Part shown: positions 1 through 64,000 of the stretch, one piece after another
Numbering within the stretch: the stretch's first letter is position 1
Layout of the letters: every line of letters starts with the position of its first letter
NCBI RefSeq assembly: GCF_000015725.1
Contig: NC_008825.1
Coordinates: 3,100,001 to 3,164,000 of the forward strand
Length of the DNA: 64,000 nucleotides
Reading direction: 5' to 3'
Origin: Methylibium petroleiphilum PM1
GTDB lineage: Bacteria > Pseudomonadota > Gammaproteobacteria > Burkholderiales > Burkholderiaceae_C
Position numbers and translations under genes: made by a program
The notes under the pieces: model-generated
Seen by the model: the letters and a program-made list of their open reading frames with translations, nothing else
What the model was told of the DNA's origin: nothing
Database searches by the model: none

Positions 1-2
1 TC

Positions 3-830
3 CGCGACCAGCGCGGGGAGCTCGCGCTCGCGCTGGAGACTCTGGAAGAGGCCGAACGGCTGAGCTACAACGGCCGCTGGCCGCGCGCCGTGCAATTGAT
101 ACAGGGCGAGCGGGTGCGCCGCGAACTCGTCGCGGGCCGCGTCGATCGGGCGCAGACGCTCGCCGCCCGCCTGCAACCCGAGAGCCGCAGCGACACCGAC
201 GACTGGGTGCGGTTCTCGGAGGAGACCGACGGCCCGCGCATCGGCCGCATCCGGCTCGATCTGCATGCGGGCCGCGCGGCCCAGGCGCTCGACGAGATCG
301 GCGCCTGCCTAGCGGCCGCACAGCGCCAGGGGCGCGTGCACCGACAGATCCGGCTGCAGACGCTGGCGGCGCTGGCGCACCACAGTCTGGGTCAGACGCG
401 GCCGGCGCACCGCTGCCTGCAGTTGGCGCTGGAACTCGCGGCGCCCGGCCGTTACGTGCGCATGTTCCTCGACGAAGGCCCGGCACTGGCGGCACTGCTG
501 CGCGCCCATGCCAACCTGCCGGCCGCAGCCCCCGAGAACGGCGCCGAGGCCCGCGCCCTCCTGGGACGGCTGATCGAGGCCAGCGGCACCGCGCCAGCCC
601 CTGCGGACACCCCCTGGCGCGCCGCGGCGCTGGAACCCCTCACCAAGCGCGAGCACAAGGTGCTCGCGATGCTGGTCGACTACCAGTCGAACGAGGAGAT
701 CGCCAGCGCGCTGTGCGTGAGCCGCGACACCGTGAAATTCCACGTCCGCAACATCTACTCGAAGCTGGGTGTGAAAACGCGGCTCGAGGCCATCCGCGTC
801 GTGAAGACATCGGACACCACGGGCCGCTAG
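3..830 (+). CDS. LuxR-family transcriptional regulator, C-terminal part (5' end outside window)
   Basis: The frame is open to the left edge, so only about 275 C-terminal residues are present. The last 65 or so residues form a LuxR/GerE helix-turn-helix: LTKREHKVLAML starts it and SRDTVKFHVRNIYSKLGV is the recognition helix region. Upstream the protein is Ala/Leu-rich and helical, consistent with the TPR-like region of large MalT-type (LAL) regulators. In that family an N-terminal ATPase and TPR sensor controls DNA binding by the C-terminal domain. The missing N-terminus prevents assigning a ligand or regulon. The gene is followed by a convergent small EF-hand gene only 7 bases away. Family assignment is firm; MalT-like architecture is inferred. 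Confidence 0.8.
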   Translation, partial: RDQRGELALALETLEEAERLSYNGRWPRAVQLIQGERVRRELVAGRVDRAQTLAARLQPESRSDTDDWVRFSEETDGPRIGRIRLDLHAGRAAQALDEIGACLAAAQRQGRVHRQIRLQTLAALAHHSLGQTRPAHRCLQLALELAAPGRYVRMFLDEGPALAALLRAHANLPAAAPENGAEARALLGRLIEASGTAPAPADTPWRAAALEPLTKREHKVLAMLVDYQSNEEIASALCVSRDTVKFHVRNIYSKLGVKTRLEAIRVVKTSDTTGR

Positions 831-837
831 CGCCGCT

Positions 838-1071
838 TCACTTGGCCGGGCCGGGATTGGCCTTCAGCCAGACTTCCATCTCCTCGGGCGACACATAGCC
901 GTCCTTGTTCGTGTCGATCTGGGTCCAGTCGCGCCCACCGGTTGGCTGGGCCGCGGACTTGGCCTGGGTCGCTTTGGTTTCCGGTTTGGCGGCCGGCGCG
1001 TTCTGCGCCAGCGCGACGGAAGTGCCCAGCATCGGGCCGATGGCGATGATCAGGGTGCGCAGCAGGCTCAT
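838..1071 (-). CDS. Small secreted EF-hand protein
   Basis: A 77-residue protein with an N-terminal signal peptide (hydrophobic stretch ending near ALAQ, residues 1-23), an Ala/Lys-rich linker and one EF-hand loop, DTNKDGYVSPEE (about residues 53-64), with Asp/Asn/Asp at the calcium-coordinating positions and Glu at position 12. This matches small periplasmic EF-hand proteins, which bind Ca2+ and are usually of unknown role. A single EF hand suggests it dimerises or acts as a calcium buffer; that is inference. Its upstream region carries a long perfect palindrome. Confidence 0.75.
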   Translation of the reverse strand: MSLLRTLIIAIGPMLGTSVALAQNAPAAKPETKATQAKSAAQPTGGRDWTQIDTNKDGYVSPEEMEVWLKANPGPAK

Positions 1072-1100
1072 GCAGGTCTCCTCTTGAAGGGTTGCAAGAA

Positions 1101-1122
1101 GCTGTCCGATCGATCGGACAGC
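1101..1122. promoter_or_regulatory. Perfect 22-bp palindrome upstream of the EF-hand gene
   Basis: The 22 bases are perfectly self-complementary around a central GATC, with arms GCTGTCCGATC. It lies 30 bases upstream of the EF-hand start codon, where an operator or an mRNA hairpin in its leader would be expected. No regulator can be assigned from the sequence. Confidence 0.5.
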
Positions 1123-1221
1123 GGTTCGGCAGCAAGGCGCCGGACCTCAGCCTGACAAAAAACTGACAGCATGGAAATGGGAAAAATTCCTGTCCTCCCG
1201 TGCCGAGCGCACCTGCAGAAA

Positions 1222-1246
1222 GAAAAAAGGCTGCCTCTCGGCAGCC
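1222..1246 (-). terminator. Rho-independent terminator of rhlE
   Basis: Read on the minus strand: stem GGCTGCC, 4-base loop, GGCAGCC, then a T-rich tail (TTTTTTCTTT). It lies 28 bases beyond the rhlE stop codon. Confidence 0.85.
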
Positions 1247-1273
1247 CTCATTCCGCAAAGCGCCTTGCGGCAC

Positions 1274-2614
<1,341 letters not shown>

Positions 2615-2945
2615 GAAGCATCCCCGCCGGGTTGCCGGCGGGTCCGTCATCGCCGCATGCAGAGATGCGGCAGGTTGGTCCAAAACACATCGACCAACAG
2701 ACGGACTGCACTGGGTGCAATGGCCCCGATGGGAAACGGGTGGGGCCGGACTGGTGACGATGCACTGACCCTCGGGGCCCGCGGCGCGGGTGAGGGAGGC
2801 TGCTTTTTGCAGCGCAGCAAGCATTGTCGCACATCCCGCCTGCCCGTGCCGAATTCGGGCGCGCATGTCCCCGGGTGGACAGGCCGCCGGCGGGCAATTC
2901 CTACAATCGAATCGCCTCCTCCCACCACTCCCCGCCTGTCCTGCG
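2615..2945. promoter_or_regulatory. Divergent regulatory region between rhlE and the MBL-fold gene
   Basis: No gene is supported here. On the minus strand GACAAT (2828-2823) is a candidate -10 for rhlE, leaving a leader of about 200 bases that contains a short stem just before the rhlE start (CCCCGCCGG / CCGGCGGG area, 2621-2645). On the plus strand TACAAT (2902-2907) is a candidate -10 for the metallo-hydrolase gene. No clear -35 boxes were found. Confidence 0.45.
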
Positions 2946-3929
2946 ATGACGACCTTCCCGTTCCTCGAAGCGCTTGGCCACGGCATCACCGCGATCGACA
3001 CCGGCTTCATGCGGCCTCGCTTCGATGCGGCCTATCTCGTCGTCGAAGGCGGCCATGCCGCCTACGTCGACAGCGGCATCAACGACGCGCTGCCGCGCCT
3101 GCTGGCCGCGCTCGACGTGCAGGGCCTGGACCGCGGCGCGGTCGATTACGTGATCGTCACCCATGTGCACCTCGATCATGCCGGCGCCGCCGGCCTGCTG
3201 ATGCAGCAGTTGCCGAACGCCCGGCTGGTGGTGCATCCGCGCGGCGCGCCGCACATGATCGACCCGAGCGCACTGGTCGCGGGTGCCAGCGCGGTGTATG
3301 GAGCCGAGGAAGTGGCCCGTACCTACGGCACGGTGCAGCCGGTGCCGGCCGAGCGCGTGCTCGCCAGCCACGACGGCATGGTGCTCGACCTGGCGGGCCG
3401 GCCGCTGCTGCTGATCGAGACGCCCGGCCATGCGCGACACCACCATTGCATCTGGGACGAGCGCAGCCGCGGCTGGTTCACCGGCGACACCTTCGGCCTG
3501 TCGTATCCGGAGTTCCGGACCCCAGGCGGTCGTTACGTCCTGCCGACGACGACGCCGGTGCAGTTCGAACCCGGGCCCTTGAAGACCTCGATCGCGCGCA
3601 TGCTCGAGAAGCGCCCGGACTGCATGTACCTCACCCACTACAGCCGCATCGACGAGGTCGATTCTTTCGCCGAGCAGCTGTTCGAGCAGATCGATGCAAT
3701 GGTCGCACTGGCGCGACCACTTGCGACGGCCGGCGATCGCGATCAGCAACTGCGCCACGGACTGGCACAGCTCTATCGCCGGAGACTCCGGGCGGCTGGC
3801 AGCGTGCTTTCCGATGCGCAGATCGACGAGTTGCTGACGGTGGATGTCGAGCTCAACGCGCAAGGCCTCGGCGTGTGGCTCGATCGCGAAGCGCGCAACG
3901 CACAGGCGCCCGCCCCCGGCGCACGCTGA
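2946..3929 (+). CDS. Metallo-beta-lactamase-fold hydrolase
   Basis: A 327-residue member of the metallo-beta-lactamase superfamily. The zinc motif HVHLDH is at residues 73-78, followed by a further metal-ligand histidine in TPGHARHH, the bridging Asp in GWFTGDTFG, and a late histidine in YLTHYSRIDE. The fold is shared by glyoxalase II, lactonases and many hydrolases, so the substrate cannot be deduced. The ATG at 2946 was chosen because the conserved strand ITAIDTGF starts soon after and upstream residues look non-coding. It is single-gene, divergent from rhlE and followed by a chemoreceptor gene. Confidence 0.85.
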   Translation: MTTFPFLEALGHGITAIDTGFMRPRFDAAYLVVEGGHAAYVDSGINDALPRLLAALDVQGLDRGAVDYVIVTHVHLDHAGAAGLLMQQLPNARLVVHPRGAPHMIDPSALVAGASAVYGAEEVARTYGTVQPVPAERVLASHDGMVLDLAGRPLLLIETPGHARHHHCIWDERSRGWFTGDTFGLSYPEFRTPGGRYVLPTTTPVQFEPGPLKTSIARMLEKRPDCMYLTHYSRIDEVDSFAEQLFEQIDAMVALARPLATAGDRDQQLRHGLAQLYRRRLRAAGSVLSDAQIDELLTVDVELNAQGLGVWLDREARNAQAPAPGAR

Positions 3930-4065
3930 ACGCCGGCGGCAGCCCCCACCGTGACGGACCTCACGGAGGCCATGGCGGCAACGCTCCGATATTGCGCTGC
4001 ATCAAATGGCGGAGGCGACGCACTGCCGATGATCCGGCGCACACATCGATGCGCCAAAGGATCCC

Positions 4066-5715
4066 ATGCGCCTGAACACCCCCGTGACAGCCAGCGAGTA
4101 CCCCTTCCCCGCCGGCGAAACCCTGGTCTCGACGACCGACCTGAAGGGGCGCATCACCTACTGCAACCCGGCCTTCATCACGGTCAGCGGCTACGCACGG
4201 GAAGAACTGCTGGGCCAGCCGCACAACATGATCCGCCACCCCGACATGCCCGAGGAGGCCTTCCGCGACATGTGGGCCACCATCGCCTCCGGCCAACCGT
4301 GGTCGGCGCCGGTCAAGAACCGTCGCAAGGACGGTAGCTGCTACTGGGTGATCGCGAACGTCACGCCGCTCATGAGCGGCGACCAGCCGACCGGCTACAT
4401 GTCGGTGCGGACGGCCCCGGATCGCGCCGATGTCGAGCGTGCCGAGGAACTCTATGCAGTGATGCGTACCGAGAAGGCCGCCGGACAACTGGTCCACCGT
4501 TTCGACGCCGGCCGCCTGCGGGTCGACACCTGGCTGGGCCGCCTCTCGAATGTGCTGCGCCTGCCGGTTCAGGTGAAGCTCGGTGTCGTCGCCGCGCTGC
4601 TGGGATCGGCCGGCTTCGTGACGGGTGCGGCCGTCACCGGCGGTAGCCTGCTGCAGTGGCCTGCGCTGGGCCCGGCGCTGACGGCCATCGCCACGCTGCT
4701 GCTCTGCTCGGTGGCCGCCGCCGCCTACTTGAACCGGATGACGATCGCTCCGCCCGCGCAGCTGGTGCAGTTCGCCAATCGCATGGCCGCCGGCGACCTG
4801 ACGCAGAAGATCGATATCGACCGCCACGACCTCGTCGGCCAGCTCACGAAAGGACTGAACCAGTTGAACGTGAACCTGCAGTCCATCGTGCGCGACGCGC
4901 GCAACGAGATCGAGCAGATGCGCGTCGTCACCGGCGAGATCGCCTCGGGCAACCAGGATCTCTCGGGACGGACCGAGTCGCAGGCGAGCAGCCTGCAGGA
5001 GACCGCCGCCTCGATGGAACAGATCACCGGCACCGTGCGCCAGAGCGCCGATTCCGCCGAGCAGGCCACGCGCCTGGCCACCCAGGCCACGGCGGTGACC
5101 CAGCGCAGCAGCGACGCGGTGCAGGACGTCACCCGCACGATGGGCGAGATCAGCGCATCGTCGCAGCGCATCGGCGAGATCATCCAGGTGATCGACGGGA
5201 TCGCATTCCAGACCAACATCCTCGCGCTCAACGCCGCGGTCGAGGCCGCCCGGGCCGGTGAACAGGGACGCGGCTTCTCGGTCGTGGCCTCCGAGGTGCG
5301 GGCGCTCGCGCAGCGCACTTCGTCGGCGGCGAAGGAGGTCAAGCAACTGATCGAGGACTCGGCCGCCAAGGTCGACACCGGCAGCCGCCTCACCGACGCG
5401 GCCCGGTCGACGATGGACGACGCCTTGCGCACGGTGCAGCAGGTCGGCCAACTGATCAGCGAGATCAGCCACGGCGCGCGCGAGCAGCTGACCGGCATCT
5501 CGCAGATCAACGAAGCGGTCACGCAGCTCGACACGATCACGCAGCAGAACGCCGCGCTGGTCGAGCAGATGGCGGCATCGGCGGTGTCGCTGTCGCAGCA
5601 GTCGGGCACGCTGGCGGAAACGGTGAAGGTGTTCCGCCTCGATGGCAGCGCATCGGCCACGCCCGACGCGGTGGCGTTGCGCCGCTCGATGAAGCAAGTC
5701 ACCCACGCTGCCTGA
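4066..5715 (+). CDS. PAS-domain methyl-accepting chemotaxis protein (Aer-like)
   Basis: A 549-residue Aer-type receptor. Residues about 15-115 are a PAS domain ([38 protein letters not shown] is the conserved Aer-type segment). Two hydrophobic segments follow (about 167-187 and 200-225) with almost no periplasmic loop, then a HAMP region, then the long methyl-accepting coiled coil. The signalling tip, [20 protein letters not shown], is at about 376-395. Aer proteins bind FAD in the PAS domain and signal redox or oxygen state to CheA/CheW. Both ends contain Gln/Glu-rich heptads typical of methylation sites. No che genes are adjacent. A strong hairpin follows the gene. Confidence 0.93.
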
Positions 5716-5773
5716 TCCGCGCGCAGTCGTTGCGCTGTGCCGCAGCGCCGGCCGGCACTAAACTGCCTTCGCG

Positions 5774-5800
5774 GAGAGCCCGCCCTTTGCGCGGGCTCTC
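5774..5800 (+). terminator. Strong 10-bp hairpin between chemoreceptor and SDR genes
   Basis: GAGAGCCCGC and GCGGGCTCTC pair perfectly around a 7-base loop. There is no T tract, so it may be a weak terminator for the chemoreceptor mRNA, a 3'-end stabiliser, or part of the leader of the next gene. Confidence 0.5.
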
Positions 5801-5817
5801 GGCATTCGGGAGCCGGA

Positions 5818-6603
5818 ATGAACACCGTGAACTTCGCGCTTTCGGGCCGTGTGACCGTGGTCACCGGCGCCGCTCAAGGCATCGGCGCGGCCTGTGCGGA
5901 GCGCTTCGCGCGCGAGGGCGCACCGGTCGCGCTATGGGACGTGGACGACGAGCGCGGCCAGACGATGGCCGCGCGCCTGGCCGCCGCCGGCGTGCAGGCG
6001 ATCTACCGGCACTGCGACGTGTCGCGCGCCGATCAGGTACAGGCCGCGCACGCCGCCACGCTGGCGGCCTTCGGCCGGATCGACGTGCTGGTCAACAACG
6101 CCGGCATCTTCAGGGCGGCCGACTTCCTCGACGTCACCGAGGCCGACTGGGACGCGGTGATCGGCGTCAACCTCAAGGGCGCGTTCCTCGTCGGCCAGGC
6201 CTGCGCCCGCACGATGGCGTCCCAGGGTCGCGGCGTCATCGTCAACATGAGCTCGGTCAACGGCCTGATGGCCATCCCCACGATCGCCAGCTACAACGCC
6301 AGCAAGGGCGGCATCAACCAGCTCACCCGCGCGATGGCCCTGGCGCTGGCCGACCACGGCGTGCGCGTGAATGCGGTGGCACCCGGCACGATCGCCACCG
6401 AGCTGGCCACGCAGGCCGTGCTGACCAGCGACGAGGCCCGCCAGCGCATCCTCGGTCGCACGCCCTTGAAGCGGCTGGGCGAGCCGGCCGAGATCGCCGA
6501 CGTGGTGGCCTTCCTGGCCAGCGACGCGGCCAGCTACCTGACCGGCCAGATCGTCTACGCCGATGGCGGCCGGCTTGCGCTGAACTACACGGTTCAGGCC
6601 TGA
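5818..6603 (+). CDS. SDR-family NAD(P)-dependent oxidoreductase
   Basis: A 261-residue classical short-chain dehydrogenase. Visible features: the TGAAQGIGAA cofactor-binding motif near the N-terminus, NNAG (VNNAGIF), the catalytic Ser in NMSSVNG, the YNASK active site with Tyr160 and Lys164, and the PGTIATELA segment after it. Such enzymes oxidise or reduce alcohols, ketones or sugars; the substrate is not evident. The start has a good upstream AGCCGGA. The 3' end overlaps the convergent MFS gene by 10 bases. Confidence 0.92.
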   Translation: MNTVNFALSGRVTVVTGAAQGIGAACAERFAREGAPVALWDVDDERGQTMAARLAAAGVQAIYRHCDVSRADQVQAAHAATLAAFGRIDVLVNNAGIFRAADFLDVTEADWDAVIGVNLKGAFLVGQACARTMASQGRGVIVNMSSVNGLMAIPTIASYNASKGGINQLTRAMALALADHGVRVNAVAPGTIATELATQAVLTSDEARQRILGRTPLKRLGEPAEIADVVAFLASDAASYLTGQIVYADGGRLALNYTVQA

Positions 6604-7859
6604 GCCGCGGCGGCGGCGCGGGTCGCCGGACCGGGCTCGCGAATCGGCAGGTGCACCAGCGCTGCTCCGACCGCCAGCAGGATGTCGACGATCCAGATGG
6701 CATCGTAGGCACCGGTCCACTCGAAGGCCTTGCCGCCGAAATAGGCCCCGAGGAAGCCGCCGAGCTGGTGCGCCAGCATGACGATGCCGAACAGCGTGGC
6801 CATGTGAGCCGGCCCGAAGAACTTCGCCACCAGGCCCGCGGTGGGCGGCACGGTGGCCAGGAAGGTGAGGCCGATCGCGGCCGAGAACACCAGCATCACC
6901 GCCTCGGTCTTCGGTGCGATCAGGAACAGCAGCACGATCACCGCGCGGGACGCATAGAGCATGGCCAGCATCGATTTCATGCGCCAGCGCCCGCCACCGT
7001 GGCTCAGTGCCCAGCCCATCGCGACGCTGCCGACGATGTTGAACAGACCCACCACCGCCAGCGCCCACGCCCCGATCGACGGCGGCAGCTGGCAGGCGGC
7101 CACCACGCCCGGCAGGTGGGTCGCGATGAAGGCGACGTGGAAACCGCAGATGAAGAAGCCCGCGCTCAGCAGCCGGTAGCTCGGGTCGGCCAGCGCGCGC
7201 CTGACGGCCACTCGGGTGCCTTCGACCGGCACGCTGCCGGCCGCGGCGAGCTGACGGGCATTGCCGCGCAGCACCCAGGCCGCCGGCAGCGCCAGCAGCA
7301 CCGCCAGCGCCAGACCCTGCATCGCCACGGCCCAGCCGGCGACGGCGGTGAGCCCCTGGGCCACCGGCGCGAACACGAACTGCCCGAACGAGCCGCCCGC
7401 GTTCACGATGCCGGCCGCCAGGCCGCTGCGGGCCGGCTCGATCAGGCGTGTGGTCGCCGCCATCAGCACCGCCGGCCCGGCCATGCCGGCGCCGCCAGCG
7501 GCCAACACACCGATCGAGAGGACGAGGCCCGCCGTCGTGTCCATGTAGGGCGTGATCGCGGTGCCCAGCGTGACCAGCAAGACACCGACGAAGATCACGC
7601 GCCCCGCTCCGATGCGGTCGGCCACCATGCCGGCGAAGGGCTGCGTCAGCCCCCACCACAGCTGGCCGCAGGCGAAAGCCAGGCTGATACTTCCGATGCC
7701 CAGGCCGGTGTGGGTGTTCAGCGTGCCGAGGAACAGGCCCATCGACTGGCGCACGCCCATCGTCAGCGCGAAGGCGCCGGCCGCGGCCAACAGCACCAGG
7801 CCGAGGTGCGGCAGCGCGCGGGGCTGCACGACGGCAGCGGCATTTGCGGCGTCAGGCAT
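6594..7859 (-). CDS. MFS transporter
   Basis: About 421 residues with some 12 hydrophobic segments, starting GLVLLAAAGAFALTMGVRQS, and the loop 2-3 signature region MVADRIGAGRVIF. This is the oxalate/formate antiporter-like or YfcJ-like group of the major facilitator superfamily; substrate unknown. I chose ATG 7859 because GAGGA lies about 10 bases upstream; an ATG at 7880 is also in frame. It overlaps the upstream marR-like gene by 8 bases, so the two are very likely co-transcribed and the MarR protein may control export of a compound that acts as its ligand. Confidence 0.88.
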   Translation of the reverse strand: MPDAANAAAVVQPRALPHLGLVLLAAAGAFALTMGVRQSMGLFLGTLNTHTGLGIGSISLAFACGQLWWGLTQPFAGMVADRIGAGRVIFVGVLLVTLGTAITPYMDTTAGLVLSIGVLAAGGAGMAGPAVLMAATTRLIEPARSGLAAGIVNAGGSFGQFVFAPVAQGLTAVAGWAVAMQGLALAVLLALPAAWVLRGNARQLAAAGSVPVEGTRVAVRRALADPSYRLLSAGFFICGFHVAFIATHLPGVVAACQLPPSIGAWALAVVGLFNIVGSVAMGWALSHGGGRWRMKSMLAMLYASRAVIVLLFLIAPKTEAVMLVFSAAIGLTFLATVPPTAGLVAKFFGPAHMATLFGIVMLAHQLGGFLGAYFGGKAFEWTGAYDAIWIVDILLAVGAALVHLPIREPGPATRAAAAAQA

Positions 7860-8328
7860 CGCTGTCGTCCTCTTCGGCATCGTCGAGCCGGGCCAGGCAG
7901 TCGTCGATCAGCGCATGCAGCGCCACCACCTGCGCCGGACCGAGCCGCGCGTTCAGCGCCAGCTGCGCCTGCTTCCAGGCGCGCTGCGCCTCGGCGCGCT
8001 TGGCCTGCCCGGACTCGGTGGCCTCGACGAGCCGGCTGCGCGCATCGTCGCCCGGCCCGAGCGCCACCCAGCCCTGCACCAGCAACGGCTGCAGGTTGCG
8101 CGTCAGCGTCGAGGCATCCAGGCGCATGTGGCGGGCCAGGTCGCCGGGCCGGATCGGTCCCAGCCGCACCACGTGCGACAGCAGCGAGTACTGCGTGTTC
8201 TTCAGCCCGAGCGGCGCCACGTAGGCGTCGTAGTGGCGCGTCACGGCGCGACTGAGCTGCCGCAGCTTCAGGTTGGTGCAGCCCTGCGGGGCGGCGACCG
8301 CCGGACGTGAGGGTGGGGGAGGTGTCAT
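7852..8328 (-). CDS. MarR-family transcriptional regulator
   Basis: A 158-residue winged-helix regulator. The LRQLSRAVTRHYDAYVAPLGL start, the HTH segment LARHMRLDASTLTRNLQPL and the wing GPGDDARSRLVEAT are typical MarR features; the acidic tail (EEDDSDA) is a lineage trait. MarR proteins are usually dimeric repressors released by small aromatic ligands. The gene starts only 6 bases after a TACAAT -10 box that is itself inside a perfect palindrome, so it is probably autoregulated and possibly leaderless. It is divergent from a thioesterase-gloA pair. Confidence 0.9.
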   Translation of the reverse strand: MTPPPPSRPAVAAPQGCTNLKLRQLSRAVTRHYDAYVAPLGLKNTQYSLLSHVVRLGPIRPGDLARHMRLDASTLTRNLQPLLVQGWVALGPGDDARSRLVEATESGQAKRAEAQRAWKQAQLALNARLGPAQVVALHALIDDCLARLDDAEEDDSDA

Positions 8329-8334
8329 GAATTT

Positions 8335-8362
8335 ATTGTAGCTACAATTGTTGTATCTGCAA
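8335..8362. promoter_or_regulatory. Twin MarR operator sites in the divergent promoter
   Basis: Two related sites lie 15 bases apart: TTGTAGCTACAA (8336-8347, perfect, extending to 14 bp) and TTGTATCTGCAA (8351-8362, 10 of 12 bases the same). TACAAT -10 elements for both directions fall within the first site. Binding by the adjacent MarR protein is inferred. Confidence 0.65.
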
Positions 8363-8366
8363 TAAA

Positions 8367-8936
8367 ATGCACGGCACCATGCATCCACCAACCCCCAACG
8401 ACGACGGCGCGGCCACCCTGGCGCGCTGGCAGGCCGACGAAGCCTCCGTCCGCGAACGCAACCGGCGCTACGGCCTGAGCCGGCCGGAACAGGTGGCCCC
8501 GTTGAGCGGCCAGCAGTTCTTCGACGCCGTGTTCGCTGGCGAGCTGCCGCTGGCACCGATCTTCGAGACCCTGGACTTCGTGCCCATCCACATGGCGCGC
8601 GGCGTGGCGGTGTTCCAGGGCCGGCCGCTGGCGCGCCACTACAACCCCATGGGCACGGTACATGGCGGCTGGTTCGCGACGCTGCTCGACTCGGCCGTGG
8701 CGTGCGCAGTGCACACGGCGCTGCCGGCCGGCAAGACCTACACGACGGTGGAGCTGAAGATCAGCCTGGTGAAGGCGCTGACCGCGAAGGTACCGCTGGT
8801 ACGCGCCGAGGGCCGACTGATCCACCTGGGTCGCAGCCTGGGCACCGCCGACGGCCGCCTGGTCGGCCCCGACGGCACGCTGTACGCTCACGCCTCGACC
8901 ACCTGCTTCGTCCTCGACCGGCCCCCTTCCCCATGA
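8367..8936 (+). CDS. PaaI-like hotdog-fold thioesterase
   Basis: A 189-residue hotdog-fold protein of the PaaI/YdiI type, hydrolysing acyl- or aryl-CoA thioesters. The signature is [17 protein letters not shown] with the HGG motif, followed by the strand [13 protein letters not shown] and a C-terminal [11 protein letters not shown]. The N-terminal 60 residues are an extension seen in a subgroup of these enzymes. ATG 8367 and ATG 8379 are both in frame; the latter leaves room for a leader after the TACAAT box. Its stop overlaps the gloA start (ATGA), so the two are translationally coupled. Probable repression by the divergent MarR protein. Confidence 0.85.
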
Positions 8937-9328
8937 GACTGCTCCACACCATGTTGCGCGTCGGCGACCTGCCACGCTCGATCGACTTCTACACCCAGGT
9001 GCTCGGCATGACGCTGCTGCGCACCACCGAGCGACCGGCGCAGAAGTACAGCCTCGCCTTCCTCGGTTACGGCAGCAACCCCGAGCACGCCGAGATCGAG
9101 CTCACGTACAACCACGGTGTGGACCGCTACGAACTCGGCACCGCCTACGGTCACCTCGCGATCGGCGTGCCCGACGTGGCGGCCACCTGCGCCGCGGTGC
9201 GCGCGAAGGCACAGGCGCTCGGCGGCGCCATCACCCGCGAGCCCGGTCCGGTGCAGGGGGGCAGCACGGTGATCGCCTTCATCACCGATCCCGACGGCTA
9301 CAAGATCGAACTGATCGAGCGCGCGTAA
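8933..9328 (+). CDS. gloA: Lactoylglutathione lyase (glyoxalase I)
   Basis: A 131-residue glyoxalase I, converting the methylglyoxal-glutathione hemithioacetal to S-lactoylglutathione in the cytoplasm. It has the characteristic opening [19 protein letters not shown] (His5 metal ligand), [20 protein letters not shown] (Glu ligand), GHLAIGVPD (His ligand) and [14 protein letters not shown] (Glu ligand). Length matches E. coli GloA. Starts within the stop of the thioesterase gene. Confidence 0.95.
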
Positions 9329-9416
9329 ATTGGCCGGCTTCGGCGTGGTTTTTCCCGCGATCCGCCGGCCCACCGGCGCTTGACAGGAGCGGGTCTCAGA
9401 CGGCAATCTTGTTGCC

Positions 9417-10073
9417 GTGCAGCAAGCCCTGGATTACGACCCCGAGCCCGCCTCCTGCGCCGTCGAATCCGGCGCCGTTTCGGTCGTGCCGCTGCGCGAT
9501 CCCCAACAGATGCTCGAACGCACGCTGGCCGACCGGCCGGCGCGACGCGACCTCTGGATCTTCGGCTACGCCTCGTTGATCTGGCGCCCGGAATTCGAGG
9601 CCGCCGAACAGCGGCTGGCCCGCGTGCACGGCCAGCACCGTGCCTTCCGCATGCGCTCGCGCATCAACCGCGGCACGCCGGAACGCCCCGGTCTCGTGTG
9701 CGCCCTGGTGCCGGGCGGCTCCTGCGCCGGTATGGTCTACCGGCTCGAGCCGTCGCGGGCCGACGCGGAACTGCGCCGCCTGTGGGACCGCGAGATGTTC
9801 TCCGGCGTCTACGATCCGAAATGGCTGCAGTGCCAGACCGCCCATGGTCAGGTCACGGCGCTGGCGTTCACCCTCAGCAAGCGTAGCCCCAACTACATCG
9901 GCGAGCTGGATGACGACACGCTGATCGGCATCCTGCGCCATGCGCGCGGCCGCTTCGGCAGCACGCTCGACTACCTGGTCGAAACAGCGGCCTGCCTGCG
10001 TCGCTGCGGTATCCGCGACCTCGCGATCGAGCGCCAGGTGGCGCTGGCGCAGCGCGCCGGCCTCACGGCGTAG
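9417..10073 (+). CDS. ChaC-like gamma-glutamylcyclotransferase
   Basis: A 218-residue protein of the ChaC family, which cleaves glutathione to 5-oxoproline and Cys-Gly. LWIFGYASLIW is the family's substrate-binding motif (usually YGSLIW; here Gly is replaced by Ala), followed by HRAFRMRS, a catalytic Glu candidate in WDREMFSGVY, and SPNYIGEL. The start is uncertain: GTG 9417 or ATG 9510, which would drop 31 poorly conserved residues. Placement right after gloA gives a small glutathione-related neighbourhood, though the 88-base gap suggests its own promoter. Confidence 0.82.
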   Translation: MQQALDYDPEPASCAVESGAVSVVPLRDPQQMLERTLADRPARRDLWIFGYASLIWRPEFEAAEQRLARVHGQHRAFRMRSRINRGTPERPGLVCALVPGGSCAGMVYRLEPSRADAELRRLWDREMFSGVYDPKWLQCQTAHGQVTALAFTLSKRSPNYIGELDDDTLIGILRHARGRFGSTLDYLVETAACLRRCGIRDLAIERQVALAQRAGLTA

Positions 10074-10181
10074 ACCGGCCCCGGCTGCCGCCGTTCGAGC
10101 CCGCGGGCCGGATGCAGGCCGGATGCAGGCCGAGGGTGCATCATCGTGGCCCCGCAGGCACTGCGTACCGGCCCTTCTTCG

Positions 10182-11363
10182 ATGCAACACGAACCCGCGA
10201 TCGACGACACCCGTCCGACCGATCAAGTGCCTGCGGCGGCGAGCGCAGACGAGCCGCATCCCGTGCTGTTGCAAATGCCGATCGGCGTGCGCAGCCTTTC
10301 GCTGGCCGTGCTGGCGGTGCTGGCGTGCCTGGTCGCGCTGCGTTGGGCCAGCGCGGTGTTCATCCCGCTGTTGCTGGGGCTGATGTTCAGCTACGCGCTG
10401 TCGCCGATCGTCGATCGGATGGTGCGTTGGCGCATTCCGCGCTCGCTGGCTGCGGCGGTACTGCTGCTGGCCATCCTCGCCGGTGCCGGCTCGACCGCCT
10501 ACTCGCTCGGCGACGACGCCAGCGAGCTGATCGAGAGCCTGCCGGCCGCCGCCCAGAAGCTGCGCCAGGCCGTGAGGGCGGCTCGCAACGAGCCGACCAG
10601 CAAGATGGAGACGATGCAGAAGGCCGTCACCCAGCTCGAGCAGGCCGCCGAGGAGGCCGCCTCCTCGGCGGCGGGCCAGCGCGGGGTGCAACGGGTGCAG
10701 ATCGAGCCGCGCAAGTTCAGCATCCGGGACTACCTGTGGAGCAGCACGCTGGGCCTGGCTTGGCTGATCGGGCAGGCCACCGTCGTCTGCTTCATCACCT
10801 ACTTCCTGATCGCGTCGGGCAACAGCTTTCGCCGCAAGATGGTGAAGATCGCGGGTCCGACCTTCGCGCAACGGCGCGTCACGGTGGAGGCACTGGACGA
10901 GATCACCGAGCAGATCCAGCGCTACCTCCTGGTGCAATTGCTCATCAGCGCCCTGGTCGGCGTGGCGACCTGGCTCGCCTTCCTCTGGATCGGCCTGGAG
11001 CACGCCGCCGTCTGGGGCATCGTGGCCGCGGTACTGAACCTCGTACCCTACATCGGCTCGATCGCGGTCACCGTCGGCTCGGCCCTGGTCGCCTTCCTGC
11101 AGTTCGGCACGCTCGACATGGCGCTGGTGGTGGGCGGCGTTTCGCTGGTGCTCCACTGCATCAGCGGCTACCTGATCACGCCGTGGCTGACCAGCCGCAC
11201 CAGCCGCATGAGCCCGGTGGTGGTGTTCGTGGGCGTGCTGGCCTGGGGCTGGCTGTGGGGCATCTGGGGACTGCTGCTCGGCGTGCCGATCCTGATGGCC
11301 GTCAAGGCCGTGTGCGACCGCGTCGAGGACCTCAAGCCGCTCGGAGAGCTGCTGGGCGACTAG
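10182..11363 (+). CDS. AI-2E (PerM) family membrane permease
   Basis: About 393 residues with seven or eight membrane segments in the arrangement of the AI-2E/PerM family: two N-terminal pairs, a long soluble helical region (about 110-185) and a C-terminal block including AAVLNLVPYIGSIAVTVGSA, the most conserved family segment. Members act as Na+/H+ antiporters or exporters of autoinducer-like molecules; the role here is unknown. ATG 10182 is preferred; a GTG at 10146 is in frame. Stands alone between chaC-like and a convergent nucleotidyltransferase gene. Confidence 0.88.
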   Translation: MQHEPAIDDTRPTDQVPAAASADEPHPVLLQMPIGVRSLSLAVLAVLACLVALRWASAVFIPLLLGLMFSYALSPIVDRMVRWRIPRSLAAAVLLLAILAGAGSTAYSLGDDASELIESLPAAAQKLRQAVRAARNEPTSKMETMQKAVTQLEQAAEEAASSAAGQRGVQRVQIEPRKFSIRDYLWSSTLGLAWLIGQATVVCFITYFLIASGNSFRRKMVKIAGPTFAQRRVTVEALDEITEQIQRYLLVQLLISALVGVATWLAFLWIGLEHAAVWGIVAAVLNLVPYIGSIAVTVGSALVAFLQFGTLDMALVVGGVSLVLHCISGYLITPWLTSRTSRMSPVVVFVGVLAWGWLWGIWGLLLGVPILMAVKAVCDRVEDLKPLGELLGD

Positions 11364-11395
11364 CCGCGACCGCGCACGCGGCGGTGACCGCAGGG

Positions 11396-12034
11396 TCAGT
11401 CCACCGCAGCTTCGCCGGCGTGCGCAGAGTGCAGACCGCGCAGCCTCTCCAGATCCTGCTCGGTGTCCACGTCGAGCAGCACGCCGCCGTCAGGCACCTC
11501 GACCCCGAAAGCCGGATAGCGCGCCACCAGACGCCGTGCGCCCTCGTCGCCGCTGAGCCGCGCCAGTTCGGAGTACAGCTCGGCGGCGAACGCCACCGGA
11601 TGGCCGCGCCGCCCGCGGTGCTGGGCATACACCACCGGGTGGTGCGGCATCGCGGCCGCCACGGCGCGCAGGGTGGCGGGCTGCACCAGCGGCATGTCAC
11701 CGGGCAGCACCATCCAGCCGCTGGCATTCGAGCGGGCCGTGACGCCAGCGGCGATCGAGTCCCCCATGCCGAACGGCTGTTGGTCGCCGTTGCCCGGCAG
11801 CACGACCACATCGCGTGCCGCGATGGTGGCGGTGACGCGAGCCTGCAGCGCCTCGGTCGTCACCACGACCACCGGCAGGCGGCTCTGGATCACGTGCGCG
11901 AGCGTCGTCTCGAGCACCGTCGAGTCGCCGAACGGCTGCTCGAGCTTGTGAGCACGTGCGCTGCGCCCACTGCGGAAGCGCACGCCGCGCCCTGCCGCCA
12001 ACACCACCACCACCGGCCCTTGTCGCACCGACAT
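11396..12034 (-). CDS. MobA/MocA-like molybdopterin nucleotidyltransferase
   Basis: A 212-residue NTP transferase. PVVVVLAAGRGVRF is the nucleotide-binding signature (LAAGxxxRF), HKLEQPFGDSTVLE carries the conserved Lys, VLPGDMPLV is the metal-binding PGDMP motif, and GRRGHPVAF the substrate loop. MocA adds CMP and MobA adds GMP to molybdopterin. Close linkage on the same strand to a xanthine-oxidase-type molybdoenzyme, which uses the cytosine dinucleotide form, makes a MocA-like role more likely; that is inference. About 229 bases separate it from the upstream iorB-like gene, so it may be at the end of the same transcript. Confidence 0.8.
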   Translation of the reverse strand: MSVRQGPVVVVLAAGRGVRFRSGRSARAHKLEQPFGDSTVLETTLAHVIQSRLPVVVVTTEALQARVTATIAARDVVVLPGNGDQQPFGMGDSIAAGVTARSNASGWMVLPGDMPLVQPATLRAVAAAMPHHPVVYAQHRGRRGHPVAFAAELYSELARLSGDEGARRLVARYPAFGVEVPDGGVLLDVDTEQDLERLRGLHSAHAGEAAVD

Positions 12035-12263
12035 CCCCCCAGCTTGCGTTTTGCCGTCGCCAGCATTGGCGCGGTCTGTCTTGCGATCAAACCGCGACCC
12101 CGTGCAATCCGGAAGTGGGAGCTCTACCTAAGGCCTCACCCGCGGCCGGCGCGCCAGAGTGCTCCACCCGGCGCGTCTCGGCGCTCCACGCCCGGCCGAC
12201 CCGGGGGCTAACCCGGACGCTTGAACGCCCACCCAGAAGGTGATCGGCCTTGCGTGCTGCTTG

Positions 12264-14513
12264 TCAGGCCAGTGCCTCGAAAGGCAGCTTGCGCAGGCGC
12301 TTGCCGGTCAGCGCCGCGACGGCATTGGCCACCGCCGGCGCGATCGGCGGCACGCCGGGTTCGCCCAGGCCGGTGGGTGGATCGTTGCTCGGCACGAAAT
12401 GCACCGCCACCGGCGGCGCATCCGTGATGCGCGGTGGTGCGAAGTCGCTGAACTGGCTTTGCTCCACGACGCCGTCCTTCAGCGTGATCGCGAAGCCCGG
12501 CTGGATCATCGACAGGCCGAACACCGCGCCGCCCTGGATCTGCGCCTCGGCCGCCGTCGGGTTGACGACCTGGTTGGCATGCACGCCGGCCGTGACCGCA
12601 TGCACCTTCGGTCGGCCGTCGATGAGGGAAACGTCGACCACGTAGGCCACCACCGAGCCGAAGGACTCGTGCACCGCCACACCCCAGGCATGGCCGGCCG
12701 GGAGGGACTTGCCGTAGCCCGACTTGTCGACCGCGAGCTTCAGTGCGGCCACGTGGCGCGCGTGCTTCTTCGGGTCGAGCTTCGCGAGCCGCCAGGCCAC
12801 CGGATCCTGGCCCGCCGCACGCGCCACCTCATCGGCCAGCGTCTCCATCACGAAGCCGGTGTGGGTGTGGCCGACCGAGCGCCACCACAGCACCGGCACT
12901 GCGACGTCCGGGTGCGTGGCGCGCAGCCGCATCGGCATCCCATAGGTGTTCTCGACCACGCCCTCGGTCATCGTGTGGTCGATGCCATCCTTGACCAGGA
13001 AGGACTCGAACGGCGTGCCTTTCACCAGCGACTGGCCGACGATCACGTGGTCCCAGCCCTGCACCTGCCCCTGCGCGTCGAGCGCGATATCGACATGGTG
13101 CAGGTGAGCCGGCCGGTAGTTGCCGCCCTTGATGTCGTCCTCGCGGCTCCACATCACCATCAACGGCGATTTGGGATCCTTGGCGTGCCAGGCCTTGGCG
13201 ATGCCGGCGGCCTCGCGCAGGTAGTCCGAGCTCGGGACCGCGCGCCTCCCGAAGCCGCCGCCGGCCGGCAGCGTGTTCAGCGTCACCTGCTCGGGCTTGA
13301 GGCCCAGCGTCTGCGCGATCGCCGTCTGGTCGACGGTCTGGAACTGCGTGCCCGCCCACACGATGGCGCGATCGGCCTTCAGTTCGAAGGTCGCGTTCAG
13401 CGGCTCCATCGGCGCGTGTGCGAGGTAGGGGAATTCGTACTCGGCGCTGATCTTCTTCGGCGCCGCCTTCGCGGCGGCCTCGATCGCGGCGCCGTCACCG
13501 GCGAGAGCCGTGAGCTTCGGCGCCTTGGCCTCGTCGCGGTACTGGGCCAGCAGCTTGTCGCTGCTGACCGTACCGCCGACACCTGGCTTCCACTTCACCT
13601 GCAACGCCTCGCGGCCCTGCTTGGCGGGCCAGTAGCCGTCGGCGATGACGGCCAAGCCCGTGCCGCCGCGGTCGGTCGACACCTGGAACACGTCGATCAC
13701 GCCCTTGATCGCCTTCGCCTTGCTTGCGTCGAAGCTCTCGACCTGACCACCGAAGGTCGGCGCCCGCTGCAGCAGCGCGACCTTCATGCCCGGCAGGCGG
13801 TGGTCGATGCCGTAGCGCTTCTTGCCCGACACGGAGGCGACCGCGTCGATGCGGCCCTTGCCGTGGCCGATGATGCGGTAGTCGGCCGGCGCCTTCAGCG
13901 CCACGCTCGACGGCACCGGCTGCTTCGCCGCCGCGGCAGCCAGCGAGGCGTAGGTCGCCCGCTTGCTGCCATGGCGCACCACGCCGGCCTCGGTACTGCA
14001 GGCCTCGGCCGGCACCTTCCACTGCGCGGCGGCCGCTGCGACCAGCATCATGCGGGTGGCCGCGCCGACCTGACGGTACTGCAGCCAGGAGTTCGGCACC
14101 GCGCTGGAGCCGCCGGTCATCTGGATGCCGAACAGCGGGTCCTTGTAGGCCTCGCCTGCCGGCGCGAGGCTGGCGCGCACCTGCTTCCAGTCGACGTCGA
14201 GCTCCTCGGCCACCAGCATCGGCAGCGCGGTCAGCGCGCCCTGGCCGAAGTCGAGCCGGTTGACGCGGATCTCCACCGTGTCGTCGGGATGGATCTTGAT
14301 GAAGGGGCTGGGGTCGACCGGCTTCTTCGGCGCGGCGGGCGCGCCCTCCTCGGCCGCCAGCGCGGCCGGTGCCGACCAGGTGACGGCCAGCCCGCCACCG
14401 CCGAGCGCACTGAGCTTGAGGAAGCCACGGCGGTCGAATTCGCCGGAGCGGGCGTCGGTATCGAGGGCCGGCGACTGGCCGGCGAGGCGTTTGGCGACGA
14501 GTGCGAAGTCCAT
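12264..14513 (-). CDS. Isoquinoline 1-oxidoreductase-like molybdenum hydroxylase, large (beta) subunit
   Basis: A 749-residue molybdopterin-binding subunit of the IorB type (aldehyde or isoquinoline dehydrogenase). A Tat signal with FDRRGFLKLSALGGGG begins near residue 27, so the enzyme is exported folded. The segments TLNTLPAGGGFGRRAVPSSD, AHAPMEPLNATF and TGLGEPGVPPIAPAVANAV are typical cofactor and substrate regions of this subfamily. The start at 14513 leaves the Tat motif in the usual place. It is followed by the nucleotidyltransferase gene and preceded by its 2Fe-2S partner with a 10-base gap. The true substrate is unknown; family members oxidise aldehydes or N-heterocycles. Confidence 0.88.
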   Translation of the reverse strand: MDFALVAKRLAGQSPALDTDARSGEFDRRGFLKLSALGGGGLAVTWSAPAALAAEEGAPAAPKKPVDPSPFIKIHPDDTVEIRVNRLDFGQGALTALPMLVAEELDVDWKQVRASLAPAGEAYKDPLFGIQMTGGSSAVPNSWLQYRQVGAATRMMLVAAAAAQWKVPAEACSTEAGVVRHGSKRATYASLAAAAAKQPVPSSVALKAPADYRIIGHGKGRIDAVASVSGKKRYGIDHRLPGMKVALLQRAPTFGGQVESFDASKAKAIKGVIDVFQVSTDRGGTGLAVIADGYWPAKQGREALQVKWKPGVGGTVSSDKLLAQYRDEAKAPKLTALAGDGAAIEAAAKAAPKKISAEYEFPYLAHAPMEPLNATFELKADRAIVWAGTQFQTVDQTAIAQTLGLKPEQVTLNTLPAGGGFGRRAVPSSDYLREAAGIAKAWHAKDPKSPLMVMWSREDDIKGGNYRPAHLHHVDIALDAQGQVQGWDHVIVGQSLVKGTPFESFLVKDGIDHTMTEGVVENTYGMPMRLRATHPDVAVPVLWWRSVGHTHTGFVMETLADEVARAAGQDPVAWRLAKLDPKKHARHVAALKLAVDKSGYGKSLPAGHAWGVAVHESFGSVVAYVVDVSLIDGRPKVHAVTAGVHANQVVNPTAAEAQIQGGAVFGLSMIQPGFAITLKDGVVEQSQFSDFAPPRITDAPPVAVHFVPSNDPPTGLGEPGVPPIAPAVANAVAALTGKRLRKLPFEALA

Positions 14514-14523
14514 CGGGGCGTCC

Positions 14524-14985
14524 TCAGGCGATGCGCTTCGCGGCGTCATGGATGGCGGCGCGGATGCGTTGGTAGGTGCCGCAGCGGCAGATGTTGCCGG
14601 CCATCGCGGCGTCGATGTCGGCGTCGCTCGGCGCCTTGTTGCTCTTCAGCAGACCGGTCGCGCTCATGATCTGGCCACTCTGACAGTAGCCGCACTGGGC
14701 GACGTCGTGCTCGATCCAGGCCGCCTGCACCGCCTTGCCGACCTTGTCGTTGCCGACGGCCTCGATCGTCGTGACCTTCTTGCCCGCGACCATCGACACC
14801 GGCGTGATGCACGAGCGCGTGGGCTGCCCGTCCACGTGAACGGTACAGGCGCCGCAGGCGGCGATGCCGCAGCCGAACTTGGTGCCTGTCATCGCCAGAT
14901 CGTCGCGCAAGGTCCACAGCAAGGGAGTGGCCGGGTCGACATCGACGCTGGTCGCCTTGCCGTTCAGTGTGAAGCGCGTGCTCAT
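14524..14985 (-). CDS. Isoquinoline 1-oxidoreductase-like 2Fe-2S subunit (alpha)
   Basis: A 153-residue protein with two [2Fe-2S] clusters. [16 protein letters not shown] plus a later Cys (TRSC) forms the plant-ferredoxin-type site; [10 protein letters not shown] and CRCGTYQRI form the C-terminal helical site next to the molybdenum cofactor. It has no signal peptide, so it is expected to be co-exported with the Tat-bearing large subunit. GGGAGAAACC just upstream is a clear ribosome binding site. First gene of the operon; divergent from pdxH. Confidence 0.92.
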
Positions 14986-15099
14986 GGTTTCTCCCGATTC
15001 TGGAAGTCACGGACTGTGCTCCGTGATGCCGGACGCATCGCGGCGGTGCGCGGAATCCTGACCGAAAGCCAGGGCCAAGTTGGCCTTCCGCCAGCCGCC

Positions 15100-15105
15100 T
15101 ACACT
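15100..15105 (+). promoter_or_regulatory. Candidate -10 box of pdxH
   Basis: TACACT ends 7 bases before the pdxH ATG, so transcription would start at or within a base or two of the start codon. No convincing -35 box was found. Confidence 0.45.
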
Positions 15106-15112
15106 TTTGTGC

Positions 15113-15754
15113 ATGCGCCCAGACATTGCCGACCTCCGCAAGAGCTACGAACAGGGTGAACTCGACGAAGCCCATTCGGCCGCCGACCCGCTGCAGCAGT
15201 TCGAGCAGTGGCTCGATCAGGCGCTGAAGGCCAAGCTGCCCGAGCCCAACGCGATGACGCTCGCCACGGTCGGCGCCGACGGCCGCCCGTCGACGCGCGT
15301 CGTGCTGATCAAGGGCTGCGACGCGCGCGGCATCGTCTGGTACACCAACTACGAGAGCCGCAAGGGCCGCGAACTGGCCGCACACCCGTTCGCGGCGCTG
15401 CAGTTCCACTGGGTCGATCTCGAGCGCGTGGTGCGCATCGAAGGCCGGGTCGAGAAGGTCAGCGACACCGAGTCGGACGCCTACTACCGCTCCCGACCGC
15501 TCGACTCGCGCCTCGGCGCCTGGGCCTCGCCGCAGAGCCAGGTGATCGCGTCGCGGGCGGTGCTGGTGGCCAACGCGGCGAAGGTCGGCGCGCAGTTCCT
15601 GCTGAACCCGCCGCGCCCGCCGCACTGGGGCGGCTTCCGGCTGCGGCCGGACCGCTGGGAGTTCTGGCAGGGCCGCAAGAGCCGCCTGCACGACCGGCTG
15701 CGCTACACGCAGCAGCCCACCGGGGGCTGGCTGCGAGAGCGCCTGGCGCCATAG
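15113..15754 (+). CDS. pdxH: Pyridoxamine/pyridoxine 5'-phosphate oxidase
   Basis: A 213-residue FMN enzyme that oxidises pyridoxine or pyridoxamine phosphate to pyridoxal phosphate, the last step of PLP synthesis. Diagnostic segments: [16 protein letters not shown] at the N-terminus, [30 protein letters not shown]-like [17 protein letters not shown] (FMN phosphate site), [19 protein letters not shown] and the C-terminal PSRFEFWQG-type PDRWEFWQG with RLHDRLRY. Length matches the family. ATG 15113 opens exactly at the conserved N-terminus. Confidence 0.97.
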
Positions 15755-15767
15755 CGCCAGGCACACA

Positions 15768-17825
15768 TCAGAACGCGACGCGCAAACCGGCGCTGAGGCT
15801 GCGTCCCGGCAGTGGCGCCAGATCGCGCACCGTCGCCACCGAGCCGGCGTTGTAGGCCAGCCGGTCGGTCAGGTTGTCGAGCTTGACGAAGAACAGCGCA
15901 TCGTTGCCGTCCCAGGCCAGCCGCTTGCTGAGGGCCAGGTTGATCAGCGTATAGCCGGCGGTGGGCTCGTCGTCGTCCGGCACGCGGTCCTGCTTCTGCG
16001 CACGCACCACCTCGCCGCGCAGCGTCCAGCCCTCGAGCCCATAGGCCGCGCCGAGCTTGACGCGCAGCGGCGCGATGCGCGGCAGCGGCTCGCCGGTGCT
16101 GCGGTTGGTGGCTCTTACCGCATCGAGCTGCGCCTCCAGATCGACCGTCCGGGCGCCTTCCAGCACGCGCCAGGCGCCTTCCAGTTCGAAGCCGCTGAGC
16201 CGCGCCTTGACGCCCTGGAAGGCGTAGACCTGGAAGGCCTCGCCTTCGTCGTTGACGAAGTCCGGTTCACCGGTGCGCAGCAGCGCGATGTAGTTCGAGA
16301 AGTTGCTGACGAAGGCGCCGGCCCGCAGTCGGTCGTGCCCGGACTTCCACTCCAGTGCCAAGTCGAGGTTGCTGCCTTTCTCCTTGCCCAGTTCCGCATC
16401 ACCGCGCTCGAAGGCGGCGGTGGCGATGTGCACGCCGTTGGCAAACAGCTCGTAGTTGGTCGGCGCGCGCTCGGTGTAGGCCAGGTTGCCGTTGAGCTGC
16501 CAGCCGCTGCCGAAGGCCGGGGCCAGGTCCCACACGCCGCCGACGGCCGCGCTGCCGGCCGTGTAGCGGCGGCTCAGCGCATCGCCGAACTTCGGGTCGG
16601 CGGCGCCCGCGTCGCCTTCGGACTCGATGCGATGGCGCTCGACCCGCGCGCCGAAGCTGAGGCGCGAGGCGCCTTGCAGCTTCAGCTCCTCGTGCGCGAA
16701 CAGCGCGAACTGATCGCTGGTGGTGCTGGGCACGAAGGCCTCTTCGCCCAGCGCCTCGAACCTGGCGTGTTCGGCCTGCAGGCCGAACACGCCCTTCAGG
16801 TCACCGAGCGGCGCATGCTCGAACTCCAGCCGGCCGTCGCTGCCCTTGTTCTTGAAGGTGGTGCCCACCTCGCCGGTTCCTTCGACCTCCTGGTGCTGGT
16901 AGTCGGTGGCCTGCAGGCGCGCGCGCACGCTGCGGATCGGGCCGCCCAGGTCGCGCCACTCACCGGCCAGCGCGAACTTGTCGCGCCGCATGCGGATCAG
17001 CACGTCGTCCTCGGCCACGATGCCGTAGTCGTTGCGGTAGGTGTCGACCGACGCGCCCAGGTAGCCATGGTCCCACTGCATCGACGCACCGAGGGCGCCG
17101 CCCTTGGCATCGCTGGCCGAGTTGACGATGCGGTCGCGCCGCTCGGTGCCGCCGCCGTCGACGGGGCGGTCGAAATCGGGCACGCGCAGGTCGTCGGTCT
17201 TGCGTGCGAACACGTCGGCGTGGATCGCCAGGCCGTTGCCGCCGGCCTCGACCAGCGCGCCGGCCGAGCGCTCGCGGGCTGCGCCGCCGCCGCGCAGTTC
17301 GAGCGCACCGCCCACGCCGTCGATCGCGGCCTTGGGGATACGGTTGTCGATCGCATTGACCACGCCGCCGACGGCGCTGCCGCCGTACAGCAGTGCGGCC
17401 GGGCCGCGCAGCACCTCCAGCCGTTCGACCACCAGCGGATCGATCGGCACCGCGTGGTCGAAGCTCAGCGCCGAGGCATCGAGCGTCGCTCCCGCGTTGT
17501 TGAGCACGCGGATGCGGTCGCCGTCCTGGCCTCGGATCACCGGCCGGTTGGCGTTGGGGCCGAAGTAGCTGGACGAGACGCCGGGCAGGCCCGACAGCGT
17601 CTCGCCCAGGCTGCTGCCGCGCCGGAGCACGAGGCCCGGACCGGCGAGCACGCTGTTGGGGGTGGCGATACCGTCGCTGTCGAGCGGGTTGCCAGTGACG
17701 ACCACTGGCGGCAGCGTCGTGTCCGGAGGCGGCGCGGTTTGCGCCAGCGCCAGCAGCGGCGTGCCGAGCAACGGAAGAAGGGCGGCGCGAAGCGCCTGGG
17801 AGGGGGAACTGGGTGACGAGCGCAT
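15768..17825 (-). CDS. TonB-dependent outer-membrane receptor, ZnuD-like
   Basis: A 685-residue receptor: signal peptide (residues 1-28), a TonB box region (TLPPVVVTGNPL), a plug with RPVIRGQDGDRIRVLNN and VERLEVLRGPAALLYGGSAV, and a beta barrel ending in Phe (SAGLRVAF). The plug segment GATLDASALSFDHAVPIDP closely resembles that of neisserial ZnuD zinc receptors, from memory of the family. Uptake of zinc or a zinc complex across the outer membrane is therefore likely, though haem or copper cannot be excluded. The preceding gene on the same strand encodes a small His-containing protein. Confidence 0.85.
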   Translation of the reverse strand: MRSSPSSPSQALRAALLPLLGTPLLALAQTAPPPDTTLPPVVVTGNPLDSDGIATPNSVLAGPGLVLRRGSSLGETLSGLPGVSSSYFGPNANRPVIRGQDGDRIRVLNNAGATLDASALSFDHAVPIDPLVVERLEVLRGPAALLYGGSAVGGVVNAIDNRIPKAAIDGVGGALELRGGGAARERSAGALVEAGGNGLAIHADVFARKTDDLRVPDFDRPVDGGGTERRDRIVNSASDAKGGALGASMQWDHGYLGASVDTYRNDYGIVAEDDVLIRMRRDKFALAGEWRDLGGPIRSVRARLQATDYQHQEVEGTGEVGTTFKNKGSDGRLEFEHAPLGDLKGVFGLQAEHARFEALGEEAFVPSTTSDQFALFAHEELKLQGASRLSFGARVERHRIESEGDAGAADPKFGDALSRRYTAGSAAVGGVWDLAPAFGSGWQLNGNLAYTERAPTNYELFANGVHIATAAFERGDAELGKEKGSNLDLALEWKSGHDRLRAGAFVSNFSNYIALLRTGEPDFVNDEGEAFQVYAFQGVKARLSGFELEGAWRVLEGARTVDLEAQLDAVRATNRSTGEPLPRIAPLRVKLGAAYGLEGWTLRGEVVRAQKQDRVPDDDEPTAGYTLINLALSKRLAWDGNDALFFVKLDNLTDRLAYNAGSVATVRDLAPLPGRSLSAGLRVAF

Positions 17826-17969
17826 GCGTAGGCCCGCGAGACGCGGGCTCCATTCAGAAAGACGGAAATGAACAGCGCCGGGGCGGACCGCAGCCCGAAC
17901 CGAAGCGCCGGTGGCGCAGGGCCGTTCTCAGCGGCCACGGCCGCGAACAGACACCCTGCGAACGATCGA

Positions 17970-18374
17970 TCAGGCGATCGTCGTCGGCGGCGCGCGGGCG
18001 CGGTAGGCGAGCCGGACGGTGCCCGAGGGCAGCGTCGGCACCGGTGCCGCGAGATGGCTCGGTGGCAGCGCCGGTACGGCATCGACGCCGCCGGCGGAGG
18101 CCGCATCGCCCAGCGAGAGCTGGTCATAGAGATGACAGGCCGGCGTGCCGCGCTCGTGGCCGAACAGCGCCTCGATGCCATGCGCCGCGAATTCCCCGCC
18201 ATGCACCCGGTCTTGCGCCGACGCGAGGGCGAGTGCGGCGCCCGTGCCGGGCATCGCCCCGTGCACGCTGCGGTGGGCCAGCCCCAGCACCTGAGCCCAC
18301 AGCAGCGACGCGCACAGCGGCACGCCGAGCCAGAGGCGCGGGGCGGCAGGTGAACGGCGAGCGCGGGCTTTCAC
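17970..18374 (-). CDS. Small His-containing exported or membrane protein next to the TonB receptor (DUF2946-like)
   Basis: About 134 residues. One hydrophobic segment near the N-terminus (LWLGVPLCASLLWAQVLGLA) is followed by a His-rich region with HRSVHG, HGGEFAAHG, FGHERGTPACHLYDQLSLGD and a Pro-rich tail. The layout resembles small DUF2946-type proteins often placed beside metal receptors; a metal-chaperone or metal-sensing role is inference. The GTG at 18374 is preferred over a TTG at 18398; neither has a good ribosome binding site. Upstream of and co-directional with the receptor (144-base gap). Confidence 0.55.
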   Translation of the reverse strand: MKARARRSPAAPRLWLGVPLCASLLWAQVLGLAHRSVHGAMPGTGAALALASAQDRVHGGEFAAHGIEALFGHERGTPACHLYDQLSLGDAASAGGVDAVPALPPSHLAAPVPTLPSGTVRLAYRARAPPTTIA

Positions 18375-18429
18375 GGGGGCAAGGGGCCGGAGCAGCAAAG
18401 GCCCGCCAGTATGCGGCAGGCGCCCTGGA

Positions 18430-18978
18430 TCAAACCTTGCGGCGCGACGCGAAGGTCTTCCGGAACTTCTCCACCTTGGGCGCGACCACGAAGGCGCAGT
18501 AGCCCTGCCCCGGGTGCTGGACGAAGTAGTTCTGGTGATAGGCCTCGGCCGGCCAGTAGTTGAGCTCCGGCTTCACCTCGGTCACCACCTTGCCGCGTAC
18601 GCCGCCGCTGGCCTGCAGCTCGGCAATGACCTCGTGCGCGATGCGCGCCTGCTCGTCGCTGTGCGTGTAGATGCCCGAGCGGTACTGCGTGCCGACGTCG
18701 TTGCCCTGGCGGTTGGGTGTGGTCGGGTCGTGCACGACGAAGAAGATCTCCAGCAGCTCGCGAAAGCCGATGCGCTGCGGATCGAACTGCACGCGGATCA
18801 CCTCGGCGTGGCCAGTCTCGCCGCCGCAGACCTGCTCGTAGCTGGGGTCGTTCACGTGGCCGTTGCTGTAGCCGGACTCGACGGCGACGACGCCGTCGAC
18901 CTCCTGGAACACAGCCTCGGTGCACCAGAAGCAGCCGCCGCCCAGGGTGGCAGTCTCGAGATTCGCGGAGGTGTTCAT
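18430..18978 (-). CDS. msrA: Peptide-methionine (S)-S-oxide reductase MsrA
   Basis: A 182-residue repair enzyme reducing methionine-S-sulfoxide with thioredoxin as donor. GCFWC at residues 15-19 carries the catalytic Cys16; EVDGVVAVESGYSNGH, HAEVIRVQFDP, DPTTPNRQGNDVGTQYRSGI and EAYHQNYF are all family hallmarks. The C-terminal resolving Cys is in GYCAF. Cytoplasmic (no signal). Monocistronic by context. Confidence 0.96.
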   Translation of the reverse strand: MNTSANLETATLGGGCFWCTEAVFQEVDGVVAVESGYSNGHVNDPSYEQVCGGETGHAEVIRVQFDPQRIGFRELLEIFFVVHDPTTPNRQGNDVGTQYRSGIYTHSDEQARIAHEVIAELQASGGVRGKVVTEVKPELNYWPAEAYHQNYFVQHPGQGYCAFVVAPKVEKFRKTFASRRKV

Positions 18979-19152
18979 GGCTGGACTTCCTTGCAGATCG
19001 GCACGCCCCAGAGCGGAGCGCGGGGGAACGGTTGGGGGTGGCGCGTGACAAATGCCCGAACCGCAGCACTAAGACAAACCCCGGCCATCATGCCGCAGAG
19101 CGGCGCTGCCTCGGCTCTCCACAATGCGTCGTTCCGACCAACGACAACTTAC

Positions 19153-19953
19153 ATGACCGGACTCGAACCCTTCAAGCCCCTGCTCACCGCGCTGGCGCTG
19201 CCACCGGTGCCCTGGCTGCTGCTGATGCTGCTCGGTGGACGCTTGATGCTCTGGCGCCCGCGCGTCGGCCTGCTGCTGTTGCTGCTGGGTGCAGCCCTCA
19301 TCTGGCTGAGCGCCTGCCAGGGCAGCGCCCACTGGCTGCAGTCGACCCTGCTGCCGGCTCCGCCGCCGCTGAGCGATGCCGATATCAGCGGCCTGAAGCC
19401 GCCCAAGGCCGAGCCCGCGCCGACGACCGCGATCCTGGTGATCGGCGGCGGGCGCATCCCGCGCGCACCGGAGTCCGGCACGGCCGACCTGCAACCCGCC
19501 TCGCTGGAGCGCCTGCGCTATGCGGTGCGGCTGTCGCGCCAGACCGGCCTGCCCCTGGCCTTCAGCGGCGGCCTCGGCTGGGGCCAGCACGACGACGGCG
19601 GCCTGTCGGAAGCCGAGATCGCGCAACGCATCGCCGAGCGCGACTTCCTGAGACCGATCAAATGGGTAGAGACCGCCTCGCGCGACACACGCGAGAACGC
19701 GCGGCTGAGCGTGAAGCAGCTGCACACCGCCGGCGTGCGCCACATCGTGCTGGTGACGCACGCCTGGCACATGCCGCGCGCGCTGCGCGCCTTCCGGCAG
19801 GAGGCCGGTGAGTCGATGCAGATCACCGCCGCACCGATGGGCTATTTCGTGCCGGCCGACCGCGGCGTGCTCGAGTGGCTGCCGAGCAGCGCCGGATTCG
19901 GGGAAGTGCGCGTGGTGCTGCGCGAACTGCTGGCGCGCGGCGTCGGCTACTAG
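19153..19953 (+). CDS. YdcF/ElyC-family membrane protein (DUF218)
   Basis: A 266-residue protein with two N-terminal membrane helices (about 15-30 and 36-56) and a periplasmic DUF218 domain. Family motifs: AILVIGGGRIP, PLAFSGGLGWGQ, ETASRDTRENA and VLVTHAWHMPRALRAF. Members such as ElyC affect envelope biogenesis and undecaprenyl-phosphate-dependent pathways; biochemical activity is poorly defined. The start lies just downstream of the msrA divergent region. It is convergent with ubiD, with a structured intergenic region between. Confidence 0.85.
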   Translation: MTGLEPFKPLLTALALPPVPWLLLMLLGGRLMLWRPRVGLLLLLLGAALIWLSACQGSAHWLQSTLLPAPPPLSDADISGLKPPKAEPAPTTAILVIGGGRIPRAPESGTADLQPASLERLRYAVRLSRQTGLPLAFSGGLGWGQHDDGGLSEAEIAQRIAERDFLRPIKWVETASRDTRENARLSVKQLHTAGVRHIVLVTHAWHMPRALRAFRQEAGESMQITAAPMGYFVPADRGVLEWLPSSAGFGEVRVVLRELLARGVGY

Positions 19954-19974
19954 ATCAGGACGCCAAAAAGCAGA

Positions 19975-20006
19975 AACCCCTCTCAACCATCACGGCGAGA
20001 GGGGTT
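19975..20006 (-). terminator. Rho-independent terminator for minus-strand transcription
   Basis: AACCCCTCTC and GAGAGGGGTT form a perfect 10-bp stem with a 12-base loop. On the minus strand the stem is followed by TTCTGCTTTTT, a proper T-rich tail; on the plus strand no T tract follows. It ends either the ubiD mRNA or a separate minus-strand RNA from this region. Confidence 0.75.
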
Positions 20007-20099
20007 AGGTGGCAGCACCACCTTTGGAGATCCGGAGGAATAGGGTCCGGGGCTCCTGGTACGCAGAGACTGCGTCCTGAGATTTACCTGCGTTGCAGG
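20007..20099. ncRNA. Candidate structured RNA: four consecutive hairpins between ydcF and ubiD
   Basis: Directly upstream of the terminator (minus-strand sense) are four tightly packed stems: AGGTGG/CCACCT (20007-20023), GGAG..CCGGA/TCCGG..CTCC (20026-20056), ACGCAG/CTGCGT (20061-20075) and CCTGC/GCAGG (20087-20099). The region is non-coding on both strands and lies between convergent genes, so it is not the leader of a downstream gene. Either a small RNA ending at 19975 or an elaborate ubiD 3' UTR fits. I could not match it with confidence to 6S, glycine, TPP or other known RNAs. Confidence 0.3.
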
Positions 20100-20194
20100 C
20101 CCCTGAAGACTAGGCGCCCGGCGGGCTGGATGCAAACCGCGAGGCTCTATGACTCGGGCGCTCCTGATTGCCGCCCGATGGCCCGTGGGCTTCC

Positions 20195-21772
20195 TCAGCG
20201 CGAGCCGGTCGCCGGCATCAACGCCTCGACGATGGCCGCTACCCGCTGCTCGACCGCTGCATCCATCCGGATCGGCCGGCCCCATTCGCGCGCAGTCTCG
20301 CCGGGCCACTTGCTGGTGGCGTCCAGCCCCATCTTGCCGCCCAGGCCCGAGACCGGCGAGGCGAAGTCCAGGTAGTCGATCGGCGTCTGGTCGACCAGCG
20401 TGGTGTCGCGCACCGGGTCCATGCGCGTGGTGATCGCCCAGATCACGTCCTGCCAGCTGCGGATGTCGACGTCGTCGTCGGTGACGACGATGAACTTGGT
20501 GTACATGAATTGGCGCAGGAAGCTCCACACGCCGAACATCACCCGCTTGGCGTGGCCGGGGTAGCTCTTCCTGATGCTGATGATCGCCATCCGGTAGCTG
20601 CAGCCTTCGGGTGGCAGATAGAAGTCGGTGATCTCCGGAAACTGCTTTTGCAGGAGGGGCACGAACACCTCGTTCAGCGCCACGCCCAGCACGGCGGGCT
20701 CGTCGGGCGGCTTGCCGGTGTAGGTGGAGTGATAGATCGGATCGCGGCGGTGGGTGATCCGGTCGACCTGGAACACCGGGAACCAGTCCTGCTCGTTGTA
20801 ATAGCCGGTGTGGTCGCCGAACGGGCCTTCGAGCGCATGCAGGTAGCCGCCGCGTTCTTCCAGCGGCACGCCGTGGGCGCTGGTGCCCCGGTACCCCGGT
20901 GCCGCGACCGGGATGTGCCCCTCCAGAACGAACTCGGCGCCGGCCGGGACCTGCAGCTTCACATCGCCCTCGCCCACACCCGAATCGACCACCTCGGTCC
21001 GGCTGCCGCGCAGCAGGCCGGCGAACTGGTATTCGCTCAGGCTGTCGGGCACCGGCGTCACGGCGCCCAGGATCGTGGCCGGGTCGGCCCCCAACGCCAC
21101 GGCGATCGGGAAGGGCTGGCCGGGGTGGGCCAGCGCGAAATCGCGGAAGTCGAGCGCGCCACCGCGGTGGGCGAGCCAGCGCATGATGGTCTGCCGCGGC
21201 CCGATGACCTGCTGGCGGTAGATGCCCAGGTTCTGGCGGCTGCGCGGTGCCGGCACGGACTGCGGTCCGCGCGTGATCACCAGGCCCCAGGTGATCAACG
21301 GACCGGCATCGTCCGGCCAGCAGGTCTGCACCGGCAGCGTGGCGAGGTCGACATCCGCGCCCTCCAGCACCACCTCCTGGCAGGGCGCGCTGCGCACGCG
21401 CGCGGGCTTCATGTCCCACAGGGCCTTGCCGAGTTGCACCAGCCGACCGGCGTCCTTCAGGCCCTTCGGCGGCTCCGGCTCCTTCAGGCTGGCGAGCAGA
21501 CGACCCACTTCGCGCAACTCGGAGGCGTCTGCCGCCCCCATGCCGAGCGCCACCCGGCGCGGGGTGCCGAACAGGTTTGTCAAGACCGGAATTTTGTAAC
21601 TGACTCGATCCGATACCGGATGTTCGAACAGCAGCGCCGGGCCGGCACGGCGCAAAAGCAAGTCACTGACCGCTGTCATCTCAAGCCGCGTGGAGACTGG
21701 CTCCGCGATGCGGCGGACTTCCCCTTGCTGCTCCAGGCCGTTCAAGAACTCGCGCAGATCCCGGTATTTCAT
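20195..21772 (-). CDS. ubiD: 4-hydroxy-3-polyprenylbenzoate decarboxylase UbiD
   Basis: A 525-residue prenylated-FMN-dependent decarboxylase of ubiquinone biosynthesis. The N-terminal [19 protein letters not shown], the [13 protein letters not shown] segment, [30 protein letters not shown] and [14 protein letters not shown] are canonical for proteobacterial UbiD, and the length matches. Like its relatives it needs UbiX for the cofactor; ubiX is not in this window. The ATG at 21772 is immediately before the conserved start. Divergent from a lytic transglycosylase gene. Confidence 0.96.
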
Positions 21773-21805
21773 ACTTAATGGCTATTAAGGATCAGTTTGA
21801 TAGTC

Positions 21806-21835
21806 TTGACTGGTTATTTAAAGCCTTCCTACACT
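21806..21835 (+). promoter_or_regulatory. Sigma-70-type promoter of the lytic transglycosylase gene
   Basis: TTGACT (21806-21811) and TACACT (21830-21835) are separated by 18 bases. This is the best -35/-10 pair in the window, 140 bases ahead of the coding start, leaving a leader of about 130 bases. Confidence 0.65.
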
Positions 21836-21866
21836 CCGGCCCGTTCCCGTGAGGGATAACCCGCCC

Positions 21867-21925
21867 CGTCGGCGCGGACCCTGAATACAGGGTGGCGCCG
21901 ACGCGGTGACGGGCGAATTATCGCC
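21867..21925 (+). promoter_or_regulatory. Structured mRNA leader with two hairpins
   Basis: CGTCGGCG (21867-21874) pairs with CGCCGACG (21896-21903), enclosing a second stem ACCCTG/CAGGGT with an AATA loop. A second hairpin, GGCGA-ATTA-TCGCC, is at 21912-21925. Both lie in the predicted leader of the transglycosylase gene, whose ribosome binding site (AAAGGAGAGG) follows 40 bases later. No known riboswitch consensus was recognised. Confidence 0.5.
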
Positions 21926-21974
21926 GTGGGGTTCGTGCTCGATGCGAAGCCCGGCGCTCTTTGAAAGGAGAGGC

Positions 21975-22895
21975 ATGACAGCACTCCCATCCCACCAGTC
22001 GCTGCGCCATCTGGCCGCGGCGCTGGGCCGCCCGGTGGCGGTGTTCTTCAAGGATGCAGGCCACGGCCTGCTCGAGGTCTGCCACAACTCGCTCGCACTG
22101 GTGGGCCTGGTGGTGGTGGCCCTGTCGCTGTTCTTCGCCGGCCGTGCCGACCTGCGGCACACGCTGGAAGAGCACGCGCTCGGCTGGTTGCAGAACCGGC
22201 AGGTGGCCCGTGTGGAAGCCGACACCTCCCTGGCCGGCCTAGCGGCCGCCCTGGTCGAGCGCGACGCGGTGGCGCGGGCGACCGCGGCCGACCCGAGCAA
22301 CCTCGACCGCCAGCAGGCCGCGGTGGCGTCCTGGCTGGCGCGCCGCTACCGCGTCGCGCCGGAACCGGTGAGCCGCCTGGTGCAGGAAGCCTGGCAGGTT
22401 GGGCAACGGGCCAAGCTCGACCCGACGCTCATCCTGGCGATCATGGCCATCGAGTCGAGCTTCAATCCGTTCGCCCAGAGCCCGGTCGGCGCACAGGGCC
22501 TGATGCAGGTGATGACCCGCGTCCACGACGACAAGTACGAGGCCTTCGGTGGCAACCACGCGGCCTTCGATCCGGTGACCAACCTGCGCGTCGGCGTGCA
22601 GGTGCTGAAGGAATGCATCGCGCGCGCCGGCAGCCTGGAGGGCGGCCTGAAGTACTACGTCGGCGCGGCCAACCTCGCCGACGACGGCGGCTACGCCGGC
22701 AAGGTGCTTGCCGAGCAGAGCCACCTCCGCTCCGTGGCGGCAGGCCGCAACGTCGCGGTCACGGCTCCGATCATCGTGGCGCCGACGGCTCTGCCGGTCG
22801 CGGCACCCGCAGAGGCCGCCGCATCCGCGGCGCCGGCGGGCGGCGGCGAGGAGTCGCTTCCCGCGGCACCGGCCCAGCAGGTCGCGCTGCGCTGA
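21975..22895 (+). CDS. Membrane-anchored lytic transglycosylase (SLT domain)
   Basis: A 306-residue peptidoglycan-cleaving enzyme. One N-terminal membrane helix (about residues 43-56, LALVGLVVVALSLFFAG) anchors it to the inner membrane; the SLT domain begins near 130. The catalytic Glu160 lies in AIMAIESSFNPFAQSPVGAQ, followed by GLMQVM and the NLRVGVQVLKE segment. The C-terminal 60 residues are Ala/Pro-rich and low-complexity. A very good Shine-Dalgarno (AAAGGAGAGG) supports the start. It has its own sigma-70 promoter and a structured leader. Confidence 0.92.
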   Translation: MTALPSHQSLRHLAAALGRPVAVFFKDAGHGLLEVCHNSLALVGLVVVALSLFFAGRADLRHTLEEHALGWLQNRQVARVEADTSLAGLAAALVERDAVARATAADPSNLDRQQAAVASWLARRYRVAPEPVSRLVQEAWQVGQRAKLDPTLILAIMAIESSFNPFAQSPVGAQGLMQVMTRVHDDKYEAFGGNHAAFDPVTNLRVGVQVLKECIARAGSLEGGLKYYVGAANLADDGGYAGKVLAEQSHLRSVAAGRNVAVTAPIIVAPTALPVAAPAEAAASAAPAGGGEESLPAAPAQQVALR

Positions 22896-23135
22896 TCGCC
22901 CGCCTGCGTTCCGGCACGTCGTTGCCGGAGCGGCCGGCAGGGCTCCGGTAAACTGCCGCGGCAGCGCAACCGGCGATACGGCCCCCGAGGCCCGAGGTGG
23001 ATCTCCACCAGGAAGCGCTGCCGGAAGTTCTGCCTGCTGCAGACCCGTTCCGCCGCGCGCCTGGGCAGCCCCCGGCTGCATCCGCCTCGCGGGTGCGCTG
23101 TACTGGGGTCTTCCTGATCGATGAGAACCGCCACC
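22896..23135 (+). promoter_or_regulatory. glyA upstream region
   Basis: A 240-base gap. TAAACT (22948-22953) is a possible -10, followed at once by the perfect palindrome CTGCCGCGGCAG. The remaining leader of about 170 bases is GC-rich and shows no recognisable glycine, SAM/SAH or tetrahydrofolate riboswitch core. Confidence 0.3.
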
Positions 23136-24386
23136 ATGTTCGACCGCCAGCAATCCACCGTCGCGAACGTCGACGCCGAGCTTTGGGCCGCCATCCAGGC
23201 AGAGAACCGCCGCCAGGAAGAACACATCGAGCTCATCGCGTCCGAGAACTACGCCAGCCCGGCCGTGATGGCGGCGCAGGGCACCCAGCTGACCAACAAG
23301 TACGCCGAAGGCTACCCCGGCAAGCGCTACTACGGCGGCTGCGAGAACGTCGACGTGGTGGAGCAACTGGCCATCGACCGGCTCAAGCAGCTGTACGGTG
23401 CGGCCTTCGCCAACGTGCAGCCCAACTCCGGCTCACAGGCCAACCAGGGCGCGTTCTTCGCGCTGCTGCAGCCTGGCGACACCATCATGGGCATGAGCCT
23501 CGCCGAGGGCGGCCACCTGACGCACGGCATGGCGCTCAACATGAGCGGCAAGTGGTTCAAGGTGGTCAGCTACGGCCTCGACGCCAAGGAAGAGATCGAC
23601 TACGACGCGATGGAACGGCTGGCCCACGAGCACAAGCCCAAGCTCATCATCGCCGGGGCGTCGGCCTATGCGCTGCGCATCGACTTCGAGCGCTTCGCCA
23701 AGGTAGCCAAGGCCGTGGGGGCCTACTTCATGGTCGACATGGCGCACTACGCCGGCTTGATCGCCGCGGGCGTCTACCCGAACCCGGTGCCGTTCGCCGA
23801 CGTGGTGACCTCCACCACGCACAAGAGCCTGCGCGGGCCGCGCGGCGGGATCATCCTGGCGAACAACGAGGACATCGCGAAGAAGATCAACAGCGCGATC
23901 TTCCCCGGCCTGCAGGGTGGCCCGCTGATGCACGTGATCGCGGCCAAGGCGGTGGCGTTCAAGGAGGCGCTGCAGCCCGAATTCAAGGCCTACCAGCAAC
24001 AGGTGGTGAAGAACGCCGACGCCCTGGCGCGCACGCTGACCGAGCGCGGCCTGCGCATCGTGTCGGGCCGCACCGAGAGCCACGTGATGCTGGTCGACCT
24101 GCGTCCCAAGGGCCTGACCGGCAAGGAAGCGGAGGCCATCCTCGGCCAGGCGCACATGACCTGCAACAAGAACGGCATCCCGAACGATCCGCAGAAGCCG
24201 ATGGTCACCAGCGGCATCCGCCTGGGCAGCCCGGCGATGACGACGCGCGGTTTCGGAGTGGAACAGGCGGTCCGGACCGCGCACCTGATCGCCGACGTGC
24301 TCGACCGACCGCACGACGAGAGCAACCTGGCCGACGTGCGCGCCAAGGTGGCGCTGCTGACGCGCGAGTTCCCGGTCTACCGTTGA
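23136..24386 (+). CDS. glyA: Serine hydroxymethyltransferase
   Basis: A 416-residue PLP enzyme interconverting serine and glycine with transfer of a one-carbon unit to tetrahydrofolate. Typical segments: [51 protein letters not shown] and the PLP lysine in [13 protein letters not shown] (Lys230). ATG 23136 gives the usual length; an ATG at 23121 would add 5 residues. It is the first gene of the conserved glyA-nrdR pair. Confidence 0.98.
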
Positions 24387-24435
24387 GCCTGCCGGCGCCT
24401 CGCGGACTCCCTCCTCGCCTTCCGGCCTGAGCTGA

Positions 24436-24879
24436 GTGCGCTGCCCCTTCTGCGGCCACGAGGACACCCAGGTCGCCGAGACCCGGGAGTCCGACGAAGG
24501 CGACGTGATCCGTCGCCGGCGTCGCTGCCCGTCCTGTGACAAGCGCTTCACGACCTACGAGCGCGCCGAGCTGGCAATGCCGGCGATCGTGAAGAAGGAT
24601 GGCAGCCGCAGCGAATTCGATCGCAGCAAGATCCGCGCGTCGATGATGCTGGCGCTGCGCAAGCGGCCTGTGAGCATCGACCAGGTCGAGGCCGCCCTCG
24701 GGCGCATCGAGGAGAAGATGCTCGCCACCGCCGCCAACGAGGTGCCGTCCGCGAAGATCGGCGAGATGGTGATGCGCGAGCTGAAGAAGCTCGACAAGGT
24801 GGCTTACGTGCGCTTCGCGTCGGTGTACCGGAGCTTCGAGGGCGTCGACGAATTCAGCCGCCTCATCAAGGACATTTGA
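24436..24879 (+). CDS. nrdR: Transcriptional repressor NrdR
   Basis: A 147-residue repressor of ribonucleotide reductase genes. A zinc ribbon is formed by Cys3, Cys6, Cys31 and Cys34 (CPFCGH ... [13 protein letters not shown]), followed by the ATP-cone domain ([15 protein letters not shown] ... [10 protein letters not shown]). ATP/dATP binding by the cone controls its oligomerisation and DNA binding. The start is GTG. The gene order glyA-nrdR is common in Burkholderiales. No NrdR box pair was searched for upstream of nrd genes, which are not in this window. Confidence 0.97.
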
Positions 24880-25014
24880 ACCCCCGAGCCTGTCACAGCC
24901 TATGAGGCAGCGGCGGCAGCGCTTCCCTCCCCGCTTCCCCCGACGGGGCGACGCGCCACCCAGGCTGCAAGCCTAGATTCGCCTGCATCGTCACCACGAT
25001 GTCCAGGAGAGGCC

Positions 25015-25545
25015 ATGCGAACGCCGCAACGGGGATTCACCTTCATCGAGACGGGCGCCACGCTCGCCATCCTGGCGATCGCTGCAACCCTCGCGATCCC
25101 TGGCTTCCAGGATCTGCTGCAGCGAAGGCACACGGAAGGCGTGGCCACCGAGCTCGCCACCGACCTGCAGTTCCTGCGCTCCGAAGCGGTCGCCCGCAAT
25201 CAGACGCTGCGCGCCAGCTTCTCCGCGTTGCCCGGCGGTGGCAGCTGCTACCTGCTGCACTCGGGTGCCGCGGCGGCCTGCCGTTGCCAGCCCGACGGCA
25301 GTCCGTCCTGCAGCGGCGACGCGCAGCAGATCAAGGCGGTGCCCCTGCCGGCCGGTAGCCGCGTCAGCGTGCAGGCCAACGTGGGCTCCATCGTCTACGA
25401 CCCGCGGCACGGCACCAGCACGCCGGCCGCGACGATCCGCGTCACGGGTCTGGACGGCCGCGCGGTGCACCACGTGGTGAACATCATGGGCCGAGTTCGC
25501 TCGTGCTCCCCTCGTGCCGAGTTCGGCGGCTACCACGCCTGCTGA
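25015..25545 (+). CDS. fimT: FimT/GspH-family minor pseudopilin
   Basis: A 176-residue type IV pilin-like protein. The prepilin peptidase site is GFTFIETG, followed by the hydrophobic helix ATLAILAIAATLAIPGF; cleavage would be after Gly at about residue 7. The GspH/FimT domain follows (LATDLQFLRSEAVARNQTL), with several Cys residues in the C-terminal half. It heads a run of five pilin-like genes with gaps of 3-7 bases or overlaps, so it is the first gene of an operon that probably primes type IV pilus assembly. Confidence 0.88.
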   Translation: MRTPQRGFTFIETGATLAILAIAATLAIPGFQDLLQRRHTEGVATELATDLQFLRSEAVARNQTLRASFSALPGGGSCYLLHSGAAAACRCQPDGSPSCSGDAQQIKAVPLPAGSRVSVQANVGSIVYDPRHGTSTPAATIRVTGLDGRAVHHVVNIMGRVRSCSPRAEFGGYHAC

Positions 25546-25548
25546 GCC

Positions 25549-25977
25549 ATGGCGCCCCGCCCGGGCATGATCGCCGCACGCGGTCTGAGCCTCGTCGAAC
25601 TGGTGATCGTGCTGCTTGTCGTCGGCATCCTCGCGGTGATCGCCTATCCCAGCTTCATGGCGCAGTTGCTCAAGACCCGCCGCATCGAGGCCATCGCCGC
25701 GCTGGCCCAGGTACAGCAGGCTCAGGAACGCTGGCGCGCGAATCACACGACGTATGCCGACACCCTCGCGGCGCTCGGTCTGTCGTCGCCCGCGTCCGGC
25801 CGCTACCTGATCACGATCGACCACGGCGCGGTCGACGGCTACACGGCCACGGCCCGTGCCGTCGGTGCGCAAGCGGTCGACACGGCCTGCACCAGCCTGA
25901 GTCTCACGCTGGGCGGCGGCACCACCCGCCACGCATCGACCGGCTCCGCGCTCGCAAGCGTCTGCTGGAACCGGTGA
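25549..25977 (+). CDS. pilE: PilE-type minor pilin
   Basis: A 142-residue pilin-like protein with cleavage site RGLSLVELVIVLLVVGILAV and the typical PilE follow-on AYPSFMAQLLKTRRIEAIAAL. The C-terminal region has a Cys pair (DTACTSL ... VCWNR) that could form the D-region disulfide. In most clusters pilE is the last gene after pilY1; here it is second. Three bases separate it from fimT. Confidence 0.85.
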   Translation: MAPRPGMIAARGLSLVELVIVLLVVGILAVIAYPSFMAQLLKTRRIEAIAALAQVQQAQERWRANHTTYADTLAALGLSSPASGRYLITIDHGAVDGYTATARAVGAQAVDTACTSLSLTLGGGTTRHASTGSALASVCWNR

Positions 25978-25983
25978 GCCCGC

Positions 25984-26667
25984 ATGGCCGACGCACGGAT
26001 GTCCCGGCGGAGAAATCTCGCGTCCCAGCGCGGCCTGTCGCTGGTCGAACTGCTCGTCGGCTTCGCGGTCGCGCTCTTCGTTGTCATCGGCAGCATCGCC
26101 CTGCTCGTCGACCAGTTGCGCGACAGCCGCCGCCTGTTGCTCGAGGCGCGCGTTCACCAGGATCTGCGGGCCGCGGCTGATCTGATCACGCGCGATCTGC
26201 GCCGTGCCGGCTACTGGCAGCACGCGCCAGCCGGCGGGGCCAACCCGTACGAGGAAGTCACGACGGCCGGTCCCGAGACCGCGGCGGTCGTGCGCTACAG
26301 CTTTTCTCGCGACGCTCTCGAGAACGACAGCGTCGATACCGCGGAGGCCACCGGCTTCCGACTCGGCGGAGACACGTTGCAGACGCTGAACGGAGGAAGC
26401 TGGCAGGCGATGACCGACCCCGGCACCGTGCGCATCACGCATTTTTCGATCAGCCCGCGGGTCAGCGTCGTCCCGCTCGGCCAGTTCTGCATGCCGGCCT
26501 GCGCGGTCGGCACGGCGGGCTGCCCCGTGCTGTCGCTGCGCAGCTACGTGATCGAGTTGCGCGGGCGCTCCGCGACCGACGCCGCCGTGCAGCGCGAGAT
26601 CCGGCAGACCGTGCGCGTTCGCAACGATGCGCTGCCGATCGGGTCCTGTCCCGCCCCGACCACATGA
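25984..26667 (+). CDS. pilW: PilW-family minor pilin
   Basis: A 227-residue protein with pilin motif QRGLSLVELLVGFAVALFVV and the PilW hallmark DLITRDLRRAGYWQHA, followed by a beta-rich globular region with a Cys cluster (FCMPACAVGTAGC). PilW is a minor pilin in the priming complex that starts pilus assembly. Its stop overlaps the pilX start (ATGA at 26664). Confidence 0.88.
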   Translation: MADARMSRRRNLASQRGLSLVELLVGFAVALFVVIGSIALLVDQLRDSRRLLLEARVHQDLRAAADLITRDLRRAGYWQHAPAGGANPYEEVTTAGPETAAVVRYSFSRDALENDSVDTAEATGFRLGGDTLQTLNGGSWQAMTDPGTVRITHFSISPRVSVVPLGQFCMPACAVGTAGCPVLSLRSYVIELRGRSATDAAVQREIRQTVRVRNDALPIGSCPAPTT

Positions 26668-27968
26668 AGACCGGCCGCACACCCCAGCAAGGCGCCGCCG
26701 CGCTGGCCGTCGTGATGATCCTGTTGCTGGCGATGACCATCCTGGCCGCCTTTGCGAACCGCAGCCTGCTCTTCGAGCAGCGGAGTTCGGCCAATCAATA
26801 CCGTTCCACGATCGCTGCCGAGACCGCCGAGGCCGGTCTCGAGTGGGCGCAAGCCCTGCTGAACGACGGTCGCCGCGTCGATGCGCACTGCCTCCCGGCC
26901 GCCGACCAGCCCACCTCGTTCCGTGAACGCTATGTCCCGAAGTCCTCACCCGATGCCGCCATCGCGCCCGTCACCACCGTTCGTCCCGGATGCAGCCTGG
27001 GCGCGACCGGTCTGACCTGCCATTGCCCGGACGCCGGCGGCTCGGCCGAGTGGACCCGCAACGACCCCAGCTTCACCGTCGAGTTCGCAGCCGTCATCGG
27101 CGATCCGGAGTCCGTCCGAATCACCGCCCGCGGCTGCTCGAGCCGCGGATCGCAGTGCGTGCCGGGCAGCGACGCCGCACGTGCCGACGCCTCGGCGGCG
27201 ACGCAGGCCATCTTCAAGCTCCGCCCGACCCTGCGGACAATGCCGGCTGCCGCGCTCACCACCGGGGGCCTTGTGGCCCTCGACGGTTGGCAATTGCTCA
27301 ACACCGATTACGCCACGCAAGGTCTGCTGATCGATGCGGGTGGCGCCATCACGCTCGGCGGCACGCCGCCGCTCCTGACCACGTTGCCGGGCAGCCCGGT
27401 CGAGAACGCGCTGATCGAAAGCGACGAGGCCTTGGCGCGGCTTGCATCAGCCGATGCGTCGGGCGCGGTCTTCTTTTCCGCGCTGTTCGGCAGCACGCCT
27501 GCGCAGTTCGCCGCGGCTCCCGCGACCCGGCGCATCGCCGGGTGCACGGCCATCTCCTGCGGCGCCGCCCTGCGAGCGGCCTACGCAGAGGGCGACGCGA
27601 GCTTCTTCGTCGATGGCGATCTGCAACTCGACGCCGCCGGCTGGCCCGGCGCTGCGGTCGGCAGCGCGGACCGGCCGCTGCTCCTGGTGGTGAGCGGGGC
27701 GCTGCGCTTCAATGGCGGTTTCCCCGCCCACGGCCTGATCTACGCAGCCGAAAGCAGCTTCGACCCCGGTGGTGCCATCGATCTGCAAGGGGCGCTCGTG
27801 GCACGAGGCAACCTCGCAGGCAGCAGCAACGGCCGTATCACCTACAACTCGCCGGTGCTGCGGCAGCTGCGGTCCGCAGCCGGACCGTGGGTGCGCGTGC
27901 CCGGCAGCTGGCGCGACGGTCGGTGTGCCGACGGCGATCCCGCCCGGCCCTGCGACTTGCTGCCCTGA
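26664..27968 (+). CDS. pilX: PilX-like minor pilin-associated protein, enlarged
   Basis: A 434-residue protein starting QQGAAALAVVMILLLAMTIL, the PilX N-terminal motif (no Glu5, a GxxL-type helix), then SSANQYRSTIAAETAEAGLEWAQALLN, which matches the conserved PilX_N segment. Typical PilX is under 200 residues, so the 300-residue extension is unusual; it contains Cys-rich stretches (CSLGATGLTCHC; CSSRGSQCVPG) and a beta-rich region. With pilY1 missing from the operon, the extension might supply an adhesin function; that is inference. Confidence 0.75.
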   Translation: MKTGRTPQQGAAALAVVMILLLAMTILAAFANRSLLFEQRSSANQYRSTIAAETAEAGLEWAQALLNDGRRVDAHCLPAADQPTSFRERYVPKSSPDAAIAPVTTVRPGCSLGATGLTCHCPDAGGSAEWTRNDPSFTVEFAAVIGDPESVRITARGCSSRGSQCVPGSDAARADASAATQAIFKLRPTLRTMPAAALTTGGLVALDGWQLLNTDYATQGLLIDAGGAITLGGTPPLLTTLPGSPVENALIESDEALARLASADASGAVFFSALFGSTPAQFAAAPATRRIAGCTAISCGAALRAAYAEGDASFFVDGDLQLDAAGWPGAAVGSADRPLLLVVSGALRFNGGFPAHGLIYAAESSFDPGGAIDLQGALVARGNLAGSSNGRITYNSPVLRQLRSAAGPWVRVPGSWRDGRCADGDPARPCDLLP

Positions 27969-27974
27969 AGCGCA

Positions 27975-29063
27975 ATGCCCACGCTCGGAGCACGACATCA
28001 AGCCGCCGGCTTCACCCTGGTCGAGGTGCTGATCGCCGTCGTCGTGGTGTCGATCGGTGCGCTCGCCCTCGGCAGCCTGCAGGTCGCACTGTCTCGCCAT
28101 GCGGATGCCGCCCGCCAGCGCACCGAAGCCACCCAGCTCGCCATCTCCAGGCTGGAGGAGTTGCGCAGCTTCGAGCAGGTGCTCACCGAAGCCGGCAAGC
28201 AGGCCTATGCCGATCTCCTCAGCGGCAGCGACCAACCCCTCATCGACAGCAACACGCGCTTCGAGCGCCAATGGCAAATACAAGGCACGGCCGACGATCC
28301 CTATCGCCGCGTCGACGTGCAAGTCACATGGGCCGACCGCAGCGGCGACACGCGCCAGACCTTCGTCAGGCTGGGCTCGCTGATCGCACGCGCGGAACCT
28401 GCCGACGGCGGCAGCCTGGGCCTGCCCCGGGTCGACGTCGCCGCACTGCTGCGTCCGAAAGGCCGGGCGCTCGACATCCCGATCGAGGCCGAGCGACTGA
28501 CCGGCGCGAACCGCGGCCGCAGCGTTCTGCGCTGGCAGGGTGCCAGCGGCGGCTTCCTGGTGTTCGACGACAGCTCCGGCGCGGTGATCGCGCAATGCAC
28601 GACGGCGCCGGACGACCACACCGACATCGCGGCCACCTGTACCCCACTGCAGGCACTGCTGCTGCGCGGCGATCTGTCGGGCTCCTGGGCCGCCGCCGTG
28701 ACTGGGCTCTCCTTCAGCGCCACGCAGCATCTGCTGGCGGTGCCCGACTGTCATGTGGCCGACGCCGTCAGCCACAACGACGGTCGGCCCATCGCCGGCG
28801 TGCGCTCCTATGCCTGCCTGATGCGTGCGGGCGATCACGACACCGATCCGGGCACGCCACGCGCCTGGTCGGGACAGTCCCGCATCGCGCCCGAGCCCGC
28901 CGGCACGCAGGTCGTGTGCCGCTACACCACTGCGCCCTCGACGACGCGCAACGAGGAGCATCCGGCCCTCTACAGTCTCGTGACTCGATCCCTTCACCAC
29001 CAGAACTTCCTGCTGCTGGACACCGGGGCCTGCCCGGCCGGGACCGCGCCGCACCAGCCGTGA
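27975..29063 (+). CDS. pilV: PilV-like minor pilin, enlarged
   Basis: A 362-residue protein with pilin motif GFTLVEVLIAVVVVSIGALA and the PilV follow-on LQVALSRHADAARQRTEATQLAISRLEEL region (the first 130 residues resemble PilV). PilV is normally under 200 residues; residues about 150-362 are an additional Cys-containing beta-rich part of unknown function. It is the last gene of the pilin operon; ribD follows after 61 bases. Confidence 0.75.
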   Translation: MPTLGARHQAAGFTLVEVLIAVVVVSIGALALGSLQVALSRHADAARQRTEATQLAISRLEELRSFEQVLTEAGKQAYADLLSGSDQPLIDSNTRFERQWQIQGTADDPYRRVDVQVTWADRSGDTRQTFVRLGSLIARAEPADGGSLGLPRVDVAALLRPKGRALDIPIEAERLTGANRGRSVLRWQGASGGFLVFDDSSGAVIAQCTTAPDDHTDIAATCTPLQALLLRGDLSGSWAAAVTGLSFSATQHLLAVPDCHVADAVSHNDGRPIAGVRSYACLMRAGDHDTDPGTPRAWSGQSRIAPEPAGTQVVCRYTTAPSTTRNEEHPALYSLVTRSLHHQNFLLLDTGACPAGTAPHQP

Positions 29064-29124
29064 AACCGAACGCGAGTGACGCCGGCTCTGCGTCACCCTG
29101 CCGGCCTCGCGTATCGTCGAGGGC

Positions 29125-30258
29125 GTGAAGCTCACCCCCTCCGAATCCTGGGCGCTCGCGCTGCGCAACGCCAACGAAGCCATCGGCCTGTCCGATCCCA
29201 ACCCCCGGGTCGGCTGCGTCATCACCGCCCCCGACGGTCGCCTGCTGGCCAGTGGACACACGCAGCGCGCCGGCTCGGCGCACGCCGAGGTGTCGGCACT
29301 GCGTGCGGCGCAGGCCGCGGGCCACACGGTGCGCGGCGGCACCGCCTGGGTCACGCTCGAGCCCTGCTCGCACCACGGCCGCACCCCGCCCTGCTGCGAT
29401 GCGCTGGTCGAGGCCGGCGTGGCCCACGTGATGGTGGCGCTGCAGGACCCGAATCCGCTGGTCGCCGGTCACGGCATCGGCCGGCTGCGGGCGGCCGGCA
29501 TCGACGTGACGGTGCTGGCGCCCGGCGACCCGGTTGCAATCGCCGCGCGCGAGCTGAATATCGGCTTCCTCTCCCGCATGCTGCGCCAGCGGCCGTGGGT
29601 GCGCCTGAAGATCGCCGCGTCGCTCGACGGACGCACGGCACTCGACAACGGCCTGAGCCAGTGGATCACCGGCGATGCCGCCCGCACCGACGGCCACGCC
29701 TACCGCAAGCGGGCCGGGGCGGTGCTCACCGGCATCGGCACCGTGATCGACGACGACCCGCGGCTCGACGTGCGGCTCGTCGACACCGTGCTGCAGCCGT
29801 GCCGGGTCGTCGTCGACTCCAAGCTCGACATCGCGCTCGACGCCCGCATCCTCTCGCCACCGGGCGAGCGGCTGGTCTACACGGCCAGTGCACTGGCCCG
29901 CCATGCGGCGCCGAAGGTCCGTGAACTGGCCGAACAGGGCGTGTCGGTGCTGGCCTGTGCCAACGCCGACGGCAAGGTCGATCTGGGCGCGATGCTCGAC
30001 GACCTGGCGCGGCGCGAGATCAACGAACTGCATGTCGAGGCGGGCAGCAAGCTCAGCGGCTCCTTCGTGCGGGCGGGCCTGGTCGACGAGTTCCTCGTCT
30101 ACCTGGCGCCGCTGATGCTCGGTGCGGGTCGCGAGATGGCGCGCTTCGGTCCGCTCACTGCACTGACCGAGGGCCTGGCGCTCGAGTTCGTCAGTGTCGA
30201 GCGCGTCGGGGCTGATCTGCGCCTGATCGCCCGGCCGCCGGGCCGTGCCGATTTCTGA
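29125..30258 (+). CDS. ribD: Bifunctional riboflavin biosynthesis deaminase/reductase RibD
   Basis: A 377-residue fusion catalysing the second and third steps of riboflavin synthesis. The N-terminal deaminase has the zinc motif His53-Ala-Glu55 and PCSHHGRTPPC with Cys81 and Cys90. The C-terminal reductase begins near 150 (RPWVRLKIAASLDGRTA) and includes ITGDAARTDGHAYRKRAGAVLTGIGT. The GTG at 29125, with GAGGGC just upstream, opens at the conserved N-terminus. First of ribD-ribE-ribB-ribH-nusB. Confidence 0.97.
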   Translation: MKLTPSESWALALRNANEAIGLSDPNPRVGCVITAPDGRLLASGHTQRAGSAHAEVSALRAAQAAGHTVRGGTAWVTLEPCSHHGRTPPCCDALVEAGVAHVMVALQDPNPLVAGHGIGRLRAAGIDVTVLAPGDPVAIAARELNIGFLSRMLRQRPWVRLKIAASLDGRTALDNGLSQWITGDAARTDGHAYRKRAGAVLTGIGTVIDDDPRLDVRLVDTVLQPCRVVVDSKLDIALDARILSPPGERLVYTASALARHAAPKVRELAEQGVSVLACANADGKVDLGAMLDDLARREINELHVEAGSKLSGSFVRAGLVDEFLVYLAPLMLGAGREMARFGPLTALTEGLALEFVSVERVGADLRLIARPPGRADF

Positions 30259-30313
30259 GCGTCGGCCCGAAGCTGCGCTTGCCCCCGCCGCAGCGGCAGG
30301 GCTGCGACGCTGA

Positions 30314-30319
30314 GACAAT
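30314..30319 (+). promoter_or_regulatory. Candidate -10 box of ribE
   Basis: GACAAT ends 7 bases before the ribE ATG. If used, the transcript would begin at about the start codon; the GGAG in between could otherwise serve as ribosome binding site for a longer message. Confidence 0.4.
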
Positions 30320-30326
30320 CGGAGCC

Positions 30327-30944
30327 ATGTTCACCGGCATCATCAGCGGCCTGGGCCGCCTCAGCAAGGTCGCGCCGCTCGGCGCCGACCCGTCCCACGG
30401 CAAGCGCCTCACCATCGCCACGCCGCCGGGCTACCTGGCCGACGTGCAGTTGGGCGACAGCATCGCGCTCAACGGCGCCTGCATGACCGTCACGGCCTTC
30501 GACGCGGAGGCGGACTGGTTCACGGTCGACATCTCGGCGGAAAGCCTGGACAAGACGGCCGGCCTCGCCGACCCCGGACCGCTCAACCTCGAGAAGGCTC
30601 TGCGCGCCAGCGACCGGCTCGGCGGACACCTGGTATCGGGCCACGTCGACGGCGTCGGCACGGTGACGAAATTCGCGCCGGTCGGCGAATCCTGGGAGCT
30701 TTGCATCGCTGCGCCGCAGGCGCTGGGCCGCTACCTCGCCTACAAGGGCTCGATCACCGTCAACGGCGTGAGCCTCACGGTCAACCGCGTCACCGACCAC
30801 GCCGAGACCACCGAACTCGGCATCAACCTGATCCCGCACACGCTGGAACACACGACGCTCGGCACGCTGAGCGTCGGCGCCCGCGTCAACCTCGAGATCG
30901 ACCTGATCGCGCGCTACGTCGAGCGCATGCTCGGCAGTCGCTGA
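30327..30944 (+). CDS. ribE: Riboflavin synthase (alpha chain)
   Basis: A 205-residue enzyme dismutating two 6,7-dimethyl-8-ribityllumazines to riboflavin. The MFTGIISGLG start is diagnostic. Two lumazine-binding repeats are visible: LGDSIALNGACMTVT followed by FTVDISAESLDKT, and YKGSITVNGVSLTVN followed by NLIPHTLEHTTLG, with SGHVDGVG between. Length is normal. Also called ribC in some species. Confidence 0.97.
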   Translation: MFTGIISGLGRLSKVAPLGADPSHGKRLTIATPPGYLADVQLGDSIALNGACMTVTAFDAEADWFTVDISAESLDKTAGLADPGPLNLEKALRASDRLGGHLVSGHVDGVGTVTKFAPVGESWELCIAAPQALGRYLAYKGSITVNGVSLTVNRVTDHAETTELGINLIPHTLEHTTLGTLSVGARVNLEIDLIARYVERMLGSR

Positions 30945-31016
30945 CGCCGCCGCGCGCCGGCAATTCCCCCGCGCCGAGGCGACGCGCTCCCGCCCGCGCC
31001 GCTCCGACCCGCCACC

Positions 31017-31022
31017 TACAAT
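31017..31022 (+). promoter_or_regulatory. Candidate -10 box of ribB
   Basis: TACAAT lies 6 bases before the ribB ATG, in the arrangement seen before several genes here. No FMN riboswitch core precedes it; the whole ribE-ribB gap is only 84 bases. Confidence 0.45.
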
Positions 31023-31028
31023 CCCGCC

Positions 31029-32123
31029 ATGGCCCTTTCCCCTGTTCCCGAGCTGATCGCCGAGCTCGCCGCCGGCCGCATGGTCATCCTGGTCGACGAG
31101 GAAGATCGCGAGAACGAGGGCGACCTCGTGATGGCCGCCGAGCACGTCACGCCCGAAGCCATCAACTTCATGGCGCGCTACGGCCGCGGCCTGATCTGCC
31201 TCACGCTCACCCGCGAGCGCTGCGAACGGCTGCAACTGCCGCCGATGGCCGCGCGCAACGGCACACAGCACGGCACTGCCTTCACCGTCTCGATCGAGGC
31301 CGCCAGCGGCGTGACCACCGGCATCTCCGCGGCCGACCGCGCACGCACCGTGCAGGCCGCGGTGGCGCGCGACGCGAAGGCCAGCGACCTGGTCCAGCCC
31401 GGCCACATCTTCCCGCTGCAGGCGCAGGACGGCGGCGTGCTGATGCGCGCCGGGCACACCGAGGCCGGCTGCGACCTCACGCTGATGGCCGGCCTGACGC
31501 CTGCGTCGGTGATCTGCGAGATCATGAAGGACGACGGCACGATGGCCCGGCTGCCCGACCTGGTGCTGTTCGCCAGGGAACACGGGCTCAAGATCGGCAG
31601 CATCGCCGACCTGATCGAATACCGCAGCCGCAACGAATCGCTCATCACGCGCGTCGCCCAGCGCGTGCTGGTCACGCCGCAGGGCCCGTTCGATTGCCAG
31701 GCCTTCCGCGACCGCTCGGGCGCCGTGCACTTGGCGCTGAGCGTGGGGCAATGGGGTGCCGACGACGAGGTGCTGGTGCGAGTGCACGAGCCGCTGTCGG
31801 TGCTGGACCTGCTCGACGCCGGCCGCTGCGGCCATTCGTGGCCGCTGCCACGGGCACTGGCCGCGCTGCGGGCGGCCGAACGTGGCGTGGCGGTCCTGCT
31901 GAACTGCGGCGAGGCGGGCAACGGCCTGCTGCAGCAGCTGACCGTGGGCCCCGACGCGCCGCCGACCCCGCGCGGCCAGATGGACCTGCGCACCTACGGC
32001 GTGGGCGCGCAGATCCTGCGCGAACTCGGCATCGTCCGCATGAAGCTGCTCGGCAGCCCGCGCCGCATGCCCAGCATGGTGGGCTACGGACTCGAGGTCA
32101 CCGGCTTCGTCGCCGCCGAATGA
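31029..32123 (+). CDS. ribB: 3,4-dihydroxy-2-butanone 4-phosphate synthase with degenerate GTP cyclohydrolase II-like domain
   Basis: A 364-residue protein. The N-terminal ~200 residues are a complete DHBP synthase: [17 protein letters not shown] (acidic metal loop), [19 protein letters not shown] and a final YRSRNE. The C-terminal part has the length and fold pattern of GTP cyclohydrolase II but lacks its zinc motif (the three cysteines around SxRCDCG); instead it reads [14 protein letters not shown]. It keeps [15 protein letters not shown]. This matches hybrid proteins called RibBX, in which the second domain has no cyclohydrolase activity. A true RibA must be encoded elsewhere. Confidence 0.92.
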
Positions 32124-32156
32124 CACCGCGGCACGCCCTTCCACTTCGAGGTTTCG

Positions 32157-32639
32157 ATGCAAGACGCTGACACCCAGACCACGATCTTCGGCAACACCGT
32201 CGCCGAACTCGTCGGCGAGAACCTGCGCATCGGCATCGTGCAGGCGCGCTTCAATGCCGCACTCACTGACCGCCTGGCCCAGGCCTGCCTGGTCGAGCTG
32301 GAGCTGCTGGGCGTGTCGGCCAAGCACATCGAGCACGTATCGGTACCCGGCGCGCTCGAGATCCCGATCGCACTGCAGGCGATGGCGCGGCGCAAGGACT
32401 TCGATGCGCTGATCGCGCTCGGCTGCATCATCCGCGGCGAGACCTACCACTTCGAGCTCGTCAGCAACGAGAGCGGCGCCGGCGTGACGCGCGTTTCGCT
32501 CGATCACGCGACCCCGATCGCCAACGCCATCCTCACCGTCGAGAACGAGGACCAGGCCTGGGCCCGCGTCGACGACAAGGGCCGCGATGCCGCGCGCGTC
32601 GCCGTCGAGATGGTCAATCTGATGGAAGAGCTTTCGTGA
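32157..32639 (+). CDS. ribH: 6,7-dimethyl-8-ribityllumazine synthase
   Basis: A 160-residue lumazine synthase, condensing the RibD and RibB products. Diagnostic segments: [53 protein letters not shown] and [19 protein letters not shown] (catalytic His in the ETYHFE context). It forms a 60-mer or decamer capsid in relatives. Its last codons overlap the nusB start (GTGA). Confidence 0.97.
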
Positions 32640-33166
32640 CCCCTCAAGACACCGACGGCAGCGTGCCGTCGCCCGCTCCGGCGTCGACCGCCGCCCGCCC
32701 TGGCGGCCGCAAGCCGGCGCAGAAGTCTTCGCGTCGGCGTTCGCGCGAGTTCGCGCTGCAGGGCCTGTACCAATGGCTGGTGTCGGGCAGCGAAGCCGTC
32801 GTGATCGAGGCCCACATGCGCGAGCTCGACGGCTTCAAGCAGGCCGACGCGGCGCACTTCGACGCCCTGCTGCACGGCTGCGTGGCCGAAGCCGCCGCCC
32901 TCGACGCAGTGCTGGCTCGCCACGTGGACCGCAAGACCACCGAGCTGTCGCCGATCGAGCACGGCGTGCTGATGATCGGCGCCTACGAGCTCAAGCACTG
33001 CATCGACATCCCCTACCGCGTCGCGATCAACGAGGCGGTGGAACTCGCCAAGAGCTTCGGCGGCACCGACGGCCACAAGTACGTCAACGGCGTGCTCGAC
33101 AAGGCCGCCGCCGACCTGCGCCCGCTCGAAGTGCAGGCGCGGCGCGCGGCCCCGCCGCGCGACTGA
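32636..33166 (+). CDS. nusB: Transcription antitermination factor NusB
   Basis: A 176-residue NusB, partner of NusE in rRNA antitermination. After a Pro/Lys-rich N-terminal extension (about 35 residues) comes [19 protein letters not shown], then [41 protein letters not shown] and [12 protein letters not shown], the family signature. The GTG start overlaps the ribH stop, so it is translationally coupled, an arrangement widespread in Proteobacteria. Confidence 0.96.
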
Positions 33167-33217
33167 GCTGCGGCGCCCGCCGCCGGCCCCTGCCCTCTCG
33201 TTCCGCTGCCGACACGG

Positions 33218-34399
33218 ATGAAGCTCGCCCGGCGCCTCGACCGCATCGAGCCGTTCTACGTGATGGAGTGCGCCAAGGCAGCGGCGCGCATCGCTGCCAG
33301 CCCGGCCTGCGATCCGGCACGCGGCGGCGAGCCGATGATCTACCTGAACATCGGTGAACCCGACTTCACCGCGCCGGCGCCGGTGCTCGAGGCGGCGCAG
33401 CGCTGCCTCGCCGAGGGCCGCACGCAGTACACCCCGGCCACCGGGCTGCCTGCGCTGCGCGAGGCGCTGTCGCGCTGGTATGCGCAGCGCTTCGCGCTCG
33501 ACATCGACCCGCAGCGCATCGTCATCACGGCCGGCGCGTCGGCCGCGCTGCAGCTCGCCTGCCTGGCGCTTTTCGAGTCCGGCGACGAGGTGCTGATGCC
33601 GGATCCGAGCTACCCCTGCAATCGCCATTTCGTCGCGGCGGCCGACGCCACGCCGGTGCTGCTGCCCTGTGGCCCGGTGCAGCGCTATCAGCTCGACGCC
33701 GCCGGGGTGGAGCGGGCGTGGAACGCGCGCACCCGCGGCGTGCTGCTGGCGTCGCCGTCCAACCCCACCGGCACTTCGATCGCCGCCGACGAGATGCAGC
33801 GCATCGCACAGGCGGTGCGCGCACGCGGCGGCGTCACGCTGGTCGACGAGATCTACCTGGGCCTGAGCTACGACGCCGCCTACGGCCGCTCCGCGCTCGC
33901 CCACGGCGACGACGTGGTGTCGATCAACAGCTTCTCCAAATACTTCAGCATGACCGGCTGGCGGCTGGGCTGGCTGGTGCTGCCGCCCGCGCTGGTGGCG
34001 CCGGTCGAGAAGCTGGCGCAGAACCTGTTCATCTGCCCGTCCAGCGTCGCGCAGCACGCGGCGCTGGCCTGCTTCGAGCCCGCATCGATCGCCGAGTACG
34101 AACGCCGCCGTGCCGCCTTCCGGGCCCGGCGCGACTACATCGTGCCCGCGCTCGCGTCGCTCGGCCTGCCGGTGCCGGTGCTGCCCGACGGCGCCTTCTA
34201 TGCCTGGGCCGACTGCTCGACCCACGCCGGCAGCAGCTGGGACCTGGCGTTCGCGCTCATGGATTCGGCCCATGTCGCGCTGACGCCGGGGCGCGATTTC
34301 GGCCGGCACGGCACTGAACACCACCTGCGACTGTCCTTCGCCAGCAGCCTGCCGCAGCTCGAACAGGCCGTCGCGCGCCTGCGGCGCGTGCTGGCATGA
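33218..34399 (+). CDS. PLP-dependent class I/II aminotransferase
   Basis: A 393-residue fold-type I aminotransferase. The cofactor lysine is Lys241 in SINSFSKYFSMTGWRLGW; other hallmarks are YLNIGEPDFTAPAPV, TQYTPATGLPALREA, ASPSNPTGTSI (Asn that contacts PLP) and the C-terminal HLRLSFASS (carboxylate-binding Arg). It resembles the aspartate/alanine-type subgroup (AlaA/YfdZ-like); substrate not predictable. It follows nusB after 51 bases and may be read through from it. Confidence 0.9.
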   Translation: MKLARRLDRIEPFYVMECAKAAARIAASPACDPARGGEPMIYLNIGEPDFTAPAPVLEAAQRCLAEGRTQYTPATGLPALREALSRWYAQRFALDIDPQRIVITAGASAALQLACLALFESGDEVLMPDPSYPCNRHFVAAADATPVLLPCGPVQRYQLDAAGVERAWNARTRGVLLASPSNPTGTSIAADEMQRIAQAVRARGGVTLVDEIYLGLSYDAAYGRSALAHGDDVVSINSFSKYFSMTGWRLGWLVLPPALVAPVEKLAQNLFICPSSVAQHAALACFEPASIAEYERRRAAFRARRDYIVPALASLGLPVPVLPDGAFYAWADCSTHAGSSWDLAFALMDSAHVALTPGRDFGRHGTEHHLRLSFASSLPQLEQAVARLRRVLA

Positions 34400-34497
34400 G
34401 GGGCGCAGCGTGAGTTGCGTCACACCCTCGGCCCGACACGTGACACGCGGTTACCACGCCGTACCGTGCCCCGTGCCTGCCTTGGTTGAGGGGCTCC

Positions 34498-35993
<1,496 letters not shown>

Positions 35994-35994
<1 letters not shown>

Positions 35995-36497
35995 TGACCC
36001 CTGCCGCCCCCACACGCCGGCTGCTGGCCGCCACCACCGCGCTGGCGCTGCTGGCCGGCTGCGCCCAGCTGTCGCCGCCGCCCCCTCCGCCTGCACCGGC
36101 GCCGGTGCAGGCGCCGATCCAGCCGCCGCCTCCGCCCGCGCCGCCACCGCCCCCCCCTCCGCCCGCTCCCCCGCCGCCGGTGAGCGTGGTCGAACTCAGC
36201 GCACGGCCGGCCGAGCAAGCGCTGCTCGCAGGCCTCCGCGCCTACGACGATGGCCAGTACAAGCTCGCCGAGCAGCGCCTCGGCGGCGCGCTGAAGGCCG
36301 GTCTCGCAGCCCCCAAGGACCGCGCCGCCGCCCACAAGACCCTGGCCTTCATCTATTGCACCAGCCAGCGCGCCAAGGCCTGCGAGAACGCGTTCCGCGC
36401 CGCACGCAGCGCCGACCCGGCCTTCACCCTCAGCAAGGCCGAGGCCGGCCACCCGCTCTGGGGACCGGTCTACCGTCGCACGCTGGCTGCACCCTGA
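35994..36497 (+). CDS. Proline-rich lipoprotein, TssQ-like
   Basis: A 167-residue lipoprotein: signal peptide with lipobox LLAGC (Cys20), a linker of about 40 residues that is almost all Pro and Ala, and a TPR-like domain (LLAGLRAYDDGQYKLAEQRL; TLAFIYCTSQRAKACENAF; SKAEAGHPLWGPVYRRTL). This C-terminal pattern matches proteins annotated as TssQ, a type VI secretion-associated lipoprotein, from memory of the family. Translationally coupled to the kinase gene (TGATG). Confidence 0.75.
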
Positions 36498-36511
36498 GTG
36501 CCTGACCGATC

Positions 36512-36937
36512 TTGCCGATCTCCTCACTGCCCCCCGCGTTCCGCTTCCCGCTGCGCGTGTACTGGGAAGACACCGACGCCGGCGGCGTGGTGTTCTACGC
36601 CAACTACCTGAAGTTCTTCGAACGCGCCCGCACGGAGTGGCTGCGCGGCTTCGGCTTCGAGCAGGAGATACTGCGCACCCGCGAGAGCGTGATGTTCATC
36701 GTCAGCGAGACCGCGGTGCGCTACCTGCGCCCGGCCCGGCTCGACGACCTGCTGCAGGTGAGCGTGACGATCCGCGAAGCCCGGCAGGCCAGCCTGAAGC
36801 TCGCGCAACAATGCTGGCGCAGCGATCCCGACGGCGAGACGCTGCTGGCCGAAGGCACGATCCGCATCGGCTGCGTGGATAGCGGAACCTTCCGCCCGCG
36901 TCGCATTCCGATCTCTCTCCTCGAAGCCCTGGCATGA
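36512..36937 (+). CDS. ybgC: Tol-Pal-associated acyl-CoA thioesterase YbgC
   Basis: A 141-residue 4HBT hotdog thioesterase. RVYWEDTDAGGVVFYANYLKFFERARTEWL contains the catalytic Asp motif (EDTDAGGVVFYANYL) and matches YbgC, which is nearly always upstream of tolQ. The start is not certain; TTG 36512 is the first in-frame candidate giving the full domain, with only a weak ribosome binding site. Overlaps tolQ by 4 bases (ATGA). Confidence 0.93.
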   Translation: MPISSLPPAFRFPLRVYWEDTDAGGVVFYANYLKFFERARTEWLRGFGFEQEILRTRESVMFIVSETAVRYLRPARLDDLLQVSVTIREARQASLKLAQQCWRSDPDGETLLAEGTIRIGCVDSGTFRPRRIPISLLEALA

Positions 36938-37617
36938 ATTCACAAGACCTCTCGATCTTCCAGCTGGTGCTGCACGCGAGCCTCGTCGTGCAGTTGGTCA
37001 TCGTCGCGCTGCTGGCGATGTCACTCGCGAGCTGGACCGTGATCTTCGGCAAGCTGTTCGGGCTCAAGCGCGTGCGCGCGCTCAACGAGGGCTTCGAGCG
37101 TGACTTCTGGTCGGGCCAGAACCTGCAGGACCTGTACGCCGACGCCGCCAAGAAGGCCGACCGATCCGGCCCGATGACGCGCATCTTCGCCTCCGGCATG
37201 CGCGAGTTCATGAAGCTGCGCGAGCGCCGCGTGGCCGATCCGGGCGCGCTCCTCGACGGCTCTCGCCGCGCGATGCGCGCGAGCTTCCAGCGCGAACTCG
37301 ACACCGTGGAATCGCACCTGAGCTTCCTCGCCTCGGTGGGCTCGGTGTCGCCCTACGTCGGCCTGTTCGGCACCGTGTGGGGAATCATGCATGCCTTCAC
37401 CGGCCTGGCGAACCTGCAGCAGGTGACGCTGGCCACGGTGGCCCCCGGCATCGCCGAGGCGCTGGTGGCCACCGCGATCGGACTGTTCGCCGCCATCCCG
37501 GCGGTGCTGGCCTACAACCGCTTCGCGCGCGACATCGACCGCATCGCGATCCAGATGGAGACCTTCATCGAGGAGTTCTCCAACATTCTCCAGCGCAACA
37601 TCGGCCAAGGGCACTGA
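36934..37617 (+). CDS. tolQ: Tol-Pal system inner-membrane protein TolQ
   Basis: A 227-residue MotA/TolQ/ExbB proton-channel protein with three membrane helices (about 15-35, 135-155, 170-195). Conserved parts: FLASVGSVSPYVGLFGTVWGIMHAFTGL and ATVAPGIAEALVATAIGLFAAIPAVLAYNRF. With TolR and TolA it uses the proton gradient to energise outer-membrane constriction at division. Confidence 0.97.
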   Translation: MNSQDLSIFQLVLHASLVVQLVIVALLAMSLASWTVIFGKLFGLKRVRALNEGFERDFWSGQNLQDLYADAAKKADRSGPMTRIFASGMREFMKLRERRVADPGALLDGSRRAMRASFQRELDTVESHLSFLASVGSVSPYVGLFGTVWGIMHAFTGLANLQQVTLATVAPGIAEALVATAIGLFAAIPAVLAYNRFARDIDRIAIQMETFIEEFSNILQRNIGQGH

Positions 37618-37620
37618 CCC

Positions 37621-38049
37621 ATGGCACAAGTCACTGCACGCCACGGCTCGCGCCGCCGCACCATCAACGAGATCAACATGGTGCCCTTCATCGACGTGAT
37701 GCTGGTGCTGCTGATCATCTTCATGGTGAGCGCGCCGCTCATCACCACCGGCGTGGTCGACCTGCCCTCGGTCGGCCAGGCCAAGCGCCAGCCCGACAAG
37801 GTGATCGAGGTCGTGGTCGGCACCGACGAGAGCCTGAAGCTGCGCGTCGACGGCAAGGACGCGGCACGCACCTCGCTGCGCGAACTGGCCGGCCGCGTGA
37901 CGGCGCTGCAGAACGGCAGCGCCAACACGCCGGTGATCATCGCCGCCGACCGCAACGTCAAGTACGAGCAGGTCGTGAAGGTGATGGACACGCTGCAGAA
38001 GTCCGGCGTTCAGCGCGTGGGCCTGGCGGTCAAGGCCACCGGGGCCTGA
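37621..38049 (+). CDS. tolR: Tol-Pal system protein TolR
   Basis: A 142-residue ExbD/TolR protein: short cytoplasmic N-terminus, one membrane helix with the essential Asp (INMVPFIDVMLVLLIIFMV; FIDVMLVLL motif) and a periplasmic domain with VIIAADRNVKYEQVVKVMDTL. Three bases after tolQ. Confidence 0.96.
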   Translation: MAQVTARHGSRRRTINEINMVPFIDVMLVLLIIFMVSAPLITTGVVDLPSVGQAKRQPDKVIEVVVGTDESLKLRVDGKDAARTSLRELAGRVTALQNGSANTPVIIAADRNVKYEQVVKVMDTLQKSGVQRVGLAVKATGA

Positions 38050-38056
38050 CGCCGCG

Positions 38057-38905
38057 ATGAACGCGACGACGCTCGACGACCTGCGCCCGCGCAAGCCCGG
38101 GGGGCTGCCACGGGCGGCCGTGCTGGCGCTGATCGCGCACGGGCTGCTGGTGCTGGCGCTGAGCCTGAGCGTCAACTGGCGCAGGTCCGAACCGGCCGGC
38201 GTGGAGGCCGAGCTGTGGGCGGCGGTGCCGCAGATCGCTGCGCCCCGCGCCGTGCCGCCCGAACCGACGCCCACGCCGACCCCGCCGCCGAAGCCCGAGC
38301 CGCAGGCCAAGGCCGAGCCGCCGCCGCCCCCGCCGAACCGCGACGCCGACATCGCACGCGAGAAGCGTGAGCAGAAGGAGAAGCTCGAGAAGCAGCGGCT
38401 CGAGGAACAGCGCAAGGAAGACGCGCTGCGCAAGAAGAAGGAGCAGCGCGAGCAGGAAGAGAAGGCCCAGGCCGAAGCCGACAAGCGCGAGGCGGAGAAG
38501 AAAAAGAAGGCCGAGGCCGAGCGCCAGGCCAAGCAGGAAGCCATCCGCAGGCAGCAGCTCGACCGCGTGATGGCCGAGGCCGCCGGTACCGGCGCGCCGG
38601 GCAGCACCGGCACGGCGGCGCAGAGCGCGGGGCCATCGGCCAGCTATGCCGGTCGCATCAAGGCACGCATCAAGCCCAACGTGGTGTTCGGCGACGAGGT
38701 CGACGGCAACCCGCTCGCCTCGGTGGAGGTGAAGGTGGCCCCCGACGGCACGATCGTCGGCCGCCGGCTCGTCAAGTCCAGCGGCGTCCCGGCCTGGGAC
38801 GAGGCCGTGCTGCGCGCCATCGACAAGACCGAGGTGCTCCCGCGCGACACCGACGGCCGCGTGCCGTCGGCCATGCTGCTGGACTTCCGTCCGCGCGATT
38901 TCTAG
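38057..38905 (+). CDS. tolA: TolA / TonB-like energy-transducing protein
   Basis: A 282-residue TolA: one N-terminal membrane helix (about 18-36), a Pro-rich start of the periplasmic part, a long charged Lys/Glu/Ala/Gln-rich helix (about 90-170) and a C-terminal TonB-like domain (YAGRIKARIKPNVVF ... SSGVPAWDEAVLRAID). tolB and pal do not follow; the next gene is convergent and its stop codon shares the CTAG at 38902-38905 with that of tolA. Confidence 0.93.
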   Translation: MNATTLDDLRPRKPGGLPRAAVLALIAHGLLVLALSLSVNWRRSEPAGVEAELWAAVPQIAAPRAVPPEPTPTPTPPPKPEPQAKAEPPPPPPNRDADIAREKREQKEKLEKQRLEEQRKEDALRKKKEQREQEEKAQAEADKREAEKKKKAEAERQAKQEAIRRQQLDRVMAEAAGTGAPGSTGTAAQSAGPSASYAGRIKARIKPNVVFGDEVDGNPLASVEVKVAPDGTIVGRRLVKSSGVPAWDEAVLRAIDKTEVLPRDTDGRVPSAMLLDFRPRDF

Positions 38906-39369
38906 CGGCGTGGCGAGCCGCCCACGCGCGGCCACCACCACGCATCGAGCGACCACTTGCCGGGGCCCCACAGGGCCAGCGCCGCCAGCAGGCTGCCCCA
39001 GAACACATGCTGCTGCAGCGCCGCCGGCGCGATCTCCTCGAGGCTGAGAACGGCCACCACGTTCATCACCGACAGCCCGAGCGCGCCGAAACGGCCGAAC
39101 AGCCCGAGCACCAGCAGCACCGGCAGCACCAGTTCACCGCCGGTGCCCATGACCGCGGCCAGGTGCGGCGGCAGCAGCGGCACCTTGTACTCGTCCTGGA
39201 ACAGCGCGAGCGTGGTGTCCCAGTCGGCGATCTTGGTCAGCCCGGAGCGGAAGAACACCGCGCCGACATAGAGGCGTGCGGCCAGTTGGGCCGCCGGCTG
39301 CAGCGCCTCCAGCACGCGGGTGCCGGAGCGGCACAGCGCCAACGGGGTTTCAAGCCAGGTCTGGGTCAT
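38902..39369 (-). CDS. bufD: DoxX-family membrane protein of the buf operon
   Basis: A 155-residue DoxX/DoxD protein with four hydrophobic helices; RLYVGAVFFRSGLTKIADWDTT is the family's first conserved helix and loop, followed by HLAAVMGTGGELVLPVLLVLGLFGR. Last gene of the four-gene operon: its start lies inside the end of bufC (20-base overlap) with GAGGAGAAACACC as ribosome binding site. DoxX proteins are frequent in DUF692/DUF2063/DUF2282 clusters; a membrane redox or peptide-handling role is suspected but not established. Its stop shares CTAG with the tolA stop. Confidence 0.88.
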   Translation of the reverse strand: MTQTWLETPLALCRSGTRVLEALQPAAQLAARLYVGAVFFRSGLTKIADWDTTLALFQDEYKVPLLPPHLAAVMGTGGELVLPVLLVLGLFGRFGALGLSVMNVVAVLSLEEIAPAALQQHVFWGSLLAALALWGPGKWSLDAWWWPRVGGSPRR

Positions 39370-40177
39370 GGTGTTTCTCCTCGGTCTCGTCAACAAGCTC
39401 GGCCTTCCACAGCCAGCCGCGTTGCAGGGCCTGGATCAGCCAGGCACTGAAGTCGAATCCCCGGCCGGCCCGCTGCAGCGCCTCGGCCAGCGTGCGGCTC
39501 GCCTGCAGGGCCTGCATCCAGGCGAACACCGGGGCATCGACCGGCGTCACGTCGGCCCGCCAAGCGGTGCGCCCGACCACCACGGACTCGGCCTGGCCGG
39601 TCGCGAGCGCCTCGCGGACGGCGGCGATGGCAGCATCACCGTCGTGCCGATGGGCTGCGTGCAGCGCCGCCACCGGCCAGCGGCTCGCGAGCAGTTGCAC
39701 CGCCGGTGCCAGCCGCAGCCTCAAGGCCTCGGCCGGGTGCTCGGCCAGCCAGGCAAGCGTGTCACGATCGAGCACGGCATCGGCCGCACCTTCGCACTGC
39801 ACGATCGCGGCGTCGAGTCGCGCGCAATCGCCGAGGTAGGGCCATTCGGCGAGATCCGCCTGCGCCTCGACGAAGGTCGGCAGATCCTGCCCCCATTGCG
39901 CGAGATCGCCACGCTGCGGCGGCGCATCGCACCACAGTGCGCGGGCCAGCCGGCCGAAGTCCTCTGCGCCCACCAGGGCCAGCAAGGTCGGATAGGCCAC
40001 GGCCAGCGCGCGTTCGGCGGCGGCCGCGGCATGGGCCCGGTAGGCCTCGAGTCCGAGTTGCAGCCGCGCGCCCTGCTCCGCCAGGCGTGCCGACGGCACC
40101 GGCGCGGCGCCGCGCAGGGTCGCCAGCAGGGCGCTCTGGCGTGCGGCCTCGGTTCGCCGTTCTGCGGAGCACGTCAT
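39350..40177 (-). CDS. bufC: DUF2063 partner protein (BufC-like)
   Basis: A 275-residue protein with a helical N-terminal putative DNA-binding-like domain ([54 protein letters not shown] are the DUF2063 hallmarks) and a winged C-terminal half. In MNIO clusters this protein acts as the substrate-recognition partner that presents the precursor to the DUF692 enzyme. Starts within the bufB stop (ATGA), so the two are translationally coupled. Name assigned from operon order. Confidence 0.88.
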
Positions 40178-41070
40178 GCCGCGCTCCGCAGGCCGGCGAC
40201 CTCGTGCTGGCAACGTGCCGCCTGCGCGGCTTCATCCAGCAGCACGTCGAGCGCGGGCACGTCGGTGTCCCATTCGATCAACGTCGGCAGTGCGCCCAGG
40301 CGCGAGACGGCGTGCCGGTAGACGGCCCACACCGGTTCGTGCACGCGGCTGCCGTGATCGTCGATCACCAGCGCGCCGGCATCGCAATAGCCGGCCAGGT
40401 GGATCTCGCCGACCACGTCGGCCGGCAGCGCGTCGACGAAGGCGCAGGCCGCGGCCACCGGATCTCCGGCCGCCGGATCGGCACGCTGCGCGTTCAGTGC
40501 GTTGACGACCAAGTTGTTGACATCGAGCAGCAGCTGGCAGCCGGTGCGACGGGCCAGCGCCGCGAGGAACGCGGGCTCGGGCATCTGGTCGGCGTCGTCG
40601 AAGGAGAGATAGGCCGACAGGTTCTCGACCAGCAGCGGACGGCGCAGGCGCTCCTGCACCTGCTGCACGTTCGTGCACAGGAGGTCGAGCGAGGCCGGAG
40701 TGAAGGCGATCGGCAGCAGGTCGGCCGCATGCAGCACGGTCGACGCATCGCCCGGCACCGATGCCCGCGCGAAGCAGGCATGGTCCGACACACGCACCGG
40801 CCCGATGCGATCGACCAGCCTGGCCAGCCGTTCCAGATGCCAGGCATCGACGCCGGCCGCGGAACCGAGCGCGAGCCCGACGCCGTGCAAGCTCACCGCA
40901 TGGTGCTCGCGCACGTCCGACAGCACCGCCAGCGCGGCCCCGCCCTCGGCGAAGAAATTCTCCGCATGGACCTCGACGAAGCCAACCGCCGGGCGGCGTT
41001 CGGCCCACTCCCGGTAGTGCGGCTGGCGCAGACCGATACCGACACCGGCCGGGGTCGAACGCGCGTCCAT
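40174..41070 (-). CDS. bufB: DUF692 multinuclear non-haem iron oxidase (MNIO), BufB-like
   Basis: A 298-residue TIM-barrel enzyme of the DUF692 family. Candidate metal ligands lie in conserved places: [72 protein letters not shown] and IEWDTDVP. Related enzymes use a multi-iron centre and oxygen to convert cysteine residues of a precursor peptide into thiooxazole, oxazolone or similar groups. The adjacent Cys-rich precursor (bufA) and partner (bufC) make this assignment strong. 51 bases separate it from bufA. Confidence 0.92.
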
Positions 41071-41121
41071 GCTGAGCGACGGAGAGGATCGCTGCGTCCG
41101 GTGCCGTGCGTCCTTTTGCTG

Positions 41122-41400
41122 TTACTTCTTCTCGGCCAGCTTGGCCTTGGCTTCGGCGGCGCTCAGGCCACCGGCGGCCTTGCAGGTGCCCTTGGCGACG
41201 TACTTCCATTCGCCGACGTCGCCCGCCGTCGCCTGGCCCGCACACGAGTGGGTTCCCGACAGGTTGGCGCAATCGTTCTGCCCGGCCTTGGCGATGCCGT
41301 AGCACTTCTCCTTGCCCGAGTCCTGGGCGGCGGCCGGGCCGACCAGGCCCAGCGCGAGGAGGGAAGCGAGGGCGGACGATGCGATCAGATGCTGGTTCAT
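41122..41400 (-). CDS. bufA: DUF2282 Cys-rich precursor peptide (bufferin, BufA-like)
   Basis: A 92-residue secreted protein: signal peptide (residues 1-25, ending PAAAQ), then a core with Cys33, Cys44, Cys53 and Cys73 in the context [14 protein letters not shown] ... HSCAG ... KGTCKAAGG. These four cysteines and the GQNDC motif define DUF2282 proteins, recently described as precursors of copper-binding RiPPs (bufferins). The middle two cysteines are those expected to be modified. ATG 41400 follows CAGGAG; an upstream ATG at 41451 would destroy the signal peptide. First gene of the buf operon. Confidence 0.92.
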
Positions 41401-41453
41401 GCAGTGCTCCTGGAGGGGGATTGAATGGGCCGCCACGGAGGCGACGTGCATGT

Positions 41454-41478
41454 GTCGCGAAGACCGGAAGATTCTTAC
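41454..41478 (-). promoter_or_regulatory. Candidate ECF-sigma promoter of bufA
   Basis: On the minus strand, GTAAG (41478-41474) and CGAC (41457-41454) are separated by exactly 16 bases, with a predicted start about 45 bases ahead of bufA. The spacing and composition fit ECF-type -35/-10 elements. A TACACT on the plus strand (41476-41481) overlaps the -35 and could serve the divergent sigma gene. Confidence 0.5.
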
Positions 41479-41514
41479 ACTGCCCCCTGCTTCCTCTCAT
41501 CGAAACGGCCCTTC

Positions 41515-42111
41515 ATGACCGACGTGTCCGCCTTGCTCGAAACCTTGCGCCCGCAGTTGCTGCGCTATGCGCAACTGCAGTTGCGCAATCCGGCCTGGGC
41601 CGAGGACGCGGTGTCGGAGACGATACTGGCCGCACTCGAGAAGCCGGAGGCCTTTGCCGGCCGCGCCGCGCCGAAGACCTGGCTGATCGGCATCCTGAAG
41701 CACAAGCTGGTCGACCAGGTGCGTCGGCATGCGCGCGAGTGCTCGATGACGAGCGACGAAGACGACGGCGCAACGCTCGAAGAACAGCTGTTCGACGAAA
41801 CGGGCCACTTCCGCGACGCCCCGATCGAATGGGGCGACCCACAGGCGATCGTGGCCCAGGATCAGTTCATCAAAGTGCTCGACGCCTGCATCGAGAAACT
41901 GCCCAACCAGCTCGGCCGCGTGTTCCTGATGCGCGAGTGGATGGAACTCGAAACTGACGAGATCTGTAAGGAACTGTCGGTCACGCCGACGAACCTCTGG
42001 GTCATGCTGCACCGGGCCCGGTTGAGGCTGCGGGAATGCCTGCAACTCAACTGGTTCGGCGAGCCCGCCCTCGCTCTGTCTTCCGTCCCGCCCGCCCCGA
42101 AGCGCCGATGA
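41515..42111 (+). CDS. ECF-type RNA polymerase sigma factor
   Basis: A 198-residue sigma factor with region 2 (LRPQLLRYAQLQLRNPAWAEDAVSETILAALEKPEAF; APKTWLIGILKHKLVDQVR) and region 4 (LDACIEKLPNQLGRVFLMREWMELETDEICKELSVTPTNLWVMLHRARLRLRECL; shown here as separate family segments around NQLGRVFLMREW and TPTNLWVMLHRAR). It is divergent from the buf operon and overlaps by 4 bases the downstream zinc-finger gene, its likely anti-sigma. ATG 41515 opens at the normal ECF N-terminus. Confidence 0.93.
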   Translation: MTDVSALLETLRPQLLRYAQLQLRNPAWAEDAVSETILAALEKPEAFAGRAAPKTWLIGILKHKLVDQVRRHARECSMTSDEDDGATLEEQLFDETGHFRDAPIEWGDPQAIVAQDQFIKVLDACIEKLPNQLGRVFLMREWMELETDEICKELSVTPTNLWVMLHRARLRLRECLQLNWFGEPALALSSVPPAPKRR

Positions 42112-42317
42112 AGCTGCCCTTCCTCATTTCATGCCGTCAGTCCGCGCGCCTGCTGTCCGGCCGCCTCGATCGTCGCCTCTCGCCGGCCGAGCGGGTGACG
42201 CTGCGCATGCACCTCGCGATCTGCAAGGTCTGCCCGGTGTTCGACCGCCAGCTCCGGCTGATGAGCCGTGCCATGGGGACGTGGCGCGCGTACTCCGAAC
42301 AGGAGCGCGAGCGCTGA
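42108..42317 (+). CDS. Small zinc-finger (zf-HC2) anti-sigma-like protein
   Basis: A 69-residue soluble protein with HxxxCxxC (HLAICKVC) and an upstream Cys (ISCRQSARLLSGRLDRRL), the layout of zinc-binding anti-sigma (ZAS) domains. It has no membrane helix. Start codon overlaps the sigma gene stop (ATGA), typical of a sigma/anti-sigma pair. A role in sensing metal or thiol stress for the buf operon is inferred. Confidence 0.85.
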   Translation: MKLPFLISCRQSARLLSGRLDRRLSPAERVTLRMHLAICKVCPVFDRQLRLMSRAMGTWRAYSEQERER

Positions 42318-42323
42318 GGCGCC

Positions 42324-42929
42324 TCAGGCGCCGATCATGTGGCGCACGGCATCGCGCAGGCCGCGCTTGAGGGCCTGGCGGTCGATCTCCGGCTGGCGCA
42401 GCGTGCGGAGCATCAACCCCTCGAACAAGGCCAGCAGCAGCTCGGCGCGCGCCACCAGGTCGGCCTCGTCGACCGGTCCTCGCGCTGCGGCTCGCACCAG
42501 CTCGATGAGCCGCCGGCGCACCGTGGCGTCGGCCCGCTGCACCATGTCGGCGATCTTCGGGTTGCGCGAGGCCTCGGCCACGATCTCGATCTGCAGCGAC
42601 GCGTGGTCGGCGTCGAGCCGGCGGTCGGTGCCCTCGTCGACGCGCTCGACCATCTCGTGCCGCAGGTCGGCCTCGCCCTGCATCTGAGCGGTCAGCGTGA
42701 GGAACTCGTCGATGTCGCGCGCGACGATCGCCTCGATGATCGCTTCCTTGCTGTCGAAGTAGTTGTAGATGTGGCCGGCGCTCATGCCGAAGGTCTTCGC
42801 GATCTCGGCCATGCTCGCCGCATGGAAGCCGCGGCGGCGGAACACCTCGACCGCGGCATCCAGGATCTGGCGGCGCCGCACCTCGGCGTGCGCCACCTCC
42901 TCACCGTCGATCAGGCTGCAACGTGCCAT
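42324..42929 (-). CDS. TetR-family transcriptional regulator
   Basis: A 201-residue regulator with the TetR helix-turn-helix near the N-terminus (RRRQILDAAVEVFRRRGFHAASMAEIAKTFGMS; GMSAGHIYNYFDSKEAI) and a variable ligand-binding C-terminal part. It is the last gene of the RND efflux operon (adaptor-pump-outer-membrane factor-regulator), 23 bases after the outer-membrane gene, so it is probably the repressor of that operon and its own expression. A candidate operator lies upstream of the adaptor gene. Confidence 0.9.
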   Translation of the reverse strand: MARCSLIDGEEVAHAEVRRRQILDAAVEVFRRRGFHAASMAEIAKTFGMSAGHIYNYFDSKEAIIEAIVARDIDEFLTLTAQMQGEADLRHEMVERVDEGTDRRLDADHASLQIEIVAEASRNPKIADMVQRADATVRRRLIELVRAAARGPVDEADLVARAELLLALFEGLMLRTLRQPEIDRQALKRGLRDAVRHMIGA

Positions 42930-42952
42930 CGCCGCTCTCCGCTCCGCTGGTC

Positions 42953-44416
42953 TCAGCCCGTGGCCGCGTCGGCGCGCTGCCAGCCGCCGCCGAGCACCTT
43001 GTACAGCGTCACGAGGTTGGCACTGCGCGAGAGCCGCAGCGTGATCAGCGACTGCTGCGCCGCATACAGCGAGCGCTGCGCATCGAGCACGGCCAGGTAG
43101 CTGTCCACGCCGCTGCGGTAGCGCGCCTGCGAGAGGCGGAAGGTCTCGCCGGTCGCGTCGACCAGCGCCTGCTGGGCGGCGAGCTGCGCGTCGAAGGTGC
43201 CGCGTGCGGCCAGCGCGTCGGCCACCTCCCGGAATGCCGACTGGATGGCCAGTTCGTATTGCGCCAGCGCGATGTCGCGTTGCGTCTTCGAGACCTCGAG
43301 GTTGGCGCGGTTGCGGCCGGCGTCGAAGATCGGCAGGCTCACCTGGGGCACGAAGCTCCAGGTGCGCGCGCTGCCCTGGAACAGGTCGGACAGCGAGCTG
43401 CTCGCCACGCCGGCCGAGGCCGTGAGCGCAATGCGCGGGAAGAAGGCCGCGCGCGCGGCGCCGATGGTCGCGTTGGCCGCCTGCAGCTGGCGCTCGGCCT
43501 GCAGCACGTCGGGGCGGCGCTGAAGCACCTCCGACGGCAGGCCCGACGGCAGCTCGGCCAGCCGGTCGATCCAGCGCAGGTCCTCGGGTTGCACGCTGCC
43601 GGGCCGCAGCTCGGCGGGCAATGGCCCACCGACCAGCAGCGCCAGCGCGTTGAGGTCCTGCGCCAGCGCGCGGGTGTAGCGTGCCACGTCGGCGCGCGCC
43701 ACCTCCACGCTGGTCTGGGCCTGCCGCAGGTCGAGCGCCGATGCAACGCCCAGCTCGTGGCTGCGCTGCGCCAGCCTGTACGAGGACTCCTGGCTCTCCA
43801 GCGTGTCGCGCGCCAGGCGCAGCAATTCGCCGTCGGCGGTCGCCGTGAGGTAGACATTGGCCACCTCGGCCACCAGGCTGATCTGGGTGCTGCGGCGCGC
43901 CTCCTCGGTGGCGAAGAACTGCTGCAGCGCCTGCTCGTTGAGATTGCGGACGCGCCCGAACAGGTCGAGCTCGTAGGTCGAGAAGCCGATGCCGGCGCTG
44001 TAGGTGTGGCTCGTGACGGCGCGGCCGGCCTGACTCAGGTCGGCCGGCGTGCGCTGGTGCACCGCCTCGCCGCTGGCCGCGACGGTGGGAAACAGGTCGG
44101 CGCGCTGGATCTGGTACTGCGCGCGCGCCTGCTCGATGTTCAGCGCCGCGACACGCAGGTTGCGGTTGTTGCTCAGCGCCAGCTCGATCGTGCGCTGCAG
44201 CGGCGCGTCGACGAACACCTCGCGCCAGGCCAACTCGGAGGCGGCCACGCCACCGCCGGTGCCGGGCTCACCGTAGGCCTCGCCTTGCGGCCACGCGGGG
44301 GCCACGGGTGCCGCGGGGCGCTCGTAGGTCGGCGCCAGGTTCATGCAACCCGCTAGGGCCGCGGTGGCCAGCAGCGTCAGGCGGCCGCGGCAGTGGTTCA
44401 TCGTGGCGGTCCTCAT
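42953..44416 (-). CDS. Outer-membrane efflux channel lipoprotein (OprM/NodT family)
   Basis: A 487-residue TolC-like channel with a signal peptide and lipobox (TAALAGC, Cys at about 24), followed by [13 protein letters not shown] and the duplicated helical OEP domains ([55 protein letters not shown]). Third component of the RND system. It starts one base after the pump stop codon, so its translation may be reduced by the upstream IS insertion. Confidence 0.92.
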
Positions 44417-45553
44417 GTCACTGTCCCTCCGCGACGGCCGGCGCACCCTGCGGCGCCGGGTCGACCTTGCGTTGCCTGAACAGGCGCCGTACCACCACGA
44501 AGAACAGCGGCACGAAGAAGATGCCCAGGAAGGTGGCCGCGATCATGCCGCCCAGCACGCCGGTGCCGATCGCGTTCTGGCTGCCCGAACCGGCGCCGGT
44601 GGCGAGCGCCAGCGGCAGCACGCCGAAGGCGAAGGCCAGCGAGGTCATCAGGATCGGCCGCAGGCGCAGGCGCACCGCCTCGAGCGTCGCCTCGATCAGG
44701 CCCTTGCCGTGCTCCATCTGCTCTTTCGCAAACTCCACGATCAGGATCGCGTTCTTCGCCGACAGGCCGATGGTGGTCAGCAGGCCGACCTGGAAGTACA
44801 CGTCGTTCGACAGCCCGCGCGAACTCGCCGCGATCAGCGCACCGAGCACGCCAAGCGGCACGACCAGCATCACCGAGAACGGGATCGACCAGCTCTCGTA
44901 CAGCGCCGCGAGACACAGGAACACCACCAGCAGCGACAGCGCGTAGAGCAGCGGCGCCTGCGAACCCGACAGCCGCTCCTCGTAGGACAGGCCGGTCCAG
45001 TCGAGGCCGATGCCGGCCGGCAGCTGCGCCACCAGCCGCTCCATCTCCTCCATCGCCTCGCCGGTGCTCCGGCCCGGCGCGGGTTGGCCCTGGATGTTCA
45101 GCGCCGGCAGGCCGTTGAAGCGCTCGAGCCGCGGCGAACCGTAGCTCCACTTGGCCGAGGCGAAGGCCGAGAACGGCACCATGTCGCCCTGCGCATTGCG
45201 CACGTACCACTTGTCGAGGTCCTCGGGCAGCATGCGGTGCGGCGCATCGGCCTGCAGGTAGACGCGCTTGACGCGGCCCTTGTCGATGAAGTCGTTGATG
45301 TAGGAGCTGCCCCAGGCGGCCGACAGCGTGGCGTTCACGTCCGACATCGCCAGGCCCAGCGCTCCCGCCTTGGCCGAGTCGATCTGCACGCTGAACTGCG
45401 GCGTGTCGTCCTGGCCGTTCGGGCGGACAGCCACCAGCACCGGGCTCTTGGCGGCCAGCCCCAGCAGCTGGTTGCGGGCCGCCATCAACGCGTCGTGGCC
45501 GAGCGCGCCGCGGTCCTGCAGGTACATGTCGAAACCGTTGGCGGTGCCCAGCT

Positions 45554-45557
45554 CTAG
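45554..45557. repeat. Target-site duplication CTAG, left copy
   Basis: CTAG directly precedes the left end of the insertion element and is repeated after its right end (46768-46771). A 4-base YTAR-type duplication is usual for IS5-group elements. Confidence 0.9.
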
Positions 45558-46767
45558 GGAAGCACTGATTTATCCGTGCAGGCCACGATGGCGTGCGGCG
45601 AATTCAGCGGCGATGATGCTGCCATGAAGCAGACGAGTTTTGCCACTGCCGAGTACGCCGGCAAGAAGCGCCAGACGCGCCGGGAGCGCTTCCTGGCCGA
45701 GATGAACGTGGTGGTTCCGTGGGCGCGGCTTGAGGCGCTGATCGAGCCGCACTACCCGAAGAGCGGCAAGGTGGGCCGACCGCCGATTGGCGTGCCGCGG
45801 ATGCTGCGCATGTACTTCCTGCAGCAGTGGTACACGCTGGCCGACGAGGCACTGGAAGACGCGCTGTACGACAGCCAGGCCATGCGCGAGTTCATCGGCA
45901 TCGACCTTGGGCGGGAGAACGTACCCGACGCCACAACGCTGCTGAAGTTCCGCCGCCTGCTCGAGCAGCACGACTTGACGTCGGCCATCCTGGCCGAGGT
46001 CAACGCGCACCTCACCGAGCGTGGGCTGCTGATGCGCCAGGGCACGGTGGTGGACGCCACCATCATTGCCGCGCCAAGTTCGACGAAGAACGAGGACGGC
46101 AAGCGCGACCCCGAGATGCACCAGACCAAGAAGGGGAACCAGTGGCACTTCGGGATGAAGATGCACTCGGGCGTGGATGCCGAGTCGGGTCTGATCCACA
46201 GCGTGGTCTGCACCGCGGCCAACGAGGCTGACGTGGCGCACGCGCACGAACTGCTGCATGGCCAGGAGAGCCAAGTTCACGGCGACAGCGGCTACACCGG
46301 CATCCAGAGGCGAGACGAGATCACGACGGCGCAGGAAGAGGGCAGGCTGCGCCAGGACATGGATTGGCGTATCGCCATGAAGCGCGGCCAACTCAAGGCC
46401 ATGCCCGAAGGGCCGGCCAAGGCGATGCACGAGTGGTTCGAACGGCGCAAGGCTCAGGTGCGGGCCATCGTCGAACACCCGTTCCACGTCATCAAGAACC
46501 TGTTCGGCTACCGCAAGGTCAGCTACCGCGGGATCTCCAAGAACGAAGCTCGCGCGAAGGCGCACGCTGCGCTGGCCAACTTGTACATCGCCCGGCGCCG
46601 ATTGCTGGCCCAAGGCCTCAGTGCGTCTGCTGCATGAACGGGGGCCTGAGAGCGGCCTCGAAGTGCCGCAGAAGGGGCTCATCGGTGCCACTTCTGAGTT
46701 CACGAGTCGCCATCAACGCCCGCTGTCGGCCGAGTCGCGGTCACGAAGCGGGTTGATCAGCGCTTCC
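45558..46767 (+). mobile_element. IS5-family insertion sequence (1210 bp)
   Basis: The ends are imperfect inverted repeats: left GGAAGCACTGATTTA, right (reverse complement) GGAAGCGCTGATCAA, 12 of 15 matching. One transposase gene fills most of the element, and CTAG duplications flank it. The gene runs opposite to the pump it interrupts. The intact transposase, clean ends and exact duplication indicate a recent insertion. Confidence 0.95.
45624..46637 (+). CDS. IS5-family transposase
   Basis: A 337-residue DDE transposase. N-terminal DUF772-type domain (MLRMYFLQQWYTLADEALEDALYDS), first catalytic Asp in TVVDATIIAAPSS, second in VHGDSGYTG, and Glu in RAIVEHPFHVIKNLFG, the Y(2)R(3)E(6)K-like region. 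All three catalytic residues are present and the frame is intact. ATG 45624 fits the family start; an upstream ATG at 45576 would add 16 residues. Probably active. Confidence 0.95.
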   Translation: MKQTSFATAEYAGKKRQTRRERFLAEMNVVVPWARLEALIEPHYPKSGKVGRPPIGVPRMLRMYFLQQWYTLADEALEDALYDSQAMREFIGIDLGRENVPDATTLLKFRRLLEQHDLTSAILAEVNAHLTERGLLMRQGTVVDATIIAAPSSTKNEDGKRDPEMHQTKKGNQWHFGMKMHSGVDAESGLIHSVVCTAANEADVAHAHELLHGQESQVHGDSGYTGIQRRDEITTAQEEGRLRQDMDWRIAMKRGQLKAMPEGPAKAMHEWFERRKAQVRAIVEHPFHVIKNLFGYRKVSYRGISKNEARAKAHAALANLYIARRRLLAQGLSASAA

Positions 46768-46771
46768 CTAG
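46768..46771. repeat. Target-site duplication CTAG, right copy
   Basis: Matches the left copy at 45554-45557; together they define the insertion point in the pump gene. Confidence 0.9.
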
Positions 46772-48804
46772 CACCGCCGGCGGCGCGAAGGCAAAGCCCA
46801 TCGCGTCGCGGAACTGCGAGAAGGCCTTCATCGCCCGCGCCGCCACCGCCTTCACGGTGTGGTCGGCGCCGGGGCGCTCGCTCCAGTCCTTCATGCGGAT
46901 GAAGCCGAGTCCGACGTTCTGGCCATTACCACCGAAGCTGAAACCGGCCACGGTGAACAGACCCTGCACCGAGTCCTTCTCGGTCTCGAGGAAGTGGTGC
47001 TCGACCTGGCGCAGCACCTTCAGCGTGCGCTCCTGCGTGGCGCCGGCCGGCAGCTGGATCTGGGTGAACAGGATGCCCTGGTCCTCGTCGGGCAGGAAGG
47101 CGGTGGGCAGGCGCGTGAACAGCCACGCCACCGCCAGCAGCAGCACCCCGTAGATCAGCAGGTAGCGCAGGCTGCGGCCGAGCATGCGACCGACGATGCC
47201 CTGGTAGCCCTTGCTGCTGCGGTCGAACATGCGGTTGAAGGCGCCGAAGAAGCCGGTCGTCTTGCCGTGGTCGCCCTGCGGGATCGGCTTGAGCAGCGTC
47301 GCGCACAGCGCCGGCGTGAGCACCAGCGCCACCAGCACCGAGAGCACCATCGATGCGACGATGGTGATCGAGAACTGCCGGTAGATCACACCGGTCGAAC
47401 CGCCGAAGAAGGCCATCGGCAGGAACACCGCCGACAGCACCATCGCGATGCCGACCAGCGCGCCGGTGATCTGGCCCATCGATTTCTTGGTCGCCTCCTT
47501 CGGCGACAGGCCCTCCTCGCTCATGACCCGCTCGACGTTCTCGACCACGACGATCGCGTCGTCGACCAGCAGGCCGATCGCGAGCACCAGGCCGAACATC
47601 GTCAGCACGTTGATCGAGAAGCCGGCCACCGCCATCACGCCGAAGGTGCCGAGCAGCACCACCGGCACCGCGATCGTCGGGATCAGCGTGGCGCGGAAGT
47701 TCTGCAGGAACAGGTACATCACCAGGAACACCAGCACGATGGCCTCGGCCAGCGTCTTCACCACTTCCTCGATCGACAGCTTGATGAACGGCGTGGTGTC
47801 GTAGGCGACGATGGCGTCGAAGCCGGCGGGGAAGTAGGGCTTGAGCGCATCGATCCTGGCCTTCACCGCGTCGGCGGTGGCCAGCGCGTTGGCGCCGGCC
47901 GCGAGACGGATCGCCAGGCCCGCGGCGGGCTTGCCGTTGTAGAAGGACAGGCTGGTGTAGTTCTCGCCACCGAGCTCGACGCGCGCCACGTCCCGCAGGC
48001 GCACGGTCGCACCGCCGGCGGCGGTGCGCAGGATGATCTGCTCGAACTGCTCCGCGGTCTGCAGCCGGCTCTGCGCGGTGATGGTCGCGTTGATCTGCTG
48101 GCCCGGGGCCGCGGGCAGGCCGCCCAGCTGGCCGGCCGAGACCTGGGCGTTCTGGGCCCGCACCGCCGTCGCCACGTCGGCCGGCGTGAGCTTGTAGTTC
48201 AGCAGCTTGGCCGGGTCGAGCCAGATCCGCATCGCGTACTGCGCGCCGAACAGCGTGACCTCGCCGACGCCGGTCACGCGGCTCACCGTGTCCTGCACGT
48301 TGGCCGCCACGAAGTCGGCCAGGTCGGTGCGGGTCATGCTCGGGTCGTCGGAGACGAAGCCGACCACCATGATGAAGTTGCGCACCGACTTCGTGACCGT
48401 CAGACCCTGCTGCTGCACTTCCTGCGGCAGCTGCGCGGTGGCGAGCTGCAGCTTGTTCTGCACCTGCACCTGGGCGATGTCGGGGTTGGTGCCGGCCTGG
48501 AAGGTCAGCGTGATCTGCGCGGTGCCGGCGGCATCGCTGTTCGACGCGATGTAGCGCAGGCCGTCGAGGCCGGTCATGCGCTGCTCGATCACCTGCGTGA
48601 CGGTGTCCTCCAGCGTCTTGGCCGAGGCGCCCGGGTAGGTCGCCGTGACGGTGATCTGCGGCGGCGCGATGCTCGGGTACTGGTTGATCGGCAGGCTCAG
48701 GATCGAGAGTCCGCCGGCCAGCATGATGACCAGCGCGATCACCCACGCGAAGATCGGCCGTTCGATGAAAAAGCGAGCCATGGTGTGGTCCCCTGTCGCC
48801 GCGC

Positions 48805-50052
48805 TCAGGTGCCGCTGGCCGCCGCAGGGGCCGGCGTCGCAGCGGACGCCGCGGCGCCGGGCGCCGAAGCCGCGGGAGCCGGCGCCGAGGCGCCAGCGCC
48901 CGGCACCCGCTCCACCGCCTTCACCTGCGCGCCGGGGCGGGCCTTCTGCAGCCCCTCGAACACCACCTGGTCACCGGCCTTCAGACCCGCATCGACCAGC
49001 CATTCGTTGCCGACCGAGCGCGGCACCTGCACCGCGCGCTGCGCGACCTTGCCGTCGGCCCCGACCACCATCGCGATCGCGTTGCCGCGGTTGTCGCGCG
49101 CCACGGCCTGCTGCGGCACCAGGATCGCGTTCTCGCGCACGCCTTCCTCCAGCACCGCCCGCACGTACAGCCCCGGCAGCAGCAGTTGCTTGGGATTGGG
49201 AAAGGTCGCGCGCAGCGTCACCGAGTTGGTCTGCTCATCGACCGTCACATCGGAGAACTGCAGCTTGCCGCTCACCGGATACAGCGTGCCGTCGTCCAGC
49301 TTGAGTTTCACCGAGGCCTGGTTGGCCGCGTCGGTCTTCAGGCGTCCGGCGGCCAGTTCGCGGCGCAGTCTCAGCAACTCGGCGCTGGACTGCGTCACGT
49401 CGACGTAGATCGAGTCGAGCTGCTGCACCGTCGCCAGCGCCTGCGCCTGGTTGGCGGTCACCAGCGCGCCCGGGGTCACGCTGGACTTGCCGATGCGGCC
49501 GGAGATCGGCGCAGTGATGCGCGTGTAGGCGAGGTTGATGCGGGCGGTCTCGAGGGCAGCCTTGGCGGCGGCGACATCGGCCTCGGCCTGCAGGGCGGCC
49601 GCAATGGCTTCGTCGGCCGCCTGCTTGCTGACCGCGTCGATCTGCACCAGCTCCTTGTAGCGGTCGGACTTGGCTTGCGCCGCCACCACGTTGGCCTGGG
49701 CCCGGGCGAGCGTGGCCTGGGCGCTGCCGAAGGCCGCGCGGAAGGGCGCGGGATCGATCTGGTACAGCGTCTGGCCCTTGCGGACATCGCTGCCTTCGCG
49801 GAAGTCACGGGTCAGCACGATGCCGCCGACCTGCGGCCGGACCTCGGCCACCAGCAGCGCGGAGACACGGCCGGGCAACTCGTTCTGCAGCGACACGGTG
49901 CGCGGCTTGATGGTCAGCACACCCACCTCGGCCGGCGGCGGGGCAGCCGGCGCGTTGGCCGCGCCGCCGCGGCTGCAGGCCACCAGCAGGGCCGCCAGGG
50001 ACAGGACGGCCATCTGCGCCCCGTGGCGCATCGAAACTCGCGGGAAAACCAT
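48805..50052 (-). CDS. RND efflux periplasmic adaptor (MFP), lipoprotein
   Basis: A 415-residue AcrA/MexA-type adaptor. Signal peptide with lipobox (LAALLVAC, Cys at about 26), lipoyl halves around [21 protein letters not shown] and [19 protein letters not shown], a coiled-coil hairpin between them and a C-terminal Ala/Pro-rich tail. ATG 50052, with GAGGTG six bases upstream, is preferred over one at 50082. First gene of the efflux operon and intact, unlike the pump. Confidence 0.93.
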
Positions 50053-50120
50053 CTGGCACCTCGTCGGGTCGGGGCGCGCCACGGCAGCGACGGCTCCCAG
50101 ATTGATGATCAGAACGCTCT

Positions 50121-50136
50121 GAATAAACGTTCATTC
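50121..50136. promoter_or_regulatory. Candidate TetR operator upstream of the efflux operon
   Basis: GAATAAACGTTCATTC is a 16-bp palindrome with one mismatched pair, of the kind bound by TetR regulators of RND operons. It lies 69 bases ahead of the adaptor start. The distal tetR gene is the likely binder (inference). Confidence 0.6.
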
Positions 50137-50203
50137 TCACATCGGGAAAAGTCCTCTGCCACGGCTTGGGTATCTGCCAGCCACCGCCCGTGCCGACCGA
50201 GGG

Positions 50204-53200
50204 TCAGCGCCCGGGCGAGCCGTAGCCGCCGCCGCCGGGCGTCTCGATCACGAACACGTCGCCCGGCTCCATCGCCACCGATCCCAGCGGCCCGAGCTCC
50301 TCGATCGCGCCACGCCGGCCGTCCGTGCCGGGCGCGCGCTCGACCCGGTTGATCCCCAGCGCGCCGGCCTCGCCGCCGGCCAGCCCGAAGGCCGGCACGC
50401 GGCGGCCGTTGCTGAGGATGCTGGCCGTCATCGGCTCCAGGAAGCGCAGGCGCCGCACGCCGCCGTCGCCGCCCCGGTGACGGCCGGCACCGCCCGAACC
50501 GTGGCGGATGGCGTAGCTGTCCAGCCGCACCGGGAAGCGGAACTCCAGCACCTCCGGGTCGGTGAGCCGGGAGTTGGTCATGTGGGTCTGCACGACGGCC
50601 GTGCCGTCGAAGTCGGGGCCGGCGCCGCTGCCGCCGGCGACCGTCTCGTAGTACTGGTGGCGCTCGTTGCCGAAGGTGAAGTTGTTCATCGTGCACTGGC
50701 TGGCCGCCATCACGCCGAGCGCGCCGTAGAGCGCATTGGTCACGCACATCGAGGTCTCGACGTTGCCGGCCACCACCGCCGCCGGCGGCCGCGGGTTCAG
50801 CAGCGAGCCTTCGGGCACCACCACCCGCAGCGGCTTCAGGCAGCCGGCGTTGAGCGGGATGTCGTCGCCCACCAGCGTGCGGAAGACGTACAGCACCGCC
50901 GCCATCGTGACCGACTTCGGTGCGTTGAAGTTGCCGTCGTCCTGCTGGGGGCTGCTGCCGCTGAAGTCGATGCAGGCGCTGCGCGCGGTGGCATCGACGC
51001 TCACCTGCACCGCGATCTGCGCGCCGTTGTCGAGCGGCAGCGTGTAGCGGCCGTCGCCGATCGTCGCGGCCAGCGCCGTGACGACGCGGCGCACGCTCTC
51101 CTCGGCGTTGTCCTGCACGTGCTGCATGTAGGCCTGCACCGTCTCCAGGCCGACCTGCGCCACCAGCGCGCGCAGCTCCTGGGCGCCCTTCTCGTTGGCG
51201 GCGATCTGCGCCCGCAGGTCGGCGAGGTTCTGCGCCGGATTGCGCGCCGGGTGCGGCCCGGCGCCCAACACGGCCAGCAGTTCGGCCTCGCGCAGCCGCG
51301 GCGTGGCACCGCCCTCGACGAGCCGGAAATTGTCGAACAGCACGCCCTCGTCGTCGATGCGGCGCGAGAACGGCGGCATCGACCCCGGCGTGATGCCGCC
51401 GACATCGGCATGGTGGCCGCGCGAAGCCACGTAGAACAGCGGCCTTTCTCCCTCGCCCTCCGGGAGACGGCTGGAGTGAGGGGCCAGGAACACCGGCGTC
51501 ACCACCGTGATGTCCGGCAGGTGCGTGCCGCCGTGGTAGGGGTCGTTGAGCACGAACACGTCGCCCGGCAGCAGCCGAGGGTTGCGGGCGATCACGGTCT
51601 TGATCGACTCGCTCATCGAACCCAGGTGCACCGGCATGTGCGGTGCATTGGCGATCAGCTCGCCGGCAGCGTCGAACAGCGCGCAGGAGAAGTCGAGCCG
51701 CTCCTTGATGTTCACCGAGTGCGCGGTGTTCTGCAGCCGCAGGCCCATCTGCTCGGCGATGTTCATGAAGAGGTTGTTGAAGACCTCCAGGCGCACCGGG
51801 TCCACCGCGGTGCCGAGCGCGGTGCGCAGCGCGCGCGGTCGCACGCGCGCCAGCTCCAGCGCGCCCTGCGCCGTCACGCGGGCCTGCCAGCCCGGCTCGA
51901 CCACCGTCGTCGCGTTGCGCTCGGCGATGACGGCCGGCCCGTCGATGCGTGCGCCGGGCTGCAGCGCTTCGCGCCGGTACAGGCCGGCGTCCTGCCAGGC
52001 GGCGCCGGCCTCGCCGTCGGTCGCGCCGTGCAGGCGCACCGTGGCCAGCGGCGCCGCAATGTGATCGGCACCTTCGGCCGCAGCAGGCGTCGGCAGCGGC
52101 TCGCCGGCACCCACCGCCTCCACCGACACCGCCTCGATCACCAGCGCCCGGCCCGCCATCAGGAAGGCATAGCGCTGGCGGTAGGCAGCGTCGAAGCGCG
52201 CGCGCAGCGCCGCCTCGTCGCCGTCGGCCAGCACCAGCGCCGTGTCCGTGCCTTCGTAGCGCACATGCACGCGGCGCAGCACCTCGATGCGCGACGCAGC
52301 CACGCCCTGCGCCGCCAGCGCGGCCTCCGCCTCGGCCGCCAGCGCATCGAGCCGTTCGCCGGCGGCGGCCAGGCCTGCCGCATCGAGGCGGCGCTCGACC
52401 GCCGCCTCGCGCATCGCGGTCTGGTCGGCCAGACCCATGCCGTAGGCCGACAGCACACCGGCCAGCGGGTGGATGAAGACGCGCGTCATGCCCAGTGCGT
52501 CGGCGACCGCGCAGGCGTGCTGCCCGCCGGCGCCGCCGAAACACTGCAGCGTGTAGCCGCTCACGTCGTGGCCGCGCGCGACCGAGATGCGCTTGATCGC
52601 ATTGGCCATGTTGGCCACAGCGATCTGCAGCGCGCCGGCGGCCACGTCCTCCGGCAGCGTGGCACGGCCGGTCGCCACGGCGAGCTGCTGCGCCAGCGCG
52701 CCGAAGCGCTGCACCACGCCCTCGGCGTCGAGCGGCTCGTCGCCGCGCGGCCCGAACACCGCGGGGAAATATGCGGGCTGGATGCGCCCGAGCAGCAGGT
52801 TCGCGTCGGTGGTGGTCAACGGCCCACCGCGGCGGTAGCAGGCCGGGCCGGGATCGGCGCCGGCCGACTCAGGCCCGACGCGCAGCCGGCCGCCGTCGAA
52901 GCGCACGATCGAGCCGCCGCCCGCGGCCACCGTGTGAATGCTCATCATCGGCGCCCGCAGCCGCACGCCGGCCACCTGGGTCTCGAAGGCGCGCTCGAAC
53001 TCGCCTGCGTAATGCGACACGTCGGTCGAGGTGCCGCCCATGTCGAAGCCGATCACGCGCGTGTGGCCGGCTTCGAGTGCTGTGCGCACCATGCCGACGA
53101 TGCCGCCGGCCGGACCGGACAGCACCGCGTCCTTGCCCTGGAAGCTCTCGGCCTGCGCCAACCCGCCCGAGCTCTGCATGAAGTACAGCGGCACGCCGGG

Positions 53201-53893
53201 CATCTGCGCGGCCACGCGCTCGACATAGCGGCGCAGGATCGGCGACAGGTAGGCGTCGACCACGGTGGTGTCGCCACGCGACACGAACTTCATCAGCGGG
53301 CTGACCTCGTGCGACACCGACACCTGCGTGAAACCCAGCTCGCGCGCGATGCGCGCCGCCGCCGCCTCGTGCTGCGGGTAGCGGTAGCCGTGCAGGAAGA
53401 CGATGGCGCAGGCACGCAGGCCGGCGTCGTGGGCCGCCCACAGGCGCTCGCGCAGCGCGGCCTCGTCGAGCGGCTCGACCACCTCGCCGTGCGCGCCCAT
53501 GCGCTCGGCCGCCTCGACCACGCGCTGGTACAGCAGTTCGGGCAGCACGATGCGGCGGTCGAACAGCCGCGGCCGCGCCTGGTAGGCGATGCGCAGTGCG
53601 TCACGGAAACCGCGGGTCGTGACCAGCAGCGTCGGTTCGCCCTTGCGCTCCAGCAGCGCATTGGTCGCCACCGTGGTGCCCATCTTCACGCACTCGACCT
53701 GCGCGACGGGGATGGCCGCGCCGGCCGGCAGGCCCAGCAGGCGGCGGAGACCCTCGACCACCGCGTCGTCGTATTGCCCGGGGTTCTCGCTGAGCAGCTT
53801 GGCGGTGTGCAGGCGACCGTCGGGTGCGCGGCCGATCACGTCGGTGAAGGTGCCCCCCCGGTCGATCCAGAACTGCCACCGTCTTGCGTCCAT
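50204..53893 (-). CDS. Fused hydantoinase/5-oxoprolinase (HyuA-HyuB)
   Basis: A 1229-residue ATP-dependent enzyme. The N-terminal half is HyuA-like: [20 protein letters not shown] and the ATP-site [19 protein letters not shown]. The C-terminal half (from about 720) is HyuB-like: [32 protein letters not shown] and the late [19 protein letters not shown] region. A single fused chain of this length matches eukaryotic-type OXP1 5-oxoprolinase, which opens 5-oxoproline to glutamate. Given the ChaC-like enzyme elsewhere in the window, which makes 5-oxoproline from glutathione, the two may complete a gamma-glutamyl cycle. ATG 53893 preferred; 53917 also in frame. Confidence 0.88.
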
Positions 53894-54090
53894 CGCCTCG
53901 CGTTCCCTCCAGGCCACCCCGGGCGCGTGCCGGTTCGCCGCGCCCTTCGGGGCATCCTACCGGCGAGCGGCAGATCTGCCGGCCGGAATGCCCGCTTTTC
54001 CGGCGTTCCCGCTCGCGGGGCCTCCTTACGATGCCAGGGCGACCATGCCTGTCGCCTGCCCTTGCCACACCGCCCCGCCGACCCAACGCC

Positions 54091-56616
54091 ATGACCGATC
54101 TCTCGCTGCCGCCGATGACGCCGCCCCGCAAGGCAGGTGCCACAGCGCCCGACAGCCAGCAGGACGCCGCGCGCGCCGGGGCCTTCAGCTGGCCCACGCC
54201 GCCGTTCGCCGGCTATCCGCAGGCGGGCGCGCCCGGACAGGCCGAGCCCTGCGCCATCGAGGGACTCAACGGCAAGCTCATCAGCGGCCGGCTGCTCAGC
54301 TTCTCGCCGGCGGACGAACTGGCGAGCGTGCAGATCCCCCCCGCACGCTCGACGATGCCGCTGAAGTTCGCGCGCTTCCGTTCGCTGATGCTGACGGAGC
54401 CGCTGGTCCCGACCGCACCACGCAGCGACGATCCGCACGCCGCCGTGCTGGCACACCGCCCGCGCAGCCGCTACAAGCTGGAGATGAAGTCCGGCGGCCC
54501 CATCGTCGGCGAGACCATCGGTCACGTCGAGACCGCCTTCGGTCTGTTCCTTTTCACGCCGCTCGACGACAGCGGGCGCGTCACGCGGCTGTTCGTTCCG
54601 AGCGAGGGCATCGCCTCGCGCGAGATCGGGCCGCGGCTCGGCGACCTGCTGGTCGAGAGCCAGGCCGCCACCGCCGAACAGGTGAACGAGGCCGCCCAGA
54701 TGCAGCAGAGCCTGCGCAAGCAGAAGCTCGGCGACATCCTGGTCACGCAACGCAGCGTCACCTCCGACCAGCTGCTCGAGGCCATCGTGCAGCAGAGCCG
54801 CATGCCGATGGTGCGCATCGGCGAGGCGCTGATCGCGCTGGGCATGATCGACCATCAGCAGCTCGACGAGGCGCTGGAGCAGCAGAAGGTGGACCGCGGC
54901 GTGCCGATCGGCGAGCTGCTGGTGCGCCTGGGCCGCGTGTCGCGCCAGGACCTGCAGACCGCGCTGGCGCGCAAGATGGGCTACCCCATCGTCGACGCCA
55001 GCAGCTTCCCGATCGAGGCCGACGCGCTGCGCAAGCTGCCCTTCCCGACCGCGCAGCGCCTCAACGCGCTGCCGCTGCTCCTGCGCGACACGACGCTGGT
55101 GGTGGCGGTGGAAGACCCGTCCAAGCGCGGCGCGCTCGACGAGATCGAGTTCGCCAGCCAGTGCAAGGTGGCCCCGGTGCTCGCGCGCCACCACGACATC
55201 CAGGCCACGCTGCACAGCGCCTACTCGCGCATCGGCGTCGAGATCGCCGGCCTGGCACTCGACGACGGGCCCGAGCCCGAGCCCGCGGACGCCGGCAAGC
55301 TGCTGGAGAGCCTGGAGCGCGAGGGCGCCGACCAGAACGCCCGCGAGAACGAGAAGCAGATCGAGCAGAGCGACAACTCGCTCGTGCGCCTGATCCACAC
55401 GATGATCATCGAGGCCTACACCCAGGGCGTCAGCGACATCCACATCGAGAACTACCCGGGCCGCGAGAAGCTGAAGATCCGCTTCCGCAAGGACGGCGTG
55501 CTCAAGCCCTACCTCGAGCTGCCGCACACCTACCGCAACGCGATCATCGGGCGCATCAAGATCATGTGCGACCTCGACATCTCCGAGCGCCGCAAGCCGC
55601 AGGACGGCAAGATCAACTTCGCCAAGTTCTCGGCCCAGCACAAGCTTGAGCTGCGCGTGGCCACGATCCCCACCAACAACGGCCTCGAGGACGTGGTGAT
55701 GCGGCTGCTGGCATCGGCCAAGCCGGTGCCGCTGGAGAAGCTAGGGTTCAGCGAGCGCCACCTGTCGCAACTCAAGACCGCGATGGAACGCCCCTACGGC
55801 CTCGTGCTGTGCGTCGGTCCCACCGGCTCGGGCAAGACCACCACGCTGCATTCGGCCATCAGCCACATCAACCAGCCGGAACGCAAGATCTGGACGGCGG
55901 AGGACCCGGTCGAGATCACCCAGGCCGGCCTGCGCCAGGTGCAGGTGAACCCGAAGATCGACTGGACCTTCGCGAAGGCGCTGCGCGCCTTCCTGCGCGC
56001 CGACCCGGACGTGATCATGGTCGGCGAGGTGCGCGACGGCGAGACGGCCCGCATCGCTGTCGAGGCCTCTCTGACCGGCCACCTGGTGCTGTCCACGCTG
56101 CACACCAACAGCGCGCCGGAGACCGTGACCCGCCTGCTCGACATGGGCATGGACCCGTTCAACTTCGCCGATTCGCTGCTGCTGGTGCTGGCACAGCGCC
56201 TCGTTCGGCGCCTGTGCACCGAATGCCGCGTGAGCCGCCCGATGACCGAGGCCGAGATCGAGGTGATGCTCGACGATCACCTGTTCGTGCAGCATCACGC
56301 CGACCCGGAGGCCGTGCGTGCCAGCGTCCGCGAGGGCTGGCTGGGTCGCTTCGGCCGCGACGGCCGACTGATGCACCACCACAGCCCCGGCTGCCCGGCC
56401 TGCGGCCACACCGGCTTCCGCGGCCGCTGCGGCATCCACGAGCTGATGCCGATGTCGCGCGAGCTGCGTCGCATGATCCAGACTGGCGCCCGCGCCGAGG
56501 AGCTGCAGCAGTTGGCCCTCAGCGAGGGGATGCTGACGCTGCGGCAGGACGGCATCGAGAAGGTGCTGCAGGGTCAGACCTCGATCGACGAGGTTCGCGC
56601 CACGAGCAATGTCTGA
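54091..56616 (+). CDS. Orphan GspE/PilB-family secretion ATPase with extended N-terminus
   Basis: An 841-residue AAA-type ATPase. Walker A GPTGSGKT at 576-583, Walker B near VIMVGEVRDGE (641-650 region), and the C-terminal zinc cysteines (CTECRVS ... CPACGHTGFRGRCG). Residues about 175-330 contain tandem MshEN-like modules (RLGDLLVESQAATAEQVNEAA; RIGEALIALGMIDHQQLDEAL; PIGELLVRLGRVSRQDLQTAL). The first 170 residues are an additional domain of unknown type. No other type II secretion or type IV pilus genes are adjacent, so it is an orphan motor that may respond to c-di-GMP through the MshEN modules (inference). Confidence 0.88.
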   Translation: MTDLSLPPMTPPRKAGATAPDSQQDAARAGAFSWPTPPFAGYPQAGAPGQAEPCAIEGLNGKLISGRLLSFSPADELASVQIPPARSTMPLKFARFRSLMLTEPLVPTAPRSDDPHAAVLAHRPRSRYKLEMKSGGPIVGETIGHVETAFGLFLFTPLDDSGRVTRLFVPSEGIASREIGPRLGDLLVESQAATAEQVNEAAQMQQSLRKQKLGDILVTQRSVTSDQLLEAIVQQSRMPMVRIGEALIALGMIDHQQLDEALEQQKVDRGVPIGELLVRLGRVSRQDLQTALARKMGYPIVDASSFPIEADALRKLPFPTAQRLNALPLLLRDTTLVVAVEDPSKRGALDEIEFASQCKVAPVLARHHDIQATLHSAYSRIGVEIAGLALDDGPEPEPADAGKLLESLEREGADQNARENEKQIEQSDNSLVRLIHTMIIEAYTQGVSDIHIENYPGREKLKIRFRKDGVLKPYLELPHTYRNAIIGRIKIMCDLDISERRKPQDGKINFAKFSAQHKLELRVATIPTNNGLEDVVMRLLASAKPVPLEKLGFSERHLSQLKTAMERPYGLVLCVGPTGSGKTTTLHSAISHINQPERKIWTAEDPVEITQAGLRQVQVNPKIDWTFAKALRAFLRADPDVIMVGEVRDGETARIAVEASLTGHLVLSTLHTNSAPETVTRLLDMGMDPFNFADSLLLVLAQRLVRRLCTECRVSRPMTEAEIEVMLDDHLFVQHHADPEAVRASVREGWLGRFGRDGRLMHHHSPGCPACGHTGFRGRCGIHELMPMSRELRRMIQTGARAEELQQLALSEGMLTLRQDGIEKVLQGQTSIDEVRATSNV

Positions 56617-56666
56617 GGTCCGTCCGGCACGGCATGCCGCCGCGCTGACAAGCCCGTCACCCCGGG

Positions 56667-59219
56667 TCAGGCTGAGCTGTCGACGCAGGCCGGCGCTCTG
56701 CTGTGCATCACGTCCTTCATGATCCCCAGGCTCGCGAACAGGCGTGCCACGTCGAGCACCTGGATCATCAGGTGCCCCTCGTTGGCCTTGATCAGGTGCG
56801 ACACCAGCGCCGGCGCACCACCGCGGAGCTGCGGCGCCCGCGTGATCTGTTGCGCCGCGAACGCCGGTACGCCGTGAAGCTCGCTGACCAGCAGGCCGAT
56901 CTCGACCTCCTGGTATCGCAGCACCACGACCTGGCTGGTGTCGCTGATCACCGTGGGCAGACCGCCCAGCAGCGAGCCAAGGTCGAAAGCCCACAGATAA
57001 CCCTCGACGTGCCCCTCGCGCCGACGCGCCAGCATGCCGATGCGGTGCGGCACCTCGCCCGTCGACACGGCCGTCAGGTGCCACGCCGGTAGCGCCTCGA
57101 TCACGTGCTCGGCCGGCAAGGCCATCAGCGCTGCATCGATGAAGAAGGTCGCGAACTCGGCGCCGCTTGCGACGGTCGATCCCTCGGTCAGCCGCGTGAG
57201 CGCCCGGTGCCGCGCGGTGAGCTGCGGGGTGCGCACCTCGCCGAGCGACTGGAAGGCCACCGCCAGCACATCCTCCACATACCCGTCCGTCCGCTTGAAC
57301 TCGCGATAGCCGTTGGAAACCGAGCAACCGACCAGGGTGTAGCGTCCATCGCGCACGATCACTCGCGACGCGCTGCCGCCATTGCCCAGTGTCAGGAACT
57401 CGGGCGGCAGGTCCAGCGTGCCGCCGACGGCGACCGACGCGTCGGTGCTGGCGATGACGCGGCCGCGTCGATCCACGAACAGCGCCGACATGTCGGCCTG
57501 GGCACCGATGCCGTCGCTCAGCATCGCCTCGAACTCGCGCGCCGAGTTGAAGGCGATGCCGATGCCGCCGACCACCGCGGCCTCGTCGTCCAATGCACGC
57601 ACCGCGGCGTGATAGACATACGTCGGCAACCCGTCGCAGAGCGCAGACGGAAGGAATGGCGTCACGTGATAGGACTGCGAGTCGGGCAGCGCCAGCACGG
57701 CCCGCAGTGTGTCGTCCTCGATCCTGCCGTCGACAACGCTGCCTTGCGCGCGCGGCTCGCTCGCGGCGACGATGCGCCCGTGGCTGTCGTAGACGACCAG
57801 CCGCGTGTAGACCGTGTAGAGCGCGTGGATGCCTTCGAGCAGCGCGGTGAGTGCACGGCGTGCCGGCTCGTCGAGCACCGGCTGTGCGAGCGCGCTGCGC
57901 AGCTCGGGTGTCATCGCCCACCAGCGGCAGTCGTCGGAGCGCTCGTAGAGGTTGCGGTCGAGCAGCTCGACCAGCAGTTGTGTCGTGAACTCCGCACTCG
58001 CGAGACTGGACGCGAGCACCGTGTCGTAAAGATCGCGGATCGAACGCGCGAACAGCTCGTTGCTGCGTGCGCCGGTGTCACTGATCTGCTCCAGCACGGT
58101 CTTGAGGCGATGCAGGTCACCGCCCTCGCCGGCTGCCATCACCTGGCCGTTCCACACCACGCGCCGGATGCCGTCGGCAGCGGTGACGATTTCGTAGAGC
58201 GGCGGGCAGAAGCTGCGCGCATGCGACAGCAAACCTTCGGCGACGGCCTCGTCGAGGCGCTCCAGCACGCCCCCGGCGCGGCCGCTGAAGGCGACTTCGA
58301 GCGGGATCATCACCTGGCTCTGCCAGCCGGGAGGCCCGGCGTAGCCCTGGTAGCCGTCGGACACGAAGGTCTGGACCAGGTAGGTGCGCCCGGCATGGAT
58401 GCACAGCTCGGGCTGCGCCGAGCGGTTCACCGGCACCACCGTGCCCAGCGGCAGCCATTGCTCGTCGGCCGACGCGATGATGCGGTCGTCGGCGTCGAGC
58501 AGCATGATGTTGGAGCGGCCGTCCCGGCCATGGCGCGATGCGAAGATGCTCGCCATCTCCTTCTCGAATCCGAACACCAGACACAGGACACCGACCGGCT
58601 GCCCGTCGCGCGGGTCCAGCATGCGCCGCGAGTAGACGAGCGAGCGCGGCCTGCCCGGCCGCAGGTCGGTCGCACGGAAGCTCTCGACATAGGTGTCGCT
58701 CGCCAGCGACCGAGCGATCAGCGGATCGCCGCTGCCCTCGATCGGCGAATGGGCGTCGATGTGGGCCAGCACACCGCCGCGGATGTCGAGCAGCACGATT
58801 TCGTCGTAGACGGTGTACTTGTCGCGGTACGCGCGCAGCCGCTCGACCACGGCCTCGCGCGTGCCACCGATGCCGGCGACGTAATCGCACAGCTCGCGGT
58901 CCGTCGCGAGGAAGCCGACATCGGCGGTTCGCTCGTAGAGGTTGCGCACGATGATGTCGATCACATGGCGCGCGCGGGTGCCCAGCTCGGCCATCACGTT
59001 GGTCACCTTCTGGTGCACGAGGCTGCTGACCAGCTCCGTTTCGAGGCGCTGGAATCCCTCGCGCGTGGCGGCCATCATCGGCAGGATGCCGCCCGCATCT
59101 TCGGCGCAGTTCATCTTGGTCGACGCCTCGATCATGCGCCACGTCAGGTTGAGTTCACGCAGCGATTCGTCGCAGCGCACCACGTCCCGCATGTGCGGGA
59201 GGAACCCATCTATGTCCAT
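56667..59219 (-). CDS. CheW-domain protein with duplicated cache-like sensor units
   Basis: An 850-residue soluble protein. Two similar units of about 330 residues follow each other: both open NLYER (Asn93 and Asn423), continue through YTVYDEIVLLD or YTVYTRLVVYD and end in LDADDRIIAS or VDRRGRVIAS style cache strands, showing internal duplication. The last 150 residues are CheW-like (SQVVVLRYQEVEIGLLVSELHGVPAF; LMIQVLDVARLFASLG). No membrane helix is evident, which is unusual for cache domains. Probably links a small-molecule signal to a CheA/CheW array. ATG 59219 follows the HDOD gene by 86 bases. The frame stays open far upstream, but that stretch is antisense to the HDOD gene and was excluded. 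Confidence 0.85.
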   Translation of the reverse strand: MDIDGFLPHMRDVVRCDESLRELNLTWRMIEASTKMNCAEDAGGILPMMAATREGFQRLETELVSSLVHQKVTNVMAELGTRARHVIDIIVRNLYERTADVGFLATDRELCDYVAGIGGTREAVVERLRAYRDKYTVYDEIVLLDIRGGVLAHIDAHSPIEGSGDPLIARSLASDTYVESFRATDLRPGRPRSLVYSRRMLDPRDGQPVGVLCLVFGFEKEMASIFASRHGRDGRSNIMLLDADDRIIASADEQWLPLGTVVPVNRSAQPELCIHAGRTYLVQTFVSDGYQGYAGPPGWQSQVMIPLEVAFSGRAGGVLERLDEAVAEGLLSHARSFCPPLYEIVTAADGIRRVVWNGQVMAAGEGGDLHRLKTVLEQISDTGARSNELFARSIRDLYDTVLASSLASAEFTTQLLVELLDRNLYERSDDCRWWAMTPELRSALAQPVLDEPARRALTALLEGIHALYTVYTRLVVYDSHGRIVAASEPRAQGSVVDGRIEDDTLRAVLALPDSQSYHVTPFLPSALCDGLPTYVYHAAVRALDDEAAVVGGIGIAFNSAREFEAMLSDGIGAQADMSALFVDRRGRVIASTDASVAVGGTLDLPPEFLTLGNGGSASRVIVRDGRYTLVGCSVSNGYREFKRTDGYVEDVLAVAFQSLGEVRTPQLTARHRALTRLTEGSTVASGAEFATFFIDAALMALPAEHVIEALPAWHLTAVSTGEVPHRIGMLARRREGHVEGYLWAFDLGSLLGGLPTVISDTSQVVVLRYQEVEIGLLVSELHGVPAFAAQQITRAPQLRGGAPALVSHLIKANEGHLMIQVLDVARLFASLGIMKDVMHSRAPACVDSSA

Positions 59220-59305
59220 TCTTGTGCTTGCTGTCCAGCCCGGCAGGCCGATGCGGCGCTGCAGCAATGTCCATGCCCGGGGCGACGTGCGCCGAGCCGT
59301 GCGGG

Positions 59306-61147
59306 CTAGGCGGCTGCGTCCAGCGGCCGCAGCGCAGCGTCGACCGAGCGTTGCGCCTGCTGCACCGCATGCAGCAGCTCGTTCTGGCCCAGCACCAGCG
59401 CACGCGCATAGCGCTGGCTCACGCGGGCCAGCGCGGCCGCCGCCGCCGAGGCCCCGGCCCGTGCCTCGCGCGAGGCCATCGCGGCCGCGGCCTCGACGGC
59501 CGCGCTGGCCAGCAGACGCAGCGTGTCGGCTCGGTGATCGGGCGCACGCACCGGGGCTTCCAGAGACACACGCCGCATCGCATGCAGCACCGTCTCGTCG
59601 AAACCCCAGTGGCGCGCGACGGCCATCGCCAGCGCGTCGAGCTCCACGCCGATCACGGCGCAGGCCGCCGCCGCTTCGGACATGCCGCGTGCGCCGCCCG
59701 GCTCGGGGTCGACCAGGCGGTGGATCTGTTCGGCTTCCTCGGGGAAGTGGTAGCGCACGAGCAGCGTGCCCAGGCTCTGCAGCAAGGCGAGCAGGAAGGC
59801 TTCTTCGCCGTCCATGTCGGCCGGGCACAGCGTGCGCGCCACGTGCGCCGCGACGCGCGCCTCGCGCAGGCTCGCCGCCAGCGCGACGGCGTTCGTTTCG
59901 GACAACGCACCCGGCCACGGCCGCAGGCCGTTCGCCACCGGCCGCAGGCCTTGCACGCCGAACAGCTGCACCGCGCGCCGCACGGTGGTCACGCCACCGC
60001 TCGCGTGCGCCGCGAACTGAGCCGCGTTGACCTGGCGCAGCAACTCGAAGGCCAGCGCCGGGTCCTGGATGATCAGTTCCGCCATCTCGTCGATGCGCTG
60101 CTGCTCCATTGCCACCACCGCGGACACACGGCCCAGCAGACCCGGCAACGCCGGCAGGTGGCCCACGCTGTGCAGGCGGTCGAGCAGGAGGCCGAGCACA
60201 CCATCGCCACCGGCCGCCTGCGCGTCCAGCCAGCCCTGCAGCGCGCGCTGAAGACTGCGCGCGCCGAGGTAGCGGCGCTGCGGTTCCCGCTCGGTGGCGC
60301 GGTTGGCAATGGCACGCAGCGCATCGGGCACCGGCTGCGGCGTGGTCCAGCCCAGGCGCACGATCTCGCGGTCGAGCCGCGCCAGGGCCGTGGGCGGGTC
60401 GGCCTCGTCGAGCGCCGGCTGGCCGGCGAGCAAGCGATGCAGCAGCAACCCGCAGGCCTGCAGGTCGCGCGCGCCGGCATCGCGTTGCGTGCGCAAGGCG
60501 TCGGGATCGACGGCCAGCGCCGAGCCGCTGGCCGCGGCGGCCTGCGATGCCGAGGCATCGGCGCCGGGCAGCAGCAGCGCGCGGCCCTGCGGATCGATGA
60601 GGACGCTGTAGCCGCCCACGTCGCCGTGCGCCAGGCCGGCCTCGTGCATGAAGGCCAGACCCTGCAGCAGGTCGCACAGCCATTGCGCGGCCTGCACCGG
60701 CGAGGGCATCTCGCCACCGGCCAGATGGGCGTCGAGCGTGAGGCCGGCCAGCGCCGGGCCCGCCAGAAAGGGCCAGCGTTCCTCCACGCCGACGTCGACG
60801 ATGGGCAGCAGTTGCGGATGGCTCAGGCGGGCCACGTGGCGCGCGCCGCGCAACCACGCCTCGAGCGTGGCTGCGTCGGCCGGTTGCTGGCGCGGCAGCG
60901 TGAGGTAGCGGTCGGCGCCGGCCGCCGGGTCATGAGCCAGCCACAGCATCGTGCGGCTGCTCTTGCCGAGCAGTTGCCGAAGCTCGAAACGACCGAGACG
61001 CCGGGTCGTGGACGAGCCGGCCGGCAGGGCGCCGGGCGTGGTGGTCGGGGCAGCGAGCATCGGCATGGGCACAGTGGTCACGCGATTGGACCCTGGAGCG
61101 CGCGCCGGTGAAGCCGTGAACTGCGGGGTCCGGACGGGTCTGTTCAT
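59306..61147 (-). CDS. Pseudokinase-HDOD fusion protein
   Basis: About 613 residues. The N-terminal part resembles a Ser/Thr kinase: LGRFELRQLLGKSSRTMLWLAHD (glycine loop without its glycines), ARHVARLSHPQLLPIVDVG, and a catalytic loop reading HGDVGGYS in place of HxDxKxxN, with no DFG. It therefore looks catalytically dead. The C-terminal half is an HDOD domain (LLGRVSAVVAMEQQRIDEMAELIIQDPALAFELLRQVN; AVQLFGVQGLRPVANG). HDOD proteins act in signalling without nuclease or phosphodiesterase activity. It is followed by the CheW-cache gene in the same direction, so the two may form one signalling unit. ATG 61147 or 61066. Confidence 0.85.
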   Translation of the reverse strand: MNRPVRTPQFTASPARAPGSNRVTTVPMPMLAAPTTTPGALPAGSSTTRRLGRFELRQLLGKSSRTMLWLAHDPAAGADRYLTLPRQQPADAATLEAWLRGARHVARLSHPQLLPIVDVGVEERWPFLAGPALAGLTLDAHLAGGEMPSPVQAAQWLCDLLQGLAFMHEAGLAHGDVGGYSVLIDPQGRALLLPGADASASQAAAASGSALAVDPDALRTQRDAGARDLQACGLLLHRLLAGQPALDEADPPTALARLDREIVRLGWTTPQPVPDALRAIANRATEREPQRRYLGARSLQRALQGWLDAQAAGGDGVLGLLLDRLHSVGHLPALPGLLGRVSAVVAMEQQRIDEMAELIIQDPALAFELLRQVNAAQFAAHASGGVTTVRRAVQLFGVQGLRPVANGLRPWPGALSETNAVALAASLREARVAAHVARTLCPADMDGEEAFLLALLQSLGTLLVRYHFPEEAEQIHRLVDPEPGGARGMSEAAAACAVIGVELDALAMAVARHWGFDETVLHAMRRVSLEAPVRAPDHRADTLRLLASAAVEAAAAMASREARAGASAAAAALARVSQRYARALVLGQNELLHAVQQAQRSVDAALRPLDAAA

Positions 61148-61168
61148 GGCGCCGGGGCCCGCCGTTCC

Positions 61169-61174
61169 TATACT
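61169..61174 (+). promoter_or_regulatory. Candidate -10 box (TATACT) of the dehydrogenase gene
   Basis: TATACT lies 34 bases before the ATG at 61209, a normal leader length. No clear -35 box. Confidence 0.45.
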
Positions 61175-61208
61175 GGCCCGACCTGACCCTGCCCTGGAGT
61201 GTTCACCG

Positions 61209-62078
61209 ATGAAGCTTGCCCTGCTCGGGACCGGACTGATGGGCGCGCCGATGACGCGCCGCCTGTGCGCCGCCGGCCTCGACGTGACCGTGTGGAACCG
61301 CACACGCGCCAAGGCCGAGGCCCTGGCGTCGGCCGGTGCCCGCGTGGCCGACACGCCGGACGCGGCGGTGCGAACGGCCGAGCTCGTGATCACCATGCTC
61401 GAGCACGGCGACATCGTGGAGGAACTGCTGTTCGCGCACGGCCTGGCCGACGCGCTGCCACGCGGCGCGCTGCTGGTGGACATGAGCTCCATCCGGCCGG
61501 CGCAGGCGCGTGCCCACGCCGCCGCGCTGGCCGAGCGCGGCGTGGCCCATCTCGACGCCCCGGTCTCGGGCGGCACGGTGGGCGCCGAGGCCGGCACGCT
61601 GGCCATCATGGCCGGCGGCGAGGCGGCCGACTTCGAGCGCGCGCGGCCGGCGTTCGCCCCGCTCGGCCGCGCCACCCACGTGGGCCCGCACGGCGCGGGG
61701 CAATTGGCCAAGCTGGCCAACCAGATGATCGTGGGCATCACCATCGGCGCCGTGGCCGAGGCCCTGCTGCTGGCCGAACGCGGCGGTGCCGACCCGGCCA
61801 AGGTGCGCGAGGCCCTGCGCGGCGGCTTCGCCGACAGCCGCATCCTCGAGGTGCACGGCCAGCGCATGGTCGAGCGCGACTTCGCCAAGCGCGCCGCGAT
61901 CACCGTGCAGATCAAGGACCTGCGCAACGCGCTGACCACCGGCGCCGAGCTCGGCTTCGACGCACCGATCACCCAGTTGTTCGAGCAGCTGTACCGCAGC
62001 GCCGCCGACCACGGCTGGGCCGACGCAGACCACGCCGGCCTCTGGCTGGAACTGGCACGACGCAACGGCATGAAGTGA
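61209..62078 (+). CDS. NAD(P)-dependent beta-hydroxyacid-type dehydrogenase
   Basis: A 289-residue 6-phosphogluconate/3-hydroxyisobutyrate dehydrogenase-like enzyme. The cofactor motif is ALLGTGLMGAPMTRRL, followed by WNRTRAKAEAL, LVDMSSIRPAQA, LDAPVSGGTVGAEAGTLAIM (substrate signature) and AGQLAKLANQMIV with the catalytic Lys in KLANQ. Substrate (hydroxyisobutyrate, tartronate semialdehyde or similar) not determinable. Followed by a tRNA gene. Confidence 0.92.
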   Translation: MKLALLGTGLMGAPMTRRLCAAGLDVTVWNRTRAKAEALASAGARVADTPDAAVRTAELVITMLEHGDIVEELLFAHGLADALPRGALLVDMSSIRPAQARAHAAALAERGVAHLDAPVSGGTVGAEAGTLAIMAGGEAADFERARPAFAPLGRATHVGPHGAGQLAKLANQMIVGITIGAVAEALLLAERGGADPAKVREALRGGFADSRILEVHGQRMVERDFAKRAAITVQIKDLRNALTTGAELGFDAPITQLFEQLYRSAADHGWADADHAGLWLELARRNGMK

Positions 62079-62090
62079 GCGGCGATCGGC

Positions 62091-62096
62091 TACAAT
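62091..62096 (+). promoter_or_regulatory. -10 box of the tRNA-Ala gene
   Basis: TACAAT ends 12 bases before the mature 5' end, leaving a short 5' leader for RNase P. It begins 12 bases after the preceding stop codon. Confidence 0.6.
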
Positions 62097-62108
62097 CCGC
62101 TCCGTCGT

Positions 62109-62184
<76 letters not shown>

Positions 62185-62226
62185 TCCACAGAGTCCCGGA
62201 CTTCCCGCCAAGTCCTCGACGAACAC

Positions 62227-62262
62227 AAAAGCCCTGGAGCGCCGATGGCCCCAGGGCTTTTT
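62227..62262 (+). terminator. Rho-independent terminator after tRNA-Ala
   Basis: AAAAGCCCTGG pairs with CCAGGGCTTTT and is followed by a further T. It lies 43 bases after the tRNA; its symmetry (A run and T run) may also let it end the convergent cupin transcript. Confidence 0.85.
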
Positions 62263-62293
62263 CATGCCCGGCCTTGCCGCCCCGGCACCCCAC

Positions 62294-62695
62294 TCACCTC
62301 ACCGGCATGACCGCCGGCACGCCCTGGTCCTTCAGCAGGAACACGACGAACTTCGCCGGTTCGGTCTGGCTCGCGTTGCGGCCCACGACGTGGATGTCAT
62401 CCGGCGCTTCGTAGAAGCCTTGTCCCGGCTCGAGCGTCACCGCGGGGCCGCCCTTCACCTGCATCACGATCGCTCCCTCGAGCACATAGACGAAGGCATG
62501 CGCGTTGTGTCGATGGATGGCGTCAGCCCCGCCCGGCGGGTACTTCACCGTGAGCACCAGCCCTTCCTTGCCGGTCAGGTCGGCCAGCGGCCTGGACATG
62601 ACCTGCTCGACGTGGGCAGGCGGGGCCGCCTGGGAGCCCGGCGCAGCGAGCATGGCGCCAGCGAGCAGGAGGGGAGCAGCGAGCGTCTTCGTCAT
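62294..62695 (-). CDS. Secreted cupin-domain protein
   Basis: A 133-residue protein with a signal peptide (MTKTLAAPLLLAGAMLAAPG ... QAA) and a single cupin: motif 1 HRHNAHAFVYVLEG with His-His-Glu-type metal ligands, and motif 2 GQGFYEAPDDIHVVGRN with a late His. Such proteins are enzymes or ligand binders of unknown substrate. The start at 62695 has GGAG about 9 bases upstream. Follows the flavoprotein gene in the same direction (49-base gap), so they may be co-transcribed. Confidence 0.85.
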   Translation of the reverse strand: MTKTLAAPLLLAGAMLAAPGSQAAPPAHVEQVMSRPLADLTGKEGLVLTVKYPPGGADAIHRHNAHAFVYVLEGAIVMQVKGGPAVTLEPGQGFYEAPDDIHVVGRNASQTEPAKFVVFLLKDQGVPAVMPVR

Positions 62696-62744
62696 GAGGA
62701 ACTCCAAACGGAAATGAAATGCCGCGCTGATGCACCGCCGCGCA

Positions 62745-63953
62745 TCACGGCACGATGACGTGGTCGGGGTTGGCAATCGCGAAGGCGGCCTCGCGATCCG
62801 CCTGGGGCGGATAGATCCACTGCGTGTTGATCGTCTGCTTCGTGGCCTTGCCGACCTCGCGCGTCAGCTTGATCTGGCGGTCCCAGCCTTCGGTGAAGAG
62901 GGCGCCCCAGGGCCCCAGATCGAGACAGGTCACGTACTTCGGCTGGCTGTAGGGGTGGGTGGGCAGGCCGACCAGTTCGGCGGCAGCGTTGTGGCCCGCC
63001 ACGCGGCCCAGGCTCAGCGCGTGCTGGCAGGACATCGCCGCGTGATGGCCCTCGTCGTCGGTGGCCGCCAGCGCGACATCGCCGGTGACGAACACGTCCG
63101 GCACGCTGCGAGCCCGCAACTGCGGGTCGGCGTGCACGCGCCCGTAGCGATCGTGTTCGCCCTCGATCTGCGCGGCCAGCGGGTGGGCACGGGCACCGGC
63201 GGTCCACACCACGGTGTGGGTCGCGATGCGTTCGCCGCTGGAGAGGGTCACGCCGTCGGTGTCGATCGCCACGACCCCCGCGGAGGTCCTCACCTCCACG
63301 CCGCACTCGGCCAGGGCCGACTCGATCACCGGGCGAGGCACCGGCCCGAGATCCGGACCGATGACCGGTGCCTGCTCCACCACCACGACACGGATCTTCG
63401 CGCCCGGACCGAGGATGTCGCGCAAGCGCCGCGGCATCTCGGTCACGGTCTCGATGCCGGTGAAGCCGCCACCGGCCACCACGACCGTGTTGCGCGCGGC
63501 CGTCTCCGGCCGCTCGGCCAGCGAGCGCAGATGGGCGTCGAGGGTCATCGCGCTGGCCAGTTGATCGACATTGAAGCTGTGCTCGGCGAGACCGGGCACG
63601 TCAGGCAGGAACAGCCGGCTGCCGGTCGCCAGCACGAAGCGCTCGTAGGGCAGCGTGCTGCGCCGGCCGTCGGCGCCGGTCACGTCCACCTCGTGCCGCT
63701 CCGTGTGGACGGCGTCCACCACCCCGGCAAGGTGGCGGACACCGACCGCCGCGAACAACGGCGCAAGGTCCGGCGCCATCTCCTCGAACGCGGTCTCGTA
63801 GAGGCGCGGGCGGATGTGCAGATGGGGCGTGGGCGACACGACGAGGATCTCCACGTCGCGCTCCCGACCGGCCAGCGACACGGCCCGAGCGGCCGACAGC
63901 GCCGCCCACGTCCCGGCGAAGCCCGAGCCTGCGATCACGATCTTCTGGGTCAT
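62745..63953 (-). CDS. FAD-dependent oxidoreductase, NADH dehydrogenase type II-like
   Basis: A 402-residue two-dinucleotide-binding flavoprotein. FAD motif IVIAGSGFAGTWAALSAAR at the N-terminus, NAD(P) motif VVVAGGGFTGIETVTEM mid-chain, ATGSRLF, and the second FAD contact VFVTGDVAL (GD motif). C-terminal SQPKYVTCLDLGPWGALFTEGW is typical of Ndh-like membrane-associated enzymes that pass electrons from NADH to quinone. Its exact acceptor is not determined. The upstream 47 bases reach the window edge. Confidence 0.88.
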   Translation of the reverse strand: MTQKIVIAGSGFAGTWAALSAARAVSLAGRERDVEILVVSPTPHLHIRPRLYETAFEEMAPDLAPLFAAVGVRHLAGVVDAVHTERHEVDVTGADGRRSTLPYERFVLATGSRLFLPDVPGLAEHSFNVDQLASAMTLDAHLRSLAERPETAARNTVVVAGGGFTGIETVTEMPRRLRDILGPGAKIRVVVVEQAPVIGPDLGPVPRPVIESALAECGVEVRTSAGVVAIDTDGVTLSSGERIATHTVVWTAGARAHPLAAQIEGEHDRYGRVHADPQLRARSVPDVFVTGDVALAATDDEGHHAAMSCQHALSLGRVAGHNAAAELVGLPTHPYSQPKYVTCLDLGPWGALFTEGWDRQIKLTREVGKATKQTINTQWIYPPQADREAAFAIANPDHVIVP

Positions 63954-64000
63954 TCGATGCTTTCTTGATGAGGATAAAAGTGGCGAGGTTCCGGCGCTCG

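Follow-up and report, generated by a model that had tools for sequence, protein, structure and literature searches.

In Caulobacter, a bufferin-1 operon (CC3254-3257) is accompanied by an ECF sigma factor and its anti-sigma factor, sigF-nrsF, and by a two-box ECF promoter. NrsF is a membrane protein of six helices and has cysteines in the periplasm. The Caulobacter site reads GTAACC-N16-CGAA, and a similar site lies ahead of sigF, which is itself controlled by sigma-F. The gigPABT operon of Cupriavidus metallidurans, also a bufferin-1 operon, is induced by copper and gold and runs divergently from rpoQ-rsqA, which encode an ECF and an anti-sigma factor; RsqA is predicted to be membrane-bound, and regulation of gig by RpoQ is unproven there. 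Soluble anti-sigma factors of the ZAS type are found over DoxX-MNIO-DUF2063 operons and msr genes in Neisseria (sigma-E/MseR) and Haemophilus (RpoE2/HrsE), where the precursors are of the EGKCG type (gonophorin, oxazolin). In the parts of a published survey available to us (PMC12452194), sigma factor genes stand beside Buf1 operons only, and the anti-sigma factor named is NrsF. A precedent of another kind is E. coli rseA P3, a sigma-E-dependent promoter within rpoE that transcribes the anti-sigma gene; transcription from it starts 228 nt ahead of rseA. In that organism the entire rpoE operon is also read from another sigma-E-dependent promoter, and RseA is a membrane protein that is cut by periplasmic proteases.

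We analysed a window of 64,000 nucleotides from Methylibium petroleiphilum PM1 (NC_008825.1, positions 3,100,001 to 3,164,000), in which an original prediction had placed a complete bufA-bufB-bufC-bufD order divergent from genes for an ECF sigma factor and a 69-residue soluble zinc protein. All six genes lie where they had been claimed to lie:

38902-39369, minus strand: bufD, DoxX-family membrane protein (PF07681, 67.3 bits against a cut-off of 23.6)
39350-40177, minus strand: bufC, DUF2063 partner protein (PF09836, 53.8 bits against a cut-off of 27.2)
40174-41070, minus strand: bufB, MNIO maturase (PF05114, 304 bits)
41122-41400, minus strand: bufA, bufferin-1 precursor of 92 residues (DUF2282/PF10048, 74.8 bits)
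41515-42111, plus strand: ECF sigma factor of 198 residues (NF009173/PRK12520, 314 bits against a cut-off of 255)
42108-42317, plus strand: ZAS anti-sigma factor of 69 residues (zf-HC2, PF13490; NF052368 'antisigmaE', 64.4 against a cut-off of 50)

The profile searches that had been proposed as a check (DUF2282, DUF692, which is PF05114, DUF2063 and DoxX) matched all four buf genes, and the minus-strand region from 38902 to 41400 is confirmed as a complete bufferin-1 operon of canonical content and known biology. Judged from gene order, the MNIO, DUF2063 and DoxX genes adjoin in one predicted operon. The description of the locus as tightly overlapped holds for bufB-bufC, bufC-bufD and the ECF-ZAS pair; it fails for bufA and bufB, which are separated by 51 nt. 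The start of bufC is an ATG that shares ATGA with the bufB stop codon, the open reading frame list having begun at an upstream TTG (40213). For BufB the top NCBIfam model was MNIO_BufB (NF050167) at 306.9 bits, slightly below the equivalog cut-off of 310, and relatives of solved structure are 3bww and 8hci; BufD scored 59.2 with the HvfX model, below the cut-off of 80. BufA appears, by eye, to carry an N-terminal signal peptide, and it has the four conserved cysteines of a DUF2282 precursor (Cys 33, 44, 53 and 73). The central two, Cys44 and Cys53, are the pair given as the modified residues of Buf1 in the survey text available to us (PMC12452194).

The ECF sigma factor also matches TIGR02943 above the cut-off (230 bits). 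The ZAS gene lies directly 3′ of the ECF gene and overlaps it as ATGA. Consistent with the prediction of a soluble, ZAS-type rather than membrane anti-sigma factor, the protein is short, has no strongly hydrophobic stretch (the highest 19-residue hydropathy in its 69 residues is 0.85) and carries the ZAS cysteine motif, here Cys9, His35, Cys39 and Cys42. The spacing C-x25-H-x3-C-x2-C is kept in 75 of 76 ZAS proteins, and H-x3-C-x2-C with an upstream cysteine in all 76 (both counts include the window); the Cys-to-His spacing equals that of MseR and RsrA. A structure model (pLDDT 88) was matched first to RsiW and RslA, at Foldseek E-values above 1. Comparison with RsiW gave Z 6.3 and rmsd 2.1 over 59 residues, and with RslA Z 5.2 and rmsd 4.7 over 61, and a PDB sequence search with the ZAS protein found no anti-sigma factor. 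NrsF (PF06532), confirmed by profile in two comparison loci, is absent from the window locus, where the zf-HC2/NF052368 protein takes its place. From these four residues, it is plausible that the ZAS protein senses copper or thiol stress directly in the cytoplasm.

The soluble-ZAS layout is common at bufferin-1 operons. In the family sample, a bufA operon divergent from an ECF-ZAS pair recurs in 62 of 117 bufA-bearing genomes and is therefore more than a chance arrangement; in all 62 linked cases the pair is upstream of bufA and divergent from it. The suggestion that pairing with a soluble ZAS protein is less described needs dividing. For MNIO operons at large it does not stand, such pairing having been published with EGKCG-type precursors (Neisseria MseR, Haemophilus HrsE). 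For DUF2282 operons it does, within the literature covered, which took in few subscription papers: there NrsF and a predicted RsqA are named, and no soluble ZAS protein was named for DUF2282/DUF692 operons.

Two promoter-like sites were located at the locus:

41450-41479, minus strand: predicted ECF promoter of bufABCD, TGTAAGAA (41479-41472) and CGACACAT (41457-41450), score 27.7
41965-41994, plus strand: putative dual-coded promoter-like element within the ECF gene, codons C-K-E-L-S-V-T-P-T-N, score 23.9

The dyad was discovered without a prior motif in the loci with no ECF gene nearby, and was then checked both as a pattern and with a two-box model of 8-mers, trained on bufA upstream regions only; two gap lengths were seen at bufA. 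First dyad counts in the ZAS group were set aside, since they were dominated by words attributed to the conserved 5′ end of the ECF coding sequence. Of the 64 divergent ZAS loci, which are in-sample, 60 have the site and four lack it before bufA. Among held-out loci it was present in 11 of the 12 with another ZAS layout and in 20 of the 26 that have no ECF gene nearby; of the 13 NrsF-type loci, one has it. The last group carries the Caulobacter sequence GTAACC-N16-CGAA, on the bufA strand in 10 and on the opposite strand in all 13, as ahead of sigF; before bufA in the 64 divergent ZAS loci, the window included, it was found in none. The sequences thus point to two classes of bufA promoter, TGTAAG-N16/17-CGAC with ZAS and a sigma-F site with NrsF, which appear to be newly distinguished here. 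The idea that the locus simply repeats the sigma-F control of Caulobacter was rejected, as anti-sigma factor, ECF group and promoter all differ; with a profile of the window-type ECF, NrsF-linked ECFs score 69-83 bits and ZAS-linked ECFs 136-302 bits. Across the genome, the bare pattern shows no enrichment (20 matches against 75 for the reversed control). Where bufA lies away from an ECF gene, the site occurs in 14 of 18 genomes with this ECF and in six of eight without it (Fisher 0.62); this independence suggests that another sigma factor may read the site. A search for the factor that would read the site in genomes lacking this ECF gave no TIGR02943 match above the cut-off in 21 genomes.

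The second site lies within the ECF gene and faces ZAS, whose start codon follows 113 nt further on. It is present in 62 of 64 loci; synonymous recoding would predict 14.3 at a score of at least 18 (62 observed) and 3.7 at a score of at least 22 (47 observed). The 14 ECF-ZAS loci situated away from bufA show the same trend (10 against 2.9 expected at 18 or above, seven against 0.64 at 22 or above; the site is absent in four), and it is rare in other layouts (two of nine). In a codon test set of 93 ECFs that were at most 80% identical, TGT encodes the cysteine of the element in 81 of 92 cases; at two other conserved cysteines it is the codon in 16 of 93 and in 14 of 92 cases (30 of 185 together). 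The varying Pro, Ser, Ala or Thr residue has an NCG codon in 86 of 92. Codon-pair bias was excluded as the source of TGTAAG, which encodes 134 of 145 Cys-Lys pairs at the site and three of 323 elsewhere (loci not de-duplicated). Chance and codon usage, tried by synonymous recoding, other cysteine columns and codon pairs, were likewise rejected as explanations. The other high columns, 46 and 54 (both Leu; scores 10.7 and 11.0), are read as codon-pair bias because CTC is also the commonest Leu-before-Lys codon elsewhere (64 of 144). Autoregulation was sought upstream of the ECF gene itself, where none of the 64 loci has a site scoring 14 or more; the Neisseria sigma-E operon, in contrast, is autoregulated.

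These sequence constraints indicate a new intragenic element, facing ZAS and kept by codon choice. It seems to be a dual-coded promoter for negative feedback, akin to E. coli rseA P3, and we infer that this ECF reads it. Within the literature searched, which covered few subscription papers, rseA P3 was the only anti-sigma promoter found inside an ECF gene; in the Neisseria and Haemophilus sources available to us none is described. Across Burkholderiales, it is likely that in a family of ECF genes the codons for a portion of the region-4 helix-turn-helix double as a promoter for the same sigma factor that drives only the soluble anti-sigma gene, with no such site upstream, and that the copper-peptide regulon is under negative feedback alone; this regulon would comprise bufferin 1 and bufferin 2, in some cases msrA, and perhaps msrP.

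The bufA-type site appears, as a further new feature, also to stand before bufferin-2 operons and, in some genomes, before msrA. TGTAAG-N16/17-CGAC was found before 11 of 12 bufferin-2 operons; genome G203 has ZAS and a bufferin-2 operon without the site. In the window, the candidates are:

18430-18978, minus strand: msrA, peptide-methionine (S)-S-oxide reductase (PF01625, 218.5 bits; TIGR00401 above cut-off)
19124-19153, minus strand: weaker predicted site upstream of msrA, score 17.2

It is possible that msrA belongs to the regulon in this genome. As a general member it was not upheld: the site precedes msrA in 10 of 34 sampled ZAS genomes, against one of 20 without ZAS and bufA (one-sided Fisher 0.03). 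Among the 30 top-scoring msrA loci, only L204, L209, L220 and L225 reach 14, and two of these have no detected ZAS.

The model that we favour, and judge to be rather likely as a whole, is a bufferin-1 operon governed by an ECF of its own, which ZAS restrains, with an intragenic feedback site. In the resting state, the sigma factor would be retained in the cytoplasm by soluble ZAS. Under metal or thiol stress, Cys9, Cys39 and Cys42 may lose zinc or become oxidised, which would free sigma. In meningococci, MseR is a cytoplasmic ZAS protein and yet oxidative stimuli bring no rise in sigma-E expression, so thiol sensing may not transfer to the protein studied here. Free sigma is predicted, from conservation, to read TGTAAG-N16/17-CGAC before bufABCD, the bufferin-2 operon located elsewhere in the genome and, in some genomes, msrA. 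The sigma gene has no such site ahead of it; since the embedded copy faces the anti-sigma gene only, activation would refill the inhibitor, giving negative feedback and no positive autoregulation. By homology with published Buf1, BufB and BufC would convert the two central BufA cysteines into 5-thiooxazoles, and the exported peptide would bind copper in the periplasm.

Three other readings were weighed. The intragenic element, for which sequence constraint is shown, might be another codon- or RNA-level signal that resembles a promoter, for instance a site for a regulator, a structure in the mRNA or an element ahead of zas that serves translational coupling. We regard this as improbable, because the element fits a model trained solely on bufA upstream regions, on the strand facing zas; the listed sites have a 14-nt gap between the 8-mers, one of the two bufA gaps; and Lys-to-Gln changes yield TGTCAG, which falls within the Neisseria -35 sequence GTMAG. 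That -35 resembles the site here, whereas the Neisseria -10 (CGTCTAAH) is different. Equally unlikely, in our estimation, is that bufABCD is mainly under another regulator and that the ECF-ZAS pair serves mostly oxidative-damage genes. The bufA site in six of eight sampled genomes without this ECF would fit such an arrangement, as would the raised gig expression of metal-treated Cupriavidus cells upon rpoQ deletion, but every one of the 62 linked pairs in the family sample is divergent, the bufA site accompanies 60 of 64 divergent loci, and NrsF-type loci bear a different site.

Slightly less probable still is that this is a plain, known bufferin locus with a MseR relative and nothing special in its circuit. 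The canonical operon content and the MseR and HrsE precedents agree with such a reading; the intragenic element, the missing site upstream of the ECF gene and the autoregulation of the published Neisseria operon count against it.

Overall, the favoured circuit would represent a second regulatory class for a large family of copper-binding RiPPs, with a cytoplasmic rather than a membrane anti-sigma factor. Its promoter signature predicts that bufferins of both types are controlled, although the survey saw sigma factor genes at Buf1 operons only. The dual-coded element would be a clear case of DNA-level selection within a regulator gene and, if the model is true, the signal that releases sigma could be addressed with a reporter free of confounding by positive autoregulation.

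The six genes named in the original prediction were all recovered. On one strand lie bufA (DUF2282), bufB (the MNIO family DUF692), bufC (DUF2063) and bufD (DoxX), and on the other an ECF sigma factor gene followed by zas, which encodes a 69-residue protein.

38902-41400, minus strand, bufferin-1 operon bufABCD
41515-42111, plus strand, ECF sigma factor gene
41965-41994, promoter-like site inside the ECF gene and facing zas, in frame with Cys151-Asn160 of the sigma factor and within its Sigma70_r4_2 match
42108-42317, plus strand, zas, a putative soluble zinc anti-sigma factor (ZAS)

The four cysteines foreseen in BufA are likewise present, at positions 33, 44, 53 and 73. BufB keeps the stretches HGVG, SDH, VEN, DVNN, IHLAG and DDHG, in which the metal ligands of this enzyme family would lie, and it has two sequence relatives of known structure, 3bww and 8hci. 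The 69-residue protein matches zf-HC2 and NF052368, and its gene overlaps that of the ECF in an ATGA. Among the best 80 of 576 confirmed relatives, the nearest named relatives of the ECF are from Methylibium MAGs (L293 and L294). Next to bufD lies a Tol-Pal-like cluster (36512-38905, plus strand) of thioesterase, TolQ/ExbB-type, TolR/ExbD-type and TolA/TonB-type genes, the last of which runs 4 nt into the end of bufD. A DDE transposase gene (45576-46637, plus strand) splits an AcrB-type efflux permease gene (44418-48781, minus strand) into parts of 674 and 369 residues. The permease gene stands between genes for an adaptor-like protein and for an outer-membrane efflux protein, and a TetR gene comes after the latter. 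Identification of the adaptor and of the 674-residue part was by eye.

Background was taken from excerpts of published work (PMC12452194, PMC3240639, PMC10304878, PMC11022561, PMC13097082, PMC6180224, PMC12538549, PMC2893595, PMC7907618, PMC12668002, PMC3511200, PMC8595263, PMC3467454 and PMC10651043). According to these, the central cysteines of Buf1 are modified (PMC12452194), the Caulobacter bufferin-1 operon is under σF/NrsF control, RpoE7 controls a similar operon in S. meliloti and the gig operon is induced by copper and gold. Neisseria MseR and Haemophilus HrsE are described as cytoplasmic ZAS-type anti-sigma factors whose partners control DoxX-MNIO operons, which make EGKCG-type peptides (PMC12668002). 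None of the excerpts describes a soluble ZAS as the partner of a DUF2282 operon.

This pairing is frequent in the family. In 200 sampled genomes, DUF2282 occurred at 138 places (117 genomes) and NF052368 at 111 places (100 genomes). The two genes were at most 6 kb apart in 62 genomes, and in 62/62 the ZAS gene lay upstream of bufA and on the other strand. Across the order (150 genomes sampled), linkage was found in 16 of 55 DUF2282 genomes, with mixed layouts. Besides the window, we fetched 61 linked family loci and 14 linked order-level ones; of the 76 family bufA places that have no linked ZAS, 39 were included. Gene order was determined with profiles built from the proteins of the window. 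The majority of divergent loci read zas-ecf/bufA-bufB-bufC-bufD, some without a detected bufC or bufD. A ZAS gene is present at 80/80 of the closest named ECF loci (the best 80 of 576). All 76 ZAS proteins, 45-90 residues long with starts chosen by us, contain H-x3-C-x2-C and an upstream cysteine, and the Cys-to-His spacing is identical to that given in excerpts for MseR and RsrA. The structure model (pLDDT 88) best matched the anti-sigma factors RsiW (Z 6.3) and RslA (Z 5.2), with Foldseek E-values above 1; these matches support, but do not prove, an anti-sigma fold. We infer that the ZAS cysteines may serve as the sensor.

Two classes of putative promoter emerged when two-word patterns were counted upstream of bufA with no prior motif. 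The top pattern was TGTAA/GTAAG...CGAC in 26 loci without an ECF nearby, and GTAAC...CGAA, the Caulobacter σF site as excerpted, in 13 loci that have a divergent ECF and lack a ZAS. In the latter group GTAACC-N16-CGAA was present on the bufA strand in 10/13 and on the opposite strand in 13/13, compared with 2/26 loci without an ECF and 0/64 ZAS loci; the protein following the ECF was NrsF in both loci scanned (n = 2). A two-box model (TGTAAG-N16/17-CGAC) was trained on 64 divergent ZAS loci, and scores of at least 12 were counted at bufA. It recovered 60/64 training loci (none in three shuffles), 11/12 untrained loci of other layouts (shuffles 0, 0 and 2) and 20/26 untrained loci without an ECF (0, 0 and 1), and 1/13 NrsF-type loci (0, 1 and 0). 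The bufA site of the window scores 27.7, and in a scan of the 64-kb window on either strand only three sites reach 10: those at bufA, inside the ECF gene and at msrA. All 50 named ECF loci with bufA in view (from the best 80 of 576, whose species overlap the earlier sets) have a bufA site of at least 14. Six genomes (G196, G240, G344, G247, G154 and G252) carry the ZAS-type site before bufA and have no over-cut-off match to this ECF group.

In 63/64 divergent loci a site of at least 14 occurred in the 350 nt preceding zas; upstream of the ECF itself the count was 0/64. In the window it ends 113 nt before the zas start. As a null we used synonymous recoding with local codon usage: sites of at least 18 were observed in 62/64 loci against a mean of 14.3 after recoding, and of at least 22 in 47/64 against 3.7. 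Of 18 ECF-ZAS loci obtained in a separate search, 11 reached 22 (0.87 after recoding); four of these loci repeat ECFs beside bufA already counted, and the 14 away from bufA gave 10 at 18 or above (2.9) and 7 at 22 or above (0.64). A column scan showed that the residue preceding Thr-Asn is variable (Pro 34, Ser 16 and Ala 7 among 63) and that its third base is G in 62/63, the top score among 161 columns. In 93 ECFs de-duplicated from 160 at up to 80% nucleotide identity, this codon is NCG in 86/92 and the Cys codon of the site is TGT in 81/92, while TGT is used at two other conserved cysteines of the same proteins in 16/93 and 14/92. The Cys-Lys pair is written TGTAAG in 134/145 cases at the site versus 3/323 elsewhere, bufferin-2 precursors included and loci not de-duplicated. 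Replacements of the Lys are mostly Gln (7/92), giving TGTCAG, which fits the Neisseria -35 element GTMAG as excerpted.

The internal site scores at least 18 in 74/80 named loci (best 80 of 576), comprising 47/50 with bufA in view and 27/30 without, and is rare in other gene layouts (2/9). Three pairs from Paucibacter (L306, L309 and L314), none with bufA in view, are without it and have ICQQL or ICREL in place of ICKEL; it persists at most of the remaining loci where bufA is not in view. We conclude that selection acts on the DNA bases of the site themselves; the simplest cause would be a promoter recognised by the very sigma factor that the gene encodes. The excerpted literature does not report a promoter inside the sigma genes of this ECF group. 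To our knowledge the dual-coded element is new; a published counterpart exists in E. coli, where rseA P3 is described as a σE promoter within rpoE.

A second MNIO operon is present elsewhere in the genome (C1:3011819-3012601, within L001, G000:C1:3011819-3013071), preceded by a promoter-like site of score 23.2. Its precursor has repeated Cys-Lys motifs and no Pfam match; since PMC12668002, as excerpted, puts BufA2 in a precursor group of this kind, we call the operon bufferin-2-like. By precursor motif, 12 among the best 30 MNIO loci of a 60-genome search are bufferin-2-like. Although the model was built from bufA upstream regions only, with none from bufferin 2, it placed a site of at least 14 before 11/12, the exception being in G203. 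Nine of the 12 are either far from the ZAS gene of their genome or on a different contig. In G155 and G161 the distance is 5-7 kb, with the bufferin-1 operon in between, and in one genome (G196) ZAS was not detected. A published survey, as excerpted, finds sigma genes adjoining Buf1, not Buf2, operons. The shared site suggests that bufferin-2 operons may be controlled in trans. This simple reading is weakened because, at bufA loci without an ECF nearby, the site is equally frequent in genomes with this ECF (14/18) and without it (6/8).

Genome-wide, the bare pattern gave 20 matches versus 75 for a reversed control, and single matches therefore mean little. Besides the sites at bufA, before zas and at bufferin 2, matches lie 5' of six genes.

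Pattern matches 5' of other genes in the PM1 genome
msrP, catalytic subunit (NF003767, 482 bits): site L183, G000:C1:475678-475702, score 18.8
msrA: score 17.2
Secreted catalase-family protein: score 15.8
DM13 protein: score 16.2
SoxYZ-like protein: score 14.5
Another ECF: score 18.5

The rest, including L186 (score 21.6, gap 13 nt), precede no gene named in the analysis. An msrA gene with the site was found in 10/34 sampled ZAS genomes versus 1/20 without ZAS and bufA, and msr genes are, in the excerpts, also under Neisseria σE and Haemophilus RpoE2. Furthermore, msrA and bufA share a contig, at a distance of 20-30 kb, in the window (18430-41400) and in 12 of 14 other sampled genomes checked by coordinates; this recurrence indicates that the distance is conserved.

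Overall, bufABCD represents a known type of operon; the way in which it is regulated is a variant that is both distinct and common.
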